From: Actinomycetota bacterium | Lineage (GTDB): Bacteria > Actinomycetota > Acidimicrobiia > Acidimicrobiales > Ilumatobacteraceae | Direction: 5' to 3' | Assembly (NCBI GenBank): GCA_005787035.1 | Contig: SYCI01000150.1 | Coordinates: forward strand, 1-38,750 | Length of the DNA stretch: 38,750 nt | Shown: positions 1-38,750 of the stretch, in pieces | How positions within the stretch are numbered: the first letter of the stretch is position 1 | Layout of the letters: each line of letters begins with the position of its first letter | Made by a program: the position numbers and the translations under genes | The notes under the pieces: model-generated | What the model saw: only the letters and a program-made list of their open reading frames with translations | Database searches by the model: none | What the model was told of the DNA's origin: nothing

Positions 1-234
1 ACCCTTCGCGCGCTCGAAGACGCTCTCGAAGCCTTCCCGGGCTGTGCGGTGGTGATCAGCCACGCTCGGTGGTTCCTCGACCGCATCGCCACCCATGTCC
101 TCGCTTTCGAAGGCGACAGTCAGGTGCGTTGGTTCGAAGGAAACTTCAGCGAATACGAAGCATGGCGCAAGAAGGAACTCGGCTCGGCCGCCGATCAGCC
201 TCACCGCATCAAGTACAAGCCACTGAGCCGCTGA
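1..234 (+). CDS. ettA: C-terminal end of ABC-F ATPase EttA (energy-dependent translational throttle protein), 5' truncated by window
   Basis: Frame open from base 1; ...VVISHARWFLDRIATHVLAFEGDSQVRWFEGNFSEYEAWRKKELG...PHRIKYKPL matches the EttA C-terminus from memory. Confidence 0.9.
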   Translation, partial: TLRALEDALEAFPGCAVVISHARWFLDRIATHVLAFEGDSQVRWFEGNFSEYEAWRKKELGSAADQPHRIKYKPLSR

Positions 235-245
235 GCCTCGCCTCC

Positions 246-566
246 ATGGACCGTCGCCCGATCATCCGCCTCATCCGCACGGCCAGCGCGGTGATCTTCG
301 TCGCCTCGATCGCCGGACTCATCGTCTCGTCGATCAACGGCAACAACGAAGGTTGGGTCCTGTCGATCGGCATGGTGTCGGCGATCACCGCGATCATTCT
401 CGTCGTCGCGTCGGCCGTGGCTTCCACCACGCGCCATCCCGACTTCTCCGACGTTCTGGCCGAAGGCATCGAAGACCGGATCCAACGTCTCGTCGCCGCC
501 GGAGCCGATGAAGCCGAGGTGCGCGAGATCGCCCGCATGAGCGTCAAGTTGGGTCGCGGTCTGTGA
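246..566 (+). CDS. Small membrane protein of unknown function (about 106 aa, two predicted TM segments)
   Basis: ATG at 246 inside ORF 69..566; hydrophobic segments SAVIFVASIAGLIVSSI and IGMVSAITAIILVVASAVA; stop overlaps next start (GTGA). Confidence 0.65.
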   Translation: MDRRPIIRLIRTASAVIFVASIAGLIVSSINGNNEGWVLSIGMVSAITAIILVVASAVASTTRHPDFSDVLAEGIEDRIQRLVAAGADEAEVREIARMSVKLGRGL

Positions 567-1327
567 GTCCGGTCGCGACCGAATCCGACCAAGAACTCGC
601 CACGCGCGTGGCCACCGAAGCCGGCGTGATGCTCGAGCAACTCCGCACCGAGATGTACGAGGTCGGCACGCACTATTGGGACATGAAGGACGAGGGCGAC
701 GTCGCCGGTCACCGGTTCCTGGTGTCGGCTTTGCAGGCGGCCCGCCCCGATGACGTGATCCTGTCGGAGGAAGCGGCCGACAATCGCCGACGACTCCAGG
801 CCGAACGCGTGTGGATCATCGATCCCATCGATGGCACGAGCGAGTTCGCCGAGCCACCACGTTGGGACTGGGCGATCCACGTCGCGCTGTGGGAAAAGGG
901 AAGCCTGACCGCGGGTGCAGTGGCCATGCCCACGCTGGGTCGCACCTTCAACGCCGCGCCGGCCGAAACCGTTCCACCCCCCGAACGCGAACATCCGGTG
1001 CTCGTGACCTCCCGTACGCGCAACCCCTACTCGGCCGTGCTGGTGGCCAATGCTCTCGACTGTCTCGTCGGTCGACTCGGATCGGCGGGCGCCAAGACGA
1101 TGGCCGTCGTGATGGGTCAAGCCGACATCTACGTGCACGACGGCGGCATGTATCAGTGGGACTCGGCTGCACCGGCCGCCGTAGCCCTGGCCGCCGGACT
1201 CCACGTGAGTCGCATCGACGGTTCGCCGGTGATCTACAACCAACCCGACCTCTGGTTGCCCGACCTGCTCGTGTGTCGCCCCGAATTGGCCGAGCGCGCG
1301 CTCGCCGCCATCGGCGCCCGCCGCTGA
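563..1327 (+). CDS. Inositol monophosphatase family protein
   Basis: GTG start overlapping upstream stop; EEAADN...WIIDPIDGTSEFA and QWDSAAPAAVALAAGL motifs of the IMPase fold. Confidence 0.85.
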   Translation: MSPVATESDQELATRVATEAGVMLEQLRTEMYEVGTHYWDMKDEGDVAGHRFLVSALQAARPDDVILSEEAADNRRRLQAERVWIIDPIDGTSEFAEPPRWDWAIHVALWEKGSLTAGAVAMPTLGRTFNAAPAETVPPPEREHPVLVTSRTRNPYSAVLVANALDCLVGRLGSAGAKTMAVVMGQADIYVHDGGMYQWDSAAPAAVALAAGLHVSRIDGSPVIYNQPDLWLPDLLVCRPELAERALAAIGARR

Positions 1328-1353
1328 AGCCGGCCGACGGGTACATTTTTCGC

Positions 1354-3306
1354 ATGTCCGGGGCAACAACTCGTCGACCGACCGTCATCGTCGCCGCCAT
1401 GGCGTCACTCGGAGCCGGCGCCATCCACGGCGGAGCCATCGGCCTGCACGCCGAACATCCACAACTCGCGCGAGTGTTCGTCGTCCTCACTCTCCTGCAG
1501 ATCGGTTGGGCGCTCGTCGCCTTCGCTCACGACGCGCGTTGGATCGCACCGCTCGGCGTCGCAGTGAACGGCCTCGCAGTCGGCGGTTGGCTCATCACGC
1601 GGGTCACGGGTATCGGCTGGATCGACGGTCTCGAGATCAGAGAGAACCCACAACTGGCCGACACTGCGTGCGCGATCCTCGGCGCCGTCGCGGCCGCCAC
1701 GGCACTGGGCATCGTCCTGCTCGGAAAGTCATCCGAACCCGACGTCGAAACCCGAAGGCTTCGACTGCCAGCCGTCGGTATCGCGGCGGTCACGGCACTC
1801 GCCATGTGGAACGGCGCCGGCCATGTGCACAGCCACGGATCGGACGCCCACGCGACGAGCGAAGCCCACGCGCACGGTGACGGAACATCGACCGACGGTC
1901 ACTCGGACGCGAGTGGTGCCAGCGCGAGCGCGGCCGACGCAGCCCACACCGACGGTGCACACGCGCACACGGTCGTGGCCGGTTGGCCCCGCGCCTACGA
2001 CCCGGCCCTTGGTATCGACATTTCGGGGGTTCCCGGGGTCACACCCGAACAAGAGGCGCGTGCCCGAACCCTGATCGAAGACTCCCTGCGCGAACTGCCA
2101 CGTTGGTCCGATGTGGAAACTGCGGTGGCCGAAGGCTGGTTCTCGATCGGCGACAAGTCGACCGGATTCGAGCACTACATCAACCGCCCCCTCATCGAGG
2201 ACGGCAAGTTCCTCGATCCCACCGCACCCGAATCACTCGTGTACCGCGTGGACGGCGACCAACGCACGTTGGTGTCGGCGATGTTCATCGCCAAGACCGG
2301 AGTGCCCATCGACGATCCTTCGCTCACCGACTTCGGCGGCCCTCTCATGCAGTGGCACGCACACGACAATCTCTGCTGGGGTCTCAATGCCGAGGGTCGT
2401 CCGGTGATCCTGGCCCTCACCAATGCCGCCGGTGAGTGTCCGACTGGCACCACCAAGGGCGGTGGCAAGAACGCCATGGTCCACGTGTGGATCGCGCCGC
2501 ACCCGTGCGGCCCCTTCGCCGCCCTCGAAGGTGTGGGGGCCGGACGTGCCTCGGTGTCCGACGCCGAACGAGTCGACATGTGCAATCACGATCACGCGGG
2601 CGACCAAGCAAGTTCTTCGACCACCGGTGCCGCAACGTCACCAACCGCCGACTCCACCACTCCGCCGGCCCAAGTCTCGACCGACCTCGTGGCGGCTTCC
2701 CGCGACTCGGGTGCGGCGCGCATCGACCTGAGTGGGATGGCCGGTGTGTCACCCGAGCAGGAAGCACGCGCCGAGGACTTGGTGTTCGCGACCCGGACGA
2801 CCCTGCCCAAGTTCGGCACCACCGCAGCCGCCGAGGCCGCCGGATTCACGAGCATCGGCGACGGAACCACCGGCTACGAACACTTCATCAACTGGAAGTA
2901 CATCAACGACGAACACGAATTGAACCCCGACTTCCCCGAGAGCCTGGTGTTCCAGGTCGATCCGGCGACCGGAACGAAGAAACTCGTGTCGGCGATGTTC
3001 ATGATGGGCGACGAGTACACACTCGAGAACGTTCCCGACGTCGGTGGCCCACTGACTCAGTGGCACATCCACAACAATCTGTGCTTCAGCCGTGATCCTT
3101 TCGAATTCGGATCCACGCGCGTCGTCGGGGTCACGAGCCCGAATGGCACGTGTGGTTTCGGAATCCGCTTGCGCGAGAACCCGATGATCCACGTGTGGAT
3201 CGTTCCCCACCCGTGCGGGCCGTTCGCAGCTCTCGAAGGAGTCGGGGCCGGGCAGATTCTCGACGGCCAGGAACGTCTCTGCGATCACGACCACGCCGGT
3301 CATTGA
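1354..3306 (+). CDS. Membrane protein of unknown function: N-terminal TM domain, His-rich linker, tandem duplicated His/Cys-rich domain
   Basis: ATG at 1354 with TACATT 6 nt upstream; about 5 TM segments; two repeats each with GGPLxQWHxHxNLC, MxHVWIxPHPCGPFAALEGVGAG and CxHDHAG. Confidence 0.8.
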   Translation: MSGATTRRPTVIVAAMASLGAGAIHGGAIGLHAEHPQLARVFVVLTLLQIGWALVAFAHDARWIAPLGVAVNGLAVGGWLITRVTGIGWIDGLEIRENPQLADTACAILGAVAAATALGIVLLGKSSEPDVETRRLRLPAVGIAAVTALAMWNGAGHVHSHGSDAHATSEAHAHGDGTSTDGHSDASGASASAADAAHTDGAHAHTVVAGWPRAYDPALGIDISGVPGVTPEQEARARTLIEDSLRELPRWSDVETAVAEGWFSIGDKSTGFEHYINRPLIEDGKFLDPTAPESLVYRVDGDQRTLVSAMFIAKTGVPIDDPSLTDFGGPLMQWHAHDNLCWGLNAEGRPVILALTNAAGECPTGTTKGGGKNAMVHVWIAPHPCGPFAALEGVGAGRASVSDAERVDMCNHDHAGDQASSSTTGAATSPTADSTTPPAQVSTDLVAASRDSGAARIDLSGMAGVSPEQEARAEDLVFATRTTLPKFGTTAAAEAAGFTSIGDGTTGYEHFINWKYINDEHELNPDFPESLVFQVDPATGTKKLVSAMFMMGDEYTLENVPDVGGPLTQWHIHNNLCFSRDPFEFGSTRVVGVTSPNGTCGFGIRLRENPMIHVWIVPHPCGPFAALEGVGAGQILDGQERLCDHDHAGH

Positions 3307-3315
3307 TCGACACGT

Positions 3316-4452
3316 TCACGCGGTAACGGGTTCCGATTCTCCGAGCGATACACGCTCGCGCTCGACGGCGCGTTCGATCACCAGCACCCAGACGAAGGCG
3401 ACCGCACTCACCGAGCCCACCACGACCGGCATCGATGTCGCCCCGACCGAATCGATCAGCGGGCCGATCGACAACGGAACGAGGAGGCCACCGATGGCGG
3501 CGGCCCCGACGATCCACGAGGTCGCCCGCGCCGACAACGAGAGATGGCGATCGACCAGCGCGATCATCGTCGGATACTGCGGAGCGGCCGCCAGACCGTA
3601 GAGCGAACTCCCGATCCAGACCGTCCACGACCAATCGCGGCCCACGACCATGATCGCGAGTCCGACGAGCGACAACCCGGCCGACACGACCACGATTCGG
3701 AACGGCGACACTCGGGACGACACCGGAATGGCGACGAGGCGACCGAGCGCGAACGCCGCCCAGAAGACCGCTGTTGCAACCGCGGGGAGCGAACCTTCGA
3801 AACCGACTTCCTCGGCGTACGTGTGGATCCATCCGCTGAATCCGACCTCGGCTCCGACGTAGAGAAGGAAGAAGAACGCAACGACGAGCACGAGACGATC
3901 CGACGCCGCCGGACGCTCATCGACGTCGTGCGGAACGCCGACCGGCGAAGGTCGACGCCCCACGAGGATCATCGCGACCGCGGCCAGCGCCGATACGACG
4001 AGAATCACCGGCCACAGTCGCTCGGAGAACGCAATCGCCCGATCGGTCGCGAGCGGTGCGAGAAGTGATCCGGCTCCGAACATGAAGTGGAGCGCGTTGA
4101 GCGACGGACCCGATCGGCCCGGACGCACCCAGACCACCATGGTGTTCACCGCGGCGTCGACGGCGCCCGTCGAAGCACCGATCGCCGCCGCTCCCACCGC
4201 AACGGTCGCGAAATCGCGTCCGAGGGCCAACAGAGTCGTACCGAGTACGAAGCCGCCGAGGCCCATGTGAATGGTGACGTGTCCGCCGATCGATGTGATC
4301 GCCCGCCCACCCACGATCGCGCCGACGAAGTTCGCCGCCGCGATCACGGCGAACAGGATGCCGATCACGCTCGTCGACCGATCGAGCCGTTCCTCGAGAT
4401 ACGAGACGGACGGGCCGAGCAAAGACAGTGTCACCCCCATCACGAGGGTCAC
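3316..4452 (-). CDS. MFS transporter (start uncertain; downstream of the PEP-utilizing enzyme gene)
   Basis: About 12 hydrophobic segments; LLGPSVSYLEERL..VGGRAITSIGGHVTIHMG; GTG at 4452 chosen, no start codon in frame between it and the upstream gene's stop at 4488. Confidence 0.75.
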   Translation of the reverse strand: MTLVMGVTLSLLGPSVSYLEERLDRSTSVIGILFAVIAAANFVGAIVGGRAITSIGGHVTIHMGLGGFVLGTTLLALGRDFATVAVGAAAIGASTGAVDAAVNTMVVWVRPGRSGPSLNALHFMFGAGSLLAPLATDRAIAFSERLWPVILVVSALAAVAMILVGRRPSPVGVPHDVDERPAASDRLVLVVAFFFLLYVGAEVGFSGWIHTYAEEVGFEGSLPAVATAVFWAAFALGRLVAIPVSSRVSPFRIVVVSAGLSLVGLAIMVVGRDWSWTVWIGSSLYGLAAAPQYPTMIALVDRHLSLSARATSWIVGAAAIGGLLVPLSIGPLIDSVGATSMPVVVGSVSAVAFVWVLVIERAVERERVSLGESEPVTA

Positions 4453-4487
4453 CGCGAAATACGGGTGAACCGGGCGGTCGCGCTCGT

Positions 4488-6146
4488 TCAGGGAAGACTC
4501 ACCACCGTCACGGATCCGGTCGATCCGTCGACGGTGATCGTGGCGCCATCGGGAATTCGATTCGTTGCGTCCTTCACACTGACGACGCAGGGAATACCGA
4601 GTTCTCGGCTGACGATGATCGCGTGGCTCACGAGTGCGCCCACGTTCACGACCACGGCGCCGGCCGGCACGAACAACGGCGTCCACGCCGGATCGGTGAG
4701 GGGCGCGACGAGGACTTCACCGGGTTCGAGCGCGAGCGGGTCGGCCGGATCGAGGATCACGCGGGCCCGACCCGTGTAGGAGCCGGGCGCACCGGGCATT
4801 CCCGTGAGAACCTCACCCGCGGTCACCGGCGCCGCCTTCGAATCGCCCTTCTTGGGCCACTGCGACAGCGGCGGCACCGATCCGCCGAGAATGAACGGCG
4901 GATCGAGCTCGAAGAGTTCGTTGTACTGCCGCTCTCGTTGGGCGAGACGCGCACGGAACTCGTCGGGTTGGGCCACGAAGGCATCGAGTTCGTCGGCCAA
5001 CAACATGCAGATCTGCGACGAGGTGTAACCAGTGCGGGCGGCGAGTGCGAACGCGGCCATTCGCACTTCGTGCACCACCTTGATGATGTTGGTCTTGGCT
5101 CGTTCGCGACCGGCCAGGTACAAGTGGGCCGACCGCAGCGCAACTTCGAATTGCGCGAGGACCTCGGGCTGGGAGGCCAGCGCGGCCCGTACCCGGGCCT
5201 GGGCGGCCTCACGAAGTTCGGTGTTCTTCCGATTGCGAATCATGGGGCTCTCGGAGTCGGGAGCCGCGCGCATCGCATCGATGAGCGATGTCACGAGAGA
5301 CGGCTTGGTCTCCCACGTGTCGGAGCGAATGTCCCATTCGTTGGGGCCACGACTACCGAACTCGCGGATGAACGCCGCGAAACCTTCGCGGTACTCCTGG
5401 GAGTCCCGCGACAGGCGCGAGAGATTCCACATCGCATTGCTGGGCGCGGCCGAATCGACGTCGCCGATACTCGTGATGAGAGTCAGGACGAGTCCGGGAT
5501 CGCCGAGTGCTTCGGAGATGGCCCCGAGGGCCCCCGGCCCGATCGACGTACCGGCGGTCATGTCGAGGTGATGCTCGAACATCCGACGGAGATGGGCGCG
5601 GAACGACGTGAGACGCTTCACGAGCGCAGCTTCGTCGAGATCGGCAAGATCGGGCCGGGAATCGCGAGCGGCATTCGCGTCACGCTGATCCTCACGAAGT
5701 TGCGGAAGGTCGTCGGCCATCATGACCCGACCCATCCACTCACCCAATTTCGCGGTGTTGGCCGGACTCTCGTGCCACGGTTCGGCGATGTAGGGGGGCA
5801 CGTCGGGGTGCGTTCCGAAGTAGGTGGCGTCGATCATCTCGGGCGCCAACCCCGGACCTCGCACACCGAAGAGTCGGGCCATCGACGCGTTGATGTACAG
5901 ATAACCGCCGAACATTCCGACGACTTCCGGGCGCTGGCCATCGACCTCGTGATCGTCGACGGTTCCGGCACCGATCTGCGAATCACGCCAACCCATGTTC
6001 ACACCGGGCTCCCACACGACGGTCCAGCACAGTGGACTGCACGGATCGGGCAGGACCTCACCGGCATTGGCGCGCGTGTACACCGGATACTTCGGACTCG
6101 GATCCCAGTCGGTGATCCAGCGATCACCCAGTTGGCCGTTCGCCAT
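4488..6146 (-). CDS. PEP-utilizing enzyme mobile-domain protein without an evident ATP-grasp domain
   Basis: C-terminal LTDPAWTPLFVPAGAVVVNVGALVSHAIIVSRELGIPCVVSVKDAT...DGATITVDGSTGSV is the swivelling phosphohistidine domain; ATG at 6146 preceded by GGGGGAGCG. Confidence 0.8.
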   Translation of the reverse strand: MANGQLGDRWITDWDPSPKYPVYTRANAGEVLPDPCSPLCWTVVWEPGVNMGWRDSQIGAGTVDDHEVDGQRPEVVGMFGGYLYINASMARLFGVRGPGLAPEMIDATYFGTHPDVPPYIAEPWHESPANTAKLGEWMGRVMMADDLPQLREDQRDANAARDSRPDLADLDEAALVKRLTSFRAHLRRMFEHHLDMTAGTSIGPGALGAISEALGDPGLVLTLITSIGDVDSAAPSNAMWNLSRLSRDSQEYREGFAAFIREFGSRGPNEWDIRSDTWETKPSLVTSLIDAMRAAPDSESPMIRNRKNTELREAAQARVRAALASQPEVLAQFEVALRSAHLYLAGRERAKTNIIKVVHEVRMAAFALAARTGYTSSQICMLLADELDAFVAQPDEFRARLAQRERQYNELFELDPPFILGGSVPPLSQWPKKGDSKAAPVTAGEVLTGMPGAPGSYTGRARVILDPADPLALEPGEVLVAPLTDPAWTPLFVPAGAVVVNVGALVSHAIIVSRELGIPCVVSVKDATNRIPDGATITVDGSTGSVTVVSLP

Positions 6147-6231
6147 CGCTCCCCCGCAATTCTCGAGGTCCACCACCGGACCTTTCTCCGGAGGACAATA
6201 GTCACCCCGTCCAAAAGGGCTCCGACAGGAA

Positions 6232-7857
6232 ATGTCCGACTCGGCTGGGCAGACTTCGAGGGTGAGCGAGGTGGCAAACGATCGGCAGTGGGGTGCATTC
6301 ACCGCCGATGGGCCGTGGGTTCTCGACCGGGACCACATCCGATGGGCATCACTCGCCCCGACCCTGCGGGCCGACGCCCGCGCCGACGTACCCCGGCTCA
6401 CCAAACCGTCGCGGATTCCTCCGGGTCCCCGAGTGGTGACCGTCGCTCGACACATCGGTGGCGCACTCGCTCCGTGGTTCATTCGCAAACGTCGGGGGTG
6501 CTACGCCGATCCGACCGAGAGTCGCGCCGAACTGTCGCTTCGACTCCGTCGGGCGGTCGAGACCCTTGGTCCGACCTACATCAAGCTCGGCCAGATCATC
6601 TCGTCGGGTGAAGGTCTGTTCCCGAGCGAACTCGTCGAACAGTTCAAGATGTGTCGCGATCAAGTTCCGGCCGAACCGTTCACGACCGTTCGCCTCACCG
6701 TCGAACAGGACCTCGGCGCCCGACTCGAAGACGTTTTCGAGTGGTTCGACGAAAAGGCCCTGGCCGCGGCGTCGATCGCCCAGGTTCACGCAGCACGACT
6801 CCGTACCGGTGAGGACGTCGTCGTCAAGGTCCAACGTCCACGTGTGGCCGAACTCGTCCGCAAGGACCTGCGCGTCATGAGCTACATCGCGCCGCATCTC
6901 GTGGGTCGCATTCCGATCGCCGCGCTGGCCAATCCCCCGGCTCTCGTGGAACTCTTCGCCGAAACCATCGTGGAGGAACTCGACTTCCGTCTCGAGGCCG
7001 CCAACATGATCGACGTCGCCACCATGCTGCGCGATCTCGGCCAGGACGGTTACGTCGTCCCCCGACCACACCCGACGCTCGTGACGCGTCGAGTCCTCGT
7101 GATGGAACGCATCTCGGGATTCAACTTCGACGACGTGGCGGGTATGAAAGACGCGGGCATCGACACCGAGAACGTCATCCGTACCGGAATGATCGCCTTC
7201 ATGGAAGGCGCCATGGTGCACGGCGTGTTCCACGGCGACCTGCACGGAGGAAATCTCTTCGTCCTCGCCGATGGGCGGACCGCGCTCCTCGACTTCGGCA
7301 TCGTCGCGCGCCTCTCGCACGAACGTCGCCTCGCGTTCTTGCGCCTCATGCTCTCGGCGACCACCAACGACATCAAGGGACAGATGGCGGCCCTCCGCGA
7401 CCTCGGCGCTCTGCCCCGCGACACCGACCTCGATGCAGTCATCCGAGACCTTCGTCTCGACCAGACGCCGATCGACCCGACGTCGCTCAGCGGAGAACAG
7501 ATGGTCGCCGAGGTGCAGCGCGTCGTCAAAGCACTGCTCGGCTACGGAGCCCGCCTGCCCAAGGAACTCATGTTGTACGTGAAGAACATGGTGTTCCTCG
7601 ACGGAGCGATCGCGCGTCTCGCCCCCGAACTCGACATCCTCGCCGAGGTCGCGAGCATCTCGATGCTCTTCGCGACCCGCCACGGTGAGCGCCTCGGCCG
7701 TGAACTCGGCGTCGATGCCTCGACGGTCGAGTTCGACCTCACCGGAGTGAAGGCGTCGCTCGGACTCGACGCCGACGTCGACGGTCTCACATACAAGGAA
7801 CTGCAAGCCCGGCGCGATCTCATTCAGCGTCGCATGCGCGAACACGTCGGTCGTTGA
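6232..7857 (+). CDS. ABC1/UbiB (AarF) family atypical kinase
   Basis: TLGPTYIKLGQIISS, AAASIAQVHAARL, VVVKVQRP, HGDLHGGNLFVL, ALLDFGIVARL; ATG 6232 with AGGAA, alternative GTG at 6262. Confidence 0.93.
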   Translation: MSDSAGQTSRVSEVANDRQWGAFTADGPWVLDRDHIRWASLAPTLRADARADVPRLTKPSRIPPGPRVVTVARHIGGALAPWFIRKRRGCYADPTESRAELSLRLRRAVETLGPTYIKLGQIISSGEGLFPSELVEQFKMCRDQVPAEPFTTVRLTVEQDLGARLEDVFEWFDEKALAAASIAQVHAARLRTGEDVVVKVQRPRVAELVRKDLRVMSYIAPHLVGRIPIAALANPPALVELFAETIVEELDFRLEAANMIDVATMLRDLGQDGYVVPRPHPTLVTRRVLVMERISGFNFDDVAGMKDAGIDTENVIRTGMIAFMEGAMVHGVFHGDLHGGNLFVLADGRTALLDFGIVARLSHERRLAFLRLMLSATTNDIKGQMAALRDLGALPRDTDLDAVIRDLRLDQTPIDPTSLSGEQMVAEVQRVVKALLGYGARLPKELMLYVKNMVFLDGAIARLAPELDILAEVASISMLFATRHGERLGRELGVDASTVEFDLTGVKASLGLDADVDGLTYKELQARRDLIQRRMREHVGR

Positions 7858-7896
7858 GGTCGCCTCCCCCACCTATGGGCTAATTTCGCGGGCGTC

Positions 7897-8556
7897 ATGC
7901 GCCTCGTCGTCGCCCGCTGCAGTGTCGAGTACACCGGTCGCCTCGATGCCCAATTGCCCGAGGCCACCCGCCTCGTGATGGTGAAAGCCGACGGCTGTGT
8001 GGCGATTCACAGTGACGGCGGTGCTTACAAACCGCTCAACTGGATGAACGCGCCGAACTCGATCCTGGAGGCCGAAGGGGTATGGACCGTCACCAATCCC
8101 AAGGGTGAGACCCTCACGATCACCTTCCACGAAGTGCTGTCGGATTCGGCGCATGAACTGGGTGAGGATCCCGGGCTCGTGAAGGACGGCGTCGAGGCTC
8201 ACCTGCAAGAACTTCTCGCGGCCATCCCGGACGCGATCGAACATGGACTCACGCTCGTGCGACGCGAATGGCCGACGTCCATCGGGCCGGTCGATCTCAT
8301 GTGTCGTGATGCCAACGGGGACTTCGTGGCCGTGGAGATCAAACGTCGCGGCGAGATCGATGGCGTCGAGCAACTGGCGCGCTACTTGGAAGTCCTCCGA
8401 CCCGACACGACGTTGAAGAACCTACGCGGCACGTTCGTGGCCCAGACCATCAAACCGCAGGCCAAGACGATCGCCGAGGCGCGCGGGATCTCCTGTGTCG
8501 AAGTCGACTACGACGACCTGCGTGGTCGTCGCCCCGAAGAGCTTCGGCTGTTCTGA
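7897..8556 (+). CDS. nucS: Mismatch-specific endonuclease NucS/EndoMS
   Basis: [33 protein letters not shown]..., [36 protein letters not shown]-terminal RRPEELRLF. Confidence 0.96.
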
Positions 8557-8578
8557 GTGTCGGACGAGTGTCCGACAC
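8557..8578. terminator. Perfect 9-bp hairpin between convergent nucS and maoC-type genes
   Basis: GTGTCGGAC-GAGT-GTCCGACAC immediately after the nucS stop (8554-8556); no T-tract. Confidence 0.75.
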
Positions 8579-8582
8579 GAAA

Positions 8583-9434
8583 TCAGGAGTAGCGGACCAG
8601 ACCCTGGTCGATCACGACTCGGTCACCCACCGATGTGGTGAACACGGCTTCGCCGGCCGTCGTCTTCCAGATCCGAACGGTGAGTGCGTCGCCGGGCAGC
8701 ACCGGTGAAGAGAAGCGTCCTTCGATGTGCCGGAAACGGTTGACGTCGTTGTCGCACAGCGACTTCAACAGCGCGCGTCCCGTGAATCCGTAGGTGCACA
8801 GACCATGCAGGATCGGCCGATCGAAACCACCGAGAGCGGCGAACGAGGGATCGGTGTGCAACGGATTGCGGTCTCCCGACAAGCGGTACACGAAAGCCTG
8901 ATCGGGCAGAGTCTGGAGAGTCACCTCGTGGTCGGGGGACTTGGCCGGTGGCTCGTTCTGCGGACCCGACGGACCGCGGTCGCCACCCCATCCGCCTTCG
9001 CCCCGGATGAACACCGACGAACGCGTGGTCCAGAGCGGTTCTCCACTCGCCAGCTTCACTTCGGCCTCGGTCACGACCACCGCCGCCTTACCCTTGTCGT
9101 ACATCGCGACGACCTTGTCCTGGGTCGTGGCTTGGGCCTCCACCGGAATCGGACGGTGCAAGGTGATGGCCTGCGAACCGTGCACGAGCATCGCCCAGTT
9201 GAAACTGCCGATCTCGCCCATCGCGCTCTTACCGGCCGAAGCGGTACCCGAGCCGGCCACCACCGCAAAGGTCGGGAACACGACCTGATCGACGCCCTTG
9301 GTGTTCTCGGTGGAGAACGCGAGGTCGTCGGATCCGGCTCCGATGCCGACCGCGTACAACAACGCGTCTTTCGAGTTCCACGACATCGTGCGCACGTCGC
9401 CGACGGCTCCGACTGCTGCTGGGTTGAGGGGCAT
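8583..9434 (-). CDS. MaoC family acyl dehydratase (2-enoyl-CoA hydratase 2, Hsd4B/MFE-2-like)
   Basis: LSGDRNPLHTDPSFAALGGFDRPILHGLCTYGF hot-dog hydratase motif; ATG at 9434 preceded by AAAGGAGACAAC. Confidence 0.92.
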   Translation of the reverse strand: MPLNPAAVGAVGDVRTMSWNSKDALLYAVGIGAGSDDLAFSTENTKGVDQVVFPTFAVVAGSGTASAGKSAMGEIGSFNWAMLVHGSQAITLHRPIPVEAQATTQDKVVAMYDKGKAAVVVTEAEVKLASGEPLWTTRSSVFIRGEGGWGGDRGPSGPQNEPPAKSPDHEVTLQTLPDQAFVYRLSGDRNPLHTDPSFAALGGFDRPILHGLCTYGFTGRALLKSLCDNDVNRFRHIEGRFSSPVLPGDALTVRIWKTTAGEAVFTTSVGDRVVIDQGLVRYS

Positions 9435-9474
9435 GTTGTCTCCTTTGTTCGGTGGTTCGTACTGAAACTCGGAA

Positions 9475-9500
9475 GTTCGCGGTCCTCGTCGACCGCGAAC
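9475..9500. terminator. Perfect 10-bp hairpin between the SDR and MaoC genes
   Basis: GTTCGCGGTC-CTCGTC-GACCGCGAAC just downstream of the SDR stop (9506, minus strand). Confidence 0.65.
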
Positions 9501-9505
9501 GGGCA

Positions 9506-10423
9506 TCACTTGGGCTGCGGCCAACCTCCGGGTTCGCCGTTCATTCCCGAGTTCTTGCGGGCCTTGGCCACGAGATCGGCCACGATCGGCCCGAGTTTGG
9601 TCGGGTCGTCGACCGGCGCGACGCGCGGACCGCGCACCCATCCTTCGGCCACGGCCAACACGTCACCGCTGGCTTCGAACACCCGCCCGGTGACCGCCTT
9701 CGATTCTTCCGACGCGAGCCAGGTCACGATCGGCGCGATCCAGCGCGGCGAGCGACGTTCACGATCCTCGTCGGTCTCGGGGGCCGGTCCGAGACCTTCG
9801 GTCATTCGCGTGAGCGCAACCGGGGCCACGGCGTTCACCGTGACGCCATAGCGCGCCATCTCGATGGCTGCGATGTTGGTGAAGGCCGCGATGCCCGCCT
9901 GGGCCGCTCCGTACTTGGTCTGGCCGGCATTGCCGTAGATACCCGACACCGACGTGGTGTTGATGATGCGGCCGTCGACGGGCTTGCCCTCCTTCGATCG
10001 TTCACGCCAGTACGAGCAGGCGAAGCGACTGGGCGCGAACGTTCCCTTCAGGTGAACGTTGATGACGGCGTCCCATTCCTCCTCGGCCATCGAAAAGAGC
10101 ATGCGATCGCGAAGAATGCCGGCGTTGTTGACCACTGCGTGGAGATCACCGAAGGCGTCGATCGCGGTCTGGATCAGTCGTTGGGCGCCGTTCCAATCGC
10201 TCACGCTGTCGCCATTGGCCACGGCTTGGCCACCCATGGCCTCGATCTCGGCCACGACCTGGTGCGCCGGTGAGAGATCGCCACCACTTCCGTCCACGTT
10301 GCCACCGAGATCGTTGACAACGACCTTGGCTCCCTGCGCGGCGAGGCTCAGGGCGTGCTCGCGCCCGATACCGCGACCGGCCCCGGTCACGATCACGATT
10401 CTTCCTTCGCACAACTTGGCCAT
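9506..10423 (-). CDS. SDR family oxidoreductase (3-hydroxyacyl-CoA dehydrogenase / Hsd4A-like), catalytic Lys replaced by Gln
   Basis: VTGAGRGIGREHALSLAAQGAKVVVNDLGG, NNAGILRD, TTSVSGIYGNAGQTKYGAAQAGIAAF; ATG 10423 with GGAGGAG. Confidence 0.9.
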   Translation of the reverse strand: MAKLCEGRIVIVTGAGRGIGREHALSLAAQGAKVVVNDLGGNVDGSGGDLSPAHQVVAEIEAMGGQAVANGDSVSDWNGAQRLIQTAIDAFGDLHAVVNNAGILRDRMLFSMAEEEWDAVINVHLKGTFAPSRFACSYWRERSKEGKPVDGRIINTTSVSGIYGNAGQTKYGAAQAGIAAFTNIAAIEMARYGVTVNAVAPVALTRMTEGLGPAPETDEDRERRSPRWIAPIVTWLASEESKAVTGRVFEASGDVLAVAEGWVRGPRVAPVDDPTKLGPIVADLVAKARKNSGMNGEPGGWPQPK

Positions 10424-10518
10424 GGGGCTCCTCCGAGACGCGGCCCGTGGGCCTGTGACTTCTGCGCTGACGATCATAGGAACGCCCATCTGGTCGGGCA
10501 CCAGCCGACCGGCACTCC

Positions 10519-10524
10519 TAACCT
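10519..10524 (+). promoter_or_regulatory. -10 box TAACCT, leaderless start of the geranylgeranyl reductase family gene
   Basis: TAACCT-ttgacc-GTG, 6-nt spacer. Confidence 0.6.
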
Positions 10525-10530
10525 TTGACC

Positions 10531-11754
10531 GTGCCCGCCAACGATTCCGTCGACCTCGTGGTGATCGGAGCCGGTCCGGCCGGCACGGCCGCGGCCATCA
10601 CCGCCCGCCGCGCCGGACTCTCGGTGATCGTGGTTGACAAGGCCCGATTCCCCCGCGACAAGTGCTGCGGAGACGGTCTGACCACACTCGCCCTTCGGCA
10701 ACTCGAAGCCCTGGGTTTCGATCCGGCTCGGGTGCCGTCATGGCAGGACGTTTCCGAGGCGTGGTTGCGCTCACCCAGTGGACGCGAGGTTCGGTTACCC
10801 CTTCCGCCATCGGGCCGGTTCGCCGCCGTCACCCCCCGACAAGAACTCGATCAGGCCCTCGTCGACCTGGCCCGCGCGAGTGGTGCCGAGGTGCGCGAAG
10901 GCCACACGTTCGCCGGACTCACGGTGCTCGATCACGGGTTGATCGTCGACACGACGTCCGAGGACGGCACTAGCCGAATCGATACCCCTTGGCTGATCGC
11001 CGCCGACGGCATGTGGAGTCCGGTTCGTCGTTCGCTCGGTCTGACTCCTCCCGACTATCTCGGTGAGTGGCATGCGTTCCGTCAATACGCGAGCAACGTG
11101 ACCGGAGCGGCGGCCGAGCGATTGATCGTCTGGTTCGACGAGGATCTACTGCCCGGTTACGCGTGGAGCTTTCCGCTTCCCGGCGGACGCGCGAACTTCG
11201 GTTTCGGTGTCCTGCGCGATGGCGAACGCAAGGGTCGCGACATGAAACAACTCTGGAGCGATCTGCTCGCCCGCCCACACATCCGCGAGGCCCTCGGTCC
11301 AGACGTCGTGATGGAAGGTCGTCCCACCGCGTGGCCGATCCCGGCGCGTATCGACACGGCCGTCACCGGGTCGGGGCGGGTGCTGTTCGTCGGCGATGCC
11401 GCCATGGCCACCGACACGCTCACCGGCGAAGGCATCGGTCAGGCTCTGCTCACGGGAGTGGAAGCGGCGCGCGCCGTCATCACGGGTGGCGACCCTGTGG
11501 ACGTCCGACGCCATTATCGACGGGCCGTCGATCATCACCTGCTCGCCGATCATCGGATGTCACGACGACTCTCCAAGATCCTCGCTCGCCGTCGTGGCGC
11601 GCGTGGTGCGATATCCGTTCTCGATCATGCCGGCAGCTGGGGACGTGAGAAGTTCGCCCGCTGGATGTTCGAGGACGAACCGCGCGCGGTGATCCTCACG
11701 CCCCGACGTTGGCACCGGCGACTTCTTCGCCAGGATGGCGCGTACCGGCGCTGA
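10531..11754 (+). CDS. Geranylgeranyl reductase family FAD-dependent oxidoreductase
   Basis: VVIGAGPAGTAAAITARRAGLSVIVVDKARFPRDKCCGDGL; VGDAAMATDTLTGEGIGQALLTG; GTG 10531 favoured over TTG 10525 because TAACCT ends 6 nt before it. Confidence 0.88.
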   Translation: MPANDSVDLVVIGAGPAGTAAAITARRAGLSVIVVDKARFPRDKCCGDGLTTLALRQLEALGFDPARVPSWQDVSEAWLRSPSGREVRLPLPPSGRFAAVTPRQELDQALVDLARASGAEVREGHTFAGLTVLDHGLIVDTTSEDGTSRIDTPWLIAADGMWSPVRRSLGLTPPDYLGEWHAFRQYASNVTGAAAERLIVWFDEDLLPGYAWSFPLPGGRANFGFGVLRDGERKGRDMKQLWSDLLARPHIREALGPDVVMEGRPTAWPIPARIDTAVTGSGRVLFVGDAAMATDTLTGEGIGQALLTGVEAARAVITGGDPVDVRRHYRRAVDHHLLADHRMSRRLSKILARRRGARGAISVLDHAGSWGREKFARWMFEDEPRAVILTPRRWHRRLLRQDGAYRR

Positions 11755-11766
11755 CGCCTCCGAGTG

Positions 11767-11794
11767 CCGACACCCCGGGCGGATACGGTGTCGG
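11767..11794. repeat. Perfect 8-bp inverted repeat overlapping the nitronate monooxygenase promoter
   Basis: CCGACACC-N12-GGTGTCGG; right arm overlaps TACGGT (11784-11789). Confidence 0.6.
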
Positions 11795-11796
11795 AG

Positions 11797-12762
11797 ATGA
11801 AGACTCGTCTGACTGAACTCCTCGACATCGAGCACCCGGTCATGCTCGCCGGCATGGGTGGCGTGTCGTACTCCCAACTCGTGGCCGCCGTGAGCGAGGC
11901 CGGAGGCATCGGAACCTTCGGTGCCGCTCCCATGCGACCGGGTCAACTCGACGAGGAGATCGAGATGGTCAAGAAACTCACGACCAAACCCTTCGGGGTC
12001 GATCTCCTGACCGCGGTTCCCGGTCAACTCGAACGCGATGTGGAGAGCATCATCCGCGGCGGCGCACGCATCTTCGTGGCCGGCCTCGGCGTACCGCGCG
12101 AGATCGTCGACGTGCTCCACCAGAACAACATCCTCGTCGGCTCGATGTGCGGCAAAGTTCGTCATGCCATCGCCGCCGTGGCCAGTGGCTGTGATTTCGT
12201 CGTGGCCCAGGGGACCGAAGGTGGTGGCCATACCGGAACCGTCGCGACGATGGCGCTCGTCCCGCAAGTCGTCGACGCGGTCGGCGACAAGGTTCCGGTC
12301 GTGGCCGCCGGTGGTCTCTTCGACGGACGTGGCCTGGCGGCGTCGCTCGCCCTCGGAGCCGATGGCGTCTGGATGGGCACGCGCTTCATCGCCACTCCCG
12401 AAGCTCATGCGCCGCGCGCGTACAAAGAAACACTCGTGGCGCTACCCGAAGACGGCACCGTGATCTCGCGTGCGTACACCGGCAAGACGTGTCGGGTCGT
12501 GCGCACCGACTGGACCAACCACTTCGAGGAACATCCCGAGGAGCTGAAGAAGTTCCCCGAGCAGGCTTTCGAGTCGGCCAAGGCCGGGGCCAATCACATG
12601 GGCGCTTCACCCGATGTGGAAGTGGATCCGAAGCGCGAGTTCATGCCGTGCGGACAGGGTGTGGGTGCGATCACCGAGCTCACCCCGGCCGGCGACATCG
12701 TTCGCCAGGTGGTGGCCGAGGCCGAAAGAGTGATCGCCGCCATGCAGCGCGTTCGCGTCTGA
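11797..12762 (+). CDS. Nitronate monooxygenase (2-nitropropane dioxygenase-like)
   Basis: EHPVMLAGMGGVSYSQLVAAVSEAGGIGTFGA; AQGTEGGGHTGTVATMALVPQVVDAV; VVAAGGLFDGRGLAASLALGADGVWMGTRFIAT. Confidence 0.92.
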   Translation: MKTRLTELLDIEHPVMLAGMGGVSYSQLVAAVSEAGGIGTFGAAPMRPGQLDEEIEMVKKLTTKPFGVDLLTAVPGQLERDVESIIRGGARIFVAGLGVPREIVDVLHQNNILVGSMCGKVRHAIAAVASGCDFVVAQGTEGGGHTGTVATMALVPQVVDAVGDKVPVVAAGGLFDGRGLAASLALGADGVWMGTRFIATPEAHAPRAYKETLVALPEDGTVISRAYTGKTCRVVRTDWTNHFEEHPEELKKFPEQAFESAKAGANHMGASPDVEVDPKREFMPCGQGVGAITELTPAGDIVRQVVAEAERVIAAMQRVRV

Positions 12763-12777
12763 TCGGCAGCACTCAGC

Positions 12778-14001
12778 ATGTGGAGGCTCCTTCGATCGAA
12801 CGCGGACTTCCGCCGGATGTTCGGAGCCCAAGTCATCTCGTATCTCGGTGACTGGTTCAGTTTCGTGGCCGTGGTGGGGCTCGTCGACGACCTCACGGGT
12901 TCCAACTTCCTCGTGTCACTCGTCATGGTCGCCTTCTCTCTGCCGTCGTTCATCGCGTCGCCGGTGGCCGGACCCATGGTCGACCGCTTCGACCGGCGAC
13001 GCATCCTGATCGCAGTATCGATCGTGCAGGCACTCGCCGCCCTCGGCATGCTCCTCGTCGGCGACGGAACCGTGTGGCTCGCCTTCGTATTCCAGAGCTC
13101 CGTGTCGGCGCTCGCCGCTCTGGTCGGACCGGCGACGTCGGCGGCGATCCCCAACATCGCACGCGATCAGGAGGAGTTGCGACTCGCCAATTCGATCCTC
13201 GGCTCGACCTGGGGTGTGATGCTCGCCATCGGTGCCGCCATCGGCGGAGTGTTCGCATCGGTCTTCGGCCGCGAGGCGTGCTTCATCGCCAACGCCGTGT
13301 CGTTCGTGGTTGCCGGTCTGCTGTTCGCCTCGATTCGCACACCGATGCAGGCGCCCCGCGACCCATCTCTTCGTCGACACCGCCTCCGGCCGATGGCCGA
13401 CATGCGTGAAGCCCTCGCCCACGCACGCAAGGATCCCGTTCTGCTCGCCCTCATCCTGTCGAAGACGACCTTCGCCGTGGGCAGCGGCGTGGTGTCGCAA
13501 CTCGCCGTTCTGGCCTCCGACGTGTTCAAGGGTGGCGACGCCTCACGCGGGGTGTTGATCGGCGCTCGCGGTCTCGGTGCCGGCATCGGACCACTCCTGG
13601 CGTCCAAGTACACCGGCAACGACCTCGGTCGGGTGATCCGAGTCTGCGGATACTCGAGTCTCGTCTTCAGTTGTTGCTACGTGATCGGCGCCTGGATGCC
13701 GGTGTTCGCGCTCGCCGCGGTCTTCATCACCATGGCCCATCTCGGCGGCGGAGCCCAGTGGACGCTCAGCACCTTCGGTCTGCAGATGCGATCGCCCGAC
13801 GAGATGCGCGGTCGGATCATCGCCGGGGATTTCGCGCTGGTGACGCTCATGATGTCGGTCACGAGTGCCTCGGCCGGCGTGTTGTCGGACGCCATCGGCG
13901 TCCGGGCGGCCATCACTTCATTCGCCGTCGCGGCGGCCGTGGCTTCGGTGATCTACGTCAACGCGACGCGGCATCTGCACACGCAACTGCCGCATCAGTG
14001 A
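12778..14001 (+). CDS. MFS transporter
   Basis: FRRMFGAQVISYLGDWFSFVAVVGLVDDLTGS, PMVDRFDRRRILI; about 12 hydrophobic segments. Confidence 0.88.
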   Translation: MWRLLRSNADFRRMFGAQVISYLGDWFSFVAVVGLVDDLTGSNFLVSLVMVAFSLPSFIASPVAGPMVDRFDRRRILIAVSIVQALAALGMLLVGDGTVWLAFVFQSSVSALAALVGPATSAAIPNIARDQEELRLANSILGSTWGVMLAIGAAIGGVFASVFGREACFIANAVSFVVAGLLFASIRTPMQAPRDPSLRRHRLRPMADMREALAHARKDPVLLALILSKTTFAVGSGVVSQLAVLASDVFKGGDASRGVLIGARGLGAGIGPLLASKYTGNDLGRVIRVCGYSSLVFSCCYVIGAWMPVFALAAVFITMAHLGGGAQWTLSTFGLQMRSPDEMRGRIIAGDFALVTLMMSVTSASAGVLSDAIGVRAAITSFAVAAAVASVIYVNATRHLHTQLPHQ

Positions 14002-15148
14002 GCACCTGAGCTCGTCGGTCGTTGGCGAGATTGGTCGCCATCTGGTTCATCACGTAGGCGAAACCGATCTCGCGTTCGGGTTGGGCGAAGGCCACCGAAC
14101 CACCCGCGCCCGGATGACCGAAGGAACCCGGACCCGAGTACGGACTGAACTGGCCGTGCGTCATGAAGCCCATGCCGAACGTCGTGGGCATGATGAGACA
14201 CGCATCGGGTTCACCGTCGGGCGTGACCGTCCGGCGCACCTTGTCGACCGTGCTCGGTGCGAGCAGACGCACTCCGTCCACTTCACCGATGGTTGCGGCA
14301 TAGATCCGCGCCAGACTGCGCGCGTTGGCGATTCCGTTGGCCGCCGGAATCTCGGCCGCGTGAACGTCACGACGATTGAAAGTGCCGTCACCCCCGAAGG
14401 CTCCGTTCAACGACAGCGCCTGACCACCGGGCGAATTGGGTCCCATGAACTGCTCGAGCATCGCCTTGACCGCCGGATCGATGTCGTCGGGGGTCTGATT
14501 GAGACCGCCGATCATCGGCGACACGCGCGTCTCGTGTGTTTCGGGAAGTCCGATCCACATCTCGGCCGACAACGGACCCACGATCTCGTCGGCCACGAAA
14601 CGACCCAGACTGCGATGAGCGGGGTCGACCCGACGCACGAGTTCACCAGCCAGCCACCCGTAGGTGAGCGCGTGGTAGCCGTGCTTGGTGCCGATCTCCC
14701 AACGCGGCGCCGTGGCGGCGAGCCTTGCGGTGATCGTCGACCAGTCGAGAGCCTCGCTCAGTGAGATGTCGCCATCGACGGTGTACAGACCGCACTGATG
14801 CGACAAGAGTTGGGCGACGGTCGCGTCACCTTTGCCCTCAGCCGCGAACTCGGGCCAATAGGTGGAGACCTTCTCGTCGTACGACAGGAGTCCACGCTCG
14901 ACGCACATCGCGACGGCGATCGCGGTGATTCCCTTGGTGGTGGAGAACACGAGTTGCAACGTGTCCTCTTCGTAGGGCTGGGTCCGCGCCTGATCGAAAT
15001 GACCACCCCACAGGTCGACCACGGGTCGACCGCGGTGGTAGACCGCCACTCCACAACCGACTTCCTCACCGCTGGCGAGATTGGCAGCGAAGGCCTCGCG
15101 GACGGATTCCCAACCGGCTGCGACCGAACCACCGATGTTCGTGGACAT
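13958..15148 (-). CDS. Serine hydrolase / beta-lactamase family (EstB-like esterase)
   Basis: FSTTKGITAIAVAMCVERGLL (SxxK), HQCGLYTVDG, KHGYHALTYGWLAGELVRR; TGATG overlap with upstream LLM gene. Confidence 0.9.
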   Translation of the reverse strand: MSTNIGGSVAAGWESVREAFAANLASGEEVGCGVAVYHRGRPVVDLWGGHFDQARTQPYEEDTLQLVFSTTKGITAIAVAMCVERGLLSYDEKVSTYWPEFAAEGKGDATVAQLLSHQCGLYTVDGDISLSEALDWSTITARLAATAPRWEIGTKHGYHALTYGWLAGELVRRVDPAHRSLGRFVADEIVGPLSAEMWIGLPETHETRVSPMIGGLNQTPDDIDPAVKAMLEQFMGPNSPGGQALSLNGAFGGDGTFNRRDVHAAEIPAANGIANARSLARIYAATIGEVDGVRLLAPSTVDKVRRTVTPDGEPDACLIMPTTFGMGFMTHGQFSPYSGPGSFGHPGAGGSVAFAQPEREIGFAYVMNQMATNLANDRRAQVLTDAAVACADAASR

Positions 15149-16203
15149 CAGCCGACCAGTTCCTTGAGCGTCTCGATCTGCTTGACCGCATCGGGTCCGA
15201 TGGGGTTCACCGACAAGATCGTCACACCGGCTTCCTTGAAAGCCGCGAGACGCTCCTTGATGTAACTCTTCGGTCCGACGAGGTTGCTGTTGGCGAGCAT
15301 CTCACCGGGCACCGCGGCCGCGGCTTCTTCCTTCTTGCCGTCGAGATAGAGATCCTGGATCTCGATGGCCTCCTTCTCGTAGCCGTACTTCTTGCAGATC
15401 GTGTTGTAGAAGTTCTTGTCGCGCGCGCCCATGCCTCCGATGTACAGAGCGGCATTCGGGCGGGCGAAGTCGAGAATCTTGGTCTGGGCCTCACCGGTGA
15501 GCTTCTCGTCGATGGCGAGCATGCCGCCGGCCGAGATCTGAAGCTTGCCGAGGCTCGGATCGCGCTTGGCGAGTCCCTTCTTCAGATCGTCACCCCACAC
15601 GTTGTGGAACTTCTCCGGATCGAAGAAGATCGGCAGCCAACCGTTGGCGACTTCGGCCGTGGCCTGAACGCTGAGACCCATGAGGCTCGCCCACCAGATC
15701 GGGATGTCGGTGCGGATCTCCTGACCCGGCTTGATGATCTTCAACGGCTTGCCGAGCCCGGTTCCCTCACCGGCCGGCAACGGAACCTTGACCGTTTGTC
15801 CGTTCATCTGGAACGGCTGCTCGCGCTTCCAGATCATCCGACATGCCTCGATGTATTCCTTGATCCGCTGCATCGGCTTCTCGTACGGCACACCGTGGAA
15901 GCCTTCGATCACCTGCGGTCCACTCGCACCGAGGCCGAGGATGAAGCGGCCGTTGCTCACGTAGTCGCAGCCGGCCGCGGTCATCGCCATGAGCGCAGCC
16001 GTACGGCTGTACACGTTCACGATTCCCGTGCCGATCTCCACGCGCTCGGTCTTGGCCGCGAGGTAACCGACTTGGCTGATGGCGTCGGCGCTGTAGGCCT
16101 CGGCGATCCAGACCACGTCGAGTCCGGCCTTCTCGAGATCGACCACTCGGTCGACCGCGGCGTGGAAACCACCGGCGTAGTTCAACATCATCGACAACTT
16201 CAT
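15148..16203 (-). CDS. LLM class, probably F420-dependent oxidoreductase
   Basis: DVVWIAEAYSADAISQVGYLAAKTERVEIGTGIVNVYSRTAALMAMTA...NGRFILGLGASGPQVIEGFHG; GAAAGGACGTCTCATG start context. Confidence 0.92.
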   Translation of the reverse strand: MKLSMMLNYAGGFHAAVDRVVDLEKAGLDVVWIAEAYSADAISQVGYLAAKTERVEIGTGIVNVYSRTAALMAMTAAGCDYVSNGRFILGLGASGPQVIEGFHGVPYEKPMQRIKEYIEACRMIWKREQPFQMNGQTVKVPLPAGEGTGLGKPLKIIKPGQEIRTDIPIWWASLMGLSVQATAEVANGWLPIFFDPEKFHNVWGDDLKKGLAKRDPSLGKLQISAGGMLAIDEKLTGEAQTKILDFARPNAALYIGGMGARDKNFYNTICKKYGYEKEAIEIQDLYLDGKKEEAAAAVPGEMLANSNLVGPKSYIKERLAAFKEAGVTILSVNPIGPDAVKQIETLKELVG

Positions 16204-16221
16204 GAGACGTCCTTTCGAGGC

Positions 16222-17109
16222 CTATCGCTGATCGGGAACCCTACGGGGGTCGGACTCGGCCGAGCGAACCGTCGCCTCGCCCACCACACCCTCGTTCAGG
16301 TTGCCACTTCGGAAACCTTCGAGATCGAGGGTCACGTAGCGGTAACCGGCGGCTTTGACGGCATCGACCACCGAACGCCGGGCCGAGACCGCCCGAGCCA
16401 GTTCGGCTTCGTCGACCTCGATACGCGCGGTCTCCCCGTAGTGGCGAACCCGAACCTGGCGGAACCCCAGGCCGTGCAATGCCGCTTCCGCCCGATCGAC
16501 GCGACTCAGGATCTCCACGCTCACGGGGGTTCCATAAGGCACGCGGCTGGCCAGACACGCAGCAGCCGGCTTGTCCCATGTGCGCAGTCCCATCCGGCGC
16601 GAGGCCTCACGGATGTCGGCCTTGGTCAGACCCGCCTGCACGAGCGGGAACACCGCGCCGCGTTCGAGAGCGGCGCGCTGACCCGGACGATGGTCGGCGA
16701 GGTCGTCGAGATTCACACCGAGGATCACGGTCGACCGCTCGGTATCGGCGATCGGCGCGACGACATCCATGAGTTCGGCTTTGCAGTGGTAACAGCGGTC
16801 GACATCGTTGGCGCGATACGCGGCCCGCGCCATCTCTTCCGTATCGACCGGCGTCCAGCGAAGTCCCCACTCGTCGGCCAACGCCCGACAATCGACCTCC
16901 TCCGAACCGGCCAGGCTCGGCGAGATCGCCGTGACGCAATGAGCGCGCTCGGAACCCAATACGTCGCGAGCAGTCGCCGCGAGGAAGGCCGAGTCGGCTC
17001 CCCCACTGAAAGCCACGACCACTCGATCGAGATCGCGCAAGATCTCGTGAAGAAGGCGGATCTTGTCGTCGAGTCGGTCGGCCATTGGGTCGGTGACCGG
17101 ATTCGCCAT
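16222..17109 (-). CDS. larE: ATP-dependent sacrificial sulfur transferase LarE
   Basis: VVVAFSGGADSAFLAATARDVLG PP-loop; DRCYHCKAELMD; PAAACLASRVPYGTPVSVEILSRVDRAEAALHGLGFRQVRVRHYG. Confidence 0.92.
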   Translation of the reverse strand: MANPVTDPMADRLDDKIRLLHEILRDLDRVVVAFSGGADSAFLAATARDVLGSERAHCVTAISPSLAGSEEVDCRALADEWGLRWTPVDTEEMARAAYRANDVDRCYHCKAELMDVVAPIADTERSTVILGVNLDDLADHRPGQRAALERGAVFPLVQAGLTKADIREASRRMGLRTWDKPAAACLASRVPYGTPVSVEILSRVDRAEAALHGLGFRQVRVRHYGETARIEVDEAELARAVSARRSVVDAVKAAGYRYVTLDLEGFRSGNLNEGVVGEATVRSAESDPRRVPDQR

Positions 17110-17155
17110 GGCCCCATCGTGCCATGTGGCCCGACACGGGGCAGACTCACAGGCG

Positions 17156-18067
17156 ATGACCGGCGACGATGCGCTTCTCGACGAGCACTATCCACTCGTC
17201 GGCGCCCGGGCCGAACGGATCGAGGTCGCCGAGGGGTTGCGACTGCGGATCATCGACCGTCGCCCCGAACGCACCGATGGATCTCTGCCCGCAGTTCTCC
17301 TGATCCATGGACTGGCCTCGAATGCGCGGATGTGGGACGGCGTCGGGACGTGCCTGGTCCGACAGAACGTGCGCTCGATCGCCGTCGACCTGCGTGGTCA
17401 TGGTCGATCCGACAAACCCGACGACGGATACGACTTCGATTCGGTCGTGTCGGATCTCGTCGGACTACTCGACCGCCTCGACATCGAACGAGCGGTGTTC
17501 GTGGGACAGTCGTGGGGCGGCAACGTGGTCGTGCACGCTGCGCACCGCCGACCGCAGCGAGTGGTCGGCGCAGTGGCCGTGGACGGCGGCATGATCGAAC
17601 TCGGACGAACCTTCAACTCGTGGGACGACTGCGCGGCCGCGTTGCGTCCGCCCAACCTCGTCGGGACTCGACACGGTCGGATGGAGGCCGCCATGCGTTC
17701 GATGAACGCCGACTGGCCCGAGTCCGGCATCGTCGGCGCGCTCTCCAATTTCGAAGTCGTCGGCGACGGAACCATTCGACCCTGGCTCACTCTCGACCGC
17801 CACATGCAGATTCTTCGCGAACTCTGGTCGCACCAGCCGAGCGAGATGTTCGCCGACATCGAACGCCCGATTCTCTTCGTGCCCGCCGATTCGGGTGACG
17901 TCGCCTGGACGCGCAACAAAGAAATGGCCGTCGATCACGCCCTGCGCACACTTCCCAACGCTCGTGCGCACTGGTTCCGCCCGGCCCACCACGACCTCCA
18001 CGCCCAGCACCCCGAGCGATTCGCCGAGGTGTTGGTGTCCAACATGAAGAACGGTTTTCTCGCATGA
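17156..18067 (+). CDS. Alpha/beta hydrolase
   Basis: VLLIHGLASNARMWDGVG, VDLRGHGRSDKP, VFVGQSWGGNVVVHAA. Confidence 0.9.
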   Translation: MTGDDALLDEHYPLVGARAERIEVAEGLRLRIIDRRPERTDGSLPAVLLIHGLASNARMWDGVGTCLVRQNVRSIAVDLRGHGRSDKPDDGYDFDSVVSDLVGLLDRLDIERAVFVGQSWGGNVVVHAAHRRPQRVVGAVAVDGGMIELGRTFNSWDDCAAALRPPNLVGTRHGRMEAAMRSMNADWPESGIVGALSNFEVVGDGTIRPWLTLDRHMQILRELWSHQPSEMFADIERPILFVPADSGDVAWTRNKEMAVDHALRTLPNARAHWFRPAHHDLHAQHPERFAEVLVSNMKNGFLA

Positions 18068-19326
18068 CCAACTTGCCCCGCCTTCTCACGATCATGGGTT
18101 CGGGCGAAACCGCACCCACGATGATGAAGCACCACCGCGAACTCATCGCTCGCCTCCCACAGGGAGCCAAGGCCGTCGTGCTCGACACGCCGTACGGTTT
18201 TCAGGAGAACGCACCCGAGCTCGCGGCGCGAGCCGTGGAGTACTTCCGCCAGAGCGTCGGTCATCCGATCGCCATCGCCGGACTCACCCGACTGAAGAAC
18301 GCCGACACCGTCGAGGTGGAACGTGGCCTCAGCACCATCCGCCAGGCCGATTACTTGTTCGCCGGACCGGGTAGTCCGACCTATGCGCTCCGTCAGTGGG
18401 AGTCGACTCCCGTACCCGACGTGGTTCGGTCCAAGATCTGCAACGGAGGCGCAGTCACGTTCGCTTCGGCGGCGGCCCTGACTCTCGGTCGCTACACGGT
18501 CCCGGTGTACGAGGTCTACAAGGTTGGTCAGGATCCGTACTGGCTCGACGGACTCGACGTGATGGCTGAGATCGGTCTCGAGGTGGCGGTCATCCCCCAC
18601 TACGACAATTCCGAAGGTGGTCACCACGACACCCGCTTCTGCTATCTCGGTGAACGCCGGTTGGTGGCCCTCGAAGCCGAACTTCCCGATTCGGCCCACG
18701 TGCTCGGAATCGACGAGCACACCGGACTCGTGATCGACATCGACGCCGGAACCGCCACCGTGATCGGCAACGGAACCGTGACCGTGCGCAAGCGCGGTGT
18801 GTCGATCGTGCACAGCACGGGAACCGTCCTCCCGATCGACGCCCTACGCGATCCATCCGGTTCGACCAACGTGGCCGTGTCGATGCCGAGCACACGCGCC
18901 GACGTCAGCGCCGAGACGAGCGGCGCGTCGTCCTCCCTCGCCGACGAGGTGTCACGCACCGAAGCACTCTTCGACGCGTCGATCGCCGCCGGTGATTCGG
19001 CGGCCGCCGTGCGGGCCGCACTCGATCTCGAAACGGCGATCACCTCGTGGTCGGCCGACACTCTGCAGAGCGACGCGATGGACCGCGCCCATGCTGCGCT
19101 GCGTTCGATGATCGTGCGCCTCGGCGAAGCCGCCGTGAAGGGTCTCGCCGATCCTCGCGAGGCGATCGCTCCGGTGATGGCGGTTCTCATCGAATTGCGA
19201 ACGGCCGTCCGATCGGACAAGCGTTACGACCTCTCGGACCTCATCCGCGACCGCCTCGCCGAGATCGGCGTCGAAGTTCGCGACACTCCCGACGGCCCCC
19301 AGTGGTTTTCTGGCGCGGGAAATTGA
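18064..19326 (+). CDS. Peptidase S51/cyanophycinase-like (type 1 glutamine amidotransferase-like) protein with a cysteinyl-tRNA-synthetase-like C-terminal tail
   Basis: ATGA overlap with upstream stop; LFAGPGSPTYALRQW...GAVTFASAAALTLG; C-terminal DLSDLIRDRLAEIGVEVRDTPDGPQW resembles CysRS C-termini. Confidence 0.7.
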   Translation: MTNLPRLLTIMGSGETAPTMMKHHRELIARLPQGAKAVVLDTPYGFQENAPELAARAVEYFRQSVGHPIAIAGLTRLKNADTVEVERGLSTIRQADYLFAGPGSPTYALRQWESTPVPDVVRSKICNGGAVTFASAAALTLGRYTVPVYEVYKVGQDPYWLDGLDVMAEIGLEVAVIPHYDNSEGGHHDTRFCYLGERRLVALEAELPDSAHVLGIDEHTGLVIDIDAGTATVIGNGTVTVRKRGVSIVHSTGTVLPIDALRDPSGSTNVAVSMPSTRADVSAETSGASSSLADEVSRTEALFDASIAAGDSAAAVRAALDLETAITSWSADTLQSDAMDRAHAALRSMIVRLGEAAVKGLADPREAIAPVMAVLIELRTAVRSDKRYDLSDLIRDRLAEIGVEVRDTPDGPQWFSGAGN

Positions 19327-19343
19327 CCCAGACGGTGAATTTT

Positions 19344-19368
19344 CATCACCAGAACAACAGTGGTGGTG
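19344..19368. terminator. Possible terminator hairpin between convergent genes
   Basis: CATCACCA-gaacaacag-TGGTGGTG, 8-bp stem with one G:T wobble, between stops at 19326 (+) and 19376 (-). Confidence 0.45.
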
Positions 19369-19375
19369 CAGCGGG

Positions 19376-20251
19376 TTAGTTGATCGAGAGGGCGGGGCCC
19401 GAGTGATGATCGAGTCCGGCCACCCGAGCCCGCCGGCGCACGCCGGCCAACGTGTACACCACGATGAATGCCGCCGTACCCACGAGGATGATCACCGCAC
19501 CACTCGGTACATCTGCGTACCAACTCGCATACATCCCGAAGACCCCGAAGCCCGCACCGAGCACCGGCGACAACCAGAGCATGCGCCCGAACGAGTTCGT
19601 CATGAGCCGGGCGGTCACTGCCGGCAGCACCAAGAGCGCCGAGATCAACAACACGCCGATCACCCGGACCGTCACGAGGATCGTGGCCGACAACAGAACC
19701 ATGAGAACCGCTTCCATCATCGGCACGTTCACTCCGGTCACCCCGGCCACCTCGGGATCGAAGGTCGTGAACAGAAGTCGTCGGTACAGGATCACGACGG
19801 TGACGGCGCTCACCAGCCCGACACCGGCCACAGCGAGGATGTCACTCGTGAACACTCCGAGCACATTGCCGAAGAGAACCGCATCGATGCTGCGTTGTGC
19901 TTGTCCGTAGCGCGCCTGCAGCGCGAGCCCCATGGCGAAACTTGCCGTCGTGATGACACCGATCGCCGCGTCGGCGCCGATCACTCGTTTGCGCGCGACC
20001 CGCCCGATCATGAGCCCCGACATCAGGCCCCAGAATCCGGCTCCGATGAAGTAATTGAGATCGAGAACCGCGGCGAGAGCCGCACCACCGAACACCGCGT
20101 GACTGAGTCCGTGTCCGATGTAGCTCATGTTGCGCAACACCACGAATACGCCGATGAGTCCGCAGAGAGCGCCGGCCAAGGTGGCGATCACGAGTCCGTT
20201 GCGGAAGAACTCGTACTGGAACGGTTCGAGCGCGTCGAACGAGAACACCAT
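19376..20251 (-). CDS. Metal ABC transporter permease (Znu/Mnt/Tro type)
   Basis: FFRNGLVIATLAGALCGLIGVFVVLRNMSYIGHGLSHAVFGGAALA; multiple TM segments; downstream of ATPase and SBP genes. Confidence 0.93.
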   Translation of the reverse strand: MVFSFDALEPFQYEFFRNGLVIATLAGALCGLIGVFVVLRNMSYIGHGLSHAVFGGAALAAVLDLNYFIGAGFWGLMSGLMIGRVARKRVIGADAAIGVITTASFAMGLALQARYGQAQRSIDAVLFGNVLGVFTSDILAVAGVGLVSAVTVVILYRRLLFTTFDPEVAGVTGVNVPMMEAVLMVLLSATILVTVRVIGVLLISALLVLPAVTARLMTNSFGRMLWLSPVLGAGFGVFGMYASWYADVPSGAVIILVGTAAFIVVYTLAGVRRRARVAGLDHHSGPALSIN

Positions 20252-20253
20252 GA

Positions 20254-21066
20254 TCAGGCGCCGCGACGACTCAGCCGCTCACGGATGTCGTCGCCACCGT
20301 GTTCCACGACCACCGGCATACCACCGTGCTGCAGAACCTCCATGGGCGCGCCATAGGTCCGTTCGAGGAAGTACGGCTTCAACACGTCGATCGGTGCACC
20401 GTCGGCCACCACGGTGCGGTTGAAGCACACGAGGCGCGGCAAGTGCGCGGCCAGGCCGTTGAGATCGTGGGTCGTGAGGACGATCGCGATGCCTTCGCCA
20501 CGGGGCGGCGTCTCGTTCAGATCGGCCAACACGTGCAGGACCTCGTGTCGGGTCTGGACGTCGACGCCGGCCGTGGGTTCGTCGAGCACCAGAAGATCGG
20601 GCTTCTGCAGGAGGGCGCGCGCGAGGAACACACGCTGCTGCTGACCGCCCGAGAGTTCACGGATGTGCCGGGAACCGAGTCCCTCCAAGCCGAGTCGCTC
20701 GAGGGTCGAATCGATCTCGCGCAATTCGTCGCTCGTCGTGCGCGGCCACCACGACCTGGTGGGGCGACTCATCGCCACCACTTCGCGCACCGTCACCGGG
20801 AAGTTCCAGTCGACCGTCTCGAGTTGGGGAACGTAGGCCAGACGGAGTCCGGGCCGACGACGCACGTCCCCGTGCACCGGCTTGAGCGAACCGAGCAGGG
20901 CACGAAGCAGCGTGGTCTTCCCCGAACCCGACGGGCCGACCACACCGATGAACTCCCCCGGCTCGACCACGAGATCGACCGCCTGCACGGCCGGCGCCGC
21001 GCCATACGAGCACGTGACATGGTCGAAGACCACGAGCGGTTCGGTGGCCAGACGCGCGGAACTCAT
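20254..21066 (-). CDS. Metal ABC transporter ATP-binding protein
   Basis: VVGPSGSGKTTLLRALLGSLKPVHG Walker A; ELSGGQQQRVFLARALLQKPDLLVLDEPTAGVD signature and Walker B. Confidence 0.95.
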   Translation of the reverse strand: MSSARLATEPLVVFDHVTCSYGAAPAVQAVDLVVEPGEFIGVVGPSGSGKTTLLRALLGSLKPVHGDVRRRPGLRLAYVPQLETVDWNFPVTVREVVAMSRPTRSWWPRTTSDELREIDSTLERLGLEGLGSRHIRELSGGQQQRVFLARALLQKPDLLVLDEPTAGVDVQTRHEVLHVLADLNETPPRGEGIAIVLTTHDLNGLAAHLPRLVCFNRTVVADGAPIDVLKPYFLERTYGAPMEVLQHGGMPVVVEHGGDDIRERLSRRGA

Positions 21067-22127
21067 TGTGGGTACACCGCCGTGTCGGGGCCGACATCGC
21101 TCACGTCGAGCGCTCGGAGCGCCGAGGCGTCACCACCGAGAGCCTCGATCATGGTGACGTAATCGAAACGCATCAGACCCATCCACGAATGCTCGGGATC
21201 GCCCGGCTCACCGATGAGGTCGTCGTCGCGCAAGACATCGACGTAGTTCACTCCGGTCTCCTTGCCGATTTGTTCGAGGATGGTCGAAGGGAAAACTTCG
21301 CTACCGAAGATCGCCCGCACCCCAGTTTGTTCCACTTGGTCGATCAGATCAGCGATCTCTTTGGGTGTCGGCTCGTCGAACGACGACGGTTGGATCGCAC
21401 CGATCACCGTCCAGCCGTATTCCTTGGCGAAGTAGGCGTATGCGTCGTGGTAGGTCAGCAATTGCCGGGCCTCGGCCTCGAGTGTCGCGGTCGATTCACG
21501 AAGTGCACTGTCGAGAGCGTCGATCCGTGCGGCGAAAGCTTCGTAGTTGGCCGCGTACGTGGACGCGTCATCCGGATCGCCGGCCACGAGGACGTCGCGC
21601 ACCAATTCGGCGTACGCCTTGGCCATCGGAGGATTGGTCCAGAGGTGCGGATTGGGTTTGCCGCCCTCGCGCGGGAACGAGAAGTCGTACACATAGTCAC
21701 TCTCGGGCAGGATCGTGGTGCCGAGTTCGCAGATCACCCCGGTGTCCTTCTTGTTGGCGAGTGCCAACTCCTTGGTGGGCTCTTCCAGAACGAGACCATT
21801 GATGAAGACGACGTCGGCGTCCGAGACGATCGCTGCGACACTCGGGGGCGGCTCGTAGGTGTGGCTGTTGGTGCCTTCGGGAACGATGCCCTCGATCATG
21901 GTGTCGGTACCGGCGGCGATGTTGGCCACGATGCTCGTGATGGGTGCCACGGTCGTGGCCACCACGACCGGACGACCCTCGATCGGTGCCGGCAGCGGAC
22001 AAGGTTGTGTCGAACTTGGCCCGGGATCTGCCGACGATTCGACCGAGTCGTCACCACCGCAGGCCGGAAATAGCACTAAAACGGCGAGCGCCAAGGGGGA
22101 AGTCAGGGCCTTGGCGCGGGGGAACAC
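21063..22127 (-). CDS. Metal ABC transporter substrate-binding lipoprotein (ZnuA/TroA family)
   Basis: Lipobox-like LVLFPACGG; VVVATTVAPITSIVANIAAG, GTNSHTYEPPPS, NPHLWTNP, YHDAYAYFAKEYG; GTG 22127 with TAGGGT 7 nt upstream. Confidence 0.93.
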   Translation of the reverse strand: MFPRAKALTSPLALAVLVLFPACGGDDSVESSADPGPSSTQPCPLPAPIEGRPVVVATTVAPITSIVANIAAGTDTMIEGIVPEGTNSHTYEPPPSVAAIVSDADVVFINGLVLEEPTKELALANKKDTGVICELGTTILPESDYVYDFSFPREGGKPNPHLWTNPPMAKAYAELVRDVLVAGDPDDASTYAANYEAFAARIDALDSALRESTATLEAEARQLLTYHDAYAYFAKEYGWTVIGAIQPSSFDEPTPKEIADLIDQVEQTGVRAIFGSEVFPSTILEQIGKETGVNYVDVLRDDDLIGEPGDPEHSWMGLMRFDYVTMIEALGGDASALRALDVSDVGPDTAVYPQ

Positions 22128-22186
22128 GTCTCGAACCCTACCCCGCGCTAAAACCCCCTGCTAGATCGGTTGGACGGAAGGTCGCC

Positions 22187-22192
22187 TAGCCT
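22187..22192 (+). promoter_or_regulatory. -10 box TAGCCT, leaderless start of the HAD hydrolase
   Basis: TAGCCT-gaagaa-ATG, 6-nt spacer. Confidence 0.6.
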
Positions 22193-22198
22193 GAAGAA

Positions 22199-22882
22199 AT
22201 GTCCCCGACGGTGGTCAAAGCGGTGCTGTTCGACCTCGATGACACCCTGATCGACTGGTGGGGATCCCTCGGAGCCGCTCTGGCCCGGGTCACCGACGAC
22301 CGCGAGGCCACGGCCCTGCTCGAGCACACCCGCGAGCACTTCTGGGATCGACACCCCGAACAGGGCTTCGTGTGGCACCGCAATACGTGGAAGTTGTGGG
22401 AGGACCGCCACACCGCGTGGGGCCAGGCGCTCCCCCACCTGCATCCCGACGATCTGCAGATCCTGCTGCGACGTTTCGAGGAGGAACTCTGGGTCGGCTT
22501 CTTCCCCGAAGTCGTGCCCGCCCTCGACGCAATGGTCGATCACACTCGCCTCGCCGTCCTCTCCAACAACCACCTGATCGAACGGGAAGCCAAGCGACTC
22601 CGTCTCCACGACTGGTTCGAGTTCGCGATGTGCCCCGACGGTTGCTTCAAACCCTCACCCGAGGCGTTCACGCAGGCCTGCATCCGGCTCGACCTGCAAC
22701 CGCACGAGGTCGCTTACGTGGGCGACTCGGTAGCCGCCGACGCCCTCGGAGCGCGCGAGGCCGGATTGGTGCCGGTATGGGTCGATCGTTGGAACGACGA
22801 CTGGTCGGGTCGACCGAACGAAGTGCTTCGGGTCGGTTCACTCACCGAAATCCCGGGCGTTCTCGGTCTGGGTGATTCGTGA
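22199..22882 (+). CDS. HAD family hydrolase
   Basis: VLFDLDDTLIDWWG; LAVLSNNHLIE; KPSPEAFTQACIRL; VAYVGDSVAADALGAREAGL. Confidence 0.94.
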   Translation: MSPTVVKAVLFDLDDTLIDWWGSLGAALARVTDDREATALLEHTREHFWDRHPEQGFVWHRNTWKLWEDRHTAWGQALPHLHPDDLQILLRRFEEELWVGFFPEVVPALDAMVDHTRLAVLSNNHLIEREAKRLRLHDWFEFAMCPDGCFKPSPEAFTQACIRLDLQPHEVAYVGDSVAADALGAREAGLVPVWVDRWNDDWSGRPNEVLRVGSLTEIPGVLGLGDS

Positions 22883-22921
22883 CGACGACTGCGGGAAGAG
22901 ACAGGAAATCGACGACGCGAT

Positions 22922-24142
22922 TCAGCTCGCGGCACGACGTTGTGTCTCGGCCCATGTGAGGCCTTGCAGTACGTCCACGTCGTGCGGGAGTCCGAGCACA
23001 CGTTCGGCGACGATGTTGCGCTGAACCTCCCCTGTGCCACCACCGATGGTGAGGGCCCGGGCGAACATGTAACCGTCGAACCAACCCGGGTGTTCCAACG
23101 CGCGGAACCCGACACCCCCGCCACCACCGAGACCGGTGTTGCTGCCGCGCTCGGCCCGACCTTCGACCTGTTGCAACATGCCGTTGGCACCGAGCATGTC
23201 GCGCGCGATCTCCATCACGTGTTGGCCGTGCTCGTCGGCGAGGATCTTGCGGATGCTCGCTTCCGGACCGGGCTGTTCACCCCGCAGGCGGGCCGAGAGG
23301 GTGCGCAGTCGGATGAGATCGAGCAAGACGTGCTCGACGTACACCGATGCCAATCGTTGACGCATCACCGGATCGACGACCGGTCCGTTCGCCCGCACCG
23401 AATCGAGCATTTCGAGTGCGGTCGGACCACTTCCCCACAACACCCCGCCACTCGACAAGGACACGCGCTCGTTGCCGAGGGTCACCTTGGCGAGTCGCCA
23501 GCCGTCACCCTCCTCGCCGACGAGATTGGCCGCCGGTAGGCGAACGTCGGTGAAGAAGACCTCGTTGAAAGTGGAAGCGCCGGTCATCTCCTTGATGGGC
23601 CGGATCTCGATACCGGGCAGATCCATCGGACAGATGAAGTACGACACGCCGCGATGTTTGGGGGCGTCGGCGTTCGTACGGGCGATCAGGATCCCGAACT
23701 TCGCGTACTGCGCGCCGCTCGTCCAGATCTTCTGGCCGTTCACGACGTACTCGTCGCCGTAGCGCACGGCACGCGTCCCGAGGTTGGCAAGATCACTGCC
23801 GCTTCCGGGCTCGCTGAACAACTGACACCAGAACTCTTCACCCGACAGAAGCGGGAGCAGATACCGCTTCTTCTGCTCCTCGGTACCGGCGAACAAGATG
23901 GTGGGCCCGGCCCAGCCGATTCCGATCGGGTTGGAAGGTCGACGGACACCGGCCTTGGTGAGTTCGTCGTCGATCACGATCTGATGGATCGGGTCGGCCG
24001 CGAGTCCGTAGGGCGCGGGCCAGTGCGGAGCCACGTATCCGGCCTCGGCCAATTGGCGCGGCGTCGGATCGGGATGGGATGAAAGCCAACCACGAACCGT
24101 CAGACGACGGGAATCGTCGGCGCCGGGAATCTGGAACTCCAT
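22922..24142 (-). CDS. Acyl-CoA dehydrogenase
   Basis: WCQLFSEPGSGSDLANLGTRAVRYGDEYVVNGQKIWTSGAQYAKFGILIARTN; IGGGTGEVQRNIVAERVLGLP. Confidence 0.96.
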   Translation of the reverse strand: MEFQIPGADDSRRLTVRGWLSSHPDPTPRQLAEAGYVAPHWPAPYGLAADPIHQIVIDDELTKAGVRRPSNPIGIGWAGPTILFAGTEEQKKRYLLPLLSGEEFWCQLFSEPGSGSDLANLGTRAVRYGDEYVVNGQKIWTSGAQYAKFGILIARTNADAPKHRGVSYFICPMDLPGIEIRPIKEMTGASTFNEVFFTDVRLPAANLVGEEGDGWRLAKVTLGNERVSLSSGGVLWGSGPTALEMLDSVRANGPVVDPVMRQRLASVYVEHVLLDLIRLRTLSARLRGEQPGPEASIRKILADEHGQHVMEIARDMLGANGMLQQVEGRAERGSNTGLGGGGGVGFRALEHPGWFDGYMFARALTIGGGTGEVQRNIVAERVLGLPHDVDVLQGLTWAETQRRAAS

Positions 24143-24151
24143 GAAGGCAGA

Positions 24152-24167
24152 ACCCTACGCGTACGAT
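24152..24167. promoter_or_regulatory. Back-to-back divergent -10 boxes between the acyl-CoA dehydrogenase and acyl-CoA synthetase genes
   Basis: Minus TAGGGT (24157-24152) and plus TACGAT (24162-24167) within a 32-bp intergenic region. Confidence 0.55.
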
Positions 24168-24174
24168 CCTCCCC

Positions 24175-25788
24175 GTGCCGAACGCTCCCGAGACCTGGAA
24201 CATCGCCGACGTCTGGGACATCGTGGCCGAGAGCATTCCGGACGCGCCGGCCCAGGAATACGAAGACGTCGTCCACACATGGCGCGAATTCGATCGGCGG
24301 GCGCAAGGCGTCGCGGGCACTCTGCTCGCCCACGGAGCGCGTCAGCAGGACAAGGTCGCGCAGTACCTGTACAACTGTCCTCACTATCTGGAGAGCATCT
24401 ATGCGCTCTTCAAGGCCGGACTCGTGCCGGTCAACACCAACTATCGCTACACACCCGACGAACTCGTCTACATCTGGGACAACTCCGACGCCGTCGCGGT
24501 GATCTTCCATGGAAGTTTCGCGACCACCATCGAACCCATCCGCTCGCGTCTGCCACGAGTCGTCACCTGGATGTGGGTCGACGACGGTTCGGGGCCGTGC
24601 CCATCGTGGGCGATCGATTACGAAACCGCGGCCGCGAGTCCGGGTGTGAACCACGCTCCGTGGGGACGGCGCGGTGACGACTTGTTGCTCCTGTACACCG
24701 GAGGCACGCCCGGCATGCCCAAGGGCGTGATGTGGCGACAGGAGGATCTGCTCCTCGCGCTCGACAGCGCGAACAAGAAGCGACTTCCGGAAGTCCCCGA
24801 TCGCACAGCGGTTGCGGCGCGAGCCACCAAAGCCGGCCCACGGAACCTGCCGGCCGCGCCACTCATGCACGGGACCGGATTGTTCAACGCGATGAGCAAT
24901 CTCAACGTGGCCGGATCGGTGATCACCATGTCGAACCGAAAGTTCGATCCGATCGATCTCCTCGACACGATCGAAGCCAAGAACGTCAATTCGATGTCGA
25001 TCGTGGGTGACGCATTCGCCAAACCGATCCTGCGCGCCCTCGAGGCCGAGCCCGATCGCTGGAATCTTTCGTCACTCCGCGTGATCATCTCGAGTGGCGT
25101 GATGTTCTCGGCCGAGACCAAGTCCGGACTCCTCCGCCACAATCCGCGACTCATCATGGTGGACGCCCTCGGTTCATCGGAAGCGATCGGCATGGCGCAG
25201 AGCACCACGTCGGCCGATGGTCCGGCCGAGACCGCGCGATTCCAGTTGGGTCCGAACACACGCGTTCTGACCGAGGACGGTCGCGAAGTCGCGCCGGGTA
25301 GCGAAGAACTCGGGCGCGTCGCATTACGCGGTCACACACCGATCGGTTACTACAAGGACGAACAGAAGTCGGCCGCGACCTTCCAGGTGATCGACGGCGT
25401 TCGCTGGTCGATTCCGGGCGATTGGGCGCGCGTCGATGCCGATGGCACCGTGCACCTTCTCGGTCGTGGCAGCCAGTGCATCAACACCGGCGGCGAGAAG
25501 GTCTACCCCGAGGAAGTGGAGGAAGCCCTCAAACTTCACCCGTCGGTTGCCGACGCCGCCGTGGTCGGCGTGCCCGACGAACGATTCGGACAGGCCATCA
25601 CCGCACTCGTGGAGCCATGGCCCGGCGCCGAGGTCGACGAGGCTGCGCTCATTGCGCACGTGAAGATTCACCTCGCGGCCTACAAGGCGCCCAAACGCGT
25701 GATCGGGATCGAGACGGTCGGCCGCGCCGGCAATGGGAAACTCGATTACAAGCGGCTCACGGCCCACGCTCTCGGCGTCCTCGGCTAG
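24175..25788 (+). CDS. AMP-dependent acyl-CoA synthetase, FadD19-like
   Basis: VPVNTNYRYTPDELVYIWDNSDAV; LLLYTGGTPGMPKGVMWRQED; GYYKDEQKSAATF...GGEKVYPEEVEEALKLHPSVADAAVVGVPDERFGQ; GTG with TACGAT 7 nt upstream. Confidence 0.94.
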   Translation: MPNAPETWNIADVWDIVAESIPDAPAQEYEDVVHTWREFDRRAQGVAGTLLAHGARQQDKVAQYLYNCPHYLESIYALFKAGLVPVNTNYRYTPDELVYIWDNSDAVAVIFHGSFATTIEPIRSRLPRVVTWMWVDDGSGPCPSWAIDYETAAASPGVNHAPWGRRGDDLLLLYTGGTPGMPKGVMWRQEDLLLALDSANKKRLPEVPDRTAVAARATKAGPRNLPAAPLMHGTGLFNAMSNLNVAGSVITMSNRKFDPIDLLDTIEAKNVNSMSIVGDAFAKPILRALEAEPDRWNLSSLRVIISSGVMFSAETKSGLLRHNPRLIMVDALGSSEAIGMAQSTTSADGPAETARFQLGPNTRVLTEDGREVAPGSEELGRVALRGHTPIGYYKDEQKSAATFQVIDGVRWSIPGDWARVDADGTVHLLGRGSQCINTGGEKVYPEEVEEALKLHPSVADAAVVGVPDERFGQAITALVEPWPGAEVDEAALIAHVKIHLAAYKAPKRVIGIETVGRAGNGKLDYKRLTAHALGVLG

Positions 25789-25813
25789 TCGGGTCCTCGG
25801 AGGGCTGACTAGC
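25784..25813. repeat. 7-bp inverted repeat spanning the fadD-like stop and the -10 of the SDR-acyl-CoA dehydrogenase operon
   Basis: GCTAGTC-N16-GACTAGC; TAGCGT -10-like box at 25810-25815. Confidence 0.5.
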
Positions 25814-25859
25814 GTCGGCATCCCGCGGGCCGCCCGGCCCCATCCCCCAGGAGTGTCAC

Positions 25860-26753
25860 ATGTCGTCTCTCGGCTTCGACGGAAGAGTTGCGATCATCAC
25901 CGGTGCCGGCGGCGGTCTCGGTCGGCAACACGCATTGCTCATGGCGAGTCGCGGCGCGCTGATCGTCGTGAACGACCTCGGTGGTTCGGTGGACGGCACG
26001 GGCTCGAGCGCCGCGGCGGCTCAGAAGGTGGTCGACGAGATCAAGGCCCTCGGTGGCGAGGCCGTCGCCGACACCAACTCGGTGGCCACACCCGAGGGCG
26101 GCGCGGCGATCGTGCAGACCGCGATCGATGCCTTCGGTCGCGTCGACATCGTCGTGAACAACGCCGGCATCCTTCGCGACAAGGCGTTCCACAACATGGA
26201 ACCCGATCTTTTGAATCCGGTTCTCGACGTCCACCTGAAGGGCGCGTTCTACGTCACGCGTCCGGCGTTCATCAAGATGCGCGAGCAGGGTTACGGCCGC
26301 ATCATCTCCACGTCGTCGGCCGCCGGTGTGTTCGGCAACTTCGGTCAGACCAACTACGGCGCGGCCAAGATGGGACTCGTCGGCTTCACCCGCGTCCTCG
26401 CCGTCGAGGGTGCCCGGAACAACATCAAGGCCAACGCCATCGCGCCGCTCGCCATGACGCGTATGACCGAGGACATCCTCGGCGGCTTGAAGGACAAACT
26501 CGATCCGGGTCTCGTGTCTCCGCTCGTTGCCTTCCTCGCGCACGAGGATTGTCCGGCTTCGGGACAACTCTTTTCGGTGGGTGGTGGACGAGTGGCCCAG
26601 GTGTTCCTCGGCGAAACGAACGGCTTCTACTCACCCACCCTCACCCCCGAGGACGTGCAGGCGAACTGGGGAACCATCACCGATCGCAACGGCTACGCAG
26701 TGCCCAACAACCTCGGCGAGGAAACCGCCCTCTTCCTGCCGTTCTTCAAGTGA
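25860..26753 (+). CDS. SDR family oxidoreductase (Hsd4A/MFE-2 dehydrogenase-like)
   Basis: VAIITGAGGGLGRQHALLMASRGALIVVNDLGGSVDGTG; NNAGILRDKAF; NYGAAKMGLVGF (YxxxK intact); CAGGAG before ATG. Confidence 0.94.
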   Translation: MSSLGFDGRVAIITGAGGGLGRQHALLMASRGALIVVNDLGGSVDGTGSSAAAAQKVVDEIKALGGEAVADTNSVATPEGGAAIVQTAIDAFGRVDIVVNNAGILRDKAFHNMEPDLLNPVLDVHLKGAFYVTRPAFIKMREQGYGRIISTSSAAGVFGNFGQTNYGAAKMGLVGFTRVLAVEGARNNIKANAIAPLAMTRMTEDILGGLKDKLDPGLVSPLVAFLAHEDCPASGQLFSVGGGRVAQVFLGETNGFYSPTLTPEDVQANWGTITDRNGYAVPNNLGEETALFLPFFK

Positions 26754-26755
26754 CC

Positions 26756-27874
26756 ATGATCAGCGTCGACGACTTCGCCGCCGAGGCCAAGGAGTGGCTG
26801 GTCGCGAACAAACATCTCGCGCCGCGTGATTACGGCGCGATCTGCCCACCCGATCTCGTCGACGAGGGTCTTCGCTGGCAGAAGCACCTCTACGCATCCG
26901 GTCGCGCCGGTATTCATTGGCCGGTCGAGGTCGGTGGACAGGGATTGACACCCGCCCATCAAGCGCAGTGGTTGTACGAGTGCGCACTAGCCGGTGTTCC
27001 GGGAGTCTTCAACATGGTCGGACTCGTCCTCGCCGGTGGAGCGATCATGAAGTTCGGCACCGAGGAGCACCGGACCCGCCACCTGCAGGCCACGCTGCGC
27101 GCCGATCACGTGTGGTGCCAGTTGTTCAGCGAACCCGGTGCGGGTAGCGACCTCGGATCGCTCAGCACGCGCGCCGAGCGCGACGGCGACCGTTACATCG
27201 TGAACGGGCAGAAGGTCTGGTGCTCGGGCGGCCGCTACAGCAACTGGGGAATCCTCATGGCTCGTACCGATCCGGAGGCACCCAAGCACGAAGGCATCTC
27301 TTTCTTCCTGCTCGACATGAGCCTGCCCGGTATCGAGATCCGGCCGCTCAAGCAGATGACCGGCGAGGCCGAGTTCGACGAGGTCTTCTTCACCGACGTC
27401 GAGGTGCCCGCCGAAGCACTCATCGGACCTCTGCACGGTGGTTGGGGTGTCGGCATGGCAGTGCTCACCTCCGAGCGCGGTCACATCGGCACGAGCGTCA
27501 TTTCACTCGAACGCCGACTCGAATCGATTTCGCGTCTGGCCGAAGGGCGCGACCTCACGTCGGTCGAGCGCCAGGAACTCACCACACTTCTCGCCAAGGG
27601 AATGGCGTACAAGGCGATGGCCCAGCGCCAGGGGCCGGTCGCTTCCACTGCGGCCTCGCTCATGAAACTCGGAATCACCGAGATGATGTTCGACACCAGC
27701 ATGTTGCGAGCCGACATTTCTGGTGCCGACGCAACGCTCGAAGGGCCCGATGCCTTCGGACTGCTCGCCGCACCCGGCGGACGTATCGCCGGTGGGACCA
27801 GCCAGGTCCAGCGCAACATCATCGGCGAACGACTCCTCGGATTACCTCGCGAACCTCGCCCCGAGAAGCACTGA
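26756..27874 (+). CDS. Acyl-CoA dehydrogenase
   Basis: WCQLFSEPGAGSDLGSLSTRAERDGDRYIVNGQKVWCSGGRYSNWGILMARTD; GGTSQVQRNIIGERLLGLPREPRPEKH; alternative GTG at 26750 overlaps SDR stop. Confidence 0.96.
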   Translation: MISVDDFAAEAKEWLVANKHLAPRDYGAICPPDLVDEGLRWQKHLYASGRAGIHWPVEVGGQGLTPAHQAQWLYECALAGVPGVFNMVGLVLAGGAIMKFGTEEHRTRHLQATLRADHVWCQLFSEPGAGSDLGSLSTRAERDGDRYIVNGQKVWCSGGRYSNWGILMARTDPEAPKHEGISFFLLDMSLPGIEIRPLKQMTGEAEFDEVFFTDVEVPAEALIGPLHGGWGVGMAVLTSERGHIGTSVISLERRLESISRLAEGRDLTSVERQELTTLLAKGMAYKAMAQRQGPVASTAASLMKLGITEMMFDTSMLRADISGADATLEGPDAFGLLAAPGGRIAGGTSQVQRNIIGERLLGLPREPRPEKH

Positions 27875-27910
27875 ATCCTCGCGGGCGGGCGGCTGATCCC
27901 CGAAAAACGC

Positions 27911-27941
27911 CCGTAGAATCGTCACTCTTCGTCATCTACGG
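27911..27941. repeat. 7-bp inverted repeat overlapping the -10-like box of the alpha/beta hydrolase-PAP2 operon
   Basis: CCGTAGA-N17-TCTACGG; TAGAAT at 27914-27919. Confidence 0.5.
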
Positions 27942-27975
27942 CCGATGTCCGGTTCGGCCCCTCGGAGAGAACCCC

Positions 27976-28818
27976 TTGAAAGTCGCATCAGCCAACGGCG
28001 TGAAAGTCGAGTTGCACGATCTCGGCGGCCATGGTCCGACCATGCTCATGTCGCATGCGAATGGCTTCCACGGCCTGTGCTGGTCGCCCGTCGCCGCGCA
28101 CCTGACGCGCCGCTTCCACTGTTACGCCCACGATCACCGCGGACACGGCGACACCGCACTGCCCAAGAACTGGAAGGTCGCCTGGGCCGGCTACGGCGCC
28201 GATGCCTCGGCCGCGGCCAACGCCGTCCGCGAAGACGGCGGCATCATCGGCGTCGGACACTCGATGGGTGGTGCCACTCTCCTGATGGCGGCCGTGAAGG
28301 ACCCATCGCTCTTCCGTGGACTTCTCGTGTACGAACCCATCGTTCCGCCGGCCGACCTCCGCTTGCCGGCCAACCGCCCGAACAACCTCGCCGACGGCGC
28401 CGCGCGCCGCAAAGCATCGTTCAAGAGTTTCGAGGACGCGATCGCGAACTACTCGGCCAAGATGCCGATGTCGTCGTTCGCCCCGGAAGCCCTCGAGGCC
28501 TACGTGCGCGGCGGATTCAAGAAGGGTGACGACGGTCAGGTGCATCTGAAGTGCGACCCGGCTCTCGAAGCCGAGAACTTCCGCAATCCGGTGGTGCCCA
28601 ACCTCTGGAAGAAGCTCGCCGATCTCACGATCCCGGTCTGGGTTTTGTCGGGCCATCCCGAGCCCTTCCAGCCGTCGGGTTGGGCCGAGGCCGTGGCCGA
28701 TCATCTGCCCAACGGAAAGCACATCGAGTACAGCGACCTCGACCACTTCGGACCGTTCGTCGATCCGGCCCGTATCGCCCGGATCATCGACACCTTCGCC
28801 GATACTCTCGAGCCCTGA
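27976..28818 (+). CDS. Alpha/beta hydrolase
   Basis: TTG start at 27976 (MKVASANGVKVELHDLGGHG) after GGAGAG; YAHDHRGHGDTALP; IGVGHSMGGATLLMAA. Confidence 0.88.
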   Translation: MKVASANGVKVELHDLGGHGPTMLMSHANGFHGLCWSPVAAHLTRRFHCYAHDHRGHGDTALPKNWKVAWAGYGADASAAANAVREDGGIIGVGHSMGGATLLMAAVKDPSLFRGLLVYEPIVPPADLRLPANRPNNLADGAARRKASFKSFEDAIANYSAKMPMSSFAPEALEAYVRGGFKKGDDGQVHLKCDPALEAENFRNPVVPNLWKKLADLTIPVWVLSGHPEPFQPSGWAEAVADHLPNGKHIEYSDLDHFGPFVDPARIARIIDTFADTLEP

Positions 28819-29384
28819 TGGCGGCAACGGTCGAGACACCCGGAACCGATTCGTTCGGTCCGAATGTCGCCCGCCTCGACGCCGCCCTCGATCGTCGACT
28901 CGAACCCTGGCGCGACTCCGAGTTGGCGAGTCGCGTGTTCACGGCCGCGAGTCATCTGGGTGACTGGAGCCTGATCTGGCACTTGGTCGGAGCCGCACGT
29001 GGGATCACGAGTGAGAAGCGGGCCGCCCAAGCCCTGGCCCTGTCGGCTCTTCTGGGTGCCGAATCGTTGATCGTCAACCAAGGCGTGAAGCGTCTCTTCA
29101 AACGTGAACGCCCGACCGAGAGCGGTGACGACCGTTTCGACGTTCGTACTCCTTCCACGTCGAGTTTCCCGAGCGGACACGCGAGTGCGGCGGCCTTCGC
29201 GGCCACGGTGCTCACGACTCTCGACGGCAAGAAGTCGGCACCGCTCTGGTTCGGCCTGGCCACCGTCGTCGGAACGAGCCGTGCCTTCGTTCGCATCCAC
29301 CATGCATCCGATGTGATCGGCGGTGCCGCCGTGGGTGTCGGTCTCGGACTCCTCGCCCGCCCACTCGTCAAGAAACTTCGTTAG
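28818..29384 (+). CDS. PAP2 superfamily phosphatase
   Basis: QGVKRLFKRERPTE; TSSFPSGHASAAAFAATVL; SRAFVRIHHASDVIGGAAVGVGLG; TGATG overlap with upstream gene. Confidence 0.93.
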   Translation: MAATVETPGTDSFGPNVARLDAALDRRLEPWRDSELASRVFTAASHLGDWSLIWHLVGAARGITSEKRAAQALALSALLGAESLIVNQGVKRLFKRERPTESGDDRFDVRTPSTSSFPSGHASAAAFAATVLTTLDGKKSAPLWFGLATVVGTSRAFVRIHHASDVIGGAAVGVGLGLLARPLVKKLR

Positions 29385-29394
29385 GGAGGTTCCC

Positions 29395-29994
29395 ATGACC
29401 CGTCGATTCGCCATCACGTGGGACTACCGCTGCCCCTACGGCCGGATCGCCCACGATCACGTGGCCACCGGACTTCTCGCCGGCGCCGACTGGGACGTGA
29501 CTTTCCTCCCCTTCTGTCTGGGTCAGTCGCATGTGGAGCCCGGCATGCCCGACGTGTGGGACGCCCCCGAATCCGACTCGGGCCTTCTCGCGCTTCAGGT
29601 GGGAGTCGCAGTGCGCGACAACCAACCGCACGCGTTCGTCCCGCTGCACCACGCGCTGTACGAGTTCAAGCATGCGCTCGGCGGCAACATCCGCGACCGC
29701 GCGTCACTGGCCAAAGTGCTGGAGGGCAGCGGCCTCGACCCGGAGGCCGTGTTCGCCGAGGTCGATTCGGGTCGTCCGCTCGCCACCATCGCCGAAGAAC
29801 ACACTCGCTACGCGACATCGCATCACGTCTGGGGTGTGCCGGTCTTCGTGGTCGACGACAAGGCGGTCTTCGTACGTCTGCTCGATCGCGCCGACGGAGA
29901 CGAAGCCCTCGCCATTCACACCATCGAGCGCATCCTCGACAACATCGACTGGCCGATCCTGAACGAGTTCAAGCACACGTCGGTTCCCCGCTGA
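29395..29994 (+). CDS. DsbA-family (thioredoxin-fold) protein
   Basis: AITWDYRCPYGRIAHDHVATGL...HHVWGVPVFVVDDKAVFVRLLDR; GGGAGG SD before ATG. Confidence 0.78.
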   Translation: MTRRFAITWDYRCPYGRIAHDHVATGLLAGADWDVTFLPFCLGQSHVEPGMPDVWDAPESDSGLLALQVGVAVRDNQPHAFVPLHHALYEFKHALGGNIRDRASLAKVLEGSGLDPEAVFAEVDSGRPLATIAEEHTRYATSHHVWGVPVFVVDDKAVFVRLLDRADGDEALAIHTIERILDNIDWPILNEFKHTSVPR

Positions 29995-31194
29995 TCAATC
30001 GCGCGGAACGGCACTTGGTTCGTCGCGACGCACCCGCAAGTCGGCCACGACCGATCCATCGGGATTCTCCACGACGAGTCCGACCTTCACACTGAACGCT
30101 TCATTGGTGAAGACGGCCGTCGTCGACTGCGTGGCGATGAGTTCGCCGATGGTCGACCGCATCAACACCGATGGTCGTTCGTTCCAGGGTCGATCGGCCG
30201 TGTCAACCACATGGACCACCACGCCCGAACGAACGAGATGATCGTTGTCGGCGCGATCGGCCACCAATTCGACCGTCGCGAATCGTCCCGAACCGAGTGC
30301 GATCACCAGGATGCGAGGGCGACCGCGCTGGGCCATCGAATCGGTGGATGCGATCGGCACGGCGTCGGTCCATTCGCCGGCCGGTCGAGCCGCCCAGTCG
30401 AGAACCAGAACTTCATCGTCTTCGAACCAACCCGACATCAGCGCGTCGAGGGCCAACACGCCCGGGGCGTGGCGTCGCTCGGGGTCGATCCGTCGCGGCG
30501 CGTCGCTGGCACTCATCACGTCGTACGGACTGTCGTAGAGATGACCGCCGGCCGCTGCGCCCTCGACGGTGGAGCTGTGCGACCAACCGAGTGCATGACC
30601 GAGCTCGTGCTCGACGAGATCGAGAGCCGGTGAACCTTCCCATCCGGGCAGGAAGTCCGCCGCACCGACGAACACCGCCCGACCCGACTCACGCGCCGCG
30701 CACGGCTGCGCACATCGTTCGCCGACCCGACCCCAACCGCCGGGCCCGTCCGGGCGCAGCGGAGCGGTGGCCACCACGAGTACTCCTGTTGGATCGTCGG
30801 TCAGCGTTGCGAGCGCGCGCTCGACACACGTCGTCGAGTCACCAGCGGTGTCCACCTCGACGTCGCCCGCGATCACGAACTCGGGTCGGTAATCACCCTG
30901 GGACCAACGGTCGAAATAATCACTGACCGGTTCGAGCCAGCCGACGAGATCCGATGACGTCGCCGTCAGGCGCGTGGTGTCGGGGGCGAATTCGTCGACA
31001 TTGGTGTCGAGGGGAATCCGACACCGGACGACCGCCCACACATCGGAACCACGACCGAGGCTTCCCCAATCACCGGACGGTCGGAGTGACGTGACGATCT
31101 CGGCCGACCCGCCGAACGGTTTCTCGGGTGACCCGCAGCCCGCGACCACCATGAACGCGCCGGCCAGAACGGCGATCACTTCTTTCCTCACCAC
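29995..31194 (-). CDS. Predicted secreted metzincin-type zinc metalloprotease lipoprotein
   Basis: Lipobox VVAGC; HELGHALGWSHSS (HExxHxxGxxHS); YDVMSASD Met-turn-like; start GTG 31194 or 31191. Confidence 0.8.
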   Translation of the reverse strand: MVRKEVIAVLAGAFMVVAGCGSPEKPFGGSAEIVTSLRPSGDWGSLGRGSDVWAVVRCRIPLDTNVDEFAPDTTRLTATSSDLVGWLEPVSDYFDRWSQGDYRPEFVIAGDVEVDTAGDSTTCVERALATLTDDPTGVLVVATAPLRPDGPGGWGRVGERCAQPCAARESGRAVFVGAADFLPGWEGSPALDLVEHELGHALGWSHSSTVEGAAAGGHLYDSPYDVMSASDAPRRIDPERRHAPGVLALDALMSGWFEDDEVLVLDWAARPAGEWTDAVPIASTDSMAQRGRPRILVIALGSGRFATVELVADRADNDHLVRSGVVVHVVDTADRPWNERPSVLMRSTIGELIATQSTTAVFTNEAFSVKVGLVVENPDGSVVADLRVRRDEPSAVPRD

Positions 31195-31199
31195 TCGAG

Positions 31200-31209
31200 A
31201 CCGTAGCCT
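31200..31209. promoter_or_regulatory. Overlapping divergent -10 boxes (TACGGT on minus, TAGCCT on plus)
   Basis: ACCGTAGCCT: minus -10 at 31205-31200 and plus -10 at 31204-31209 share TA at 31204-31205. Confidence 0.6.
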
Positions 31210-31215
31210 TGCGCC

Positions 31216-32655
31216 GTGGCGCAGGAGATTCTCTTCGATCGCAAGATGTCCGACGCCGAGGGTCTCATGTGGCGACTCGAGAAAGACCCCTATCTCTCGT
31301 CGACTTTCGCCAACCTCTCGGTGCTCGATCGCTCACCCGACTTCGACCGGCTGCGTCGCCGCATGGAGCGGGCCGTCATCGCCATTCCCCGTTTGCGTCA
31401 ACGCGTTCAATCGTCCCCGGCCAACATCACCCCGCCGATCTGGGTGGACGACCCCGACTTCGACATCGACTACCACGTCCGCCGCGTCGCGCTGCCAGCA
31501 CCGGGGACCATGCGCCAGATGCTCGATCTGGCGACCCTCGTCATGAACGATCCCTTCGACCGCACCCGCCCGCTGTGGCAATTCGTGGTGATCGAAGGCC
31601 TCGAGGACGGACGGGCCGTCCTCGTCGAGAAGTTGCACCACACCATCGCCGACGGTGAGGGCAGCGTTCAGTTGTCGTTGCAGTTCTTCGATTTCGAGCG
31701 CGATGCTCCTGAGCCTCCGGCGCTCACGTACGACGGTTCGCAAGCGGAACTCGAGATGTCGATGCTCCACAACGACCTCTGGCGCGATCTGCTCTCGGGC
31801 TCACTCAAGTTTCCGCTCACCATGGTGCGCCAAATCCGCGATCTCATCGCCGACCCGGGCCAGATACCGAGCCATGGCGCCTCTACGATCGACATGTTGC
31901 GCACCGGCTTCGGACAACTCACCGATGTCGACCCGGCTCGCTCACCACTCTGGCGCGAACGCTCGGTGCGTCGCCGGCTCGAAGTCTTGCGCGCTCCGTT
32001 CGTGGACGTTCGCGACGCCGCCCGGCGCCTCGGAGGCACGCTGAACACCGCCCTGCTGACCGCGGCCAGTGAGGCCGCCGGTCGGTACCACCGCGAGCTC
32101 GGACAACCAGTCGACGAATTGCGCGCCTCCATGGCGATCTCGACCCGTAAGACCAACCCCGCCGATGGATCGTCAGCGAATGCTTTCTCGTTGGCCCGCA
32201 TGCTCGTACCCACGAACGACATGGCTCTCGTGGAGCGTTTCGAACGGATTCGGACGATCACCGATCAAGCCGCCGGGACCTCAGCCGGCGCCCTCGGGGC
32301 CGTGGCCAGCCTCGCGAGCAACCTTCCGACAGCGATCCTGACCCGCGTGGCCCGGATGCAATCACAAACCGTCGACTTCGCGACCTCGAACGTGAAGGGC
32401 ACTCCGTTGCCGGTCTACGTGGCCGGTTCGGAGATCGTGCACAACTTCCCGATCGGTCCGCTCGGTGGCGTGGCGTTCAATTTGACGCTTCTCTCCCACG
32501 TCGGGAGCCTGGACATGGGACTCAATCTCGACCCGGCATCGATCGCCCGGCCCGAATTGTTGCGCGACTGTCTGGAGTCGGTGTTCGGTGAACTCGCTTC
32601 GGCTACGCCCGCGAAGAAGTCAAGAGGTTCCGGACGTCGAGCAGCAGGTCGCTGA
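31216..32655 (+). CDS. Wax ester synthase/diacylglycerol acyltransferase (WS/DGAT) family O-acyltransferase
   Basis: LVEKLHHTIADGEGSVQL (HHxxxDG); NVKGTPLPVYVAGSEIVHNFPIGPLGGVAFNLTLLSH. Confidence 0.93.
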   Translation: MAQEILFDRKMSDAEGLMWRLEKDPYLSSTFANLSVLDRSPDFDRLRRRMERAVIAIPRLRQRVQSSPANITPPIWVDDPDFDIDYHVRRVALPAPGTMRQMLDLATLVMNDPFDRTRPLWQFVVIEGLEDGRAVLVEKLHHTIADGEGSVQLSLQFFDFERDAPEPPALTYDGSQAELEMSMLHNDLWRDLLSGSLKFPLTMVRQIRDLIADPGQIPSHGASTIDMLRTGFGQLTDVDPARSPLWRERSVRRRLEVLRAPFVDVRDAARRLGGTLNTALLTAASEAAGRYHRELGQPVDELRASMAISTRKTNPADGSSANAFSLARMLVPTNDMALVERFERIRTITDQAAGTSAGALGAVASLASNLPTAILTRVARMQSQTVDFATSNVKGTPLPVYVAGSEIVHNFPIGPLGGVAFNLTLLSHVGSLDMGLNLDPASIARPELLRDCLESVFGELASATPAKKSRGSGRRAAGR

Positions 32656-32788
32656 CCTCGCTCGACGACACCAGTTCACGCTTCACCATCTGCGAGAGAG
32701 CCCGATCGATGAGCACGAGAGCCTCGGCAACGACATCGTGGGCCACTTCTTCGACCATCAACGGTTCTACGACCTGGGTGCTCGTCAT
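32603..32788 (-). CDS. Small acidic protein of 61 aa, unknown function, overlapping the 3' end of the WS/DGAT gene antisense
   Basis: MTSTQVVEPLMVEEVAHDVVAEALVLIDRALSQMVKRELVSSSEVSDLLLDVRNLLTSSRA; SD AGGAGA 6 nt before ATG. Confidence 0.6.
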   Translation of the reverse strand: MTSTQVVEPLMVEEVAHDVVAEALVLIDRALSQMVKRELVSSSEVSDLLLDVRNLLTSSRA

Positions 32789-32828
32789 CGCTGTCTCCTG
32801 AATGCTCACTCGGTACCGGACGACCGGA

Positions 32829-32847
32829 TTACCTCCCCCGAAGGTAA
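32829..32847. repeat. 6-bp inverted repeat upstream of the 61-aa small protein gene
   Basis: TTACCT-N7-AGGTAA; minus-strand TACCTT (32846-32841) within it could be a -10. Confidence 0.5.
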
Positions 32848-32974
32848 CGCAGGCAATCGTCGCGCATGTGCATCGTAATGGGGTGGATCTTCGGAGATTC
32901 GGCGGGTGACGAGCCGCGCGCCACACCGAAACCGCCGCCCCCGGTGGTAGGGGTCCGGCGCGATCGCCACCGAA

Positions 32975-32980
32975 TACGCT
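32975..32980 (+). promoter_or_regulatory. -10 box TACGCT, leaderless start of SDR gene
   Basis: TACGCT-cgggcc-ATG, 6-nt spacer. Confidence 0.6.
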
Positions 32981-32986
32981 CGGGCC

Positions 32987-33796
32987 ATGGAGTTCCCGGC
33001 TTCGCGCATCGTGGTCACGGGTGCGGCCGGTGGAATCGGTGCCGCGCTCGCCCGTCGGTTCCATGCCCTCGGGGCCCGGGTGGTTCTGTCTGATCTCCAC
33101 GAAGGTGCCATCACCCGTATCGCCGCCGAACTCGAAGCGCATCGACCCGATTCCGCGTTCGCCTGCGCGGCCGACATCGGTACCGAGGACGGCAACCGCG
33201 CCCTCGTCGAAACTTCTCGACGGCTCCTCGGTGGTATCGATCTCTTCTTCGCCAACGCCGGAGTGGGTACCGGAGGTTTCGTGGAGGCCACGAGCGAACC
33301 CGAATGGGATCTGGCTTTCGACGTGAACATCCATGCGCACCGGTGGGCGGCCAAGTATCTGCTTCCCGAGTGGCTCGAACGAGGTTCGGGATACTTCTGT
33401 TCCACCGCGTCGGCCGCCGGACTCCTGAGCCAGATCGGATCGGCCCCTTATTCGGTGACCAAACACGCCGCCGTGGCCTTCGCCGAGTGGATGTCGATCT
33501 CGTACGGCGATCGCGGCGTACGGGTGAGTTGTCTGTGCCCGCAAGGGGTCAACACCAACATGTTGAACGGCGGTGATCTCGGCGAGAACGGGGCGACCAA
33601 CGTGGTGCGCGCGGCGGGTGAAGTCCTCGAACCCGAGTACGTCGCCGGGTTCGTGGCCGAGGCGATTGCGTCCGAAACCTTCTTGATCCTGCCCCACCCC
33701 CAGGTCGCCGACTTCGAACAGCGCAAGGCGGCCGATCGCGGACGATGGCTGGCCGGCATGCGCAAACTCCAGGCGCGAGTTCTCGGCGAACTCTGA
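32987..33796 (+). CDS. SDR family oxidoreductase
   Basis: IVVTGAAGGIGAALARRFHALGARVVLSDL; FANAGVGTGGF; STASAAGLLSQIGSAPYSVTKHAAVAFAEW. Confidence 0.94.
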   Translation: MEFPASRIVVTGAAGGIGAALARRFHALGARVVLSDLHEGAITRIAAELEAHRPDSAFACAADIGTEDGNRALVETSRRLLGGIDLFFANAGVGTGGFVEATSEPEWDLAFDVNIHAHRWAAKYLLPEWLERGSGYFCSTASAAGLLSQIGSAPYSVTKHAAVAFAEWMSISYGDRGVRVSCLCPQGVNTNMLNGGDLGENGATNVVRAAGEVLEPEYVAGFVAEAIASETFLILPHPQVADFEQRKAADRGRWLAGMRKLQARVLGEL

Positions 33797-33800
33797 TCGC

Positions 33801-34085
33801 ATGCCCCCCAAACCCACGGCCGAACAGAGCGAGGTGTTGCGCCGTATCGGTCTGCGCCCCGGTGAAGCCGTGCGTTTCCGACGGGCCGATCGCGGACGCT
33901 GGCAAGAAGGTCGGATCTCGTGGGTCGAGCGCGACGGAAGCATCACGGTGCACGACTCGCACGGTGGGGCGCGGTCGCTTCGGCCCGAACGACTCGAAGT
34001 GAAGCGACCCGGCAAGCGCGGACGTGATCGGTGGTGCCCGGTCACCGAGGTCGCGGTCACCTGGGAGCAACTCACGCTCTTTTGA
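33801..34085 (+). CDS. Conserved-looking small protein of 94 aa with C-terminal beta-clamp-like motif QLTLF
   Basis: MPPKPTAEQSEVLRRIGLRPGEAVRFRRADRGRWQEGRISWVERDGSITVHDSHGGARSLRPERLEVKRPGKRGRDRWCPVTEVAVTWEQLTLF; 4 nt after the SDR stop. Confidence 0.72.
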   Translation: MPPKPTAEQSEVLRRIGLRPGEAVRFRRADRGRWQEGRISWVERDGSITVHDSHGGARSLRPERLEVKRPGKRGRDRWCPVTEVAVTWEQLTLF

Positions 34086-34103
34086 CCGGCTACGGTCGTC
34101 GAC

Positions 34104-35129
34104 ATGGGAGTACGCCTCGAACCTGCCGACGAATACATGCACGAACTCGGACCCGAGTCCAACTTCAACGAGAGCATGTACATCAACTGCTTCGACCCGA
34201 CCCACAAGGTGGGTGGTTGGTTCCGCATGGGAAACCGCGCGAACGAGGGTTACGCCGAGATGACCGTGTGCATCTACCTGCCCGACGGCTCGGTGGGATT
34301 CATGTTCAAGCGTCCGCAGATCGACAACAACGACCGGCTCGACGCCGCCGGACTCACCTGGACGATGGTGAAGCCCTTCGAGGAACTCCGCATCGACTAC
34401 ACCGGCAAGGTCGTCGTGCTCGCCGAACCCGAGCAGATGGTGGATCCGAAGTCGGCGTTCACCAACAACCCGTACAGCGAGTGTGAGGTCCACATCACCT
34501 TCAGCGGCCAGGGAAAGCCGAGCATGTTCGGTGGCGAGCCCGACACCCCGCACGAGGCGCCCGGCGAAGAATTCGCCAAGGGCCACTACGAACAACTCGT
34601 ACAAGCCCGCGGGACCATCCGCGTGGGCGACCAGGAGTGGGAGATCGACGGATTCGGACTGCGCGATCACTCTTGGGGACCCCGCTATTGGCAGGCCCCT
34701 TGGTACTACCGCTGGCTCACCGCCAACTTCGACCGCAATCTCGGTTTCATGCTCTCTCGCGTGGCCAAGAAAGAAGGCGCCGGTTCACGCGGCGGTTTCG
34801 TGTGGGAGGACGGGCAGATGCACCTGTGCGATCACGCCGAGATCAGCACTGAATTCCGCGACGAGGAGAGTTACCACCAGCGCATCGAAGCCGTGCTGCG
34901 ATCGTCGCGTAGTGGTCGCGAATGGACCTTCACCGGCGAAGTGATGAGCCTCATCCCCTTGCGCAATCGTCGACAGTCACCCGATGGCGAGTGGCTCACG
35001 ACGCGAATCAGTGAAGGCATGACCCGCTGGGAGATGACTTCGTCCGAGCACGCCGGCAAAGTCGGCTACGGACTCTCGGAGTACCTCGACCAGATCATCG
35101 ATGGTCAGCCGGTCGGTAAAGCCGAGTAA
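34104..35129 (+). CDS. Lipocalin/AttH-CrtC-like hydroxylase-family protein (DUF7064/DUF7065-like)
   Basis: EIDGFGLRDHSWGPRYWQAPWYYRWLTANF motif; ATG with TACGGT 7 nt upstream. Confidence 0.7.
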   Translation: MGVRLEPADEYMHELGPESNFNESMYINCFDPTHKVGGWFRMGNRANEGYAEMTVCIYLPDGSVGFMFKRPQIDNNDRLDAAGLTWTMVKPFEELRIDYTGKVVVLAEPEQMVDPKSAFTNNPYSECEVHITFSGQGKPSMFGGEPDTPHEAPGEEFAKGHYEQLVQARGTIRVGDQEWEIDGFGLRDHSWGPRYWQAPWYYRWLTANFDRNLGFMLSRVAKKEGAGSRGGFVWEDGQMHLCDHAEISTEFRDEESYHQRIEAVLRSSRSGREWTFTGEVMSLIPLRNRRQSPDGEWLTTRISEGMTRWEMTSSEHAGKVGYGLSEYLDQIIDGQPVGKAE

Positions 35130-35135
35130 GCGGAT

Positions 35136-36731
35136 TCAAGTCAGCAGCGAGGCGAGCGCTTCCAACAGTGGCGACGGATCTTCATCGATCGCTTCGCCGT
35201 AGATCTTGACCTTGGGTTCGGTCCCGCTCGGCCGGACCTGCAGACGGATCGAGGGTGTTCCATCGGCTCCACGGAGCATGATCCGGACGAGCGTGGCCTC
35301 GGGTATGTGCTCGACCGACACCACGTCGTGATCGGCGATCGCGTCGGGTGGTTCCCGACGTAACCGATCGACCGCCGCCACGCCGACCGCCGGAGCCATG
35401 GCCACGCTTCGCTCGGCCGTCACATGGCGGCCGAATCGACGGGCGATGTCGTCGAGACGACCGAGGAGATCGGTGCCTTCACGCGCGGCTTCGTGGGCGA
35501 CTTCCATGAGCACGATGGCCGCGGTGATGCCGTCTTTGTCGAGCGGACGGTCGGCCACCAGATAACCGAGTGCTTGTTCGTAGGCGAACACGAGTCGCTT
35601 CTCGGAGCGAGCGCGAACGGCCGCGGCGATCCACTTGAAACCGGTGAAGGTCTCGGCGTATTCGATACCGGCGGCGCGGGCCATTTCGCCGACCAGTGTC
35701 GACGACACGACCGTGCTCACCATCAGTCGATCGTCGCCCGATGTGTGTCGCACGATGTGATCGGCGAGAAGCCATCCGATCTCGTCGCCCCGCAGGAGTC
35801 GCCAGTCACCCTGGCGGTCGGCCACTGCGACACCGAGTCGATCCGCATCCGGGTCGTGGGCGATGGCCAACGTCGCTCCGACCTCGGCCGCGCGAGCAAT
35901 CACGTCGTCCATGGCGCCGGTCTCCTCCGGATTCGGGAAGTCGACGGTGGGAAAGTCGGCGTCGGGCACGAACTGCGATTCCACGACCGCGGGAGTCGCG
36001 ATCTTCGCCCGGCTGAAGGCGCGCAACGCGACCTCACCACCCACTCCGTGCAACGGGGTGTAGGCGAAGGGAACCGAGATCGATCCGCTCGTGAGCCGCG
36101 TCGAACCGACCCACGCGAGGTAATCGTCGAGTGGAGACGAATCGAGCCGCACGATCAGTGGATGATCGGCGGGCGCGAGGGCGACGGTGGTCGGATCGAC
36201 GACGGCGATGGCGGCCGCGATCGCGACATCGTCGGGGGGAACGATCTGGGCCCCCGAATCGAGATACACCTGGTATCCGTTGTCGGCCGGCGGGTTGTGG
36301 CTCGCCGTCACCATCACACCCGCCGCCACTCGCTGCGGCTGGATGTTCCACGCGAGCACCGGAGTCGGCACTACGTGCGGCATGAGCACGGCGCGCATCC
36401 CCCGCGCCGCGGCCACGCGCGCGGTGTCGACGGCGAAATCCTCACTCTTGCGACGGGCGTCCCACCCGATGATGAGACCGCGCTCGGCATTGTGCCCATC
36501 GACCGCCAACAGATGATCGACGAGGCCGGCGGCGGCCTGCCGCACCACGAGGCGGTTCATGCGCAACGGCCCGGCGCCGATCCGGGCCCGCAGACCCGCG
36601 GTGCCGAAAGTCAGCCGACCACCGAAACATTCGTCGGTGTCACCGGCGGCGATGATGGCGGCGAGTTCGGCGCGGATGTCGTCATCGGGCTCGGCCGCCA
36701 GCCAACGCTGGGCTTCGCTCATCGACGACAT
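35136..36731 (-). CDS. Phospho-sugar mutase (phosphoglucomutase/phosphomannomutase family)
   Basis: LTFGTAGLRARIGAGPLRMNRLVVRQA; VMVTASHNPPADNGYQVY; IAHDPDADRLGVAV; RPSGTEPKVKIYGE. Confidence 0.95.
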   Translation of the reverse strand: MSSMSEAQRWLAAEPDDDIRAELAAIIAAGDTDECFGGRLTFGTAGLRARIGAGPLRMNRLVVRQAAAGLVDHLLAVDGHNAERGLIIGWDARRKSEDFAVDTARVAAARGMRAVLMPHVVPTPVLAWNIQPQRVAAGVMVTASHNPPADNGYQVYLDSGAQIVPPDDVAIAAAIAVVDPTTVALAPADHPLIVRLDSSPLDDYLAWVGSTRLTSGSISVPFAYTPLHGVGGEVALRAFSRAKIATPAVVESQFVPDADFPTVDFPNPEETGAMDDVIARAAEVGATLAIAHDPDADRLGVAVADRQGDWRLLRGDEIGWLLADHIVRHTSGDDRLMVSTVVSSTLVGEMARAAGIEYAETFTGFKWIAAAVRARSEKRLVFAYEQALGYLVADRPLDKDGITAAIVLMEVAHEAAREGTDLLGRLDDIARRFGRHVTAERSVAMAPAVGVAAVDRLRREPPDAIADHDVVSVEHIPEATLVRIMLRGADGTPSIRLQVRPSGTEPKVKIYGEAIDEDPSPLLEALASLLT

Positions 36732-36734
36732 CGA

Positions 36735-37745
36735 TCAGGCCCTGGGGATCAGGCTCTTCAACTCCACGAGCGGACGAGGTCCGACGTGCGAGATCACTTC
36801 GGCCGCGGCGATCGAGCCGAGTCGACCACAATCGGCGAGCGAGAAGCCGTTGGTGTACCCAAAGAGGAATCCGGACGCGAAGAGATCGCCGGCCCCGGTC
36901 GTGTCGATCACGTGCGGCACATCCTCGGCCCCCACGTCGATCACCGAATCACGCGTGATGATCGATGCACCTCGCGGCCCCCGGGTGATCACCGCGAGGG
37001 AACTATCGCGGCGCACGGCGGCCACCGCGGCCTCGAACGTGTCGAGTTCGTACAACGAGCAGAGTTCGAGTTCGTTCCCGAAGAGGATGTCGACTTCGTC
37101 TTCCACGAGGGCCCGGAAGTCTTCACGGTGTCGATCGACGCAGAAACTGTCCGACAACGTGAGCGACACTTCACGTCCGGCTCCGTGGGCCACCCGGGCC
37201 GCGTGACGGAAGGCGTCCTTGGCGTCGTCGCGGTCGAAGAGGTAACCCTCCATGTAGAGGACGTGGCCATCGGCCACCACCGCTTCGTCCACGTCGGGTG
37301 CGCACATGTACGACGACACACCGAGATAAGTGTTCATCGTCCGCTGGGCATCGGGGGTTACCACGATGATGCAACGGCCGGTCGGAATCTCGTCGAGGTG
37401 CCGACCGGGGGCGAAGTGCACACCCACGGCGAGCAGATCGTGACCGAAGACGCGACCCAGATCGTCATCACTCACCTTGCCGATGTACGCCGCGCGACCA
37501 CCGAAACTCGCCACACCGCACACGGTGTTGGCCGCCGAACCACCGCTCATCTCGACCGCCGAACCGAGCGCCCGATACAGGTGCAGTGCACGATCGGTGT
37601 CGACGAGGGTCATCGATCCTTTGACCAGTGCCTCACGTCGGATGAAATGATCGTCGGCCTGCGCGATCACGTCCACGAGCGCATTCCCGATTCCGACGAC
37701 GTCGTAGGACGCCGGCCGGCGCTCGCGGGCGGATGTATCGGGCAC
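36735..37745 (-). CDS. PfkB family carbohydrate/adenosine kinase
   Basis: VVGIGNALVDVIAQADD; EMSGGSAANTVCGVASFGGRAAYIGKVSDDDLG; VIDTTGAGDLFASGFLFG; GTG at 37745 with TAGCGT 8 nt upstream. Confidence 0.93.
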   Translation of the reverse strand: MPDTSARERRPASYDVVGIGNALVDVIAQADDHFIRREALVKGSMTLVDTDRALHLYRALGSAVEMSGGSAANTVCGVASFGGRAAYIGKVSDDDLGRVFGHDLLAVGVHFAPGRHLDEIPTGRCIIVVTPDAQRTMNTYLGVSSYMCAPDVDEAVVADGHVLYMEGYLFDRDDAKDAFRHAARVAHGAGREVSLTLSDSFCVDRHREDFRALVEDEVDILFGNELELCSLYELDTFEAAVAAVRRDSSLAVITRGPRGASIITRDSVIDVGAEDVPHVIDTTGAGDLFASGFLFGYTNGFSLADCGRLGSIAAAEVISHVGPRPLVELKSLIPRA

Positions 37746-37781
37746 GGAGACCGACGCTAGTTCGCAGGTACGCTCGCCCCC

Positions 37782-38750
37782 GTGACCCCGACCGTCGTTT
37801 CCCCCTCGTCCGCGTCCGAACTCGATCCGTTCCGACTCCCCCGTCACGTCCTGCCCCGCCGTTACGACCTCGTCCTCGAACCCGATCTCGACGCGGCGAC
37901 GTTCGGTGGTCGTGTCGTGATCACCGCCGATGTCTTCGCCCCGACCCGTCTCATCGCCCTCAACGCGATCGAACTCGACATCGAGTCGGTTCACGTCGAC
38001 GGCCAACCGGCCACGTATTCCCTCTCATCGGAGACCGAGCGAATCGTGATCGGTCTGATCGACGAACTCGCGGTCGGAACGACGATGATCGACATCGCCT
38101 TCACGGGTGTGCTGAACGACAAACTCCGTGGTTTCTATCGGAGCACGTATCGCGATGACGACGGAGTGGAGCGGGTCATCGCGTGCTCGCAGATGCAGTC
38201 GACCGACTGCCGTCGCGCGTTCCCGTGCTTCGACGAACCCGACTTCAAGGCGATCTTCGGCACGGTTCTCGTGGTCGACGACGGTCTGCTCGCCATCAGC
38301 AACGGACCCGAGATCACCCGCGCGGCCGCCGACACACCGGGCAAGGTCGCGGTTCGCTTCGCCGACACCATGCCCATGAGCACCTACCTCGTTGCGTTCG
38401 TGGTCGGACCACTCGTGGCCACCGCGCCCGTCGACGTCGACGGCGTCCCATTGCGACTTGTCCATGTTCCGGGCAAGGAGCACCTCACGGACTTCGGACT
38501 CGACGTCGGCGCGTCCAGCCTGCGGTGGTTCACGCAGTACTACGGGATTCCTTATCCCGACGCCAAGATCGACATGGTCGCCCTCCCCGACTTCGCGGCC
38601 GGCGCCATGGAGAACGTGGGTTGCATCACGTATCGCGAAAGCCTGCTCCTGGTCGACCCGACCACCAGCACCCAGAACGAGAGAGAGCTCGTCGCCGCGG
38701 TGGTGAGTCACGAACTCGCCCACATGTGGTTCGGCGATCTCGTGACCATG
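37782..38750 (+). CDS. pepN: N-terminal part of M1 family aminopeptidase PepN (truncated by window end; absent from the ORF track because it has no stop)
   Basis: GTG at 37782, open to 38750; RRAFPCFDEPDFKAIF, GAMENVGCITYRE, SHELAHMWFGDLVTM. Confidence 0.95.
   Translation, partial: MTPTVVSPSSASELDPFRLPRHVLPRRYDLVLEPDLDAATFGGRVVITADVFAPTRLIALNAIELDIESVHVDGQPATYSLSSETERIVIGLIDELAVGTTMIDIAFTGVLNDKLRGFYRSTYRDDDGVERVIACSQMQSTDCRRAFPCFDEPDFKAIFGTVLVVDDGLLAISNGPEITRAAADTPGKVAVRFADTMPMSTYLVAFVVGPLVATAPVDVDGVPLRLVHVPGKEHLTDFGLDVGASSLRWFTQYYGIPYPDAKIDMVALPDFAAGAMENVGCITYRESLLLVDPTTSTQNERELVAAVVSHELAHMWFGDLVTM

Follow-up and report, generated by a model that had tools for sequence, protein, structure and literature searches.

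Organisation of the locus

The analysed window, a 38,750-nucleotide stretch of a contig from an actinobacterium of the family Ilumatobacteraceae, carries near its start a gene for a membrane protein with two tandem repeats. All of the features of this gene lie on the forward strand and are arranged as follows:

1354..3306, + strand: whole gene, 650 amino acids, with an ATG at 1354 and a stop at 3306; transmembrane (TM) anchor, His-rich linker and two repeats
1354..1800, + strand: unnamed N-terminal multi-TM module; H25, H32, Q49, W79 and D103 are invariant in 17 aligned relatives
1804..2007, + strand: linker of 68 residues, including 10 His and several HxH
2008..2601, + strand: repeat 1, 198 amino acids, from the alignment with repeat 2
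2173, 2356, 2362, 2482, + strand: His codons of repeat 1
2374, 2437, 2506, 2581, + strand: Cys codons of repeat 1
2602..2718, + strand: inter-repeat spacer, rich in Ser, Thr and Ala, without His
2719..3303, + strand: repeat 2, 195 amino acids, from the alignment with repeat 1
2881 (H55), 3064 (H116), 3070 (H118), 3190 (H158), + strand: His codons of repeat 2
3082 (C122), 3151 (C145), 3214 (C166), 3280 (C188), + strand: Cys codons of repeat 2

The membrane location proposed in the initial annotation agrees with the three TM segments found by strict hydropathy and the four to five found by alignment with relatives. Over the full length, relatives from the window's genus and family share 49-66% identity with the protein. 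An inositol-monophosphatase/CysQ-like gene on the same strand (563-1327 of the window) ends 26 bases upstream of the ORF, and co-transcription of the two genes is possible because five other loci have a homologue of the inositol-monophosphatase/CysQ-like gene one or two positions upstream.

An old tandem duplication

The two repeats align end to end, with 93 of 200 positions identical (about 47-50%; BLASTP, 155 bits, E 6e-53) and a local score of 425, where shuffled sequences average 31.8 (sd 5.2, z 75), so the tandem duplication described from the sequence extends throughout. All of the His and Cys motifs quoted in that description are present and aligned between the repeats. The claim that each repeat keeps the same His/Cys set is thus correct but incomplete, as one aligned His and one aligned Cys were overlooked: a near-invariant His in EHYIN/EHFIN (codons at 2173 and 2881; H55 in repeat 2) and a Cys in a GxC segment (codons at 2437 and 3151). 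At the DNA level, 57% of the aligned bases match and the same codon is used at 55% of the identical residues, which indicates that the duplication is old; together with the domain tree, these values reject a recent duplication. In this tree, which covers 113 domains, the ten first repeats all group with seven single-domain proteins in one clade (SH-aLRT 99), and the second repeats are placed elsewhere, grouped with other single-domain proteins. The tandem form is present in the window's genus and a few other lineages. On the simplest reading of these sequences, an old duplication was followed by loss of one copy in some proteins; fusion of two paralogues would be an alternative.

An unnamed domain family

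Neither the whole protein nor either repeat has a Pfam match at E <= 1, a result that includes the DUF305 (PF03713) profile, and the repeats also lack a match in NCBIfam or PHROGs. The YHYH protein, cupin, cupredoxin and other named Pfam families with His sites are likewise unmatched by the window repeats at E <= 1, and divergent family members give only chance-level matches or a TAT signal. Several candidates were rejected. TTHB210-like proteins (DUF5602, PF18197), which presumably carry an LHVW-type motif, were considered for this reason, and no PF18197 match was found in the window's genome at E <= 1. The PDB profile matches 2k9x, 4n5c and 2gsl are weak (E 0.02-1), and the alignments to 2k9x and 2gsl extend into C-terminal His tags. 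A PADLOC methyltransferase match (E 0.013) is also weak and was taken as chance.

To model the fold, AlphaFold was run on repeat 2 with 50 family sequences (pLDDT 89.8, pTM 0.86); prediction from the single sequence was uninformative (pLDDT 40). In the model, N-terminal helices are followed by short strands, H55 and H158 are located in strands, and the HxH lies immediately before the strand of C122. Foldseek found no match to this model in the PDB (best E 0.67, with query-length TM-scores <=0.17 among the 50 matches listed) or among viral models. Compared with these two collections, the predicted structure suggests a fold without a solved representative. The initial annotation recognised no family for the repeat, and the Pfam, NCBIfam, PHROGs and PDB comparisons, by sequence or fold, bear this out; nor did a strong match to a characterised non-metal family, which that annotation had named as grounds for abandoning the metalloprotein assignment, appear in the sequence and fold searches.

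Relatives were collected from genomes; with a profile built from 42 domains, the domain is detected in 118 of the 296 sampled genomes of the class (about 40%), with at most 11 matches per genome, and in 31 of the 297 sampled genomes of the phylum, where some matches are partial only. Two genomes from the same family of the class (G355 and G386) have 11 matches each, mostly small lipoprotein-like members. No relative was found on viral contigs with the method used. Short hypothetical proteins, predicted to be secreted, from Neorhizobium, Ensifer, Limimaricola and haloarchaea are more remote relatives (profile-profile E 8.6e-18), and the tblastn search for such relatives also matched Gemmatirosa. 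The alphaproteobacterial and haloarchaeal proteins (P0002-P0006) are homologous across most of the domain and have the LHVW and G-x-F segment in common with it. Unlike the window protein, they lack the HxHxxxC segment and the TM anchor, and their Cys residues are located elsewhere; they too have no Pfam domain. In Neorhizobium galegae (L085:2986-3762), a DUF4242 gene lies 45 bases downstream of the short relative, at this one locus. Judged by sequence, the repeat is a genuine, large, unnamed domain family.

Conserved histidines and paired cysteines

Conservation was assessed over 93 non-redundant domains (<70% identity), numbered as in repeat 2. H116, H118 and C122 are present in 93 of 93 domains, and H55 and H158 in 92, so that four His residues, as potential metal ligands, are conserved at 99-100%. 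The sole exception (L003/L157; G000:C97:24744-25259) is a paralogue with one domain, encoded in the same genome as the window protein, in which H55 and H158 are both gone (Q and R) and the HxHxxxC segment is kept. This joint loss fits a shared site, although in a single lineage only. In the TM module of the same paralogue, Arg replaces a His that is otherwise invariant, and the protein would be well suited as a control with an altered or metal-free site. G42, D69, M156, W160 and F169 are also near-invariant across the family. The His of the C-terminal CxHDHAG motif is less conserved (H192, 84%), and the motif is missing in distant members. The remote alphaproteobacterial and haloarchaeal relatives lack the HxH and its Cys pair and keep the LHVW His; in one haloarchaeal member, the H55 equivalent is missing as well.

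The Cys residues follow a different pattern. In all 92 parsable domains, exactly one Cys is found between HxHxxxC and MxHVW. For the second pair, C166/C188, both residues are present in 50 domains and both absent in 36, with the domain end possibly cut in the remaining 6. Because the Cys residues occur as coupled pairs in a putatively exported domain, they are read as disulfides and not as ligands, probably C122-C145 and C166-C188. Of the His/Cys metal or redox site suggested initially, the invariant His set stands, as four His that include the one overlooked, and the Cys part probably does not; the site is better read as a putative four-His site plus disulfides. The original metalloprotein guess appears reasonable, with metal binding and the identity of the metal both inferred.

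Linkers and the anchor module

Proteins that carry the domain have either a module of four to five TM segments with a His-rich linker or an apparent lipoprotein signal with a Met/His-rich linker. The latter type is illustrated by the linker of L144, HDMDHDMDHDMDHDMD, and by stretches such as HDMDHDMDH. His accounts for 8.2% of linker residues versus 3.9% of domain residues, and at least one HxH is found in 80 of 131 linkers; many lipoprotein-like members have few linker His. In L149, the domain is preceded by a region that, judged by eye, looks similar to Calx-beta repeats. In five proteins (L155, L139, L158, L159 and L160), the His-rich linker and the domain are separated by an additional conserved segment, C-D-x-x-x-N-x-x-[SA]-Y-[WY], which is possibly another unnamed domain.

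The anchor module forms a family of its own, for which Pfam gives no convincing match. Elsewhere in the Actinobacteria, it is found either by itself, followed by a His-rich tail, or in fusions with DUF305 (E 9.8e-51 in L238) or GGDEF. Genes for multicopper oxidases, cupredoxins, P-type ATPases and ArsR-type regulators are among its neighbours there. At 6 of 20 anchor-module loci there are multicopper oxidase, DUF305 or P-type ATPase genes, versus 0 of the 40 domain loci, a difference that is suggestive only (hypergeometric p ~8e-4 by hand), as the queries came from the anchor set and the taxa differ. Because the anchor is fused to or beside copper-handling genes elsewhere, copper would be the likeliest metal, with zinc as the alternative. 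This is the weakest step of the argument: it draws on the anchor module and not on the domain, and the GGDEF fusion indicates that the anchor is not copper-specific. The neighbourhoods of the domain genes give no functional signal, with gene order kept only among close relatives; the neighbours are often metabolic (SDR, enoyl-CoA hydratase), of kinds common in these genomes.

Proposed function and alternative explanations

We propose, at roughly even probability, that the ORF at 1354-3306 encodes a metal-binding protein, with copper as a possible metal, that is exported and tethered to the membrane. The domains would be located outside the membrane, with disulfides stiffening each one, and every domain would have a single metal site made up of H55, H116, H118 and H158. 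Metal may be captured by the flexible His-rich linker, which is Met/His-rich in lipoprotein-like relatives, and exchanged between linker and domains; in this way the protein would buffer or deliver metal at the cell surface. Conservation of the four His, the joint H55/H158 loss and the His-rich linkers support a metal site. The metal-protein reading is weakened by the near-invariance of G42, W160 and M156, as expected also of an enzyme or a purely structural core, and by the His-poor linkers of many lipoprotein-like members. The broader proposition, that a new fold with a four-His copper site, a His-containing TM module and His/Met-rich linkers together constitute an undescribed envelope copper-handling system widespread in the class, is rather doubtful.

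A serious rival, albeit a somewhat unlikely one, is that the domain is an extracytoplasmic metalloenzyme, a hydrolase or oxidoreductase with a His-ligated metal, whose catalytic unit is doubled in the tandem form. Such an enzyme would account for the near-invariant G42, D69, W160 and F169, and the presence of up to 11 paralogues in one genome would fit substrate diversification. However, no enzyme family or fold was matched, and the His/Met-rich linkers are left unexplained. The frequent metabolic neighbours, which could also speak for an enzyme, belong to gene types widespread in these genomes, and they do not keep their positions from one lineage to another. Alternatively, the conserved His may have a structural role or bind a partner or ligand other than a metal, making the domain a metal-free surface binding or sensing module. 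The remote relatives that lack the HxH and Cys pair, and the one that lacks the H55 equivalent, imply a fold independent of the full four-His set, and the anchor is also joined to GGDEF and other parts. Conservation of the four His at such a level over 93 diverse domains, the loss of two of them together in one paralogue and the His-rich linkers make this alternative unlikely. The mixed His/Cys metal or redox site proposed initially draws on C122, which is invariant and follows H118 of the equally invariant HxH by four residues. This site appears very improbable, since each of the 92 parsed domains has exactly one partner Cys and the two residues of the second pair are either both present or both absent, a pattern that points to disulfides, and the Cys residues of exported domains are normally oxidised.

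Comparison with known metal-handling systems

The domain is an orphan, without a Pfam or NCBIfam model, a solved relative or a PDB fold match, found in about 40% of the class genomes sampled and with relatives that reach other phyla and archaea. If the metal-binding assignment is true, it would show how abundant environmental actinobacteria handle metal at the cell surface. The TM anchor, likewise an orphan module and repeatedly located next to copper genes in other Actinobacteria, would then gain its first functional lead.

His-rich loops are found in metal transporters and metallochaperones of the ZnuA, ZIP, CDF and HypB types. As in these proteins, a flexible, HxH-rich segment adjoins a putative metal site in the window protein. 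In contrast to them, the loop here joins a TM anchor to an unnamed domain, and no Pfam or NCBIfam homology is observed. The DUF305/CopM-type copper-binding proteins (PF03713) are also comparable, in that they are extracytoplasmic, contain conserved His and Met/His-rich stretches, and, in another actinobacterium (L238), are attached to the same TM module. One DUF305 protein, CopM of Synechocystis, is a copper-binding protein with a role in copper resistance (PMC4335983). The two domains are not homologous, however, as the repeat has no PF03713 match.
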